From: a virus
Strand: one strand, 5' to 3'
Length of the DNA stretch: 37,931 bases
IMG/VR virus record: IMGVR_UViG_3300028589_000362
Coordinates: 1-37,931 of that record
Numbering within the stretch: the stretch's first letter is position 1; the number at the start of each line of letters is the position of its first letter. The notes beneath the pieces were generated by a model. It did not search any database and had not been told where the DNA came from. It was given only the letters and a program-made list of their open reading frames with translations. The position numbers and the translations under genes are program-made. Shown piece by piece: positions 1 to 37,931 of this stretch.

Positions 1-2
1 TG

Positions 3-959
3 GTCTTTGTCGAGACCGGATCCGAAGCCCGCCCCACCGGCACCCTGGTGTTCTGGGTGGGCGGAACCACGCAGCCCACCAACATGGGCACGACCGACCT
101 CTGGTTCTCCGAGGGCGGCGCCGCCCCCGCCGGGGACACCGCGGCACCGTCGGCCCCCACCGGCCTGACCTCCAGCGCCATCACCTCTACCGGTTTTACC
201 CTGACCTGGACCGCCTCCACGGATAATGTCGGTGTTGTCGGCTATGACATCTACCGCGGCGCCAGCCTCCACGCCAGCGTCACCGGCCTGACCGCCAACA
301 TCACCGGCCTCACCGCGAGCACCGCCTATTCCATGACCGTCAAGGCCAGGGACGCCGTCGGCAACGTCTCTGCCGCCTCGACCGCCCTGTCGGTCACCAC
401 CGGCGCCGCCAGCGGAACCCCGCAGCACTCCATCTGGGGATCCGGGGCCTACCCGTTTGCGGTGACCAAGAACACCGACTCGCCCCTCACGGTGGCCAAC
501 CAGTTCTACTCCTACGGCACCAGTCCGAACGTGAGCGCCTGGCGCGTCGTGGGCATGAAGATCTGGATCCCTGCCGGGGTCACCCTCACCGGGCCCGTTG
601 CCTGCAAGGGCTGGTTCGGCGGAAACTCATATTCGATCGCTGCCGCTCCGGTGGCCACGGCCACGCTGACCACTCCGGTCTCGGGCCAGTGGAATACGGT
701 CACCTTCGACACGCCCATCGAAACCAACTCCGGCGACCCGGTCTGGATCGGCTACCGGTGCCCCGCGGGCGAATACCTTGGTCTCGCCCCCGATGCCTCG
801 TTCGACAACTTCATCACCGCCACCGACGGCTCGCACATCGTCCTCTGTGAGACCAACACCGGCAACCGCGGGCAGTACAGGTACGATTCGGGCACCACGG
901 GATTCAACCACGTGGTCTACGGCGTCGACGTGATCTACGACGAGGGACCGGGGGCCTGA
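3..959 (+). CDS. Tail protein with FN3 and DUF4082-like domains (5' partial)
   Basis: The reading frame is open to the first base of the window, so the gene starts upstream; the internal GTG at 48 is not a credible start because the peptide before it (VETGSEARPTGTLVFW) reads as ordinary protein. A fibronectin type III domain follows a Gly/Ala linker (PSAPTGL, WTASTDNVGV, GYDIYR, SAYSMTVKARDAVGN-type pattern). The last ~170 residues resemble the beta-rich DUF4082 domain (VTKNTDSPLTVANQFYSY near its start, DVIYDEG at its end). Such modules are known from secreted, carbohydrate-associated and phage receptor-binding proteins. The stop overlaps the next ATG by one base (TGATG), so the two are probably co-translated. 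A minor tail or fibre role is inferred from domains and neighbour. Confidence 0.75.
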   Translation, partial: VFVETGSEARPTGTLVFWVGGTTQPTNMGTTDLWFSEGGAAPAGDTAAPSAPTGLTSSAITSTGFTLTWTASTDNVGVVGYDIYRGASLHASVTGLTANITGLTASTAYSMTVKARDAVGNVSAASTALSVTTGAASGTPQHSIWGSGAYPFAVTKNTDSPLTVANQFYSYGTSPNVSAWRVVGMKIWIPAGVTLTGPVACKGWFGGNSYSIAAAPVATATLTTPVSGQWNTVTFDTPIETNSGDPVWIGYRCPAGEYLGLAPDASFDNFITATDGSHIVLCETNTGNRGQYRYDSGTTGFNHVVYGVDVIYDEGPGA

Positions 960-2569
960 TGTCAATCGCCTCTGAGAACGCCCTGAGCGGCAATCCGGAT
1001 ACCGAATGGATGATCGCCGGGGCCGGGGACGAGAGCAACCTCGGCTTCGCCCGCGAGTTCTCCGTGAACGTGGGAGAGACGATCAACTTCTCCTGCCACG
1101 GCACGGGCACCGTGCTGGACATCTACCGGATCGGCTACTACGCCGGGGCCGGCTGGCGTAAGGTCACCACCCTGACCAACACGGCGACCTCCCAGCCGAA
1201 CCCCGCCACGGTGGCGGACACCAACGGTGCGACCGCCTGCACCAACTGGTCGACCACGGCCAGCTGGGCGGTGCCCTCGGACACCACCTCCGGGCTGTTC
1301 GTCGGCGTGCTCCGCAACCTCGCCGGGAACAACGCCTCCTGGATCCCGTTCGTGGTCCGCAACGACGCCCTCGTGGCCGACATTGTGGTCAAGACCTCGG
1401 ACACCACCTGGGCCCTGGCGTACAACTACTACGGCACCCCGGCGGTGCCCTTCGGCGGCAGCTCCCTCTACGGCGCCAGCGGTGCGCTGTCCGGCCTCGG
1501 CGGACCTGACAACCGCACGCACTACGCCACCTATCACCGGCCCATCGTCACCCGTCAGGGAGTCTGGCAGACGTACTGGATGAACGCGGAATACCCGCTG
1601 ATCCGCTACCTGGAACGCAACGGCTACAACGTCAAGTACGTCTCCAGCAAGGACATTGACGCGGATCCCGCCATCCTGGACAACGCCAAGGTGTTCATCT
1701 CCTCGGGCCACGACGAGTACTGGTCCGACGGGATGCGGGCCACCGTCGAGGGCTTCCGGGACAGCGGCGGGCACTGCCTGTTCATGTCCGGCAATGAGGT
1801 CTTCTGGCGGGTCCGCTTCGACGCCGGGCGCAACGGGATGTACTGCTTCAAGGACACCATGCCCGGTCCCGGCGCCCACGTCGCCGGCACGGCCCTGGAC
1901 CCGGTCTCCTGGACCGGGACCTGGAAAGACACCCGCTGGGCGGAACGGCAGCCGGAGAACCTTCTCACCGGCACCGACTTCCGGATGAACGGCGTGAACG
2001 ACAAGAGCGTCACCCTGCCCACCACCGCCGGCTACGCCAGTCACCCCGTGTGGCGTAACTCCGGGCTGGTCACCACAAACCAGACCCTCACCAACGTGGT
2101 GGGGTTTGAAGCCGACTCGATGCTTCCGGTCAAGGTCTCACCGCACGCGGTGATCCTCGCCTCGCAGAACATCAACATCGACGGCTCCTACGCCAACGAC
2201 AACGGCCAGACCTACGATGGCAACGGCACCCTGAACTGGGGCATCATCTCCCAGCGGTACGACTCCGGCGCCGTCGTGGTCGGGTTCGGCACCTGTCAGT
2301 GGGCCTGGGCCCTGGATGCCGCGCATGACCGGACGACAACACCGGTCAACACCGCAGCGCAGCAGTTCATGGTGAACCTGCTGCGGGACCTCGGAGCGGC
2401 CCCGGCCACCCTCATGGCCGGCATGACCCTGTCCGCCGCGGCGCCCCTGGACGCCTACGGCACCACCACGGTGCCCGCCATCGGCGACGTGCGGGACGGC
2501 CTCGGGTTCGGCTACCGGCTGCTGACGCATTCCGGCGAAGAGCTAGACGCCCGGGAGTTCGCCGGGTAA
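959..2569 (+). CDS. N,N-dimethylformamidase large-subunit-like tail-associated protein
   Basis: A 536-residue protein resembling the C-terminal domain of the N,N-dimethylformamidase beta subunit, a family often found in large secreted actinobacterial proteins. An N-terminal beta domain with IYRIGYYAGAGWR is followed by the core with TSDTTWALAYNYYG, a RYLERNGYNVKYVS segment, the SSGHDEYWSDGMR motif, GNEVFWRVRF and a late GFGTCQWAWALD segment. Amidase activity is not proven; in a phage it more likely binds or cuts a host surface polymer. It overlaps the upstream tail gene by one base and is followed by a strong terminator, so it is probably the last gene of the structural operon. Confidence 0.8.
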   Translation: MSIASENALSGNPDTEWMIAGAGDESNLGFAREFSVNVGETINFSCHGTGTVLDIYRIGYYAGAGWRKVTTLTNTATSQPNPATVADTNGATACTNWSTTASWAVPSDTTSGLFVGVLRNLAGNNASWIPFVVRNDALVADIVVKTSDTTWALAYNYYGTPAVPFGGSSLYGASGALSGLGGPDNRTHYATYHRPIVTRQGVWQTYWMNAEYPLIRYLERNGYNVKYVSSKDIDADPAILDNAKVFISSGHDEYWSDGMRATVEGFRDSGGHCLFMSGNEVFWRVRFDAGRNGMYCFKDTMPGPGAHVAGTALDPVSWTGTWKDTRWAERQPENLLTGTDFRMNGVNDKSVTLPTTAGYASHPVWRNSGLVTTNQTLTNVVGFEADSMLPVKVSPHAVILASQNINIDGSYANDNGQTYDGNGTLNWGIISQRYDSGAVVVGFGTCQWAWALDAAHDRTTTPVNTAAQQFMVNLLRDLGAAPATLMAGMTLSAAAPLDAYGTTTVPAIGDVRDGLGFGYRLLTHSGEELDAREFAG

Positions 2570-2662
2570 CTTGGAACGCACCCCACCCCCCTGAACAGTG
2601 GGCGTGCCCGGCCCCGACCACCCGTTGTCCCCCGATATGCGAGACCGGGGCCGCACACAACT

Positions 2663-2713
2663 AAAGACCCCCTCCTGAACCGTGTACTACCACGGCCCGG
2701 GAGGGGGTCTTTT
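2663..2713 (+). terminator. Rho-independent terminator after the tail genes
   Basis: A 13-bp perfect stem (AAAGACCCCCTCC at 2663-2675 with its complement at 2700-2712) has a 24-nt loop, and the 3' arm runs into TTTT. The A-rich 5' flank means it could also work on the other strand. It separates the structural operon from the Ltp gene. Confidence 0.85.
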
Positions 2714-2793
2714 GTCATGCGCCGGTTTCCTTGTGAACGCGGGGTATTATCAGGACGCAGCCGCACACAGCGGCATTTATCAATGGGGTAGAA

Positions 2794-3396
2794 ATGACTG
2801 ACAACACAACGCTTCCGGCCGCGGATCCAAAGGCATCCCGGCCCTGGTTTAAGAAGAAGCGGTTCCTTATTCCGATCATCCTGCTGGTGATCTGGATCAT
2901 CGCCTCGGCGTCCAATGGGGGCGGCAAGTCCGAGGCCATCGAGAAGGCCGGCACCGTCGCCACATCCGCACCGACAGCCACCGCCAAGGCCACGCCGACC
3001 ATCGACCCTGCCGTCAAGGCGAAGGCCGATGCAGACGCCGCAGCGAAGAAAGCCGCAGAAGCTGAGGCAAAGGCCAAGGCTGACGCTGAGGCCGCGGCGA
3101 AGCGGGGGACACCCTCCCAGGCGAATGCCCTGCGGGCTGCCGAGCAATACCTGTCCTTCACGGCTTTCTCCCACAAGGGTCTGGTCAAGCAGCTGGTCTT
3201 TGAGAAGTACACGACCGAGGATGCGACCTGGGCCGCCGACCGGGTCAAGGTCGACTGGAACGCGCAGGCCGCCAAGGCCGCCAAGCAATACCTGGACATG
3301 ACGGCGTTCTCACACGCCGGCCTCGTCAAGCAGCTGGTCTTCGAGGGCTACACCCCGGAGCAGGCCGAGTTTGGCACGACCGCGGCAGGCATCTAG
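2794..3396 (+). CDS. Membrane-anchored Ltp-family protein (candidate superinfection exclusion)
   Basis: A 200-residue protein: a short basic cytoplasmic N-terminus, one membrane segment at about residues 24-39 (LIPIILLVIWIIAS), an Ala/Lys-rich helical linker (about 70-105), then two tandem ~45-residue Ltp repeats (108-155 and 156-195). Each repeat has the AAEQYL/AAKQYL, FSHxGLVKQLVFE and YT(T/P)E pattern. The family includes Ltp of Streptococcus phage TP-J34, which blocks DNA entry of related phages, as well as host surface proteins. Unlike that lipoprotein, no lipobox cysteine is visible, so anchoring is by the uncleaved helix. ATG is chosen because a GGGGTAG sequence sits just upstream. Its place between tail and early genes, as its own unit, fits a prophage-expressed accessory gene. 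Confidence 0.7.
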   Translation: MTDNTTLPAADPKASRPWFKKKRFLIPIILLVIWIIASASNGGGKSEAIEKAGTVATSAPTATAKATPTIDPAVKAKADADAAAKKAAEAEAKAKADAEAAAKRGTPSQANALRAAEQYLSFTAFSHKGLVKQLVFEKYTTEDATWAADRVKVDWNAQAAKAAKQYLDMTAFSHAGLVKQLVFEGYTPEQAEFGTTAAGI

Positions 3397-3638
3397 CTAA
3401 GACCGGCGACGTAGTCGGCGATCTCCTGCCGGACCTGGGCTATCAGAAGACCCTCAGCGGAGATCGCCGGCACTGCCAGCTCAATACGCACCGCCACGTC
3501 CACGGAGAGCCGGGCGTGGCCCTTTATGAGCTGGTTGACGTGCTTGGTGGTGATGCCTGTGCGGTGCGCCAACCAGGCCTGGCTGACTCCCTCGGCATCC
3601 AGCTCGCGCTGCAGGACTTCCCCTACCGGATCTGCCAC
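3393..3638 (-). CDS. XRE-family HTH protein, HigA-antitoxin-like
   Basis: An 81-residue protein starting with GTG. The helix-turn-helix covers about residues 16-42 (VSQAWLAHRTGITTKHVNQLIKG), followed by LSVDVAVRIELA, the arrangement typical of HigA/VapI antitoxin N-domains. No HigB-type toxin lies beside it. It is the last gene of the leftward operon, overlaps the gene before it by 16 bases, and its 3' end meets the convergent Ltp gene with a 4-base overlap. A regulator of an accessory gene or an orphan antitoxin are both possible. Confidence 0.6.
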   Translation of the reverse strand: MADPVGEVLQRELDAEGVSQAWLAHRTGITTKHVNQLIKGHARLSVDVAVRIELAVPAISAEGLLIAQVRQEIADYVAGLS

Positions 3639-4057
3639 GGCTTCTCCACTCGATGGTTCTTCCGGACCTTGGCCAGGCCCAGGATGCCCCGCCGGGTGTA
3701 GACGCTATTCAGCGACCGGCCCAGGGCCACGGCGATGTCCTCATAGCTCATGCCTCCGACATTCTCGCGGAGGTAGTCGTCCTCCTCGGAGGACCACCGC
3801 TGGTACTTGGCAGTCTGCAGCCGCTCCGGCGGCCGTTCCGCCGGCGGCAGCCCGATGCCGCGCTGCTCCCGGTCGCGTTTCTTTTTCGCGTTGGTGCAGT
3901 GGTGGCAGGTCCGCCGGTGCGCCCCGACGCCGGAGATGACGGGGAATGAATCCCCGTCGGCCAGCTCCCCGCACGCGATGCAGGTCCGGGCCAGCAGCGT
4001 CCGGACGCCGGCGGAGAAGGGCGAGTACGGGCCCTTACTCGGGAGACGGGTAGGCAT
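3623..4057 (-). CDS. Zinc-finger plus SANT/Myb-like DNA-binding protein
   Basis: A 144-residue protein. An N-terminal Cys4 zinc site (CIAC ... CHHC, about residues 27-54) precedes a basic stretch (NAKKKRDREQRG). The C-terminal part reads WSSEEDDYLRENVGGMSYEDIAVALGRSLNSVYTRR, a Myb/SANT-like tri-helical pattern with spaced tryptophan and leucine residues. The ATG at 4057 is preferred because an upstream in-frame start would overlap the previous gene by 125 bases; this one overlaps by 23. A DNA-binding regulatory or recombination-accessory role is inferred; there are no nuclease motifs. Confidence 0.6.
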   Translation of the reverse strand: MPTRLPSKGPYSPFSAGVRTLLARTCIACGELADGDSFPVISGVGAHRRTCHHCTNAKKKRDREQRGIGLPPAERPPERLQTAKYQRWSSEEDDYLRENVGGMSYEDIAVALGRSLNSVYTRRGILGLAKVRKNHRVEKPWQIR

Positions 4058-4349
4058 CGGGGCACTGCTCCACTCCGAGGAACGTCTCGACGTACTTCCC
4101 GCAGCTGGTGCACCGGAGGGAATGCCGGCAGGCGTAGCGCCAGCCCCTGGGGCCCTCATCCCGCCGCTTGAAGCTGAAGTACAAGGGGTACCAGCTGCAC
4201 GACCGGGCGGTCCAGCTGTGGTTGACCACGATCTCGGGGGTGTGCTCGACGCCGACCTTGCCCCGGCACCACTTGCCGGTCTTCTTCCGCTTGTTGGTCT
4301 GGCGGATGGTCTCCTGGCGGAGTTCGTCCTTGGTCTTGTCCCAGGTCAC
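4035..4349 (-). CDS. Hypothetical protein with CxxC site
   Basis: A 104-residue protein with a GTG start in a 4-base GTGA overlap with the gene before it. Basic N-terminus (TKDELRQETIRQTNKRKKTGKW), then CRGKVGVEHTPEIVVNHSWTARSCSWYPLYFSF, and a late CRHSLRCTSCGKY that could form a small zinc site. I do not recognise the family. It sits among small zinc-finger proteins at the end of the leftward operon. Confidence 0.5.
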   Translation of the reverse strand: MTWDKTKDELRQETIRQTNKRKKTGKWCRGKVGVEHTPEIVVNHSWTARSCSWYPLYFSFKRRDEGPRGWRYACRHSLRCTSCGKYVETFLGVEQCPDAYPSPE

Positions 4350-4546
4350 CGGGGCTTCCTCCCATTGTGGATCAGCGGCTTCCGCTTGAACATGATGCGC
4401 AGCATGTGGCTGACGGCCGCGGCGGCCCGGTCATCCTGCATGACAAAGTAGGCGTGTTTGGCCGTGCCGTAAACGTCAAAGGAGTAGTTCGTGATGCTGG
4501 GGTCATAACTGGCCAGGGCCCGGGCCACTCGATGCCGGATGCTCAT
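4346..4546 (-). CDS. Small hypothetical protein
   Basis: A 66-residue basic protein (MSIRHRVARALASYDP...) with no recognised motif. It starts at an ATG inside an ATGA overlap with the upstream gene and ends inside the GTGA overlap of the next, so it is clearly part of the operon. Confidence 0.5.
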   Translation of the reverse strand: MSIRHRVARALASYDPSITNYSFDVYGTAKHAYFVMQDDRAAAAVSHMLRIMFKRKPLIHNGRKPR

Positions 4547-4890
4547 GGGAGGACGTTACTGATCAAGCAGTCGATGTGGTTATAGCGGATCTCAGTCCAG
4601 GAGATCCAGGGACTGGTCCTGTCTGCCGTGATGTGGGGAATTACGACGCCCTGGGAGCCGGCCTCGATGGGGTTGCCACACAGGGCGCACTCCTCCCCGG
4701 GCGGGGGAGGAGGTACCCGCTCCGCGTCATCTTCACATACCGGGGCACGCAGCTCCGCGCTGGGCCAGGGTTCACCAAACCATTGCATGGTTCCCATCTT
4801 AAAGGGAGAAGCCCCGGCGGCATCACCACGATGGCCCGCCAGGGCTCCTGATGGTGGGTACATCACCCTGTCCCCCCGCTCGAATCTCAC
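4543..4890 (-). CDS. Hypothetical protein with zinc-ribbon CxxC and proline-rich segment
   Basis: A 115-residue protein, GTG start at 4890, reading VRFERGDRVMYPP at the N-terminus (SH3/KOW-like 'RFERGDRV' opening). A PPPPPGEECALCGNPI segment, IPHIT and a late RYNHIDCL together give Cys/His residues able to bind zinc. The proline run probably separates two small domains. Family not recognised. The Shine-Dalgarno is weak, so a later start at the internal ATG (MYPPSGALAG) cannot be excluded. Confidence 0.5.
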   Translation of the reverse strand: MRFERGDRVMYPPSGALAGHRGDAAGASPFKMGTMQWFGEPWPSAELRAPVCEDDAERVPPPPPGEECALCGNPIEAGSQGVVIPHITADRTSPWISWTEIRYNHIDCLISNVLP

Positions 4891-4922
4891 ACTCTTGCGT
4901 GGCGGGGCCGCTGGTCAGCGTA

Positions 4923-5105
4923 TCAGTTCTTCATGGCCGGCAGTCCGATCAGGACCAGGATGCCGACCAGGGCCAGCGACTGCCAGTACCCGAAGGCCAG
5001 CAGCGGGAACGCCAGGTTCATCAGCAGCATCAGCAGGAACGTGACGATGCCGAGGATCATGGCCACTCCGAGGAGCACGCCGATCGCGGTGACAAAAACT
5101 TTCAT
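4923..5105 (-). CDS. Small two-helix membrane protein
   Basis: A 60-residue, almost entirely hydrophobic protein (MKVFVTAIGVLLGVAM..., LLMLLMNLAFPLLAFGYW, LALVGILVLIGLP) with two predicted membrane helices and a short AMKN tail. The same frame is open further upstream, but that part codes for the neighbouring gene in another frame; ATG at 5105 is the only start that leaves the 5114-5674 gene intact. Lying among replication genes, it might be a membrane anchor or a small holin-like or exclusion protein; nothing in the sequence decides. Confidence 0.55.
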   Translation of the reverse strand: MKVFVTAIGVLLGVAMILGIVTFLLMLLMNLAFPLLAFGYWQSLALVGILVLIGLPAMKN

Positions 5106-5113
5106 GAGCACTC

Positions 5114-5674
5114 CTATGACTCCACGACGGGCCGCATCCGCAGCCCCGTGTTCAGATGGTTGGTGATCCGGGCGACGGCGCGGGACTCCGCCACCTGCTC
5201 GGCGTTGCGGACCAGGGTCTCCCCCAGGGCGTACCGCTTGTAGACGGCCGCCTTCTGCCCCTTGGGCAGGGCCTTGAAGGCCTCGGAGATGTCGCACCGG
5301 GCCTCGATGTCCATGCAGTCCCCGGGGCTGCACCAGACGGCCTCCTCCAGGTACCGGCGGACCATGCCCGGGGTGTAGAGGAACGCCCCGGTGGAATACA
5401 TGTACTGGTTCCGCTGCTCCAGGCAGTAGTTCCGGGCCGCCCGCCGGGCCATGTGCTTGATCAGGACCTCGTCCTTGCCGGCGTAGTGGGACCAGTTCGC
5501 CATCATGTGCTCCCAGATCGCCTGAGCCACATCGTCGATGCTGAACAGCGGGGAGTTCTTCCACTCCCCGCCGGCCACCTGGTTGACCAGGGGCTCCAGC
5601 TGCAGGTACAGCTCGGTGTCCAGCGGTGCAGTCACTTCCAGTCCTCCGATAATGGGCCAGTCAATCTCGGTCAT
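5114..5674 (-). CDS. Sigma-factor-like HTH protein
   Basis: A 186-residue protein. The layout resembles short sigma-like proteins common in actinophages: an N-terminal helical part with DDVAQAIWEHMMANW and LIKHMARRAARNYCLEQRNQY (sigma region 2-like), a FLYTPGMVRRYLEEAVW stretch, and a C-terminal part with DISEAFKALPKGQKAAVYKRYALGE, like the entry of sigma region 4 before its recognition helix. ATG at 5674 overlaps the upstream stop in ATGA. If it binds RNA polymerase it could switch transcription to late genes; the match is by pattern only. Confidence 0.5.
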   Translation of the reverse strand: MTEIDWPIIGGLEVTAPLDTELYLQLEPLVNQVAGGEWKNSPLFSIDDVAQAIWEHMMANWSHYAGKDEVLIKHMARRAARNYCLEQRNQYMYSTGAFLYTPGMVRRYLEEAVWCSPGDCMDIEARCDISEAFKALPKGQKAAVYKRYALGETLVRNAEQVAESRAVARITNHLNTGLRMRPVVES

Positions 5675-6477
5675 CCGTTGACCTTCTGCTGGCGAGTAGT
5701 GGTGGCATCCTGGAGCTTGGTGCTGCCCCGGACCCAGGCATGGCAGTTCTTGCACTGGTACAGCCGGTAGCTGGTGACGAAGGCGAAGGCCACGCCGTCC
5801 CGTTCGAGCTTGTCCCCGCCGCACGCCCAGCAGGAGTGTGAGGTCCCGGCCATCTGCCCCATGTGGGGCACCGCGGTGAGCCACGGCAGCAGGAAGTGGT
5901 AGAGCTTTTCGGTCAGCCGCACGTCCTGCATGGCGTAGGTGGCCATCTTCTTCCAGGCCGCATCCTCGCCCTTCATGCACCGGACCCACAGGCCGAAGCC
6001 CTCGTGGTGGGTCTTGTGCCCGATGCCGAGCTGCTGGGAGATGTAGTCGAGTTTGTTGGAGGCAAACTTGAACTGCTTCTTCGCCACCCGCATGAGGTCG
6101 ATCTGCTTGTAGGGCTTGGGCGGTGCCAGCCCGGCCAGCAGAAACTCCCGCTGCATGTGAGGGATGTCGAAACTGATTCCGTTGTAGGTGACAACCACAT
6201 CGGCTTCAGATAGCAACCGGTGTGCAACCGCAACCATTCCGGCGTGGGTGTCGGCGTGGTCGGAGTGGAACAGGACCTCCTTCTCCCCCAGCCATTTGGC
6301 GGCGAAGGCGAAGACCTGGCCCGGGCGGATGATCTGGGAGATCCCGACGTTCTGGTCCCAGAGACCCCAGGTGTAGACCTCGTGCGGCATGGTCTCGATG
6401 TCGAAGAACAGGACCCGGAGCTTGTGCTTGGGCTTGCCCCGGGCGATCCGCTTGACCGCCTCGTCCAGCTCACTCAC
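5671..6477 (-). CDS. RNase H-like DEDDy 3'-5' exonuclease with zinc ribbon
   Basis: A 268-residue protein with a clear DnaQ-superfamily exonuclease. ExoI is FFDIET (D26, E28), ExoII is TYNGISFDIPHM (N99, D104) and ExoIII is YAMQD (Y181, D185), which makes it a DEDDy enzyme. After the catalytic domain comes a Cys4 zinc ribbon (C216xxC219, C242xxC245). It degrades single-stranded DNA or RNA from the 3' end, as proofreading or in recombination. No phage DNA polymerase is seen in the window, so it may act with the host enzyme. GTG start at 6477; 8-base overlap upstream, ATGA overlap downstream. Confidence 0.85.
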   Translation of the reverse strand: MSELDEAVKRIARGKPKHKLRVLFFDIETMPHEVYTWGLWDQNVGISQIIRPGQVFAFAAKWLGEKEVLFHSDHADTHAGMVAVAHRLLSEADVVVTYNGISFDIPHMQREFLLAGLAPPKPYKQIDLMRVAKKQFKFASNKLDYISQQLGIGHKTHHEGFGLWVRCMKGEDAAWKKMATYAMQDVRLTEKLYHFLLPWLTAVPHMGQMAGTSHSCWACGGDKLERDGVAFAFVTSYRLYQCKNCHAWVRGSTKLQDATTTRQQKVNG

Positions 6478-6772
6478 TCAGCGGCTTCCAGCTGCCGTAG
6501 GTGGTCTCGACCTCGCGGACGTTGATGACCGGCCAGTACTCCTCCGGCACACCCATCCGGTCGAGCGCGTTGCGCTCGTGGGCCAGCGTGCGCCACGCCG
6601 CCATGGGGCTGTCGTAGGTCCCCAGGATCGTCCTGCTGGGGTACATGATGGCGTACTCCTGGCGCAGGTCTGCCGGCCGCGCAGCGGCCCCCAGGACGCT
6701 GTAGCCGGCCTTGCCGAAGCCCGGTGCGGCGGCGTTGCCGATCGTGCCGGTCATGTCGTGAAAGTCGGTCAC
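6470..6772 (-). CDS. Hypothetical protein
   Basis: A 100-residue protein with no recognised family. GTG at 6772 is preferred over the later ATG because it lies in a GTGA overlap with the upstream stop and has a GGGAAGGGTGA Shine-Dalgarno. Notable stretches: SRTILGTYDSPMAAWRTLAHERNALDRMGVPEEYWPVINVREVETTYG, a mixed alpha/beta pattern. Confidence 0.5.
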   Translation of the reverse strand: MTDFHDMTGTIGNAAAPGFGKAGYSVLGAAARPADLRQEYAIMYPSRTILGTYDSPMAAWRTLAHERNALDRMGVPEEYWPVINVREVETTYGSWKPLSE

Positions 6773-7002
6773 AGTGTCACCCTTCCCATTGCCAGTTTTT
6801 CCCTGAAGTTGTGGACCTGCTTGCGGTCGACGTCGTAGCCGATCTCCTGCATGGCCCGGGCCACCTGGATGTGCGTGTAGCTGTCGTCCTGGATGATCCG
6901 GCGGAACGAGACCCGGTTGGCCTCGGTCATCCCCTCGTAGGCCGCCTCGACCCGGTCGTACCGGGCGGACGGTGCGCCGACGGCGCTGGCCAGGCTGCTC
7001 AC
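6769..7002 (-). CDS. Small helical, HTH-like protein
   Basis: A 77-residue protein; GTG at 7002 lies in a GTGA overlap with the upstream stop. The C-terminal half (YEGMTEANRVSFRRIIQ ... YTHIQVARAMQEIGYDVDRKQVHNFREKL) reads as three short helices with a turn, like a small DNA-binding fold of the kind that recognises operators. Most of the longer same-frame ORF upstream of 7002 is antisense-like, Arg/Pro-rich and rejected. Confidence 0.5.
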   Translation of the reverse strand: MSSLASAVGAPSARYDRVEAAYEGMTEANRVSFRRIIQDDSYTHIQVARAMQEIGYDVDRKQVHNFREKLAMGRVTL

Positions 7003-7322
7003 TGGCCGGCCCAGAGGACGCCCTGCCCGGGGATGGCTGCCGGGTCGACCAGCTCGAACTGGATCGTCTCGATGGCCACCGGGGCGGCGATGTTGGTGAG
7101 CTGCTGCCACAGCCGGGCCACCTCGTCGCCGTAGGGGCTCTCCTCGATCGACTCGTTGTCGTAGCCGTACTCGTCATAGAGGGCACTGACGGTGACCTCG
7201 ACCAGCTCCGGCGGGCAGTCCTCGACACTGCCGCAGTCGCACATGTAGACGTCGTAGCCGACGATGGGGTCAAGTTCCTTGACCAGCTGCTTGATCTCGT
7301 TGGTAATTACGTTCTGGGACAT
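6999..7322 (-). CDS. Hypothetical acidic protein
   Basis: A 107-residue acidic protein (MSQNVITNEIKQLVKELDPIV..., CDCGSVEDCPPELVEVTVSALYDEYGYDNESIEESPYGDEVARLWQQL) with four N-terminal-half cysteines that might bind zinc. No family recognised. It overlaps the downstream gene by 4 bases and the upstream small Cys/His protein by 16. Confidence 0.5.
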   Translation of the reverse strand: MSQNVITNEIKQLVKELDPIVGYDVYMCDCGSVEDCPPELVEVTVSALYDEYGYDNESIEESPYGDEVARLWQQLTNIAAPVAIETIQFELVDPAAIPGQGVLWAGQ

Positions 7323-7426
7323 TGGTCTCTTCCATGCTTGGGGCAGTCCGGGCTGGTCGGCCGCTGGCGCCTCGGGTCATAGTGGCTTTTGGGGCAGGTG
7401 CAGGGGACTATGTGTCGAGAGTCCAT
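7307..7426 (-). CDS. 39-residue Cys/His protein
   Basis: A very small ORF: MDSRHIVPCTCPKSHYDPRR... DCPKHGRDQCPRT. It has CTCPKSH, CPKH and a final C, enough for a zinc knuckle, and fills the space between two longer genes, overlapping them by 19 and 16 bases. The codons are real-looking rather than antisense-like, but the small size keeps confidence low. Confidence 0.35.
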   Translation of the reverse strand: MDSRHIVPCTCPKSHYDPRRQRPTSPDCPKHGRDQCPRT

Positions 7427-7686
7427 TTGGCGCCGACTCCGTCGTCGTCGAAGTAGATCGTCACCTTGCCGTTGCGGGGGTTGTTCCCCTCCCGGCGGGC
7501 CCGGTCCACCGCCATCCTGGCGGCGAACTTCATGCCGTCGTTGAGGTCCTTCATCCGGACGTAGGCGTGGAAGGTCGGCGGCGGCTCCTCCATCCAGCCG
7601 CAGGCGCAGTAGCGGAACGGGCTGCCGTGGTGCTGGGCGTCGGGGCAGACAGCGTTGAAGGGCTCCCCCTTGGGCAATTCGTTCAT
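7408..7686 (-). CDS. Hypothetical protein
   Basis: A 92-residue protein. The N-terminus has cysteines (NAVCPDAQHHG, YCACGWMEE) and the rest reads FHAYVRMKDLNDGMKFAARMAVDRARR ... GKVTIYFDDDGVGAKWTLDT, an alpha/beta pattern ending in beta strands. No family recognised. It starts in an ATGA overlap with the preceding gene. Confidence 0.5.
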   Translation of the reverse strand: MNELPKGEPFNAVCPDAQHHGSPFRYCACGWMEEPPPTFHAYVRMKDLNDGMKFAARMAVDRARREGNNPRNGKVTIYFDDDGVGAKWTLDT

Positions 7687-7940
7687 TCGTTCTCCCGGTA
7701 GTCGCTGATGTGGAGGACCTTGCCCATGCTGATGCGGGCGTTGTAGTAGAGGTGGTGGAACAGATTGGCGCTGCCGTGCTCAATCGCCCGGCTGGTGAGG
7801 TAGACGTTGCGGAACCGCATCCCCTCCAGGGCCATCAGGTTGTCCACCGTGCGGGCCTTGAGGCAGGGGAACCAGCCATGGGCCGCCACGTCCGCCTCGT
7901 CGGCGCACATCAGCAGGTCCCAGTCGGGGGGCTTCCTCAC
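7683..7940 (-). CDS. Hypothetical protein
   Basis: An 85-residue protein (MRKPPDWDLLMCADEADVAAHGWFPCLKARTVDNLM...). The N-terminal stretch is acidic, followed by aromatic/His-rich LFHHLYYNARISMGKVLHISDYRENE. Not recognised. It shares 4-base overlaps with both neighbours, so it is a firm member of the operon. Confidence 0.5.
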   Translation of the reverse strand: MRKPPDWDLLMCADEADVAAHGWFPCLKARTVDNLMALEGMRFRNVYLTSRAIEHGSANLFHHLYYNARISMGKVLHISDYRENE

Positions 7941-8440
7941 TCGTCCACCTCCGCATCCAGGGGCCCGAACTCGCCGCGGCGCAGCGGGATGATGTCCTTC
8001 GGGCCGAGGGAGATGTTGTCGGTCGGGGAGTGGATCGGGGAGACCAGGATGTACTGCTCGTCATCCCACTCCCGGCCCCCGCGGGCCTCGTAGAAACTGT
8101 CCTCGGGGATCTGGGCCACCCGGCAGACGCGGCCCTTTTTGAACTGCCCGATGTCAATCAGCAGTTTGACCCTGTCCCCTACTTGCACCTTTGCCATCGC
8201 TTCCTCACGCCTCCTGGCGTACAGTTCGGCGGCCAGCCCTGCTGCCACGCCATATCGGTTGATCAGTTCATTGCCGTTGTTCACCAGGAACCGCATGGCC
8301 CTCGTGGCCCGGGCCTTGCCCCAGGCGTAGATCTGGACCCCGGTGGGCAGGTCGTCCACGTAGAGGACCGCCAGGTAGCGGAACGGGATCCGCGTGCTGA
8401 CCACGTAGGCCTGGTAGGAGACCTGGATCGGATCGCTCAT
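7937..8440 (-). CDS. Hypothetical protein with SH3/KOW-like domain
   Basis: A 167-residue protein. The first ~95 residues are alpha/beta (PIQVSYQAYVVSTRIPFRYLAVLYVDDLPTG...). The second half opens with KVQVGDRVKLLIDIGQFKKGRVCRVAQI and continues to DEQYILVSPIHS, the spacing of a small SH3-like or KOW beta barrel of the type found in nucleic-acid-associated proteins. It precedes the primase gene on the same strand's downstream side, overlapping it by 4 bases. Confidence 0.5.
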   Translation of the reverse strand: MSDPIQVSYQAYVVSTRIPFRYLAVLYVDDLPTGVQIYAWGKARATRAMRFLVNNGNELINRYGVAAGLAAELYARRREEAMAKVQVGDRVKLLIDIGQFKKGRVCRVAQIPEDSFYEARGGREWDDEQYILVSPIHSPTDNISLGPKDIIPLRRGEFGPLDAEVDE

Positions 8441-9057
8441 ACCGTCACCCCCATGAACTCGCGTAAGGCCTCGCGGCCGAACTCGCAGTAGTAGCTGTTC
8501 ACGTCATGCCCTTCCGGCATCAGTAGGACCTCCGGTCCCGGCACGTTCTGCGCCACCTTGGCTGCGAACTTCCTGCCGGCACCGGAGTCGTCGTTATCCG
8601 CGCAGATGACCACGGCCCGGTAGCCCTCAAAGAGGAGCCGGTAGTGCGGCTTCCAGGCGGACGCCCCGGGGATCCCCACGGCGGGGATCCCGCACTGGAC
8701 CAGGGTGACGCAGTCCATCTCGCCCTCGGTGATGGCGATCGTGTCCTCGCTGGCGAAGAACGCCGGCGTGTTGAAGATCGTCAGCTTGGTGTTCTCCGGC
8801 TGCCAGTACTTGGGTCCGGTCTCCCGCTTGGGTGGCCGGCGGAAGCGCAGCGCGACCGGCCCGTTGGGGGTGGTGTAGGGGATCGAGATCATCCCCCGGG
8901 CGTCCTCATCCAAGACGTCGGGGTTTACGACGGCCCCCAGCAGGAACCGGTCGATCGTTTCCTGGCTGAGCTGGCGCTCCTCCATCAGATATGCGAGCAG
9001 CGGGGCGCCTTCCGGGCTTTTCAGCTGCTCGTGGTACTTCAGTACCCGATCCACCAA
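8437..9057 (-). CDS. DNA primase, TOPRIM part (second frame)
   Basis: Carries the catalytic half of a DnaG-type primase: a linker (KYHEQLKSPEG, EERQLSQETIDRFLLG, where the 'sqetidrf' segment is typical between zinc and core domains), IPYTTPNGPVALRFR, then TOPRIM motifs TIAITEGEMDC (E111, E113) and VVICADNDDSG (D154, D156). The frame is open upstream to 9294 but only antisense-like there. The zinc-finger half is encoded in the next frame (8906-9322). TTG at 9057 or GTG at 9054, with GGAGAG upstream, could start this part independently; alternatively a +1 shift near 9060 would fuse both. It makes RNA primers for phage replication. Confidence 0.75.
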   Translation of the reverse strand: MVDRVLKYHEQLKSPEGAPLLAYLMEERQLSQETIDRFLLGAVVNPDVLDEDARGMISIPYTTPNGPVALRFRRPPKRETGPKYWQPENTKLTIFNTPAFFASEDTIAITEGEMDCVTLVQCGIPAVGIPGASAWKPHYRLLFEGYRAVVICADNDDSGAGRKFAAKVAQNVPGPEVLLMPEGHDVNSYYCEFGREALREFMGVTV

Positions 9058-9322
9058 AGACTTTCTCTCCGAAGTCGAGAGCACCGACAAAATCCACGCC
9101 TTCCCTGAGCTGAATGAGGTCAATCGCATCGCCGCTGAAGTCGCAGGCGAAGCAGTGAATCTTCCCGGTCTCCCGGTTGACAGTGCAGGACGGGGTCCTG
9201 TCCTCGTGGTCCCCGGTGGGGCAGGAGGTCTTGACCCACCCGCCCCGCTCCGGGATGGTGTGGCCGTTGTAGTGCTCAACCACGGCGACCACATCGAAGT
9301 GCTTACTCGGGTTGGAAAGCAC
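8906..9322 (-). CDS. DNA primase, CHC2 zinc-finger part (first frame)
   Basis: The first ~85 residues form a CHC2 zinc finger of DnaG primases: FDVVAVVEHYNG, C34xxxxH39, ETGKIHCFAC (C57, C60) and GDAIDLIQLREGVDF. This domain reads the template and recognises the priming site. After VGALDFGE, about 9062, the frame turns into antisense-like sequence up to its stop at 8906, while the TOPRIM half continues in the other frame. The true product is therefore either a short zinc-finger protein with a junk tail or, more likely, the N-terminus of a frameshifted full primase. GTG start with a 20-base overlap upstream. Confidence 0.65.
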   Translation of the reverse strand: MLSNPSKHFDVVAVVEHYNGHTIPERGGWVKTSCPTGDHEDRTPSCTVNRETGKIHCFACDFSGDAIDLIQLREGVDFVGALDFGEKVFGGSGTEVPRAAEKPGRRPAARISDGGAPAQPGNDRPVPAGGRRKPRRLG

Positions 9323-9512
9323 CCAGGTCGCCGTCTTCGCTCAGGCTCTCCATCAGCTCGAAGTACATGCCGGAGATCTCCCCGACGATCGCGGGGACCT
9401 CCTCCCCGGCCGCCAGAACGGCGTCGGTGGCCAGGTTGACCAGGGCCACCAGGTCGCGCATCTCGGAGATGGTCAAGATGACCTGGATCTGCAGCTCGGA
9501 GAAGTCAGCCAC
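9303..9512 (-). CDS. Small acidic helical protein
   Basis: A 69-residue acidic protein (ADFSELQIQVILTISEMRDLVALVNLATDAVLAAGEEVPAIVGEI...), almost all predicted helix. No known family. It overlaps the primase start by 20 bases and the upstream HTH gene by 8. Confidence 0.5.
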   Translation of the reverse strand: MADFSELQIQVILTISEMRDLVALVNLATDAVLAAGEEVPAIVGEISGMYFELMESLSEDGDLGAFQPE

Positions 9513-9891
9513 GGTCGGCCTTCTTTCCCTTTTTCTGCTGGAGCTGCGCCCGGCCCGTGAGCCATGCCCACGAGGTGCCCATCCGGATGGCGTAGATGGT
9601 CTGGTAGGACACGCCGTAGATGCGTGCCAGGACAGCCACCTCGACGCCCTCCTTCAGCAGGGCATCCACCGCCAGGACGTCGGCGCGGCTGAGGATGCCC
9701 CGGTCGGAGTGGGGCCGGGTGTCCCCCTGGGCCAGCCCGGTGACTTCGCCCCAGGATTCCCCGGTCCTGATGGCACTGACCGACTGCTGCGAGACCGCGA
9801 AGTCCCGGGCGATGTCGGCGCCCTTGTGCCCCTTGCTGAGGCGTTCGTGGATCACCACGACGTCCTCGACGGTGAGTACATGTCCGCTCAT
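9505..9891 (-). CDS. Protein with two tandem HTH motifs
   Basis: A 128-residue protein with an internal duplication. Residues 7-52 (VEDVVVIHERLSKG, ADIARDFAVSQQSVSAIRTGESW) and 67-111 (LSRADVLAVDALLKEG, AVLARIYGVSYQTIYAIRMGTSW) align, each being a resolvase/Hin-like helix-turn-helix ending in (I/A)IR(T/M)GxSW. A lysine-rich tail follows. Two DNA-binding units in one chain suggest recognition of a repeated site; HNH-type partners often carry the same motif, but no catalytic residues are present here. It starts in an ATGA overlap with the nuclease gene. Confidence 0.6.
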   Translation of the reverse strand: MSGHVLTVEDVVVIHERLSKGHKGADIARDFAVSQQSVSAIRTGESWGEVTGLAQGDTRPHSDRGILSRADVLAVDALLKEGVEVAVLARIYGVSYQTIYAIRMGTSWAWLTGRAQLQQKKGKKADRG

Positions 9892-10274
9892 TCCTTGCCT
9901 TCCATGTGTTTGCGGTCGCCCCTGAGCAGGGCCACCAGTTCCCCGAGTTCCATCACCACGTACTGCCGCATCGGGTCGGTGACCCCCTTGCGCTTGGCCA
10001 CCACGATGCCGGCCAGGGCCTCGTCGTTGGCCCGCTCGGCCTCGGCCTCGGCCACCCACTCCGCGGCGTAGAACTGCCCGCCCCGGTCCTTGCATTCGAT
10101 GACGAGCTTGTCGCCCTGGGGGGTGCGGACGTTGGCGATGTCCCCCTTGTCCTTGGATCCCGTCTTGACCTTCCGGTCGATCCTGGTGTCCTCCAGGGCC
10201 TCGGCCAGCCCGTCGGCGATCAGCCGCTCGAAGCGGGCGCCGGCTGCCTTGGCCGTGGCCCTATTCCTGGTCAT
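9888..10274 (-). CDS. PD-(D/E)XK nuclease, Holliday-junction-resolvase-like
   Basis: A 128-residue protein with the core fold of the PD-(D/E)XK superfamily. An N-terminal helix (GARFERLIADGLAEAL, containing the conserved E15) is followed by GDIANVRTPQGDKLVIECKDRGG, i.e. D45 then E-x-K (E59, K61), and then the helix YAAEWVAEAEAERA and strand AGIVVAKRKG. Phage relatives are annotated as Holliday junction resolvases or VRR-type nucleases. It would cut branched DNA during recombination or packaging. It overlaps the upstream gene by 14 bases. Confidence 0.7.
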   Translation of the reverse strand: MTRNRATAKAAGARFERLIADGLAEALEDTRIDRKVKTGSKDKGDIANVRTPQGDKLVIECKDRGGQFYAAEWVAEAEAERANDEALAGIVVAKRKGVTDPMRQYVVMELGELVALLRGDRKHMEGKE

Positions 10275-10515
10275 CGGGCGTGGTGCCGGCGGCCCGGTCC
10301 AGGGTGGCCGCCGCCCGGGTGGCCCAGTTGTAGACGTTGATCGCGTTGCCCTCCACGACGGAGTCCTCGCCGGACCCGCCCGGCAGCAGGATGGCCGCGT
10401 CGATGGCGGCCGACGCGATGTCGGCCAGGGCCCGCGCCTCGTCGGCGTCCATGGTCAGGGAGACACGCAGCTGCTTGCGCTGCGTGACCTCGTGGACATA
10501 GGTGGTGTCGCTCAT
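10261..10515 (-). CDS. Hypothetical protein
   Basis: An 84-residue protein (MSDTTYVHEVTQRKQLRVSLTMDADEARALADIASAAIDAAILL...) with a strand then a long alanine-rich helix, and a short ATRAAATLDRAAGTTPDDQE tail. Family not recognised. Located between the helicase and the resolvase-like gene, with an 8-base gap to the former. Confidence 0.5.
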   Translation of the reverse strand: MSDTTYVHEVTQRKQLRVSLTMDADEARALADIASAAIDAAILLPGGSGEDSVVEGNAINVYNWATRAAATLDRAAGTTPDDQE

Positions 10516-10522
10516 GGGGCTC

Positions 10523-11389
10523 CTAACCCTGAAAGTGCATTCTGCTGAGGTCGGCGTAGAGGGGAAGTGCCCAGTCGGCGCGGGCGTCGGCCTTGCCCGT
10601 CCTGTTCTTGATCGGGCAGACGTAGAGCTGGTCGAGCCGGCGGTGCAGGGTCAGGATCAGCTCCGGGCTTTTGTCGATCTTTCCCCTGATGCCGGCCCGG
10701 GGAATCGGCTTGTCGCCGTTGGTGTACTCCCCGATGGTGTGATGGAGCGTGATGATGGCGGCCTTGGTGTCCCTGGCCAATGAATGCAGGAAGTCGCAGT
10801 TTCCCTGCAGTGCCTGGAACTCGTCCCCCTCGCCGGCGTAGCAGTTGGCGAGGTTGTCCATCACGAACACCTCGGGGTAGACGCCGTACTTGGTGGCGTA
10901 AGCCTCGAACTCCTGCAGGATGTCCTCCCCGGTGGGAGAGGTGTCGTAGACGAACTCCATGTGGCTGGCGGAGGCGCGGACCTCCGCCTCGTACCCGCCG
11001 ATGTTGCCGTTGCGCACGTCCCGTTCGATGTCGGAGGTCTCGTAGCCGGTGGCGATGGCCGCGGCCCGGACCCACATGGTGGACTCGTCCGTGTCGGCCG
11101 AGTGGTAGAGCGTGTGGTTCACCTGGCCCTCCTCGTTGCCCCGCTGCAGCAGGGCCTGGATAAGTGCGGACTTCCCGACGCCGGGGGCTGCGGTGACCAA
11201 CGTGAGCTGCCCCTTCCGGATAAAGACTTCATTGGCGTTCAGGGCTTGGAACGGGGAGTACAGCGGGGTCCCGCTGCCGACGTTCTTCCGCCGGCCCTGG
11301 TTGAGGCTGAGGATTCGATCACCCCTTCGGGTCAGGTCAAAGTGCCGACAATCTGGACCAGGTCCTCCCAGTAGCCGGCGGTCCCGCAC
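10523..11389 (-). CDS. DnaB/RecA-type replicative helicase
   Basis: A RecA-fold ATPase. Walker A is TAAPGVGKSALIQALL, an early YHSADTD strand follows, and Walker B is VFVMDNLAN. Motif H3-like AAIITLHHT and a C-terminal ILTLHRRLDQLYVCPIKNRTG complete the DnaB C-terminal-domain pattern; there is no N-terminal DnaB domain, as is common in actinophages. Start choice is uncertain: no ATG lies between the upstream stop and Walker A. GTG 11389 (58-base overlap) is used here; CTG at 11335, in a CTGA overlap exactly like the GTGA overlaps elsewhere in this operon, is an attractive alternative. Confidence 0.8.
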   Translation of the reverse strand: MRDRRLLGGPGPDCRHFDLTRRGDRILSLNQGRRKNVGSGTPLYSPFQALNANEVFIRKGQLTLVTAAPGVGKSALIQALLQRGNEEGQVNHTLYHSADTDESTMWVRAAAIATGYETSDIERDVRNGNIGGYEAEVRASASHMEFVYDTSPTGEDILQEFEAYATKYGVYPEVFVMDNLANCYAGEGDEFQALQGNCDFLHSLARDTKAAIITLHHTIGEYTNGDKPIPRAGIRGKIDKSPELILTLHRRLDQLYVCPIKNRTGKADARADWALPLYADLSRMHFQG

Positions 11390-11637
11390 CGTGAGCACTG
11401 GATCATCGCGTGGTCGGCACTGCAGCGCATGATGTACTCCGCCCATACCGTGCAGGCGGGGTAGTAGTAGGGCGGCGGCCGGTCGGGGAGGGCTGAGCAG
11501 TAGTGGTAGGACACGGCGACGAACTTGGCATCGCCGCCGTGCCAGGGGGACGCCTCGTCATGCCTGCTGTGTCCGCAGGCGGGAGGGAAGTCCAGCTCTT
11601 CCAGGACCTCCAGGTCCAGCGAGGTGTCCGTTCCCAC
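11332..11637 (-). CDS. Hypothetical Cys/His zinc-binding protein
   Basis: About 101 residues; cysteines and histidines (PPACGHSRHDEASPWHGG; YYPACTVW; CSADHAMIQCSRCGTAGYWEDLVQIV) could bind one or two zinc ions, the last being a CxxC with a preceding H. Unknown family, usual in actinophages beside the helicase. GTG at 11637 forms a 1-base overlap with the upstream stop (TAGTG) and has GGAAG at 10 nt; an upstream GTG at 11655 with a poorer Shine-Dalgarno is also possible. Confidence 0.5.
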   Translation of the reverse strand: MGTDTSLDLEVLEELDFPPACGHSRHDEASPWHGGDAKFVAVSYHYCSALPDRPPPYYYPACTVWAEYIMRCSADHAMIQCSRCGTAGYWEDLVQIVGTLT

Positions 11638-12212
11638 TACCGGATGAACTTCCACAGTTTCTTGGTCCCGTTCGCCAGGCCGGGATCGTTCACGTCATCG
11701 GTCTTGGTCATGTGGTCGGTCATCTCCTTCGGGCGGGGATCCGCCCAGGCCTGCCACTGGCCCTTGGCACTCGTGCCGGTGACCAGCTTGGCCGGCATTC
11801 CCGCCACGATGGGGGCACCCGGGGTGCCGCCCCCGCCGCCGTACTGTGCGGCCGTGGCGGGGGCCGTGGGGCCGGAGGCCAGCGGCTGTGCCGTGGGCAG
11901 CCCGGCCGGGTTCTGCGCCGCCATGAACTGGGCGAAGAGTTCCTGCTGCGTCGGGGCGGCCGGCTCCGCCGCCGGCGGGGTGAACGCGCCGGTGTCCTGC
12001 GGGGCGTTGACGGGCTTGGCGCCCAGGATCGCGCCGACGGTGAAGTGGGCGGCGAACGCCTCGTTGGCCGCCGCCAGGGTGGCGAAGATGCCGTTCGCCT
12101 GGATCTCGGACAGCTGCGCGTTGAGCTGCGGGGTGTTCTCGGAGCGGATCACCATCCAGGGGGCGTTGGCCCCGGGGGCCTTGAGCGTGGTGGTGATGGG
12201 TGCTTCGGTCAT
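11637..12212 (-). CDS. Unknown protein between exonuclease and helicase; possible SSB substitute
   Basis: A 191-residue protein. The first ~70 residues (NAPWMVIRSENTPQLNAQLSEIQANGIFATLAAANEAFAAHFTVGAILG) are structured. The middle is Pro/Ala/Gly-rich (TPPAAEPAAPTQQELFAQF, QYGGGGGTPG) and the C-terminus basic/aromatic (TSAKGQWQAWADPRP ... KLWKFIR). Single-strand-binding proteins combine a structured N-terminus with a flexible Gly/Pro region, and the position between a YqaJ exonuclease and a helicase would suit one, but there is no acidic tail and no recognisable OB fold, so this is only a guess. Good AAAGGAAAA ribosome site. Confidence 0.55.
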   Translation of the reverse strand: MTEAPITTTLKAPGANAPWMVIRSENTPQLNAQLSEIQANGIFATLAAANEAFAAHFTVGAILGAKPVNAPQDTGAFTPPAAEPAAPTQQELFAQFMAAQNPAGLPTAQPLASGPTAPATAAQYGGGGGTPGAPIVAGMPAKLVTGTSAKGQWQAWADPRPKEMTDHMTKTDDVNDPGLANGTKKLWKFIR

Positions 12213-12250
12213 GATTTTCCTTTGGTTGATCTAAACACGACAATGCAGGG

Positions 12251-12279
12251 AAAAAATCGGTCGGGATCTAAACCCGACC
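12251..12279 (-). terminator. Leftward terminator between exonuclease and downstream gene
   Basis: On the leftward strand a perfect 7-bp stem (GGTCGGG / CCCGACC) encloses a 7-nt loop containing TTAG and runs straight into six Ts. It lies between the YqaJ gene and the 12212 start. As only ~40 nt separate it from the next ATG, it may attenuate rather than end the operon. Confidence 0.75.
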
Positions 12280-12307
12280 TTGTGGTGAAAAAAATAGGAC
12301 CCGAGGG

Positions 12308-13336
12308 TCAGAGGGTGAGGAGGTAGGGCTTGCCGCCCTGTTTCGACTGTCTTCGTGCGACCACGATCGGCTTCTTCGGGTCATCGGTGGGGATGACCGC
12401 CCGCCGGTTCTTGCCCATGGTGTCCAGCATGACGTTCTTCATCCGCTGGGCCTCGGCGATCGCTGCCTTCTCGGCCGCCAGGGCGGCCTTGAGCTGGTCC
12501 GCCAGCTCGCGGGTGACCTCGACGTCGGAGTTGCTGATGTCCGGATGGCGTTCCCGGATCAGCTCGTAGGTATCGGTGCCGCCGTCGATCGGCGGCGGGG
12601 TGCCCTCGGCGGTGAGCTTCCCGGGCAGTGACAGGTAGAACTCCTCGACGGCGTCGAGCATTTCCTGCCCGCCGGCGGAGTACCATTCCTCGTTGCCGGT
12701 CTGCATGGAGATGACCGGCTTGGCCACATCCCGCGGGACCAGGAACTCGCGGTAGTCCCCCAGGCTGGCAAGAACGACCAGGTAACCGTAGTCCAGGCCG
12801 AAGGCCTCCATGTACCAGCGCAGCTGCAGGACGTACTTGACCGGGCACATGTCGTTCTCCCAGCCGTAGCCGGACATGGAGGTCTTGATTTCCAGCACGG
12901 CCTCGACGTCCAGGATGACGGCGCACTCGTTGCCGTCCTCGTCCAGGTAGAAGGCCTTGCCGGCCAGCAGCCGGTCGGGGTTTGCCCCGTGCCAGGGCCG
13001 GTCCTTATGGACCCAGGACCCGGAGACCTGCACGTCGAACTCGGGGTGCATGTCGGCGAACTTCTCCGCCACGACCGGCTCCAGCCTGTGGCCCCACTCG
13101 AAGAGAGGGTTCGCTATCTCTTCTGTCTTGCCGAGGAACCCGGCCTTGCGGTACCACAGCACGTAGCGGGACTCGAAGCTGTTGACCCCCATGATGGATC
13201 CGACCTCGGATCCGCCGATCACCGAGGTGCGGGCCTCGTGCCACTCCGGCGACCCGTCGGCGAACCGGCCACGCAGGAGGGCGGTCCCGAGCTGGACCGC
13301 CACCCCCGCGGACGTTGCTTCCAGGTGCGCTGTCAC
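12308..13336 (-). CDS. YqaJ/RecB-like recombinase exonuclease
   Basis: A 342-residue protein of the YqaJ viral recombinase family (PD-(D/E)XK, lambda-exonuclease-like). Visible: EWHEARTSVIGGSEVGSIMG (residues 31-50), WGHRLEPVVAEKF with E86, NPDRLL (D121), VLEIKTS (E149, K151) and YVLQLRWYMEAFG with Q171, all in the expected order. The last ~70 residues form a long helix (ADQLKAALAAEKAAIAEAQRMKNVMLD) as in relatives. It resects double-stranded DNA to expose 3' ends for strand annealing. No RecT/Bet partner is visible beside it. GTG start in a GTGA overlap. Confidence 0.85.
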   Translation of the reverse strand: MTAHLEATSAGVAVQLGTALLRGRFADGSPEWHEARTSVIGGSEVGSIMGVNSFESRYVLWYRKAGFLGKTEEIANPLFEWGHRLEPVVAEKFADMHPEFDVQVSGSWVHKDRPWHGANPDRLLAGKAFYLDEDGNECAVILDVEAVLEIKTSMSGYGWENDMCPVKYVLQLRWYMEAFGLDYGYLVVLASLGDYREFLVPRDVAKPVISMQTGNEEWYSAGGQEMLDAVEEFYLSLPGKLTAEGTPPPIDGGTDTYELIRERHPDISNSDVEVTRELADQLKAALAAEKAAIAEAQRMKNVMLDTMGKNRRAVIPTDDPKKPIVVARRQSKQGGKPYLLTL

Positions 13337-13647
13337 AGGCCTCCGTCCGGCATGAAGTGGATGGTGACCACGTCGTATCCCATGTCCGCGTAGTCGCCTT
13401 CCTTGCGGGCCCAGGCGTGCTGGCCCAGCTCATGCCCGACATCCAGCGCCCGCTGGATCCGGGACCAGGTGATGTCCCGGTCCCGGGATTTCACCACCTC
13501 CGCCATCAACTTCCCGTCAACCCAGTTCACGGTGATGAACGGTTCATCAAGGACATTCTCGAACTGCTCGTCCTCAATCGTGATGACGCCGGTGTCCCCA
13601 CCGGGTGCAGTGGCCGCAGCGATGCCGGCCGTACTGCCTGTTTCCAT
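13333..13647 (-). CDS. Hypothetical protein upstream of the exonuclease
   Basis: A 104-residue protein (TGVITIEDEQFENVLDEPFITVNWVDGKLMAEVV ... DVGHELGQHAWARKEGDYADMGYDVVTIHFMPDGGL) with an N-terminal Ala/Gly stretch and alternating strands. No family recognised. ATG preceded by GAGGGGG at a good distance. It is the first gene after a ~200-bp spacer, so it probably heads this transcript. Confidence 0.5.
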   Translation of the reverse strand: METGSTAGIAAATAPGGDTGVITIEDEQFENVLDEPFITVNWVDGKLMAEVVKSRDRDITWSRIQRALDVGHELGQHAWARKEGDYADMGYDVVTIHFMPDGGL

Positions 13648-13798
13648 ATTTCCCCCTCAGAAGCAATGGATAAGGGTGTTGCGTGGTGGGCCGACTGCCT
13701 GACCCAAGGTGGTACGTGTGTTGCTCGTGATGCTTTGAGAGACCAGAGTGCCAGACACGTATGACAATTTTGCATTCACGATGTAAGAAAAGCCAGAG

Positions 13799-13827
13799 GT
13801 TCTAATGATTTTGTGGAACTATGTCAA
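13799..13827 (-). promoter_or_regulatory. Candidate leftward promoter of the exonuclease operon
   Basis: On the leftward strand, TTGACA (13822-13827) is followed after 17 nt by TAGAAC (13799-13804). The perfect -35 and correct spacing lie in an AT-richer spacer about 150 nt ahead of the 13647 start, leaving a long untranslated leader. Confidence 0.5.
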
Positions 13828-13847
13828 GTCACAAGTAGGCTTAGTAT

Positions 13848-14282
13848 TTAGTGCGGTGTTGGCCGGCGGATAATCCAGTCGTCATCCGCCGTTTTCGGGA
13901 CGTAGTAGAACCCGCCCTTGGAGGAGGCGCTGTTGGCCGGCGCCTCCGGGTGGTAGGCCACCACCAGCTCGTTGGCCTCCAGGTCCTTGAGCCAGCGGGT
14001 GAGCAGTACTTCCTCGTCAGCCCGCAGGGCGGTGCCCTTGCGCTGTTTCACGATCGAGCGGAACCGCTCCATCACCGCCGTGGCCTTGTGTGCCTCGGCG
14101 ATGTCCCAGGGGAGGATCTCCTTGTAGGTGACCTGCGGTTCGATGTAGCCGGCACGCTGCAGTGCCTTCCACACGGCCGACTCCGTGGCCCCGTAGGTGT
14201 CGGCAATCTGCCGCTGCGTCCAGCCCTGGGTGCGCAGGCGCCGCAGGGTGGTCGTGTCCGGTAGCTTCCGTACAGTGGGCAT
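13848..14282 (-). CDS. HTH DNA-binding protein
   Basis: A 144-residue protein. A homeodomain-like helix-turn-helix lies at about residues 8-45 (PDTTTLRRLRTQGWTQRQIADTYGATESAVWKALQRAG), the form seen in transposase/resolvase-like and actinobacterial plasmid regulators. A second region (IVKQRKGTALRADEEVLLTRWLKDLEANELVVAYHPEA) follows. It lies between the partition genes and the exonuclease operon, with its own 170-bp upstream spacer, so it may regulate either. ATG preceded by GGGGAACGAAG. Confidence 0.6.
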   Translation of the reverse strand: MPTVRKLPDTTTLRRLRTQGWTQRQIADTYGATESAVWKALQRAGYIEPQVTYKEILPWDIAEAHKATAVMERFRSIVKQRKGTALRADEEVLLTRWLKDLEANELVVAYHPEAPANSASSKGGFYYVPKTADDDWIIRRPTPH

Positions 14283-14311
14283 CTTCGTTCCCCATCTCCG
14301 TTCGAGTCGTG

Positions 14312-14329
14312 TAGGGCCTTAAGACCCTA
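14312..14329 (-). other. TTAAG-loop hairpin in the leader of the HTH gene
   Basis: A 5-bp stem TAGGG/CCCTA with an 8-nt loop containing CTTAAG lies 30 nt upstream of the 14282 start. The rest of the 14283-14454 spacer holds TATA-like hexamers near 14340-14350 on the leftward strand and a GCCCC-GGTT-GGGGC hairpin near 14392; no gene is seen. Confidence 0.4.
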
Positions 14330-14454
14330 TGGACAAATCGTATATCGAAGACTATACACACGACCAGCCCTAAACTGACCAATCGTTCGGCGCCCCGGTT
14401 GGGGCTCCGTGTTCCAGTATAGTCCTATTTGCATCTAAGACAAGACAATAAGGG

Positions 14455-14721
14455 TCAGGACTTACGTTCGTGTTCGTCGAGGGCCGGCAGCAGCACCCGG
14501 TCAAAGATCCACTGGATGCTCCGGTCCTCCCTCACGCCGGCGGCCCGGAGCCGTTCCAGCGTGGCCTCCGTCATGCGGAAGGTATAGGACTTGTCCTTGC
14601 GGGCCCTGGCTGCATGAGGGGGTGGGGATACAGCGGTCAGCGTGTCGGCCTGCAGGGCAAACTCCTCGGGGGTGATGGTCGGCACCGCGGCGCGGCGGGC
14701 TGGTGTGGGGCGGTCAGACAA
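14455..14721 (-). CDS. Small ParB-like centromere-binding protein
   Basis: An 88-residue protein directly after parA, overlapping it by 8 bases. A disordered N-terminus (SDRPTPARRAAVPTITPEE) is followed by ARKDKSYTFRMTEATLERLRAAGVREDRSIQWIFDRVLLPALDEHE, which reads as strand-helix-helix: the ribbon-helix-helix layout of small plasmid ParB/ParG-type adaptors. The start is TTG at 14721. With ParA it would bind the repeats upstream of parA and regulate the operon. Name assigned from layout and context, not from close similarity. Confidence 0.6.
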   Translation of the reverse strand: MSDRPTPARRAAVPTITPEEFALQADTLTAVSPPPHAARARKDKSYTFRMTEATLERLRAAGVREDRSIQWIFDRVLLPALDEHERKS

Positions 14722-15355
14722 GGTCGATCAACTCCTGAACTAGAACCTGGATCTCGGCCTTGGCCTTGTAGTCCGACCACTCCACCACTCCCCGGCCCAA
14801 CGGGTTCACCGTGGCGTAGGCCGTCCGCATTCGCATGGTCGTGTCGAAGAGCGGAATCTCAGGGTAGTCTGCCAGCACCGACTTCGCATCGTCCAGAGAT
14901 CGGTCCCGGTCATTGGTCGCGGCCTGAGTAAACAGGCCCCGGACCACCAGGTCCGGGTTGTAGTCCTCCACCCCGGTGATCACCTCGACGAAGTGCGGCA
15001 GGGTGTCGGTGTCCATCGAGGAGGGCCGGACGGGGGCGATCAGAACGTGGGAAGCGATGGCGGCGGAGCGCAGTTCCTGCGAGTCGAATCCCCCGGTGTC
15101 GACCAGGACAACGCCCCAGGCCCGGTCCATGTCGAGCAGCGTGTTCTTCAGGTCGCCGCGCTTCTGGATCCCGGTCACCCGCGGCAGGTCCGGGCTGTGC
15201 TGCTCCCGGTAGGCGACCCAGCGGGAGACCGAGGTGTTGGGGTCCGAATCGACGACCAGGACCTTCTGGCCCTGCCGGGCCAGCTCGGCGGCGATGTTGA
15301 CCGTGAGCGTGGATTTACTGCAACCACCCTTGTGGCTACCTAGTGTCACTATCAT
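14714..15355 (-). CDS. parA: ParA-family partition ATPase
   Basis: A 213-residue ParA/MinD-type ATPase of the short (type Ib) class without an N-terminal HTH. The deviant Walker A is KGGCSKST (residues 9-16, with both signature lysines), the A' motif VVDSDPNTSVSRW, and Walker B VVLVDTGGFD. Length matches the ParA of small plasmids and of extrachromosomal actinophages. It would position phage-plasmid copies before division by dynamic binding to the nucleoid. ATG with GAAAGGGG upstream; promoter and repeats lie immediately upstream. Confidence 0.85.
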   Translation of the reverse strand: MIVTLGSHKGGCSKSTLTVNIAAELARQGQKVLVVDSDPNTSVSRWVAYREQHSPDLPRVTGIQKRGDLKNTLLDMDRAWGVVLVDTGGFDSQELRSAAIASHVLIAPVRPSSMDTDTLPHFVEVITGVEDYNPDLVVRGLFTQAATNDRDRSLDDAKSVLADYPEIPLFDTTMRMRTAYATVNPLGRGVVEWSDYKAKAEIQVLVQELIDLV

Positions 15356-15385
15356 TGCGAACCCCTTTCGTTGGGAGCTGGTTCC

Positions 15386-15414
15386 ACTCTAGTTGTAGGT
15401 GGGTTGCATGTCTA
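15386..15414 (-). promoter_or_regulatory. Candidate parA promoter
   Basis: On the leftward strand TAGACA (15409-15414) and TAGAGT (15386-15391) are 17 nt apart. One GTTGCA repeat of the upstream cluster sits in the spacer, as expected if the ParB-like protein represses its own operon. Confidence 0.5.
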
Positions 15415-15590
15415 GTTGGAACTGACTGCATGTTGGTTGCCAACTAAGTGCACACCGCATCCACACTGGTTCGGATGTGCAACCGCATTCTCTAACTGGT
15501 TGTGATGTCGTTGCAAAGTGCAACCACTCTGGTTGCCAACCAGTTGCAATCTGCTTCCACACTGCATTCGATGCGGTTGGGTTGTGCAAT
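15401..15590. repeat. GTTGC repeat cluster, candidate parS centromere
   Basis: The spacer between parA and the divergent HTH gene has at least seven GTTGC(A/C) elements in both orientations. They include GTTGCA at 15403, GGTTGCCAAC at 15435 and again at 15531, TGCAAC at 15478, a GTTGCA-AAG-TGCAAC inverted pair at 15510-15524, and the perfect palindrome CTGGTTGCCAACCAG at 15529-15543, followed by GTTGCA at 15543. Iterated short sites next to a ParA gene are typical centromeres. Confidence 0.6.
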
Positions 15591-15614
15591 GGTTTATCGT
15601 GTTAGGGTGAAGCC

Positions 15615-16118
15615 ATGAATATCATTCAACCAGGCGACCAGATCGTCCGCCAGCTGCGGGCCCGCGATTGGACCCAGCAGATCCTCGCCGAGGTCATGGG
15701 CCGGCCGGCCCAGGTGGTGTCCGAAGTTATCAACGGTAAGAAGGAAATCACCCGGGAGACCGCAGCGCAGCTCGGTGCTGCGCTGAACACCACGCCGGAG
15801 TTCTGGCTGCACCTGCAGGACGCCTACCTCCTGGAGCGGTTGGAGCGGGATGCCGTGTTCCAGGAGAAGTTGGATGCGATCACGCGCCGGGCGGAGAGCG
15901 TTGTGATCCAGCCCCCGCCTGCCCGGCCGAGGTACACGGTGACCTGGTCCAGCGAGGAGCGCAGGTATGTCGCCACGGTGGATGTCTACCCGCACTTGCG
16001 GGCCACGTCCAAGGGTGAGGACTATGCCCTGCGGAAGCTGAAGGCACTCATGGCTGCTGCGCGGAGGGCTGAGAAGTCGGGGCAGGAGCCTCTAAAGACA
16101 GGGCGTAAGGACTCCTAG
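15615..16118 (+). CDS. HigA-like XRE protein with HicB-like C-terminal domain
   Basis: A 167-residue protein. Residues ~1-70 match the HigA/VapI antitoxin pattern (GDQIVRQLRARDWTQQILAEVMGRPAQVVSEVINGKKEITRETAAQLGAALNTTPEFWLHLQDAYLL). Residues ~105-150 (RYTVTWSSEERRYVATVDVYPHLRATSKGEDYALRKLKALMA) read like the partial RNase-H fold of HicB antitoxins. No toxin lies next to it. It is divergent from parA and shares the repeat-filled spacer, so it may regulate partition or act as a prophage regulator. ATG with AGGGTG. A HicA-like protein is encoded 2.1 kb away (18229-18441). Confidence 0.65.
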   Translation: MNIIQPGDQIVRQLRARDWTQQILAEVMGRPAQVVSEVINGKKEITRETAAQLGAALNTTPEFWLHLQDAYLLERLERDAVFQEKLDAITRRAESVVIQPPPARPRYTVTWSSEERRYVATVDVYPHLRATSKGEDYALRKLKALMAAARRAEKSGQEPLKTGRKDS

Positions 16119-16414
16119 CGGAGAGGTGGTCTTTGTCCCTCTCCCCACCACGTTTCGCCCCGGCAGCCGCAAAAATAGCCAGAATATCCACGACAAATAG
16201 ACCCACCCACTTTTGTGGGTGTGTCTCCTCATGGCGCCGGCACCGAGGCCTTCGGTGACGTCCGGGCGTGGGCACCCGGCAAGGTTTGCATCTTTCCCAC
16301 CTGGTCCTGAGTTGGTGCCCGGCTGGGGCCACAAAAAAAGCCGGGAGCTAAGAATCGCTCGACCGGCTGGCGTTCTGGCCCCAGTGCGCTAATATGGATA
16401 GCGAGAGGCAGAAG

Positions 16415-16441
16415 CGTTCAGGTCGTGACTGAACGGTTTTT
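16415..16441 (+). terminator. First of two tandem terminators
   Basis: CGTTCAG (16415-16421) pairs perfectly with CTGAACG (16429-16435) across a 7-nt loop and is followed by GTTTTT. It lies 300 bp after the HTH gene. Confidence 0.75.
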
Positions 16442-16447
16442 AGCTGA

Positions 16448-16488
16448 GAAACCTCCCGGGCCGGCAAGCCTGGGGGGTTTCGCTTTTT
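16448..16488 (+). terminator. Second of two tandem terminators
   Basis: GAAACCTCCC-type arm at 16448-16457 pairs with GGGGGGTTTC at 16472-16481, followed by GCTTTTT. It lies seven bases after the first terminator, a strong double stop for rightward transcription. Confidence 0.7.
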
Positions 16489-16600
16489 GAACTGTAGCTT
16501 AAAAATCACACCCGTGTAACTCACCCGCCGTGTCGTGTCGTTTTTTCCGACCCTGCGGGGGGCATTGTCCACCATGTATATACGGCTGTAAGCTGTGCCC

Positions 16601-17125
16601 ATGAAGATCATCGTGCCGGTGTGCATCCTGTGTGAAGCGGAGGACGTCCAGCTCTGGACGCTGGACAACAATGGCATCGCCACGATCACCTACGTGTGTA
16701 CGGAACACGCTGCCCCGCTGCAGGCCATCCTGGAGGCCTCCGAGGGCCTGCCGCTGGACCTGCAGGTCCCCGTGGCCAGGAAAACGCCGAAGCTGACGGC
16801 TCAAAACCGTGAGCTGCTGCAGCGCCCTCGCCGGCTGCGTGGCATGGAGCCGCTGAACTGGACCCCGCCGTCAGAGAAGGTGGTCAGCCCGTCCGGCGTC
16901 GGCAGCGACGTAGGCCTCGCGGTCGAGTTCTCCGATGATGCCCCGGAAGTGGGGGCCGGCAGCGACGGCGATGATCTTGGGGTTGCCGGTGCCGGCGAGG
17001 TCCATGACCTTGGCCTCCAGCCCCTTGAGGGCGGTGACACGCTTGACGGCCTCGAACATGAAGGCCGTCGGCCCGGCCAGCTCGCCGCCGGCGACGTAGT
17101 CGTCGACCAGGTCGAAGTGGCCTGA
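16601..17125 (+). CDS. Small zinc-binding protein with long antisense extension
   Basis: The first ~85 residues look genuine: VCILCEAEDVQLWTLD ... ITYVCTEHAAPLQAILEASEG supply CxxC and CxxH zinc ligands, then a basic RPRRLRG and MEPLNWTPP. From about 16870 the frame continues as the antisense of the clamp-like gene (Gly/Asp/Val-rich, no zinc or hydrophobic core), giving a 255-base convergent overlap. The natural end is probably near 16871; the stop may have been lost. Zinc-finger regulators of this form are frequent in actinophages. No clear Shine-Dalgarno. Confidence 0.5.
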   Translation: MKIIVPVCILCEAEDVQLWTLDNNGIATITYVCTEHAAPLQAILEASEGLPLDLQVPVARKTPKLTAQNRELLQRPRRLRGMEPLNWTPPSEKVVSPSGVGSDVGLAVEFSDDAPEVGAGSDGDDLGVAGAGEVHDLGLQPLEGGDTLDGLEHEGRRPGQLAAGDVVVDQVEVA

Positions 17126-17575
17126 GAACCTACCCTCGGGATCCGAGTCGGCCAGCGCGGCGATCTCCGTGTCGTCCTTGGAGACCGACAGGTTTACCGT
17201 GACCACGATCGGCTCGTCCTCGTCGTCGAAGTCCACGACGTCGAACCCCTCGTCGGAGATCCGCACGCCCACCCGGGTGGCCTTGGCCCGGCCGTAGCCC
17301 CGGAGTGCGGACTGCAGCTGGTCGGCCTTGTCCCGGGCGATGGCCACGGAGACGTGGTCCTCCGGTGCCTGTGTGTCCAGGATGATCGTGGTCCGGCCGG
17401 CAATGAGCCGGCTGGCCCCGTAGACGACCACCACGCCGACCCCGTCCCCGGGCTGGTAGCAGATCAGGACGTGCGGGCAGCCCGGCTTGCCGCCGTGGTC
17501 GCCGCTGAGTTCGACGGCGTTGTAGAGGGCATCGGCCAGCTCGATGGGCCGGACGCCGAAGGACAGGTCAGCCAA
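16871..17575 (-). CDS. Sliding-clamp (DnaN)-like protein
   Basis: About 234 residues. The order of elements follows two domains of a beta clamp: IELADALYNAVELSGD helix, PHVLICYQPGDGVGVVVVYGASRLIAG (compare the '...TDG.RLA' strand of DnaN), VSVAIARDKADQLQSAL, VGVRISDEGFDVVDFDD, then FSGHFDLVDDYVAG, FMFEAVKRVTALKGLEAKVMDLA and a final IIAVAAGPHFRGIIGELD. Clamps tether polymerase to DNA. E. coli DnaN is ~366 residues with three domains, so this would be a shortened phage form. Start is unsettled: TTG 17575 (8-base overlap) is used; the in-frame ATG at 17740 gives antisense-like sequence. Confidence 0.5.
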   Translation of the reverse strand: MADLSFGVRPIELADALYNAVELSGDHGGKPGCPHVLICYQPGDGVGVVVVYGASRLIAGRTTIILDTQAPEDHVSVAIARDKADQLQSALRGYGRAKATRVGVRISDEGFDVVDFDDEDEPIVVTVNLSVSKDDTEIAALADSDPEGRFSGHFDLVDDYVAGGELAGPTAFMFEAVKRVTALKGLEAKVMDLAGTGNPKIIAVAAGPHFRGIIGELDREAYVAADAGRADHLL

Positions 17576-17753
17576 GGCCGGCTTGCTGCAGCGTGAAGCG
17601 CACATGGCTCCGGATGTAGTCCTGGTCCTCCGGGTGGGAGGTTTCCCAGATGTGCAGGTCAGGGTTGCAGCCGGGGCCCTCCTCGGGAGGGCAGGGCTCC
17701 TCCTTCCAGGCCTTGGCGATCCGCTCGACCATGTCCTCAAACGATTCAGTCAT
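17568..17753 (-). CDS. Small hypothetical protein
   Basis: A 61-residue acidic protein (MTESFEDMVERIAKAWKEEPCPPEEGPGCNPDLHIWETSHPEDQDYIRSHVRFTLQQAGLG). Two cysteines flank a PPEEGPG turn; His/Trp-rich centre. Unknown family. ATG at 17753 (8-base overlap, GAGAG upstream) is favoured over GTG at 17759. Confidence 0.5.
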   Translation of the reverse strand: MTESFEDMVERIAKAWKEEPCPPEEGPGCNPDLHIWETSHPEDQDYIRSHVRFTLQQAGLG

Positions 17754-17937
17754 CTTCACTCTCGATCTGTGCGCCGGCGTAGGCCAGCGCGTGCATGTAG
17801 GCGCGGGTGTGGTGCCCGCAGAATAGCAGGGGGCCGGCCACGAACAGGGCCAGGGTCTTGGCCTGCGCCCCGCAGCGGTCGCAGCGGTCCTTGGTCGTGA
17901 ACAGGCTGGTCACCTCCGGTGCGGCGACCTCAGTCAT
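17746..17937 (-). CDS. DUF7455-like zinc-ribbon protein
   Basis: A 63-residue protein: TTKDRCDRCGAQAKTLALF then PLLFCGHHTRAYM. The CDRCG / FCGHH pairing is the signature of a small zinc-binding protein family (DUF7455) widespread in actinobacteria and their phages; function unknown. It sits between two tiny genes with 8-base overlaps on both sides. Confidence 0.7.
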   Translation of the reverse strand: MTEVAAPEVTSLFTTKDRCDRCGAQAKTLALFVAGPLLFCGHHTRAYMHALAYAGAQIESEDD

Positions 17938-18232
17938 TGCTCACGAGGGACAGCAGGGGGGCGCAGTCGTAGCCCAGGGACCCGAGGGCGCGGGGGATGT
18001 CGGCGTAGCCGGCGATCCGTGCGACGTAGCCGTGCTCGGTGTAGAAGGTGGCGTCACCCATCCCCTCGGCGTCGGCCGCGAAGAGAACGGTCTCGGCGGA
18101 CCAGCCGAACCGTGCCGGCATGGCCATGGCCATGAGGTAGCGGATCGGGTGCCCGCCGATGACCATCAGCGGGTCCAGCTCATAGAGGGCGGCCCCGTCG
18201 TGGCCGAGGGTCTGCGTGGCGGTGTGCGTCAT
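17930..18232 (-). CDS. Hypothetical protein
   Basis: A 100-residue protein (MTHTATQTLGHDGAALYELDPLMVIGGHPIRYLMAMAMPARFGWSAETVLFAADAEG...GYVARIAGYADIPRALGSLGYDCAPLLSLVSND). Alternating strands and helices, no known family. Starts in a 4-base overlap with the HicA-like gene. Confidence 0.45.
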   Translation of the reverse strand: MTHTATQTLGHDGAALYELDPLMVIGGHPIRYLMAMAMPARFGWSAETVLFAADAEGMGDATFYTEHGYVARIAGYADIPRALGSLGYDCAPLLSLVSND

Positions 18233-18441
18233 GGCTGTACTCCCTGCGTAAGCTTTTTCATGGTGGATTCTAGGTTCTTGCGCCAGCGGTAGCCGCCGGG
18301 GGTGGCGGGCACGATAAGCGTGGCGCCGCTGGCGTGTTTGAGCCGCCAGTGCCCTCCGCCGGTCATGCCCTCGCAGTGGAAGCCGTGGCCCTTGGCGTGG
18401 TCGATGAACTCCCGGACGTCCTTGCGGAAGCGGTTGCTCAC
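18229..18441 (-). CDS. HicA-like protein (mRNA-interferase fold)
   Basis: A 70-residue protein: RKDVREFIDHAKGHGFHCEGMTGGGHWRLKHASGATLIVPATPGGYRWRKNLESTMKKL. The 'GFxxxxxxGGGHWRLKHxxGxxLIVPxTP' stretch followed by a basic helix is the HicA pattern, including the key histidine after a Gly run. HicA toxins cut mRNA on translation. No HicB gene is adjacent; the only HicB-like domain is at 15615-16118. GTG at 18441 is in a GTGA overlap and removes an antisense-like N-terminal extension. It may be a domesticated, non-toxic form. Confidence 0.55.
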   Translation of the reverse strand: MSNRFRKDVREFIDHAKGHGFHCEGMTGGGHWRLKHASGATLIVPATPGGYRWRKNLESTMKKLTQGVQP

Positions 18442-18863
18442 GAGGCCAGCCGCTCGGCCACGGGGAACAGGTTCTCCCGGGCGCACTGCACGGCGTCGGC
18501 CAGCTCGGCCGGCGTCCAGTTGAAGGGGTCCCGCTCCAGCGCCGGCAGCGCCTCCAGCAGGGTGGCGGAGCGGTGCAGCGCCTCGCTCAGCGGCTCGCCG
18601 TCAGGGTGGGGGAGCTGGGCGTAGACCTTGCCCTTGTCCCCGCCGCGGGTGCGGGCCAGCAGGCCGTGCCTCATGGCGATGTCGGGCGAGCAGCCCAGCC
18701 CGCCCTCGCCGATCAGGGCCCAGCGTCCGGGGTGCTGGTTCAGCCACCACAGGGCGTACTCGGCGCCGGTGGCCATGAAGCCGCCCTGCTGGTTGGATCC
18801 GGCCGTCATGTAGGGGTTGACCAGGTCAACTACCTTGCCCCGGTGCGGATTCTCCTGCTCCAT
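18438..18863 (-). CDS. Hypothetical protein
   Basis: A 141-residue protein: N-terminus MEQENPHRGKVVDLVNPYM, then YALWWLNQHPGRWALIGEGGLGCSPDIAMRHGLLARTRGGDKGKVYAQLPHPDGEPL and FNWTPAELADAVQCARENLFPVAERL. Looks like a compact alpha/beta protein; family not recognised. ATG at 18863 is one base after the upstream stop. Confidence 0.5.
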   Translation of the reverse strand: MEQENPHRGKVVDLVNPYMTAGSNQQGGFMATGAEYALWWLNQHPGRWALIGEGGLGCSPDIAMRHGLLARTRGGDKGKVYAQLPHPDGEPLSEALHRSATLLEALPALERDPFNWTPAELADAVQCARENLFPVAERLAS

Positions 18864-18864
18864 G

Positions 18865-19305
18865 TCAGTCCCAGGCCGCCGGGTCGAAGTGCTCCTCGAA
18901 GTCCAGGTTCTCCACGAAGATCCGGCACTGCTCCTCGGCATCCTCCAGCGTTGCCGAGTAGTACAGTCCCACCTCGCTGGAGTGGTCGATGTCCGAGTCG
19001 TACACGGTGGTCCCGTCCTCGGCGATCCGCTCCCGGTCCCACAGGAACACGGCGACCTCGACCGGCTGGACGAACTCGTCCTTGCCCAGCACGTCAAAAC
19101 GCGTGACCTGGCCGACGAGGTCGATCGAGCCGTCGGGATGCCGGCGGGCGCGGATGCCGGTGACGAAGGCAATGGCGGTCACCGTGATGGTGGTGTCGCC
19201 CTGCTCCCACGTCGCCGACCGGTAGAACTCCCGGCCGAGCGAGGTGTTGCGCGAGACGGTGGGTTTGCGCTCCCTCACTGTCCGGTCTTGCGCGGTAATC
19301 TGCAC
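18865..19305 (-). CDS. Hypothetical protein
   Basis: A 146-residue protein rich in beta pattern (VSRNTSLGREFYRSATWEQGDTTITVTAIAFVTGIRARR ... GQVTRFDVLGKDEFVQPVEVAVFLWDRERIAEDGTTVYDSDIDHSSEVGLYYSATL). GTG at 19305 is chosen because AAGGAAGGA lies 6 nt upstream. It heads its own transcription unit: a promoter-like pair and an inverted repeat lie directly before it. Confidence 0.55.
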   Translation of the reverse strand: MQITAQDRTVRERKPTVSRNTSLGREFYRSATWEQGDTTITVTAIAFVTGIRARRHPDGSIDLVGQVTRFDVLGKDEFVQPVEVAVFLWDRERIAEDGTTVYDSDIDHSSEVGLYYSATLEDAEEQCRIFVENLDFEEHFDPAAWD

Positions 19306-19308
19306 TGA

Positions 19309-19367
19309 TTGTCCTTCCTTAGATCCAAGCTGCACCCTCAGTATAGGGCCGATCTAAGGAAAGACAA
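19309..19367. promoter_or_regulatory. Leftward promoter inside a 17-bp inverted repeat (operator-like)
   Basis: Arms at 19309-19325 and 19351-19367 are reverse complements with one mismatch (GATCTAAGGAA(A/G)GACAA), separated by 25 bp. On the leftward strand TTGTCT lies in the distal arm, and TATACT 16 nt later lies in the loop. The proximal arm overlaps the Shine-Dalgarno of the 19305 gene. This placement suits a dimeric repressor or a large RNA hairpin. Confidence 0.55.
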
Positions 19368-19375
19368 GCAGCGTC

Positions 19376-19828
19376 TCACATGCCGGCGAGCCGGATGGTC
19401 AGGGCGACCAGGACGTCCAGGACCCGCTCACGGAATGGCCCGGCCGCCGCCGATTCCTGGCGCCACGGCCGGCCCTCCATGTCGGTGCCCCGCATGTCCG
19501 TGTCGGCCGCCTGGTACAGCGCCGTCAGGATCTGCAGGGCCAGCTTCGGGCCGAACTCGGCCTCGATCTCCTCGGGCTTGAGCCCGTGCTCGCCGATCTC
19601 CCGCAGCCCGGTCTTCAGCCCGGCCAGTGCCTCCTGGTCCATGTCCAGGGTCAGGGCGGAGACGTCGATCTGCGCCAGGATGGGCGCGTCCTCGTCGTCG
19701 GCCTCGTCCAGGGTCAGGGAGGTGGCGAAGATGGTGATGCCGACGTCGCCCTCGATCCAGGCGTTCCCCGTCTCCAGCAGCATCTCGTAGGTGCCGGTCG
19801 CCCAGCGGCTTTCAATCATGGCGTGCAT
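19376..19828 (-). CDS. Hypothetical acidic protein
   Basis: A 150-residue protein: MHAMIESRWATGTYEMLLETGNAWIEGDVGITIFATSLTLDEADDEDAPILAQIDVSALTLDMDQEALAGLKTGL...FGPKLALQILTALYQAADTDM. Acidic, alpha/beta. No recognised family. ATG at 19828 is preceded by AAAGGAG; a longer ORF start lacks a site. Confidence 0.5.
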   Translation of the reverse strand: MHAMIESRWATGTYEMLLETGNAWIEGDVGITIFATSLTLDEADDEDAPILAQIDVSALTLDMDQEALAGLKTGLREIGEHGLKPEEIEAEFGPKLALQILTALYQAADTDMRGTDMEGRPWRQESAAAGPFRERVLDVLVALTIRLAGM

Positions 19829-19845
19829 GGTACTCCTTTCGTGTA

Positions 19846-19962
19846 ACAAAAGAGGCAGCCACCGGATGGTGACTGCCTTTATGATGGCTAAGCTCCCGAC
19901 GGGCCAGTGAGGGCTGACCCGCCGGGAGTTCTATCTGAGACCCGCGGGGCAGGGTGCCCCGC
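19846..19962 (-). terminator. Three consecutive hairpins, the last terminator-like
   Basis: Leftward order: CGCGGGGCA-CCC-TGCCCCGCG (9-bp perfect stem, ~19942-19962), a larger hairpin with CTCCCG/CGGGAG ends (~19892-19932), then AGGCAG(T)CACC-ATCC-GGTG(G)CTGCCT followed by CTTTTGTT (19846-19880). The last looks like a Rho-independent terminator or an attenuator just before the Shine-Dalgarno of the 19828 gene. Confidence 0.65.
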
Positions 19963-19970
19963 GCTATAAG

Positions 19971-20282
19971 TTATTCGGTGCCGCCGGCCGGCGGGCTGGG
20001 TAGATCCGCCCGCAGCTCGTTGGCCATCCGCTTGTACTTCCCGCCCATGGCCCACAGGGTGTTGGCGTCGGCGTACTCGCCCAGGTTCGAGACCATGTTG
20101 CCCATGCGGCTCATGAGGTGGGACAGCTCCCGGAACCGGCGGTAGCGGGCTATGTTTTCCTCCGGGACGTGGCCCTTGCCGCCTTCGGCGTCGAGCCCGC
20201 CCCCCAGGGGCAGCCCGGCAGCGCGTCGGTTTTCCCTCTGCTCCGCCTCGGAGAACTTGTTGATCTTGCCCAGGTCAGGCAT
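19971..20282 (-). CDS. Hypothetical helical protein
   Basis: A 103-residue basic, helical protein: PDLGKINKFSEAEQRENRRAAGLPLGGGL..., EENIARYRRFRELSHLMSRMGNMVSNLGEYADANTLWAMGGKYKRMANELRADL. No family known. The second ATG (20282) is chosen because the GGAGG is too close to the first. Confidence 0.5.
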   Translation of the reverse strand: MPDLGKINKFSEAEQRENRRAAGLPLGGGLDAEGGKGHVPEENIARYRRFRELSHLMSRMGNMVSNLGEYADANTLWAMGGKYKRMANELRADLPSPPAGGTE

Positions 20283-20616
20283 GGCCATCCTCCTCCTCGT
20301 ACATGCCGGCGTTGGTCGCCTTCTGGTGCACCCACTCCGGGAAGCCGAGGATCGTCAGCCGCTCGGACACGGCAACCTGCCAGTCCTGGTAGAGGCTCGT
20401 GTACGGCTCGGTGATCACCGTGTCCGGGCCGGGGATGGCCCGCCAGCCGCGGCCGTTGGCCAGCTCGGCCAGCCCCTCGGCCTCCAGCTCCTTCAGGATG
20501 ACGTGGATCTCGCTCTGCTCGATCCCCTGCTCCAGCAGGCGGGGGGTAAATTCATACCCCGGGGTGAAGACGAAATTGCCCAGTGCGGCGTGCACCTTTG
20601 CTTGCTTCTCGTTCAT
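20275..20616 (-). CDS. Winged-helix-like hypothetical protein
   Basis: A 113-residue protein. FTPGYEFTPRLLEQGIEQSEIHVILKELEAEGLAELANGRGWRAIPG reads as a small winged helix (helix, turn, recognition helix, two-strand wing). The rest (YTSLYQDWQVAVSERLTILGFPEWVHQKATNAGMYEEEDGHA) may mediate dimer formation. Possible transcription factor; family unassigned. GAGAAGGAG upstream of ATG. Confidence 0.5.
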   Translation of the reverse strand: MNEKQAKVHAALGNFVFTPGYEFTPRLLEQGIEQSEIHVILKELEAEGLAELANGRGWRAIPGPDTVITEPYTSLYQDWQVAVSERLTILGFPEWVHQKATNAGMYEEEDGHA

Positions 20617-20807
20617 GACGGGTTCTCCTTCTCTACTAGGTCTACGAAGTCGTCGTGCCGGACCAGCATCAGCCCGTCAGTGCCGAGGTCGGTGATGATG
20701 TCGGTGAACCATCCGTCCATGCCCCGCGTCCAGGTGGTGCCGTCGGCGGCGGTGTAGGTCCGGTCCTCGTAGGCCTTGCGGACGGCGGGGTTGTCGTTCA
20801 GCGACAT
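20613..20807 (-). CDS. Small hypothetical protein
   Basis: A 64-residue acidic protein (MSLNDNPAVRKAYEDRTYTAADGTTWTRGMDGWFTDIITDLGTDGLMLVRHDDFVDLVEKENPS). ATG at 20807 fits the end of the upstream gene; earlier in-frame starts would overlap it. Unknown family. Confidence 0.5.
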   Translation of the reverse strand: MSLNDNPAVRKAYEDRTYTAADGTTWTRGMDGWFTDIITDLGTDGLMLVRHDDFVDLVEKENPS

Positions 20808-20814
20808 GCTGCTC

Positions 20815-21144
20815 CTAGTCGTTGGTGAATGTGATGTAGGCGGCCTCGACTCGACCGTCGTCGCCCAACCTGATGTAGACAGGGTATATGCCATCACCCT
20901 GCCCGCTGGGGAAGATCAGCCCCATCCCCTTGCCCAGGGGCTCCAGCGCCAGGACGTGCGGTGCGCCGTCCAGGGCCGGCGGATGACTGCGCTCGGCGTC
21001 GTCTTCCTTGTACCCGATCTCCTCGGCGTTCGGCGTGCCGTTCTCGTAGTGCGTGCCGTCCGTAATGTACGCCGGGTCCCCGATCCAGATCCGACCGGAG
21101 TCGACGTAGCAGTCGCCGACGTAGAACGTCTTTTTCTTAGGCAC
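20815..21144 (-). CDS. DUF4241-like hypothetical protein
   Basis: A 109-residue protein. YVGDCYVDSGRIWIGDPAYITDG near the start and SGQGDGIYPVYIRLGDDGRVEAAYITF at the end are the two hallmark segments of DUF4241-type proteins, of unknown function in phages and bacteria (often with 'G(D/S)P' then 'GDG.YPVY.R'). GTG start with an 8-base overlap upstream. Confidence 0.6.
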   Translation of the reverse strand: MPKKKTFYVGDCYVDSGRIWIGDPAYITDGTHYENGTPNAEEIGYKEDDAERSHPPALDGAPHVLALEPLGKGMGLIFPSGQGDGIYPVYIRLGDDGRVEAAYITFTND

Positions 21145-21319
21145 CTGATCCCTCCTCCTGCTTGTGGTAGTAGGCGCCGTAGCCGGCGCATGTCGGGCAC
21201 TTGCTGCCGCCCTTGGTGCCCGTGGCGTTACACGCTATGCACTGCGTGCGGGTGTAGCCCTCGGGCTGGCCCTGATTGAAGTACGCAGGCTGCATCAGCT
21301 TCCTGGTCAACTTGGCCAC
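21137..21319 (-). CDS. Small DnaJ-type zinc-knuckle protein
   Basis: A 60-residue protein: KLTRKLMQPAYFNQGQPEGYTRTQCIACNATGTKGGSKCPTCAGYGAYY. The two CxxCxxxG / CxxCxGxG modules are the zinc motif of DnaJ and similar RNA- or protein-binding zinc knuckles. No J domain. GTG at 21319, 1 nt after the upstream stop. Confidence 0.55.
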   Translation of the reverse strand: MAKLTRKLMQPAYFNQGQPEGYTRTQCIACNATGTKGGSKCPTCAGYGAYYHKQEEGSGA

Positions 21320-21320
21320 G

Positions 21321-21566
21321 TCACTCTCCCGTTCCGAGGAGTGCGATGACGCGCTCCATCTGCTTGGTGTCCTCGTCATTGAACTCGTTGCGCCCCATGA
21401 CCTCCGTGATCAGCCTACGGGTCAGCCCCGACACGGTGGGGGTGACCCATCCGTGAACGTGCTGGACCTCCTCGCCCAGCTCGCCCGGGTCCTCGTCACC
21501 GTCGTGCTTGTGCACGAGATCCCGCAGCTCGCAGACGTCCGTGTAGATCGCTCCCATCCAGCTCAT
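21321..21566 (-). CDS. Small acidic hypothetical protein
   Basis: An 81-residue protein: MSWMGAIYTDVCELRDLVHKHDGDEDPGELGEEVQHVHGWVTPTVSGLTRRLITEVMGRNEFNDEDTKQMERVIALLGTGE. Mostly helical, two negative patches. No family recognised. Confidence 0.5.
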   Translation of the reverse strand: MSWMGAIYTDVCELRDLVHKHDGDEDPGELGEEVQHVHGWVTPTVSGLTRRLITEVMGRNEFNDEDTKQMERVIALLGTGE

Positions 21567-21578
21567 TCCTGCCTCCTT

Positions 21579-21962
21579 CTAGTTCGTCACCTCCTTCGGC
21601 TTGAAGCAGGTGTCACAAAGTGTCTTGATCCAGCCGCCGGCCCGCGCCTTGGCACCGGTGGCGCCGCACTGCTCGCAGATGTGGAAGGACTGGTTCTCGG
21701 CGTTGCGGACCAGCTCGCGGAACAGCGGGCCCTCCTGCTCGAAGGCAGGGGAGTGCTCGGTATAGAACCGCAGCCCCCCGAACTTCTCTTTCGCCTGGCA
21801 GATCACGTAGTCCGGGTCGATGGCACTCAACGCCCGGTCCAGGTTCAGCAGCAGATCATCCCAGCCGGCGTCCGGCAGGTACTTGCCCCAGCGGTCGGGG
21901 ATGCGGTCCAGGATGGGCTTCATGCGCGTCATCCGCGCCTCGTCAGTAGTCATGTGATCCAT
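21579..21962 (-). CDS. Phage hypothetical protein with zinc ribbon
   Basis: A 127-residue protein. The N-terminal part includes WDDLLLNLDRALSAIDPDYVICQAKEKFGGLRFYTEH, a 'KEKFGGLRFY' phrase recurring in phage proteins of unknown function. The C-terminus has HICEQCGATGAKARAGGWIKTLCDTCF, a Cys4 zinc ribbon. ATG at 21962 is chosen because it follows the upstream stop by one base; the longer frame is antisense-like. Confidence 0.55.
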   Translation of the reverse strand: MDHMTTDEARMTRMKPILDRIPDRWGKYLPDAGWDDLLLNLDRALSAIDPDYVICQAKEKFGGLRFYTEHSPAFEQEGPLFRELVRNAENQSFHICEQCGATGAKARAGGWIKTLCDTCFKPKEVTN

Positions 21963-21963
21963 G

Positions 21964-22299
21964 CTATTGGCGCTTGCGGCGGGCTTGCTCAGGCTGGACG
22001 CTAACATCCAGCAGCTGCGTGCTTTCTGTCGGACCCTTCTGGTACAGCAGGGCGTCCACCACAAAATCCCTGACCTCGTCGACGTCCATCCGCCGGCGCG
22101 GCAGTGTGACCTTCCACCGCTGGACCGTGGCCGCCACGCTGTGGCTCTTGTGGTACGCCACCGTCTCCCGGTACTCGGCGTTTGATTCCTCGGCCGTGAT
22201 GAACCACTCGACAAACTCGTGCTCGTCATAGGAGCCCATCGCCCTCACGAGCAGAGCCCATACCGTATCGCCCGGGACCTGGCCGTTGTGCAGTTCCAT
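21964..22299 (-). CDS. Hypothetical protein, first gene of a leftward unit
   Basis: A 111-residue protein (MELHNGQVPGDTVWALLVRAMGSYDEHEFVEWFITAEESNAEYRETVAYHKSHSVAATVQRWKVTLPRRRMDVDEV...). ATG at 22299 has AGGAGA at 4 nt and removes a low-complexity N-extension. It is divergent from the ParB-fold gene; TTGACA at 22370-22375 on the leftward strand could be its -35, but the -10 is weak. Confidence 0.55.
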   Translation of the reverse strand: MELHNGQVPGDTVWALLVRAMGSYDEHEFVEWFITAEESNAEYRETVAYHKSHSVAATVQRWKVTLPRRRMDVDEVRDFVVDALLYQKGPTESTQLLDVSVQPEQARRKRQ

Positions 22300-22472
22300 G
22301 GAATCTCCTAGAGTCGAGGTACGATCGTTCACTGCAGCCACACTAGGTGTCATGAGTCACATGGCTGCCTGTCAAATTGTAGGTCTCTAGGTGGTCATCA
22401 TGCGCCTCTCTTGGTTGTGTATTGTGTGGTGTGTCATGCTTGGATCTATGAAAACAACTACAGGGGGTACCC

Positions 22473-23441
22473 GTGGCTAGGAAAACTGTCATCGTAAACA
22501 CGGCGAAGGTCGTCAAGCTGGACAAACCGTCGAAGCTAGTAGAGCTTCACGCGAAGGAGTTCAGCCTCGATCTGAAGGTTCAGCGTGCACTCAATGAGGC
22601 ACGCGCCGACGCCATGGCCGACAACTTCCAGCCTCACGCCCTTGGCCTCCTGACTGCATCAAAACGCACTGACGGGCATATTTATGTGCTCGACGGAAGC
22701 CACCGCGTGAGTGCGGCACGTAAGGCCAGCTATGACGGGCTGCTGGCGTGCCGCCTGTTCGAGAACCTGACGCTCCAAGAGGAAGCGCAGATGTTCCTCA
22801 CTCTGAACAACAGCCGCGCCGTCCAGGCGATCGACCGCTTCAAGGTCCGCATCACCCAGGGCGAGCCGGTCGCCTCGGGCATCAACAAGGTCCTGAAGGC
22901 CTACGGACTGCACGTCGACTGGGCCAATAACGAATCCCTCGGCGTCATCTCTGCCATTGGTGCGCTGGAGAAGGTCTACGAGGGCGCCGGCGTCCGCGAG
23001 AAGGGTTCCTACCCGGAGCTGGTGGACAAGGTCATCCGCACTCTGCACCGTGCCTACGGCGAGAAGGCAGACCGCGCCACGTACTCCAAGATCATCCTCG
23101 AAGGCCTCGGCATCTTCATCGCCACCTTCGGAAACCAGATCGACTATGACCGCTTGGTCTACGTGCTGCAGGGCACGTCCGCCCGCCAGATCGCGGTGCA
23201 GACCCGCGCCATGCGTGACGCCCGGATCAAGGGCGGCCAGCTCGGGAACAACGCCGCGGCTGTCCTCCACCGTCTCTACAACAACCGCCACCGGCCCAAG
23301 CTGCCCGAGTTCCACGCCGTGGAGCCGCGGAACGCCTCCTACCACCTGGACAAGGGCGAGCAGGACCCGCTGTACGTGGACCCGAACCAGTACGTCATCG
23401 AGGACGCCATGGACGAGGCGCAGGAGCTGCAGGACGCCTGA
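22473..23441 (+). CDS. ParB/Srx-fold (DGQHR-like) nuclease-domain protein
   Basis: A 322-residue protein with the ParB/sulfiredoxin fold. IYVLDGSHRVSAARKASY (residues ~70-87) is the GxxR box, with 'DGSHR' in place of the DGQHR or ERR motif, preceded by QRALNEARADAMADNFQPHALG. A helical second half (YPELVDKVIRTLHRAYGEKADRATYSKII) and an acidic tail follow. Related phage proteins are annotated 'ParB-like nuclease domain'; it is not adjacent to parA. It is the sole rightward gene in a long leftward operon, has its own promoter region and terminator, and so looks like an independently expressed accessory gene. GTG start with AGGGGG. Confidence 0.7.
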   Translation: MARKTVIVNTAKVVKLDKPSKLVELHAKEFSLDLKVQRALNEARADAMADNFQPHALGLLTASKRTDGHIYVLDGSHRVSAARKASYDGLLACRLFENLTLQEEAQMFLTLNNSRAVQAIDRFKVRITQGEPVASGINKVLKAYGLHVDWANNESLGVISAIGALEKVYEGAGVREKGSYPELVDKVIRTLHRAYGEKADRATYSKIILEGLGIFIATFGNQIDYDRLVYVLQGTSARQIAVQTRAMRDARIKGGQLGNNAAAVLHRLYNNRHRPKLPEFHAVEPRNASYHLDKGEQDPLYVDPNQYVIEDAMDEAQELQDA

Positions 23442-23454
23442 TCCTGCGCACTCT

Positions 23455-23489
23455 GAGGGGCGTGTCACCCACCCGGTGATGCGCCCCTC
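23455..23489. terminator. Bidirectional terminator after the ParB-fold gene
   Basis: GAGGGGCG (23455-23462) pairs with CGCCCCTC (23482-23489); an inner TCACC/GGTGA stem extends it, followed by TTCT. The leftward gene ending at 23465 has its stop inside the stem, so the element serves both convergent genes. Confidence 0.75.
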
Positions 23490-23695
23490 TTCTGTGCCTC
23501 CAGAAAAAGGTGTTCCAGCAGCTCCTCCACTGCATTGTCGGCCTGCTCTGCGTCCCTCACCTCGGCAACGTACCCCCGGAACGCCTCCAGGTGGCGGCCG
23601 ATGGCCTCTGCGATGTCGAACGTCGCATCATGGGCCGGGATGTACGCCCCACCCAGCACGGCAGCTGTGGCGGCTGAAACGAACTGCCCGCTCAC
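23465..23695 (-). CDS. Small hypothetical helical protein
   Basis: A 76-residue protein (SGQFVSAATAAVLGGAYIPAHDATFDIAEAIGRHLEAFRGYVAEVRDAEQADNAVEELLEHLFLEAQKRGASPGG). The second half is an amphipathic acidic helix. GTG start in a 4-base overlap. Function unknown. Confidence 0.5.
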   Translation of the reverse strand: MSGQFVSAATAAVLGGAYIPAHDATFDIAEAIGRHLEAFRGYVAEVRDAEQADNAVEELLEHLFLEAQKRGASPGG

Positions 23696-23991
23696 TGGTG
23701 CCCCCCGCGCTGCTGGTAGCGGGCGCCGGCCATGAAGGCGTCCATCCAGACCCCGGCCAGTACCGGCACCAGCGCCTCGGGCAGCTTGGAAAGCTGGCAG
23801 GCGGTCCCGGCTCGCTGCGTGGCGAAGTACTTCAGCGACTCCACATCGACGGTCTCCCCGACGATCTGCTCCACCGACTGCTTGCCCTCGGTGGCTTGGC
23901 CGTCATGCTGCAGGACCGCCTCTGACATGCGCCAGAAGTCCGGATGGGTGGGGCGCTCCGGGAAGCGCGGGTCGTTCAGCGGGTCACTCAT
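23692..23991 (-). CDS. Hypothetical protein
   Basis: A 99-residue protein (MSDPLNDPRFPERPTHPDFWRMSEAVLQHDGQATEGKQSVEQIVGETVDVESLKYFATQRAGTACQLSKLPEALVPVLAGVWMDAFMAGARYQQRGGHQ). Mostly helical. No recognised family; 4-base overlaps on both sides. Confidence 0.5.
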   Translation of the reverse strand: MSDPLNDPRFPERPTHPDFWRMSEAVLQHDGQATEGKQSVEQIVGETVDVESLKYFATQRAGTACQLSKLPEALVPVLAGVWMDAFMAGARYQQRGGHQ

Positions 23992-24203
23992 GACTCCTCC
24001 TCGATTTTCCGAAGCTCCCAGCGTGCCCGGTCCAGCACGTAGAAGACGTCTGCGATGGTGCCCTGGATGTAGAACACCTCGTCGTAGTTGAACGCCAGGG
24101 CAATCTGCCCCTCGGGCACAACCTCGTCCCCGATCTCCTCGCCGCCCTTGAGGACGGTGATCCGGGTGTCCTTGGCACCGGCGCCCTCGTAGCGTGTGGT
24201 CAT
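23988..24203 (-). CDS. Small hypothetical protein
   Basis: A 71-residue protein (MTTRYEGAGAKDTRITVLKGGEEIGDEVVPEGQIALAFNYDEVFYIQGTIADVFYVLDRARWELRKIEEES), alternating beta strands with a final helix. Unknown family; operon context only. Confidence 0.5.
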   Translation of the reverse strand: MTTRYEGAGAKDTRITVLKGGEEIGDEVVPEGQIALAFNYDEVFYIQGTIADVFYVLDRARWELRKIEEES

Positions 24204-24595
24204 GTGTCCAGCACCCCTCTCCGGATCAGCTCGGCAACGACCTGCTGATCTTCATCCATGACGTTCCTGTCGAAGGTATGGGTTGCCATCCTGACCCGCA
24301 ACTGGACGTGCCGGCGCACCAGTGACGGCGTATCGTTCCCGAGGACCTTCGGCACCTCGAACAGGACCCCCCAGGCGCCGCCGGTGTCCACGCGGTAGTA
24401 GGCGTGCGCGTACTCGTACTTCGGGCATCGCTTCTCCACCACCATAAACCGCAGGCCTCCCGTCTCCTGCGCCTCAGTGACGGCGTAGTCGTAGGAGTCC
24501 CGGTCGGAGATCGTGATGGCGTAGAGGGCTGCCAGCTCCGCGTCAGAGATGCTGTACCCGTTGGGGTAATCGCCGACGCTCTCGAAGGTGATCAT
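24200..24595 (-). CDS. Hypothetical protein
   Basis: A 131-residue protein starting at ATG 24595 (MITFESVGDYPNGYSISDAELAALYAITISDRDSYDYAVTEAQETGGLRFMVVEKRCPKYEYAHAYYRVDTGGAWGVLFEVPKVLGND...). Aromatic-rich alpha/beta protein; the longer ORF is antisense-like. Family unknown. Confidence 0.5.
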   Translation of the reverse strand: MITFESVGDYPNGYSISDAELAALYAITISDRDSYDYAVTEAQETGGLRFMVVEKRCPKYEYAHAYYRVDTGGAWGVLFEVPKVLGNDTPSLVRRHVQLRVRMATHTFDRNVMDEDQQVVAELIRRGVLDT

Positions 24596-24876
24596 CCCTC
24601 CTCCTCTTCGGCGTAGCGGACCAGCTTGACCTCGGCCGCGCACTTGCAACCCAGGCCGCAGTCGGCCCGCCGGACGGCGACGGTGTGGCCGGTGAGCAGG
24701 TCGGTGGCCTCGCTCCACTCGTCCGTATTGGTGAGGGTCGGGTCTTCGAGTCGGACCAGCGCCCGCCCCATGTCGTCTCCCTCGAACGCAGTCAGCGCGA
24801 TCTGGGTGATCTGGTCCACCGGGTAGAGCGTGCGCTCACCAGCGGCGACGTCGACGGGCTTAACTTTTGTGGTCAT
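24592..24876 (-). CDS. Hypothetical protein with CxxxC site
   Basis: A 94-residue protein: MTTKVKPVDVAAGERTLYPVDQITQIALTAFEGDDMGRALVRLEDPTLTNTDEWSEATDLLTGHTVAVRRADCGLGCKCAAEVKLVRYAEEEEG. A CGLGCKC cluster near the end may bind metal. No family recognised. Confidence 0.5.
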   Translation of the reverse strand: MTTKVKPVDVAAGERTLYPVDQITQIALTAFEGDDMGRALVRLEDPTLTNTDEWSEATDLLTGHTVAVRRADCGLGCKCAAEVKLVRYAEEEEG

Positions 24877-25516
24877 TTCTCTCCTCCTCTTTTTGGTGGT
24901 CCCAGCGGACCTCGTAGCCGCAGTCCTCCGCGGCTGACTCGATGGCACGCCCGGCGTGGGTGCCTTCCTGGTTGTGGTAGCCGAACCGGAAGGCGAACTT
25001 CTCCAGGTCCTTCTCGGACACGCCGGCGGCCCGCAGCTGATCCGAGCACAGGCGCCAGTTGGCCTCGTTACCCAGCTCGTAGAGCGGGGCCAGCAGGGGC
25101 CTGCCGTTCTGGTCCGTGCAGTTCGGGCACGTCTCGTCGGTGCCCCATGCCCCGCCATGTCGCGGGCAGATCGTCTCATTCATCACGCTCTCCTGTCCTT
25201 CCAGCTGCCCGTCGAGGTACAGCTGATGCTTGTGGTGGCGGTGCTCCCGGATCGCCTTCGTGTGCGCGTCTTTATCGTAGTAGCGCCCGTCCTTGCGGCG
25301 CTCAGAGTAGGCCTGCTTGGCAGCGGCCAGCTTCTCCGGGTCCACGATGAACTGGATCAGCCGGCGGCTGACCTTGAACTCGCCGGCCAGCCGGCGCTGG
25401 CTCCAGTCGGGCAGCTTGTACAGCTCGCGGATCTCCTCGCGCTGCTCGTCGGTGAGCTTGACCCGCTTGTCCTTCTCCGGCGGGATGTGCCCGGCCTTCT
25501 CCGCCTTGTACGGCAC
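24860..25516 (-). CDS. HTH protein with C-terminal zinc ribbon
   Basis: A 218-residue protein. The N-terminal part is a homeodomain-like HTH (KLTDEQREEIRELYKLPDWSQRRLAGEFKVSRRLIQFIVDPEK) with a very basic extension (YSERRKDGRYYDKDAHTKAIREHRHHKHQ). The middle has ICPRHGGAWGTDETCPNC, a zinc ribbon, and the end is YELGNEANWRLCSDQLRAAG... This HTH-plus-basic layout is common among phage DNA-binding proteins (with HNH or transposase relatives). GTG start, TAGTG overlap. Confidence 0.55.
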   Translation of the reverse strand: MPYKAEKAGHIPPEKDKRVKLTDEQREEIRELYKLPDWSQRRLAGEFKVSRRLIQFIVDPEKLAAAKQAYSERRKDGRYYDKDAHTKAIREHRHHKHQLYLDGQLEGQESVMNETICPRHGGAWGTDETCPNCTDQNGRPLLAPLYELGNEANWRLCSDQLRAAGVSEKDLEKFAFRFGYHNQEGTHAGRAIESAAEDCGYEVRWDHQKEEERNDHKS

Positions 25517-25761
25517 TACGGCCCCATCCCGAGCAGCCTGCGGACCTCTTCGTAGGACTCCGTCACCATGACCCGGGACGGGGCGTACTGGCTCCCGCCT
25601 GCCAGTGTGATGTCAGTGTAGACGTCGCCCTTGTTTGGACGGCCGCTGCCGTCGGTCCAGGTGTCCTTCTCCACCTCCGTGGAGAAGGTGAGGATGTGGG
25701 CCGCGTTGATCGTGATCCCCTTCCCCTCCGTCCCGCATTTTGTCAGCTCGATGAAGCTCAC
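25516..25761 (-). CDS. Small hypothetical protein
   Basis: An 81-residue protein (SFIELTKCGTEGKGITINAAHILTFSTEVEKDTWTDGSGRPNKGDVYTDITLAGGSQYAPSRVMVTESYEEVRRLLGMGP). Resembles small flagellar-type beta proteins ('I.LT...G..I.IN..hI....E...T...L..G..Y.V.ES..EV...L'), a pattern seen in FlbD-like small proteins. Role in a phage is unknown. GTG start. Confidence 0.5.
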   Translation of the reverse strand: MSFIELTKCGTEGKGITINAAHILTFSTEVEKDTWTDGSGRPNKGDVYTDITLAGGSQYAPSRVMVTESYEEVRRLLGMGP

Positions 25762-25770
25762 TGTCCCTCC

Positions 25771-26295
25771 TCAGTACTTGTAGTCGACGCCGGAGTCTTC
25801 CTCGGTCCACTCCTGCTCGGACACGAGGTAGAACAGCTTGTTCACAACGTGGTAGCCGGTGAGGGCGTACCAGTCCTTGCCATTGTCCCCCTCCACCACG
25901 GTCCACACGCGGTTGAGCGGGTAAGCCCCCGTCTCCCCGTACTGGAAGTGGTTCCCCTCGGTGGGGTCGACGGGGTTCTGCAGCAGGGTGAACTTGCTCT
26001 CGATGTCCACTGCCCTGGCGGCCGCCTTCTTCATCGCTTTCTTGTAGGCGTGCACCCCGGGCAGCAGCCGTTTCTGCTGCTTCCACTTCAGCTTGGAGTT
26101 GCGGATCACCAGCCTATCCTCGAAGACCTCCAGGTTCAGGACGAACGGGTCTTGAAGCACCCCGTTGACCTTGTCCTGGATCTGCACGGACGCCTCCATG
26201 CCGTCCTCCCGGTAGAACGGGACGACGTAGATGTGGTGGCCCTTCAGCTTGTCGACGGCCTTGCGGATCAGGACGTGCGGTGCGTAGCCGGCCAT
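25771..26295 (-). CDS. Hypothetical protein
   Basis: A 174-residue protein (MAGYAPHVLIRKAVDKLKGHHIYVVPFYREDGMEASVQIQDKVNGVL... NSKLKWKQQKRLLPGVHAYKKAMKKAAARAVDIESKFTLLQNPVD...). A basic central helix suggests RNA or DNA contacts. No family recognised. ATG overlaps the upstream stop by one base. Confidence 0.5.
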   Translation of the reverse strand: MAGYAPHVLIRKAVDKLKGHHIYVVPFYREDGMEASVQIQDKVNGVLQDPFVLNLEVFEDRLVIRNSKLKWKQQKRLLPGVHAYKKAMKKAAARAVDIESKFTLLQNPVDPTEGNHFQYGETGAYPLNRVWTVVEGDNGKDWYALTGYHVVNKLFYLVSEQEWTEEDSGVDYKY

Positions 26296-27026
26296 CAGCC
26301 GATCCTCGTATCCCGCACGCCGCTGGCCCAGCCTTTGACGATGGCGGAGTCGGGTTCCCGCTCCTCGTGGACCATGATGATCTGCTGCTTGCGGTTGCCC
26401 TTCTCCCCGGGCACGATGATGACCGCCTGCTTCCACTCCCAGAACACCGCAGCCTCGCCCCGCTCGTACTCGGTACGCAGCTCGGCGATGGTGTCCCGGA
26501 CCTTCTCCTGCAGCGCCTCCGTGGGGGCGATGGTGTACGGTCTTGGCGGCATGGAATCCACCTCCACCCGGATCGGGGTGCCGGAAAGATCCTCGACCTT
26601 CAGCACGTACCCCTCACCCTCGCGCTCGGCGTGCAGCTTGAAGACGGTGGCGCTCTCCTCGTTGTCGAAGTCCACCATGCCGTAGTCCTCGTGCGGCTTG
26701 AGCCCGTGGCGCAGGTTGTCCTCCTGCACCCAGGGGATCGGCACCAGCCGCTCGCCCGTGTCATACGGGGTCAGCGGCGCCGGCGCCGGCGTGTACCAGA
26801 CCAGCCCCTGCGATCCGGGGTAGCGGTGCTTCCATTGCAGACTGTCCACGGCCAGCGTGTCGAAGCTCTGCCCGCCGGTGCCGTTCTTGGAGCAGGTGGT
26901 GACGCCGTTGAACTCCACCGCCTCGCCCATCGGCACCTCGGGCTTGTTCAGCGACAGCACGATGGTGCCGCCGTTCTCGTAGACCCGGCGTGCCTCGCGC
27001 TTGTCGATCCTGATGTACTTGGTCAT
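26295..27026 (-). CDS. Hypothetical protein
   Basis: A 243-residue protein beginning TKYIRIDKREARRVYENGGTIVLSLNKPEVPMGEAVEFNGV, with SFDTLAVDSLQWKHRYPGSQGLVWYTPAPAPLTPYDTGERLVPIPW and a long helix ALQEKVRDTIAELRTEYERGEAAVFWEWKQAV. Unknown. It is one of the larger genes of the small-gene block and is bounded by 4- and 1-base overlaps. Confidence 0.5.
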   Translation of the reverse strand: MTKYIRIDKREARRVYENGGTIVLSLNKPEVPMGEAVEFNGVTTCSKNGTGGQSFDTLAVDSLQWKHRYPGSQGLVWYTPAPAPLTPYDTGERLVPIPWVQEDNLRHGLKPHEDYGMVDFDNEESATVFKLHAEREGEGYVLKVEDLSGTPIRVEVDSMPPRPYTIAPTEALQEKVRDTIAELRTEYERGEAAVFWEWKQAVIIVPGEKGNRKQQIIMVHEEREPDSAIVKGWASGVRDTRIG

Positions 27027-27247
27027 GCTCCCTCCTCAGGTGCAATCGTCAGCCACTGGTGTGACTGAGCCTCGATGGTGAAGTCCAGCTCCTCGGTGTC
27101 GATGGACACGGTGCCGTAGCTGTTAGACAGGGACTCCACGGTGACCGCTTCGCCCTCCCCGCCCATGTCCTCGGCGAAGATGAACCGGTCACCCGGCCGC
27201 AGCTGGCTCGCCGGCTTGCTCACGATGAACTCCTCACCCGCGCTCAC
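27023..27247 (-). CDS. Small hypothetical protein, SH3-like
   Basis: A 74-residue protein, GTG at 27247 in a GTGA overlap. VSKPASQLRPGDRFIFAEDMGGEGEAVTVESLSNSYGTVSIDTEELDFTIEAQSHQWLTI: the 'LRPGDRFIF...' opening and short strands resemble a small SH3-like barrel. Function unknown. The 16-residue N-terminal extension of the longer frame is Arg/Gly-rich and rejected. Confidence 0.5.
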   Translation of the reverse strand: MSAGEEFIVSKPASQLRPGDRFIFAEDMGGEGEAVTVESLSNSYGTVSIDTEELDFTIEAQSHQWLTIAPEEGA

Positions 27248-27651
27248 GGCGCCTCCTCCTGCGGCACGCCGTCCACGCAGCCGCAGCTCTCGCACTTCTG
27301 TCCCTGGAAGACCGGCTCACCGCAACTCAGGCACCGGTCCATGTTCCACGGCAGCTCCCAGCCGTTGGTCTCGGCGGGGTCCTTCACCAGCGGCATGGCA
27401 TTGACGGAGATGTAGACGCTCTCCTCGGCCTCGTCCTGGATCTGGACGCGGAGCCTCCCGTCGGTGCCCCTACCGATGGAGACGGTGGTCTCGCCGAGCT
27501 GGGCGTAGGCCACCGGCGTCCGCTCGTGGTTAATGCGGATCACGCCGACTTCAAAGCGGCCCTCCTCGGTCATCACCTTGAACTCGTGCACCACATCGGC
27601 CTCGGGCGTCGGTCCCCGGGGATCCGGGTTCTTCGGGTCGCCGTTCATCAT
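27244..27651 (-). CDS. Hypothetical protein with C-terminal zinc ribbon
   Basis: A 135-residue protein (MMNGDPKNPDPRGPTPEADVVHEFKVMTEEGRFEVGVIRINHERTPVAYAQLGETTVSIGRGTDGRLRVQIQDEAEESVYISVNAMPLV) ending with CLSCGEPVFQGQKCESCGCVDG, a Cys4 ribbon. Beta-rich N-domain. GGAGGG lies just ahead of tandem ATGs (27651 or 27648); family not recognised. Confidence 0.5.
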   Translation of the reverse strand: MMNGDPKNPDPRGPTPEADVVHEFKVMTEEGRFEVGVIRINHERTPVAYAQLGETTVSIGRGTDGRLRVQIQDEAEESVYISVNAMPLVKDPAETNGWELPWNMDRCLSCGEPVFQGQKCESCGCVDGVPQEEAP

Positions 27652-27857
27652 GCCCTCCATTCTTGGTCGGTCGGGGTCTGGTAGATCATCTCGAACGCAC
27701 CCCACTGGCACGCCTCGACTAGCTCAGGCTGGCCGGGGAACCGGTCAGCGCACCATGCCCATGTCTCAGCGTATTGGTCGCCGGACGGGGTCACGGGGTC
27801 CGGCTCGCTGCTGGCGGGCATCACACCCACCAGCAGGGCCAGGATCAGGGCGATCAT
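27648..27857 (-). CDS. Small secreted protein
   Basis: A 69-residue protein. MIALILALLVGVMPASSEP is a compact signal peptide without charged n-region, with a plausible cleavage after ASS. The rest has two cysteines (WAWCADRFPGQPELVEACQWGAFEMIY) that could pair outside the cell. ATG at 27857 with GGGAGGA at 3 nt, in an ATGA overlap. No family recognised. Confidence 0.55.
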   Translation of the reverse strand: MIALILALLVGVMPASSEPDPVTPSGDQYAETWAWCADRFPGQPELVEACQWGAFEMIYQTPTDQEWRA

Positions 27858-28246
27858 GCGTCCTCCCAATCGCAGGGGCCGTCGTGGCCCCACTCTCGTC
27901 CGCATCGGGGGTCCTTGATGCCGGTCTCCCCACGGCAGAACTTGATGGTCTCGTACTTGCGGCCGCGCTTGATGGCCACCACCTCATCCCGTTCGGACAG
28001 CACATCACTGGAGCCCCGGTCGCTGGACCGGTGCATCAGCAGGAACGCGGGCCGCCAGCCTGTCGTCTTGCCGACCCTCCCGGTCCGGGTGTAGCTCTCC
28101 CCGGACTCGGGATAGTAGGCTCGCACCTTGACCCGCTGGTGCGACAGGAAGTAGCGACGGAACTTCTCGTGAAGCTCGGACAGGTCCAGCCTGTTGCCGT
28201 GCTCCGCCCTCCACAGGCGCTCGTAGTCCTGCCATGTCGAAGTCAT
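27854..28246 (-). CDS. Hypothetical basic protein
   Basis: A 130-residue protein (TSTWQDYERLWRAEHGNRLDLSELHEKFRRYFLSHQRVKVRAYYPESGESYTRTGRVGKTTGWRPAFLLMHRSSDRGSSDVLSERDEVVAIKRGRKYETIKFCRGETGIKDPRCGREWGHDGPCDWEDA) with a Cys/His tail that could bind zinc. Strong AAGGAGGAG before the ATG. Unknown function. Confidence 0.5.
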   Translation of the reverse strand: MTSTWQDYERLWRAEHGNRLDLSELHEKFRRYFLSHQRVKVRAYYPESGESYTRTGRVGKTTGWRPAFLLMHRSSDRGSSDVLSERDEVVAIKRGRKYETIKFCRGETGIKDPRCGREWGHDGPCDWEDA

Positions 28247-28256
28247 GCGCTCCTCC

Positions 28257-29432
28257 TTAGAGAGCGAAGGCCAGCTCCAGCGCCTTCAGGGATTGTGCCT
28301 CCATCTCGAAGGCCTTGTCCGCATCCTTGGTGGTGCGGGCCGCGGCGGTGACCGCCTGCATCACGCCACCTGCGGTGAACTGTCCGCCCTTGACGAACAT
28401 GTTGAAGATGCTGTCCTGCGTCTCCTGATCGAAGGACAGTTTCTTGGCGATGACCTTGACGTCTTCGACGTCTTCGATCGGCTTGCCCGCCTTGGTCTCC
28501 ATGTCCCGGATGACCTGGACCATGTAGTCCTTGTCCAGGAACGTGGCCACGGCGTCTCGGGCACGGGCGGTGACCACCCCGAGCTGCTTGTCGATGGTGT
28601 CCTTGGACCAGCGGATCATCCCCTCGTCCATCTTGCCGCCGAGGTGCACCGCCTTCATGGCGTCCTTGGTGATCGTCATGCCGTTGTCGCACACCTGCAC
28701 GATCAGCCGGGGCGTGACCGAGAAGGATCCGTCTCCCGTCTCGGAGTTGGAGAGGACGAAGCCGGCGAACACCGTCGGGTTGTCCGCTCCCGTCGCTCCT
28801 GAGAACGGGGACCGGTAGCCGGCCAGCAGGGAAGGTGCCAGCGCCTGTACCCCCGGGGCCTTGACCCGGACGTACATCCGGCGGTCGGTGAGGTCGCACC
28901 CGTCGATCTCCACCCGCACACCAGCCTGCCGGATGCCGTCCAGCGCCGCCGTGAGGGCGTCAAGATTGTCCATGATGGCGAAGCGGTCGGAGACCAGTGC
29001 CCGGGCGATGCCCGGCCCTCCGTCGTCTCCGCGGAACGCACGGACCAGGAAGTTCCGCTTGTCCGGGGCGATCAGCTGCTCCTGCTGCTGGGTCAGCTTG
29101 TTGAAGCGGTTCAGTCCGCGGAGCAGACCGTTGGCGTTCTGGTCGTAGAGGTCAGGCCGCTCGTTCCGCATGAACCTCACGTAGGCCAGCGGGATGCCGA
29201 GCTTGGTGGCCACCCCCTCATCGAACACCGCGGTCGGCCGGTAGGTGCCGTTCACGTCCGTCACACCTTCCGCGTCGAAGATCGGGTCCATGCCGGACAG
29301 CACGAGCTTGCCGTCCCTGAACCTCAGCTTCTGGGCCGGGGCGACGACGTCCAGCTTCCGGGCGTGCTGCTCCAAGAGCACGTCACGCAGGTCGCTGAGG
29401 TCGGCATTGCGGGCCTCTGTCAGTAGGGTCAT
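28257..29432 (-). CDS. DUF932-like phage/plasmid protein
   Basis: A 391-residue protein. The middle (VSDRFAIMDNLDALTAALDGIRQAG, MYVRVKAPG, AGFVLSNSETGDGSFSVTPRLIVQVCDNGMTI, HLGGKMDEGMIRWSKDTID) follows the DUF932 pattern: an 'SDRFAIMDNLD' opening, an 'N.ETG..S..V.P' segment and the catalytic-looking 'VCDNGM', then a helical part (AVATFLDKDYMVQVIRDMETKAGKP). This family is common on plasmids and phages and has no firm function. ATG at 29432 has GGAGG 9 nt upstream. It stands at the head of a sub-cluster after a structured 180-bp leader. Confidence 0.65.
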   Translation of the reverse strand: MTLLTEARNADLSDLRDVLLEQHARKLDVVAPAQKLRFRDGKLVLSGMDPIFDAEGVTDVNGTYRPTAVFDEGVATKLGIPLAYVRFMRNERPDLYDQNANGLLRGLNRFNKLTQQQEQLIAPDKRNFLVRAFRGDDGGPGIARALVSDRFAIMDNLDALTAALDGIRQAGVRVEIDGCDLTDRRMYVRVKAPGVQALAPSLLAGYRSPFSGATGADNPTVFAGFVLSNSETGDGSFSVTPRLIVQVCDNGMTITKDAMKAVHLGGKMDEGMIRWSKDTIDKQLGVVTARARDAVATFLDKDYMVQVIRDMETKAGKPIEDVEDVKVIAKKLSFDQETQDSIFNMFVKGGQFTAGGVMQAVTAAARTTKDADKAFEMEAQSLKALELAFAL

Positions 29433-29612
29433 TGTCTTGTACCTCCGGGTTGATGTGCTCCTCTCCGGGCCGGGTCGGCCCGGCAAGGGATGGTGAATGT
29501 CTGGGGGCAGACGGGCGTCGTATGGATCGTCCGTTTAAGCCGAGGGTCCTAATCCCCGAATGCGGGCCGCTGGCTGGCTGCCAGCTCTCGGTCCCCGCCT
29601 GCCGGGGTCTTG
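29433..29612 (-). other. 180-bp structured leader without a gene
   Basis: No ORF. In the leftward transcript it holds CCCCG-GCAGG-CGGGG (29595-29609), a TTAG-loop hairpin (CGGGG-ATTAGGA-CCCTCG, 29541-29558) and CCGGGCC-GACCC-GGCCCGG (29466-29484). None has a T-run, so these may be translational or RNA-stability elements of the DUF932 gene. Confidence 0.5.
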
Positions 29613-29813
29613 CTAGTCCACGTTGCCGGAACGGGTCCAGGCACGCACGAACGTCTCGGTGCGGCGGGAATCCCCGCCGCGGACGCGGGCTACCTTGGTA
29701 GCCGCTGCAGAGGCCAGCAGGATCTCGTCTCCCATCTGGGCCGCATCAGGGCGGTCCAGCTCGGGCACGACGGGGGCCTGCGGGGCCTTGGTGAGTGTCA
29801 GTGTCGCTGTCAT
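29613..29813 (-). CDS. Small hypothetical protein
   Basis: A 66-residue protein (TATLTLTKAPQAPVVPELDRPDAAQMGDEILLASAAATKVARVRGGDSRRTETFVRAWTRSGNVD). Its Shine-Dalgarno is unusually strong (GGAAGGAGGTGAAC immediately before ATG), which suggests high translation. Family unknown. Confidence 0.55.
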   Translation of the reverse strand: MTATLTLTKAPQAPVVPELDRPDAAQMGDEILLASAAATKVARVRGGDSRRTETFVRAWTRSGNVD

Positions 29814-29815
29814 GT

Positions 29816-31186
29816 TCACCTCCTTCCGGTGATGGGCACGGTGTTCTTGATGACGACGTGCCACATCTTGCCGTCGCCGATGCGGCGGCGGGCATGGTCG
29901 GCACGTCTCCCCTCGGGATCGTGGTACATGGTCCCTCGGGCCAGCGTCACACCACCGGGCAGGTAGGCCACCTCGGTGGCGGTGTGGTTTGTGTTGAGCA
30001 CGTAGGGCAGGGTCACCTGCACCGAGGTCTGCCCCTCCGGGATCGGTGGCACCTTGCGCCTCACGATCCGGGCCTTGAGCGCCTTGAGCTGCTGGCGGTC
30101 CATCGCCTCCAGCGGCACGCCGAAGATGTCACCCTGCCGGAAGACCGGACGGCCCATCTGCTCGGCCATCTGCACCGGGTCAGGCTTCAGCGCCTCATAC
30201 GCCTCCGCTACCGTCGCAGGCTTGACGCCGCGGGGCAGCTCGGCGAAGAAGTACAGCGGCCGCGCCTCTTCATGGTCGAAGCCGGACAGGTAGTAGGCCC
30301 ACCGGTGGTGCTGCTTCAGTACCGTGCCCCTGACGCTGCTCCAGCCCCTGGCGCACGTCAGGCACCGGGTATCCCAGTCATCCCCGATGCGGGGATGGGT
30401 CGACTTGCCGCCGCACTCGGGGCAGGTCTCCCGGGTCTGCCATGTGACCCGTGCCCGGATTAGCGCCTCACCCAGCCAGTGGCGGGTGGTGGTCCAGGTG
30501 TACTCCGTCTCGCCCGTCTCCAGTGTGGTGACGGTGATCTCGGTGCCGCTCCTGGCGGACGTGTAGAGATGGTCGACGTGCCCCGTCACCACCCGCGTGG
30601 GGTAGAGGTACAGGTCGTTCTTGGTGGGCGGATGGAACGGGCCGGGGTCGCTCCAGACTCTGGAGTCCGGGTCTTCCCGGTGGCGCTTCACCCGCGCCTC
30701 CCACGTTCTGCGGGCATCCTCGGTGGCTTTCGCCAGCGCCGCGGCGACGTCTTCATCAGACGGCTGCCGCCACTCGGCGATCTCCTCGCGGCGCCACTTG
30801 GCACCCTCCGGGAACTCGGTGGTCCGGTGGTGCGTGGTGGTCCAGGTGTCATCCTTGACGTGCACCAACTGCACCGAGTCCAGGTCGATCCCGGCGCTGT
30901 TGAGCGCCGAGTGGGGGATGATCACCGTCGTCTCACCGGAGAGCACCTGCCGGACGTGGGACTGGTGGCCGGACGTGGTCACCGAGTACGAGTCACCGTT
31001 GAGCAGGTAGGCCGTAATGGCGCCTGCCCTGTCCCTCAGTGGACGCGCCAGCTCGAAGTGTGACCCGTAGGAAAACACCCGGTCGCCGCTGACCATGATG
31101 TTGCTGGCACTCAGCGGACCTCTCGTGGTTCTGCCGGTGACGATGTCGCGCCATCTGTCGATGGCGGCATCTGCGGACTTGGACAT
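29816..31186 (-). CDS. Large hypothetical protein with zinc ribbon
   Basis: A 456-residue protein, the largest of the small-gene block. N-terminal: RWRDIVTGRTTRGPLSASNIMVSGDRVFSYGSHFELARPL ... LLNGDSYSVTTSGHQSHVRQVL, then TTHHRTTEF. Middle: WQTRETCPECGGKSTHPRIGDDWDTRCLTCARGW, a Cys4 zinc ribbon. C-terminal: PVFRQGDIFGVPLEAM ... PYVLNTNHTATEVAYLPGGVTLARGTMYHDPEGR, a beta-rich ending. I do not recognise a family. ATG at 31186 carries GGAGGAGGAGGT just upstream, though the next gene's 3' end overlaps its start by 76 bases. Confidence 0.6.
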   Translation of the reverse strand: MSKSADAAIDRWRDIVTGRTTRGPLSASNIMVSGDRVFSYGSHFELARPLRDRAGAITAYLLNGDSYSVTTSGHQSHVRQVLSGETTVIIPHSALNSAGIDLDSVQLVHVKDDTWTTTHHRTTEFPEGAKWRREEIAEWRQPSDEDVAAALAKATEDARRTWEARVKRHREDPDSRVWSDPGPFHPPTKNDLYLYPTRVVTGHVDHLYTSARSGTEITVTTLETGETEYTWTTTRHWLGEALIRARVTWQTRETCPECGGKSTHPRIGDDWDTRCLTCARGWSSVRGTVLKQHHRWAYYLSGFDHEEARPLYFFAELPRGVKPATVAEAYEALKPDPVQMAEQMGRPVFRQGDIFGVPLEAMDRQQLKALKARIVRRKVPPIPEGQTSVQVTLPYVLNTNHTATEVAYLPGGVTLARGTMYHDPEGRRADHARRRIGDGKMWHVVIKNTVPITGRR

Positions 31187-31416
31187 ACCTCCTCCTCCTG
31201 ATTGATGTAGAGGCCGTCGGCATCTGAGAAGATGCCAGCCTCTCCGTAGGTGATCTCGAACGAGAACCGCGTACCGTCATCGTTGAGAATCTGCGCACCT
31301 TCACTGGTGATGCGGACGTTGCGCAGCTGGTCGGCGATCCGCAGGTGCATACACACCTCGGACCAGGGCATCGGGAGCCAGACCGTGTCGCCGCTCTTGA
31401 CTCTGACCTTGGTCAT
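31111..31416 (-). CDS. Hypothetical protein overlapping the next gene by 76 bases
   Basis: A 101-residue protein (TKVRVKSGDTVWLPMPWSEVCMHLRIADQLRNVRITSEGAQILNDDGTRFSFEITYGEAGIFSDADGLYINQEEEVCPSPQM...). The C-terminal ~25 residues are in the region also coding the start of the 456-residue protein. The N-terminal 'VKSGDTVWLP' and beta pattern look genuine; the Ser/Pro-rich tail may not. Confidence 0.5.
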   Translation of the reverse strand: MTKVRVKSGDTVWLPMPWSEVCMHLRIADQLRNVRITSEGAQILNDDGTRFSFEITYGEAGIFSDADGLYINQEEEVCPSPQMPPSTDGATSSPAEPREVR

Positions 31417-31425
31417 TCGATGGCC

Positions 31426-31728
31426 TCAGTGGTTGCGGCGCTCTTCACGGCGCACCGCCTCTTCGGTGGGAAGATTGGGGAAGACTTCGGGGTACCAGTA
31501 CCCGACCCAGCCGAGAATCTTGCCGGCGGGATCCTGCACCTTCCACTCGACGCCTCCATGCTCTCCGAACGAGTCCACGGCATCCTGCCGTGCGCCTTGT
31601 CCGTACTTCTCGACGAACAGGGCCACGGCCTTGTCGTCGGTGATGCCGCCGCCCTCCACAATCCGGCGGGGCTTGATCGGCTCCCCCGGCTCACGGGCCG
31701 GTTGCCACGTTCTGACCACGTTGCTCAC
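31426..31728 (-). CDS. Hypothetical protein
   Basis: A 100-residue protein (SNVVRTWQPAREPGEPIKPRRIVEGGGITDDKAVALFVEKYGQGARQDAVDSFGEHGGVEWKVQDPAGKILGWVGYWYPEVFPNLPTEEAVRREERRNH). GTG start. Alpha/beta with a W-rich segment and charged tail. No family recognised. Confidence 0.5.
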   Translation of the reverse strand: MSNVVRTWQPAREPGEPIKPRRIVEGGGITDDKAVALFVEKYGQGARQDAVDSFGEHGGVEWKVQDPAGKILGWVGYWYPEVFPNLPTEEAVRREERRNH

Positions 31729-31732
31729 GGTC

Positions 31733-31909
31733 TCAGCTCCTGACTTTGGTCTGGCGCTTGATCTTGCGCCGCAGGTCGGCCGTCTTGATTCCGGGCAGGT
31801 CGTTGCCGTCCACGTCTTCGATGAAGAACAGGTCCAGCAGGTGGTCCCGGTAGGTGGCTTTGGCCAGCTTGCGCCGCTTCAGCGCGTTGCGCTCCTTGCG
31901 GCTACTCAC
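31733..31909 (-). CDS. Small highly basic protein
   Basis: A 58-residue, lysine/arginine-rich protein read from the sequence: SSRKERNALKRRKLAKATYRDHLLDLFFIEDVDGNDLPGIKTADLRRKIKRQTKVRS. GTG at 31909 overlaps the upstream stop by 8 bases and the gene fills the space between its neighbours. The paired basic ends suggest nucleic-acid binding. Unrecognised family. Confidence 0.55.
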   Translation of the reverse strand: MSSRKERNALKRRKLAKATYRDHLLDLFFIEDVDGNDLPGIKTADLRRKIKRQTKVRS

Positions 31910-32243
31910 CGGCGCTCTCCGTCATGGCGGCGAGGTAGTCCTCCACCTCGTCGGCGAGTCCACCTGACAGGGCCTCTACGGCTCTGTCCTCCACTACGCG
32001 GGTCAGGTAGATCCGCACCATCACGTCACGGCGGGAGAGCTTCAGCTCCTCCCACTCGCCGGGTTCGGTGGCGCTGGTGCCCACGAACATGGAGAACTCG
32101 TCGTCGCCGGAGTACTTCACGATCACCACAATGTCGAGCGTGGGGAACGTGTACTTGACGCACTTGTCCGGATGCTCTTCGAGCATCTTGAGTGCAGCAG
32201 GCAGCGTGTCGTAACGCTTTCCCTGGGGCGCTTCAGCATCCAT
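31902..32243 (-). CDS. Hypothetical protein
   Basis: A 113-residue protein: MDAEAPQGKRYDTLPAALKMLEEHPDKCVKYTFPTLDIVVIVKYSGDDEFSMFVGTSATEPGEWEELKLSRRDVMVRIYLTRVVEDRAVEAL... ATG at 32243 has AGGAGGTG at 4 nt. Alpha/beta, acidic; no family recognised. Confidence 0.55.
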   Translation of the reverse strand: MDAEAPQGKRYDTLPAALKMLEEHPDKCVKYTFPTLDIVVIVKYSGDDEFSMFVGTSATEPGEWEELKLSRRDVMVRIYLTRVVEDRAVEALSGGLADEVEDYLAAMTESAGE

Positions 32244-32296
32244 GCGGCACCTCCTCTCTCTGGTTAGGTTCCGTGGCGTCTCCACAAAACTTCCAA

Positions 32297-32323
32297 CGGG
32301 TTGGGGGTCTAAGTCCCAGCCCG
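32297..32323 (-). other. TTAG-loop hairpin between genes
   Basis: CGGGCTGGG pairs with CCCAACCCG (one G.T) around a loop reading ACTTAGACC in the leftward transcript, followed by TTGGAAGTTTTGTGG. It sits in a 104-bp spacer (32244-32347) and may be a weak terminator or processing site. Confidence 0.5.
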
Positions 32324-32347
32324 CCGGGCGCTCTATGGCGTCTTGGT

Positions 32348-32578
32348 CTAGCTGGTGGAGATCTGGCGATCCTCCTTGGTGATCAGCTCACCCGGGAAGA
32401 GCGTCAGGTAGCACGCCGCCCCTGCCGGGATGCGGTTGGGAGCGGGCAGGAGCCCCAGCTCGTACACATACCCGCCGCTCTCGGCGGGCTGCTTCCTGAC
32501 CGCCTCGACGTTGAACCACATGCCGTACCGGAGGACCTGATCCCCGGGCTTGACGTCTTCGGCTTTGATGCTTGACAT
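32348..32578 (-). CDS. Small hypothetical protein
   Basis: A 76-residue protein (MSSIKAEDVKPGDQVLRYGMWFNVEAVRKQPAESGGYVYELGLLPAPNRIPAGAACYLTLFPGELITKEDRQISTS). 'VKPGDQVL' followed by strands suggests a small SH3-like or Hint-like barrel. Function unknown; 1-base overlap upstream. Confidence 0.5.
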   Translation of the reverse strand: MSSIKAEDVKPGDQVLRYGMWFNVEAVRKQPAESGGYVYELGLLPAPNRIPAGAACYLTLFPGELITKEDRQISTS

Positions 32579-32769
32579 CAGTCCACCGCCCGGTGCGTCA
32601 CTTGCTCGCCGTTGAGTTCGGCAAGGGTGACGCTGATGTCCCAGCCCTTGACCTTGCGGCGGGGGTATTTCTTCTGGACCACCTCGCGCACCGCCTCTTG
32701 GGCCTGTAGCGGAGTGTCGGCATAAACCTCGTGCCGCTCTCCGCGGTAGAAGCAGATGTAGCCATTCAC
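32578..32769 (-). CDS. Conserved small phage protein
   Basis: A 63-residue protein: NGYICFYRGERHEVYADTPLQAQEAVREVVQKKYPRRKVKGWDISVTLAELNGEQVTHRAVD. The 'FYRG+..EV.ADT..QAQ..A.....K....V.V.LAE.NGE.VTH.AVD' pattern recurs in phages of many hosts; function unknown. GTG at 32769 with AAAGGAG. Confidence 0.6.
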   Translation of the reverse strand: MNGYICFYRGERHEVYADTPLQAQEAVREVVQKKYPRRKVKGWDISVTLAELNGEQVTHRAVD

Positions 32770-32975
32770 TTGCGCTCCTTTGTGTGTAGGACCATCCACT
32801 CGTGAAATTCGAGCGGGGTGCCGACGTGGACAGTTCCCGCGCCGGAATCTTCCCAGTAGACGTCTCCGTCGATTACCCAGACGGCCGTCAGTTCCCCGCC
32901 TCCGTCGTCGGTGCGGATCTCGGTGACTGGCACACCGGACGCTAGGTGCGTCTTCCGCGTCATGTACGCGCTCAT
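32766..32975 (-). CDS. Small hypothetical protein
   Basis: A 69-residue protein, ATG at 32975 in an ATGA overlap: MSAYMTRKTHLASGVPVTEIRTDDGGGELTAVWVIDGDVYWEDSGAGTVHVGTPLEFHEWMVLHTKERK. Beta-rich; unknown. The longer in-frame ORF to 33098 is antisense-like over the neighbour. Confidence 0.5.
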   Translation of the reverse strand: MSAYMTRKTHLASGVPVTEIRTDDGGGELTAVWVIDGDVYWEDSGAGTVHVGTPLEFHEWMVLHTKERK

Positions 32976-33238
32976 GCCGGGTAGAGTCCCAGGCACCAGG
33001 AGGTCATAGGCTCCAGAAACACCCCGGGCACCTTGATCTCCATGCTGGCGTAGTGCACCCAATCCTCGGGCGCACCTTCCCACGCGATGGACCAGCACCC
33101 TTCGGGCTGCTCCTCGTGGTCGGCGTCTCGGAGGGTCGGGCCGTCAATGCCTACCCACCATCCGTCCGCCTCTGGCCAGCGCGTCTTGATCGCGTCAAGA
33201 ACGGCTTCGGCCTGCTCTTTGCTGACCTCACCTTCCAT
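32972..33238 (-). CDS. Small hypothetical protein
   Basis: An 88-residue protein (MEGEVSKEQAEAVLDAIKTRWPEADGWWVGIDGPTLRDADHEEQPEGCWSIAWEGAPEDWVHYASMEIKVPGVFLEPMTSWCLGLYPA), acidic and Trp-rich. ATG at 33238 has AGGCAGGTG upstream. Family unknown. Confidence 0.5.
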   Translation of the reverse strand: MEGEVSKEQAEAVLDAIKTRWPEADGWWVGIDGPTLRDADHEEQPEGCWSIAWEGAPEDWVHYASMEIKVPGVFLEPMTSWCLGLYPA

Positions 33239-33260
33239 GTGCGCACCTGCCTCTCTCGCG

Positions 33261-33512
33261 TTACCCCCGCGTCTCTCGCGGGGTGGTATTGGCCGGGTAG
33301 CGGCGGAGCTGGCAGTACCGCCCGCGCTTGTTCCGGTAGCTGTAGTAGTCGTCCCCGGCATCCAATGCCCGGACGGCGGCCGCGTGGGTTGGTACCCAGT
33401 TGGGAAGAATGGCCGGTTTGAGCCCGGCAATTTTGACCTGGTCAGCGGCCCGGCTAAACGGGGTCGAGTGGCCAAATTCGGTGACCATGTAGAGCCACGA
33501 ATTGTCCGTCAC
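33261..33512 (-). CDS. Small hypothetical protein
   Basis: An 83-residue basic protein (TDNSWLYMVTEFGHSTPFSRAADQVKIAGLKPAILPNWVPTHAAAVRALDAGDDYYSYRNKRGRYCQLRRYPANTTPRETRG). GTG at 33512 overlaps the upstream gene in GTGA. Unknown function. Confidence 0.5.
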   Translation of the reverse strand: MTDNSWLYMVTEFGHSTPFSRAADQVKIAGLKPAILPNWVPTHAAAVRALDAGDDYYSYRNKRGRYCQLRRYPANTTPRETRG

Positions 33513-33658
33513 AGGTTATCCCTCCAGAATTGGGCGACTTCCAAATCGAAAGCCACGCGTTCGGAGCGGAGGAATTTGGCGTAGCTGATAATTACGGCTA
33601 CGGCCATGCCTATGGAGAACAATCCAAGCACTACGCCGATAACGGCTAGGACTTGCAT
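33509..33658 (-). CDS. 49-residue single-span membrane protein, first gene of the early operon
   Basis: Read directly from the sequence: MQVLAVIGVVLGLFSIGMA followed by VAVIISYAKFLRSERVAFDLEVAQFWRDNL. Residues ~1-26 form a membrane helix; the remainder is a charged amphipathic tail. ATG at 33658 with AGGA at 8 nt. It is the most upstream gene of the long leftward operon, just after the 33718-33773 promoter-like repeat. Small early membrane proteins in phages often act in exclusion or membrane anchoring; no direct evidence. Confidence 0.6.
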   Translation of the reverse strand: MQVLAVIGVVLGLFSIGMAVAVIISYAKFLRSERVAFDLEVAQFWRDNL

Positions 33659-33717
33659 GGCGATTGTTCCTATCCCCTAGAGCCGCCCGGATGGGCGGGT
33701 TTATGGCGGGCCGGTGA

Positions 33718-33773
33718 TTTGTTTACCGGCTTATTTCCAACCTAGCGGGTACTGTCAAATAAACCGGTTACGC
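33718..33773 (-). promoter_or_regulatory. 56-bp repeat R1: leftward promoter with inverted-repeat operator
   Basis: Leftward TTGACA (tgtcaa at about 33753-33758 on the plus strand) is followed after 17 nt by AATAAG. Flanking it are arms ACCGGCTTATTT and AAATAAACCGGT (one mismatch), so each arm overlaps one promoter box. Placed ~70 nt ahead of the first early gene. A second copy is R2. Confidence 0.6.
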
Positions 33774-33852
33774 GCTAGTTCCTATCGGCCCGGTGTATCC
33801 GGGCGGCCGGTGTAGATACCGGCCAGCGGGCCGCCAGATAGCGGCCCGGGCG

Positions 33853-33938
33853 GGCCGCCGAAGCGGCCCGGGGTACGCGGCCCGGGCGGCCGCCGAAGCG
33901 GCCCGCCCGGCCAAACCGGCCCGGCCGCCGAAGCGGCC
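33853..33938. repeat. Three 16-bp GGCC hairpins at 35-bp period
   Basis: Exact copies of GGCCGCCGAAGCGGCC at 33853, 33888 and 33923. Each is a 6-bp stem with CGAA loop; the 19-bp spacers differ. Four more exact copies lie in the following gene (34403, 34475, 34910, 35135). Confidence 0.8.
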
Positions 33939-33945
33939 CGGCCGG

Positions 33946-34001
33946 TTTGTTTACCGGCTTATTTCCAACTTACGGGAGGTAGTCAAATAAACCGGTTACG
34001 C
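33946..34001 (-). promoter_or_regulatory. 56-bp repeat R2: second leftward promoter/operator copy
   Basis: Same length as R1; the first 24 and last 20 bases are identical and only the 12 bases between differ. Leftward TTGACT-17-AATAAG, again with the inverted arms. A transcript from here would cross the hairpin array and R1. Confidence 0.55.
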
Positions 34002-34097
34002 ATATCCCCGATAGTCCGGTTTAGGCGTACTCTGTGAAGTGTTAGCTAGTTGGATAGGCGGGCCGCCCGGCCCGCCCGTAGATAAGGGGTAACCGAA

Positions 34098-35528
34098 GTG
34101 ACTGCACTAGTTGAATCTCCGGCCGAAGCGGCCGCGGCCGAACGGGCCGCCATAGCGGCCGAACTGGCCGCCCGGAATATCCCGGACGAAAAGAAAGAAC
34201 CAGAGTTCAAACCGACGGCACGGGCCGCCCGGGCCGGAGCGGCCCGCCGGAAAATTGGCCGCGTGGAACTGTCGGCCGAAGACGCTACCCCGGCCGCAAA
34301 GCGGCTTGGATGGGGTACATGGAATAGCCACTACACGCGGATAGAACTGGCCGATTTGGCCGCCGAAGCAAAGCGGCTAGAACGGGAGTCGAAGCGCAAA
34401 GCGGCCGCCGAAGCGGCCCGGATCCGTGACCTAAAGCGACTGGCCGTAATGGTCCGTACCGAACTACCGGAAGCGGCCGCCGAAGCGGCCGCCCGGGCCG
34501 GTGAATCGGCACAACTGGACTACGCCTCACAACTGGCCGAAGCGGCCGCGGTATTGGGCGGATCCGAAGCGGAAGCGGCCGAAGTGATCCGGGCCGCGGC
34601 CGCCTATCGGGAGACAGACAAACCGGCCCGCCCGGGGGTATCAAAAGCCGGTTACGGATCCGCGCTTACCCCGGCCGAACTGGCCGCCGTTCGGGAGTGG
34701 ACGAAGTCCGGACTAGCTACCCCGGCCGCCGAAGCGGGCCGGGCCGCGCTGGCCGCTATCGGCCCGCGGGCCGCCGGTGTGGTGATCACAAACCGGGCCG
34801 CCGATACCCTCACTATCGCCCGTTCGGTTCGGGTACCGTCGGCCGCCGTCGGCCGCCGTCGGGCGGATGCACTGGCCGCCGAACTGGCCGAAGCGCAAGC
34901 AAAGCTTGCGGCCGCCGAAGCGGCCAGCAAAGCGGCCGCAAAGCGCAAAGCAAAGCGGCCCGCCGATGCGGCCGAAGCGGATGCAAACCGGCTTGCGGCC
35001 GCCGTCGGCAGACTGGCACGGCGGGCCGATTTGGCCGCCCGACTGGCCGAAGCGGCCGAAGCTCTGGCCGGTTTGGAACTGGCCGAACTAGAGCCATATA
35101 TGGCGGATCCGGCGGCCAGTCTCCCGCTGGCCGCGGCCGCCGAAGCGGCCGGGGTATCGCTCCGGATCCGGGCCGACGTTATGCCCGTCCAGTACCGATA
35201 CACCGGCCCGAACGTATCCGCGGCCCGGCTTGTTTCCGGCCGCGGACACTACACAATGGCGGCCAGCGGAGTAAGTGATCCTACGGGCGGCGCCGCGGCC
35301 GAACTGGCCGACGGATACCGGGCCGAACTGGCCAAAGTGGAAGCGGCCGCGCTGGCACTGGCCGAACGGACGGCCGGAGAATCGGCGGCCGCCGGAGCTA
35401 TCCGGGAACGCAACGAACGGGCCGAAGCGTACAAAGCGCGGCGGGCCGAAGCGGCCCGGATCCGGCGGGCGGAAGCGAAGATGCACGGCAAGAACGAACG
35501 GCGAAGCGCAAAGCGGGCCGCCCGGTAA
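34098..35528 (+). CDS. Alanine-rich coiled-coil protein (GGCC-biased gene)
   Basis: A 476-residue basic protein, about a third alanine. Long A/E/R/K helices (residues ~1-40, 90-175, 240-320, 380-476) alternate with less repetitive parts: YGSALTPAELAAVREWTKSGLATPAAEAG, VVITNRAADTLTIARSVRVPS, and LRIRADVMPVQYRYTGPNVSAARLVSGRGHYTM. No known catalytic motif. It resembles long helical plasmid proteins such as KfrA only in character. GTG at 34098 with AAGGGG 8 nt upstream; a perfect terminator follows. Codons are biased to GCC/GCG and to GAA for glutamate, unlike most neighbours, where GAG is common. Suspected role: DNA or nucleoid organisation; unproven. Confidence 0.75.
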   Translation: MTALVESPAEAAAAERAAIAAELAARNIPDEKKEPEFKPTARAARAGAARRKIGRVELSAEDATPAAKRLGWGTWNSHYTRIELADLAAEAKRLERESKRKAAAEAARIRDLKRLAVMVRTELPEAAAEAAARAGESAQLDYASQLAEAAAVLGGSEAEAAEVIRAAAAYRETDKPARPGVSKAGYGSALTPAELAAVREWTKSGLATPAAEAGRAALAAIGPRAAGVVITNRAADTLTIARSVRVPSAAVGRRRADALAAELAEAQAKLAAAEAASKAAAKRKAKRPADAAEADANRLAAAVGRLARRADLAARLAEAAEALAGLELAELEPYMADPAASLPLAAAAEAAGVSLRIRADVMPVQYRYTGPNVSAARLVSGRGHYTMAASGVSDPTGGAAAELADGYRAELAKVEAAALALAERTAGESAAAGAIRERNERAEAYKARRAEAARIRRAEAKMHGKNERRSAKRAAR

Positions 35529-35546
35529 TACCGGCCCGAACGGACT

Positions 35547-35577
35547 TACCCCCGGCCAGTTTGGCCGGGGGTATTTT
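35547..35577 (+). terminator. Perfect terminator of the coiled-coil gene
   Basis: TACCCCCGGCC pairs perfectly with GGCCGGGGGTA around AGTTT, followed by TTTT. It lies 18 bp after the stop codon. Confidence 0.9.
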
Positions 35578-35772
35578 CATGCCCGTAAGCGGCCGCCGAC
35601 GGGCCGCCAGCGGCCCGGGCGGATCCGGGCGGGCCGACGGCCGACGGCCGACGGATCCGGGCCGCCAGCGGGCCGCCAGCGGCCCGGCCCGGGCCGGGCC
35701 GGATCCGGCCGAATGTTGGAACCAGGAGGCCAGGACTAAAAAATACTAGGACGTCCAACTATTTGCCGACAA

Positions 35773-35882
35773 GGTTGAAGATTCAACCAATGTTCGAGCT
35801 GCGAGGCTTTGTCCTATTGTCCTAACATACTTAGTTGAACTTTCAACCTAATGTTCGGCCGGCTTGATATTGTCCTATTGTC
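35773..35882. repeat. Two tandem 61-bp origin- or operator-like units
   Basis: Each unit has a GTTGAA-NN-TTCAACC palindrome (35773-35788; 35833-35848), AATGTTCG, 12 variable bases, then TTGTCCTATTGTC (35809-35821; 35870-35882). The surrounding 190 bp is much AT-richer than the GGCC background. Confidence 0.65.
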
Positions 35883-36175
35883 AGTATGTCCTGACAAACT
35901 AATTTCGTTAGTGCCTGGTCCGAACCTCCGGCCCGGATCCGGCCGGGCCGGAGCGGCCCGGATCCTGCCGACGGCCGGAAAACGGCCAAATCGGGCCGCC
36001 CGGGGTCCGGATCCGGCCGACGGGGGTCCGGATCCGGCCAAATCGGCCAAAAGCCGGGGGTATGCCAGCGGCCCGGGGGTATATGACAAGCCCGGCCCGG
36101 GCCGGAAATAGGGTACAGCGGCCCGCTATGCCACCTAGAACGGCCGAACGGGCCGGGCGGATAGAACTAGCCTAA

Positions 36176-36277
36176 AACGGGGGTATCGGGCCGGAGAATG
36201 GCACCTATGGCCAGTCAGCGAAAACGGGCCGCCCGGTGTGGAGTACCCGAACGGGGGTATCGGGCCGGAGAATGGCA
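36176..36277. repeat. 28-bp direct repeat
   Basis: Identical 28-bp copies at 36176-36203 and 36250-36277, starting AACGGGGGTATCGGG and ending GAGAATGGCA. An ATACCC-CCATA-GGGTAT hairpin follows at 36291-36307. Confidence 0.8.
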
Positions 36278-36353
36278 TACAGCGCGTCTTATACCCCCAT
36301 AGGGTATGCCCTCCGGACCCCTATTCTACTGGCCGTAGAATGTCACGCTGGCA

Positions 36354-36481
36354 TGACAAATCATGTCAAATCATACCCGCCAGTCAGTTAGTGGCCATTC
36401 ACTGACTGGCCAGTCAGTTAGTCCAGACTAACCGGATCCCAGTTAGCGGCGCCTAACTGAGGTGCGAACTACACCGGTGTA
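36354..36481. repeat. Cluster of tandem repeats and perfect palindromes
   Basis: TGACAAATCA/TGTCAAATCA tandem (36354-36373); GCCAGTCAGTTAGT at 36379 and 36409; the 18-bp palindrome ACTGACTGGCCAGTCAGT (36401-36418); CAGTTAG/CTAACTG arms (36440-36459); TACACCGGTGTA (36470-36481). Confidence 0.75.
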
Positions 36482-36632
36482 ACTAGGGACGGGTGGGGGA
36501 GGTCCCGAGCCGCGGCCGCGCCCCTGCCCGCGCGTGATAGCGGCTGGCGTGCTGTACGGAATCAGAAGTTGCGTATTGGGCAACCGGATCCGGGTTAATT
36601 TCCGGAATCAGCCAGGGACGGCTTTGCCGGGG

Positions 36633-37031
36633 TCACTCGTCGTCGAAGTGCCGGCGGTCCCGCATCAGGAACCGGAAATTCAGCTCTGCCATCAGCTCTT
36701 TGTCCGTGAGATGGGCCGCGGTAGTCAGGCCGACCGGCTCCGGGGGCTGGAAATCCTCGACCGTGACGGAGCCGAACTTGTGATTGCGGCGGTTCTCCCA
36801 GAACTCCCGCATGGCGCCCTCGCGCCAGCCATAGAACCGCTCCACGGCCCGCAGGGTGGCCGGATTGGGGCCCTTGCTGGACCTCAGCTCGGCGCGTTCC
36901 AGGCCGCCCAGGGTGCGGTAGTTGATTCCCATGGCGTCCGCCACGTACTGGCGGGTGTGACCGGTCTTGTCCCGGGCCGCGGTGGTGATGACGCCAAGGG
37001 TCATCAACGCTTCTTCATCAGTCATGGACAT
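36633..37031 (-). CDS. XRE-type HTH regulator (candidate repressor)
   Basis: A 132-residue protein. MSMTDEEALMTLGVITTAARDKTGHTRQYVADAMGINYRTLGGLERAELRSSKGPNPATLRAVERFYGWREGAMREFWENRRNH: an N-terminal helix-turn-helix of the Xre kind (RQYVADAMGINYRTLGGLE) followed by an all-helical linker with the 'G.NPATLRAVE.f.gw' phrase of that family. A short C-terminal part follows (EPVGLTTAAHLTDKELMAELNFRFLMRDRRH). Divergent from the 37099 gene with 67 bp between, the classic layout of a phage control switch. ATG 37031 is used; ATGs at 37064 and 37025 also possible. Confidence 0.6.
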   Translation of the reverse strand: MSMTDEEALMTLGVITTAARDKTGHTRQYVADAMGINYRTLGGLERAELRSSKGPNPATLRAVERFYGWREGAMREFWENRRNHKFGSVTVEDFQPPEPVGLTTAAHLTDKELMAELNFRFLMRDRRHFDDE

Positions 37032-37098
37032 ATCGTAGTCCGGACAATGGGTGATACGTGACATGTCGCATCCCCGGCGCTGTGACAAAATTGTGGGT

Positions 37099-37680
37099 AT
37101 GACGCTCGACCGCACCAACCGGCAGGACAACTCCATCATCACGGCCACCGCCTGGCAGCTGGGGGTGCAGTCCATTACGATTTTCCGTTACGTGACAGGC
37201 CAGCAATACCCGATGCTGCCGGCCATCCGGAAAATCGAGGAGGAGTTCGGCTGGTCCGTCGAGGAGCAGATCCGGCTTATCCCAGATGCCGGGAACGATC
37301 TCGGCTATGGGATGGTGCTGGCCGAAGTCATGAAGGAACATTTCGCCGATTCCATCGACGATCCGAATTTCCCGCCCCGGTCGCTGCCCATCCCCGTCCG
37401 GCGGAAGCGCCTGATGACCCCCGGCTGGACCCATGCGTTCGTGGCCGACCACCTGGGCATCCGGACCCCCACGTTCACCCGCTACCTGAACGGCACCCGG
37501 TACCCGGAGGTCCGGGCGATGCTGCGCATCGAGCGGCTGCTGCGCTGGAAGGCCTCCTCCCAGATCCGCCTCGTCCCCGCGGAGGGGTACGACATGCGGT
37601 ACGCCATCGCATTCCGCGAGAAGCTGGACAAGAAGTACCCCGTCAAAGAGGAGCAGAGCCATGGAGAGCCAACAGATTGA
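37099..37680 (+). CDS. Duplicated HTH protein (single-chain dimer-like)
   Basis: A 193-residue protein made of two similar halves. Residues ~16-86 (TAWQLGVQSITIFRYVTGQQYPMLPAIRKIEEEFGWSVEEQIRLIPDAGNDLGYGMVLAEVM) align with ~112-187 (VADHLGIRTPTFTRYLNGTRYPEVRAMLRIERLLRWKASSQIRLVPAEGYDMRYAIAFREKL). Each has an XRE-like helix-turn-helix followed by the same W...QIRL(I/V)P module. One chain could thus bind two operator half-sites. It is divergent from the repressor-like gene and may be the opposing (Cro/excise-type) regulator or an early activator. ATG at 37099; no strong Shine-Dalgarno. Confidence 0.6.
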   Translation: MTLDRTNRQDNSIITATAWQLGVQSITIFRYVTGQQYPMLPAIRKIEEEFGWSVEEQIRLIPDAGNDLGYGMVLAEVMKEHFADSIDDPNFPPRSLPIPVRRKRLMTPGWTHAFVADHLGIRTPTFTRYLNGTRYPEVRAMLRIERLLRWKASSQIRLVPAEGYDMRYAIAFREKLDKKYPVKEEQSHGEPTD

Positions 37681-37885
37681 CGTCGCCCGGACGATCGGTG
37701 ACCTGAGCGGGCTGCCTCTCGGCACCCGCATCGCCACCAACCACAACAGGCTCCTGATCTGCGACAAGTTCGCCGGCGGCCTGCACTGGTACGAGCAGGG
37801 CGAGCTGATCCTCTACCAGCCGCTGGTTCACTGGCTGCCGGCCTTCATTCTGCCGCCTGTCGTGGACCACAAGGCCGACCTCTGA
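37661..37885 (+). CDS. Small hypothetical protein
   Basis: A 74-residue protein (MESQQIDVARTIGDLSGLPLGTRIATNHNRLLICDKFAGGLHWYEQGELILYQPLVHWLPAFILPPVVDHKADL). Beta-rich, 'LPLGTRI...LLI....GGLHWYE' pattern. It overlaps the HTH gene by 20 bases and has AGGAGC-type sequence before the ATG. Family unknown. Confidence 0.5.
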   Translation: MESQQIDVARTIGDLSGLPLGTRIATNHNRLLICDKFAGGLHWYEQGELILYQPLVHWLPAFILPPVVDHKADL

Positions 37886-37893
37886 GAGGTGTG

Positions 37894-37931
37894 ATGAAGA
37901 TCACACTCGAAAAGTGCCAACCAGGCACCCC
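37894..37931 (+). CDS. Start of a further gene (3' partial)
   Basis: ATG at 37894 with AGAGGTG directly upstream begins MKITLEKCQPGTP and runs off the window. Too short to classify. Confidence 0.4.
   Translation, partial: MKITLEKCQPGT

Follow-up and report, generated by a model that had tools for sequence, protein, structure and literature searches.

A compositionally alien, dyad-rich island around an alanine-rich gene in a putative temperate actinobacterial phage: a possible foreign, moron-like cassette

A stretch of about 2.95 kb in the virus record IMGVR_UViG_3300028589_000362 (core 33,660-36,608) is a compositionally alien, dyad-rich island holding one real gene, and it lies between a leftward early operon and a repressor-like gene (36,633). 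We read it as a foreign, self-contained, moron-like cassette that is in addition constrained in its DNA, possibly as a protein-bound element, and we put the probability of this reading as a whole at roughly one half. The window analysed here is the whole record, 37,931 bases long, without end repeats and not flagged complete.

Results

Judged by its gene content, the virus is a temperate actinobacterial phage. Tail-type genes occupy the left part of the window; one gene of the tail region (959-2569) encodes a domain like the C-terminus of the N,N-dimethylformamidase beta subunit (Pfam DMFA2_C, E 5.6e-76). Other genes point to superinfection exclusion, a polymerase exonuclease, a RecE-like nuclease, a DnaB-like helicase and repressor-like proteins. 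A conserved neighbour gene (phrog_1362) is 66% identical to a gene of the Arthrobacter phages Kitkat and KellEzio. As this is the sole gene common to the window and KellEzio or DanielleIgnace, the phage belongs to a distant lineage. Its host is probably Arthrobacter or a relative. A ParA gene (14,714-15,355) lies about 19 kb from the island, with a small gene downstream and, upstream, GGTTGC-type direct repeats (15,394-15,590) followed by an HTH gene. This locus (14,455-16,118) looks like an actinophage partition locus, which suggests that the prophage may be extrachromosomal and plasmid-like. The first 33,000 bases of the window are short of several 6-bp palindromes, including GAGCTC (0 observed against 13.8 expected), CTCGAG (0 against 12.4), AGCGCT (0 against 9.2), GCATGC (0 against 8.3) and CACGTG (1 against 9.9), a shortage that looks like restriction avoidance.

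The earlier note had described about 2.3 kb (33,800-36,110) with a word vocabulary of its own, both in a gene and in the DNA on either side. Word counts bear out the vocabulary, even more strongly than described, and the island stands, with a slightly greater extent, from 33,288 or 33,660 to 36,608. GGCC occurs 132 times in 33,660-36,640, or about 44-45/kb compared with 12/kb on both sides, and GGATCC 15 times in the same interval (about 5/kb, against 0.6/kb elsewhere). The hairpin unit GCCGAAGCGGCC, found both within the gene and outside it, is present 11 times in the island and 0 times elsewhere in the window; GGGGTAT is present 7 times, with 2 copies elsewhere. With the island core as training set, an order-2 Markov segmentation delimited 33,288-36,608 with a score of 529 bits, the next best segment anywhere in the window scoring 23 bits. 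The left edge is gradual in this segmentation, 33,288-33,700 being intermediate and the signal weak left of 33,700.

K-mer usage in the island is shifted broadly relative to the rest of the window. The TA odds ratio is about 1.5 over the island (left flank 2.28, gene 1.18, right flank 1.41) and 0.58 in the rest, CA and AG are depleted, and CTCG and CGAG together are down about 10-fold. GAA makes up 0.89 of the Glu codons in the island gene, compared with 0.16 elsewhere. The Karlin-type dinucleotide distance between the island and the rest is 372; other equal-sized pieces give 12-87. Perfect hairpins with a 6-bp stem reach 43/kb in the left flank, 33/kb in the right flank and 15/kb in the gene, and 4.5-7/kb in three other stretches. 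GATC falls inside GGATCC in 15 of 18 cases in the island and in 20 of 214 in the rest, while the left neighbour of an island GGCC is almost never A and its right neighbour almost never T. The palindromes avoided also differ: in the island they are GGGCCC (0 observed, 6.2 expected) and GCCGGC (1 observed, 7.6 expected), in the rest of the phage GAGCTC, CTCGAG and others. This difference suggests that the island has a restriction history of its own and hence came from a foreign source. Restriction avoidance had itself been proposed as a cause of the vocabulary; we reject it because the island is rich in GGCC, CGGCCG and GGATCC and avoids no palindromes but GGGCCC and GCCGGC.

A donor of the island was not found among the phages, plasmids, sampled loci and 395 actinomycete genomes searched. 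No DNA relatives emerged in phages and plasmids when long stretches of the window were run through megablast and the island through distant blastn, and blastn of the island against the same collections at E<=10 yielded chance-level matches with 1-3% coverage. Matches to Arthrobacter phage Aoka and Gordonia phage Reyja were dismissed as chance on follow-up. In the actinomycete genomes, blastn produced short GC-rich chance matches in 281 of the 395, and 0 of the 395 was rich in the dyad pattern described below; exact-word scans with island words returned nothing or unrelated loci. Contigs and phages that share the phrog_1362 gene are without such an island. The 198 phage and actinomycete loci that we sampled all lay at a Karlin-type distance of at least 195 from the island, with actinomycete chromosome samples at 298 or above. 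The nearest of the 198, at 195, belongs to a GGCC-rich phage contig (IMGVR_UViG_3300024493_000240; L116), where GGCC runs at 28.6/kb over 9.5 kb, contig-wide; this contig was rejected as a relative, being unrelated.

The island gene (34,098-35,528, plus strand), which the earlier note had placed correctly and rightly called alanine-rich, has a GTG start and 476 codons. An AAGGGG ribosome site lies 8 bases upstream of the start, and an intrinsic terminator, TACCCCCGGCCAGTTTGGCCGGGGGTA-TTTT (35,547-35,573, plus strand; RNA fold -28.1 kcal/mol, z -4.9), begins 18 bases past the stop codon. A sigma-70 scan found no sigma-70-like rightward site upstream of 34,098, and the duplicated promoter-like elements there point leftward. 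The product is basic, with 31% Ala, 12% Arg and 10% Glu. Single-sequence AlphaFold2 (mean pLDDT 57.5) predicts, at low confidence, a mostly helical protein with long helices at residues 73-153, 249-324 and 396-475. As the earlier note had anticipated from the letters, the protein matched no family or structure in Pfam, PHROGs, NCBIfam, PADLOC or the PDB, and domain and family searches recognised in it no DNA-binding or Rep/initiator domain. Homologues were absent from tblastn searches of phages and plasmids and from scans of viral and genome contigs; none was found in the 395 actinomycete genomes, a weak search in which 4 candidates were scored per genome.

The occurrence of GCCGAAGCGGCC both inside and outside the gene would fit an origin of the frame de novo: tandem growth of the GGCC hairpin repeat would have yielded DNA free of stop codons, and an open frame in it would then have been taken into use. 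Long open runs are indeed common at the island's composition, with a mean of 216 codons in simulation; a run of 476 codons was, however, reached in 0 of 500 simulated islands. GGCC is strictly phased in the gene, with 65 of 72 occurrences in one codon phase, and shows no codon phasing in the flanks, and the gene comes with a ribosome site and a terminator. We consider a de novo origin scarcely credible. The absence of phasing in the flanks also led us to reject the idea that they are decayed copies of the gene.

We evaluated constraint on the gene's nucleotides with 1000 synonymous shuffles in which the protein and the codon counts were held fixed. The gene has 72 GGCC where the shuffles give 39, and 0 of the 1000 reach its count (z about 8), whereas in the 24 other window genes of at least 150 codons GGCC z ranges from -3.1 to 2.4. 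GGATCC (6 against 2.0 expected, in all three codon phases) and GCCGAAGCGGCC (8 against 0.8) behave likewise. The element common to these words is the dyad CGG-(0-2 nt)-CCG, in the forms CGGCCG, CGGSCCG and CGGATCCG, and it is enriched in the flanks as well as in the gene. For CGG-N1-CCG we counted 12 against 2.7 expected in the left flank, 23 against 9.4 in the gene and 22 against 4.3 in the right flank, while the rest of the window falls below expectation (27 against 45). A two-base spacer is almost always AT, CGGATCCG occurring 13 times in the island and 2 times in the 33-kb rest. Together these data show that the coding sequence is constrained at the nucleotide level and that the dyads are chosen at that level, in the flanks likewise, which supports the earlier proposal that the nucleotide sequence itself is selected.

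Such constraint raises an alternative, a nucleoprotein element: by coating the dyads of its gene and of the flanks, or by bridging them, the 476-residue protein would organise the DNA or silence the locus, and base-level selection on the dyads would in turn shape the protein sequence. The dyads are the same in flanks and gene, their synonymous arrangement is far from chance, and the protein is basic and alanine-rich with predicted long helices, all of which speaks for such an element. Against this, no DNA-binding domain is recognised in the protein, and the vocabulary shift exceeds the dyads, extending to TA, AA, CTAG and GAA codons, which dyad selection alone would not produce. We regard this alternative as unlikely.

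The left flank carries a duplicated 56-bp element on the minus strand (copy 1, 33,718-33,773; copy 2, 33,946-34,001). Blocks of 25 bp and 20 bp are identical between the copies and the centre has diverged in their alignment. Both copies hold a ACCGGYTTATTT dyad, with exact arms at 33,725-33,736 and 33,757-33,768 in copy 1, and their four exact arms are the only ones in the window. Copy 1 reads TTGACA-17-AATAAG on the minus strand, and the pattern TTGACN-17-AATAAG occurs in the window only within the two copies, with 0 expected; the sigma-70 scan omits the element on account of the final G in its second hexamer. Since it faces the leftward operon, whose first gene is a 48-codon membrane-type gene (start 33,658, leftward) overlapping the next by GTGA, the element is plausibly a putative promoter and operator of that operon. 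Between the two copies lie three 35-bp hairpin repeats (33,845-33,945; spacing 35), each with GGCCGC-CGAA-GCGGCC and with an 18-base core identical at 18 of 18 positions in all three. Leftward RNA of these repeats would form C(UUCG)G tetraloop hairpins, and the array folds about 4 sd below dinucleotide shuffles, as DNA and RNA alike.

This arrangement bears on a further alternative, that assembly fused the phage contig with a piece of another replicon that has the island vocabulary. The sequence is a single public record, not flagged complete, the change of composition is sharp, and the island and its protein are without relatives in the collections searched. An artefact of this kind is nevertheless very improbable, given the gradual left edge and a promoter-like element that lies within the island and faces the phage's own operon.

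In the right flank, two GGCC/CGGATCCG palindrome blocks (35,585-35,712, DNA fold z -2.9; 35,925-36,045, z -3.8) enclose an AT-richer segment of about 220 bp (35,711-35,930). The segment has GTTGAANNTTCAACC palindromes, of the GTTGAA/TTCAAC type, at 35,774 and 35,834, together with a pair of AATGTTCG...TTGTCCTATTGTC repeats at a distance of 61 bp; we consider it a candidate binding region or origin. Further right are two identical 28-bp repeats, AACGGGGGTATCGGGCCGGAGAATGGCA (36,176-36,277, plus strand; starts 36,176 and 36,250, 74 bp apart), and a palindrome cluster (36,379-36,460; GCCAGTCAGTTAGTGGCCA..., CAGTTAGCGGCGCCTAACTGA) that adjoins the repressor-like gene. An Rfam search found nothing.

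Were the AT-richer segment a replication origin, the gene might encode its initiator, serving lytic replication or that of an extrachromosomal prophage. An AT-rich repeat segment between GC-rich palindromes has a suitable form, and the phage ParA suggests a plasmid-like prophage; parA-carrying mycobacteriophages need repA or an RNA-based origin (PMC7157519). In the parABS mycobacteriophages, however, origin and parABS are closely linked (PMC7157519), whereas in this phage 19 kb separate parA from the island, and parA has repeats and non-coding DNA of its own close by. The 476-residue protein is without a Rep domain, and the DnaB-like and polymerase-exonuclease genes sit elsewhere in the phage. 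We judge this alternative quite improbable.

Discussion

The case for a foreign, moron-like cassette draws on the large Karlin-type distance, the gene's own ribosome site and terminator, the broad codon and k-mer shift, the synonymous arrangement for GGCC/CGGATCCG, the dyad enrichment and the absence of the island from phages that share the phrog_1362 gene, although KellEzio and DanielleIgnace have no other gene in common with the window. The failure to find a donor among the collections searched weighs against it, as does more than 1 kb of non-coding DNA in the flanks, which is unusual for a moron. The low-confidence structure model of the protein also counts against it. Moreover, the promoter of the phage's own operon seems to lie in the left flank, so that the cassette may be integral to the phage. 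The step that the cassette is foreign we hold to be even or slightly better than even in probability.

Phage morons are accessory genes with their own promoter and terminator and atypical composition. The island resembles them in its foreign composition, in having a single gene that comes with a ribosome site and a terminator of its own, and in lying next to the repressor region of a temperate phage. It differs in that non-coding, dyad-rich DNA lies left and right of the gene and shares its vocabulary, that the gene is constrained at the nucleotide level and that the sigma-70 scan found no rightward promoter. A moron-like cassette thus fits the terminator, the composition and the place beside the repressor-like gene, and alone leaves the dyads unexplained.

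Other known systems match in part. Over-represented genomic palindromes such as cyanobacterial HIP1 also occupy coding and non-coding DNA, but here they are confined to 3 kb of one phage and the rest of the phage is without them. KfrA-type plasmid proteins are alanine-rich helical DNA-binding proteins; the island protein shares with them its alanine content, basic character and predicted long helices, and lacks a KfrA domain or any other Pfam match. The extrachromosomal parABS actinobacteriophages RedRock and Miko (PMC7157519) are likewise temperate actinophages with ParA and adjacent repeats, and the window has a region that could hold an origin, but here parA and the island are not linked, and the island protein shows no similarity to RepA. 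A plasmid-type Rep/ori module would call for a recognisable initiator domain and linkage to parABS, and both are absent. The earlier suggestion of a segregation element is unlikely because the phage has a separate parA locus with adjacent repeats, and the island's only gene is without a family match.

Under the foreign-cassette reading, the island would have come from a replicon having its vocabulary, and the gene product would be a basic, largely helical, DNA-associated protein. The target of this protein, or of a regulator, might be the dyad-rich flanks, with their duplicated promoter/operator-like element and the hairpin array upstream of the leftward operon. That the protein itself acts on the cassette's own DNA we hold only tentatively, as a doubtful part of the whole. 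More doubtful still is a nucleoprotein element of a kind not yet described, where codon choice would have been set by the very DNA that the protein recognises, CGG-(0-2 nt)-CCG in its gene and in more than 1 kb of flanks.

If the constraint is functional, the island would be a clean case in which selection for DNA sites, acting throughout a gene and its flanks, overrides the choice among synonymous codons. If it reflects only a foreign vocabulary, the island would point to a palindrome-rich replicon or host group absent from the genomes sampled.
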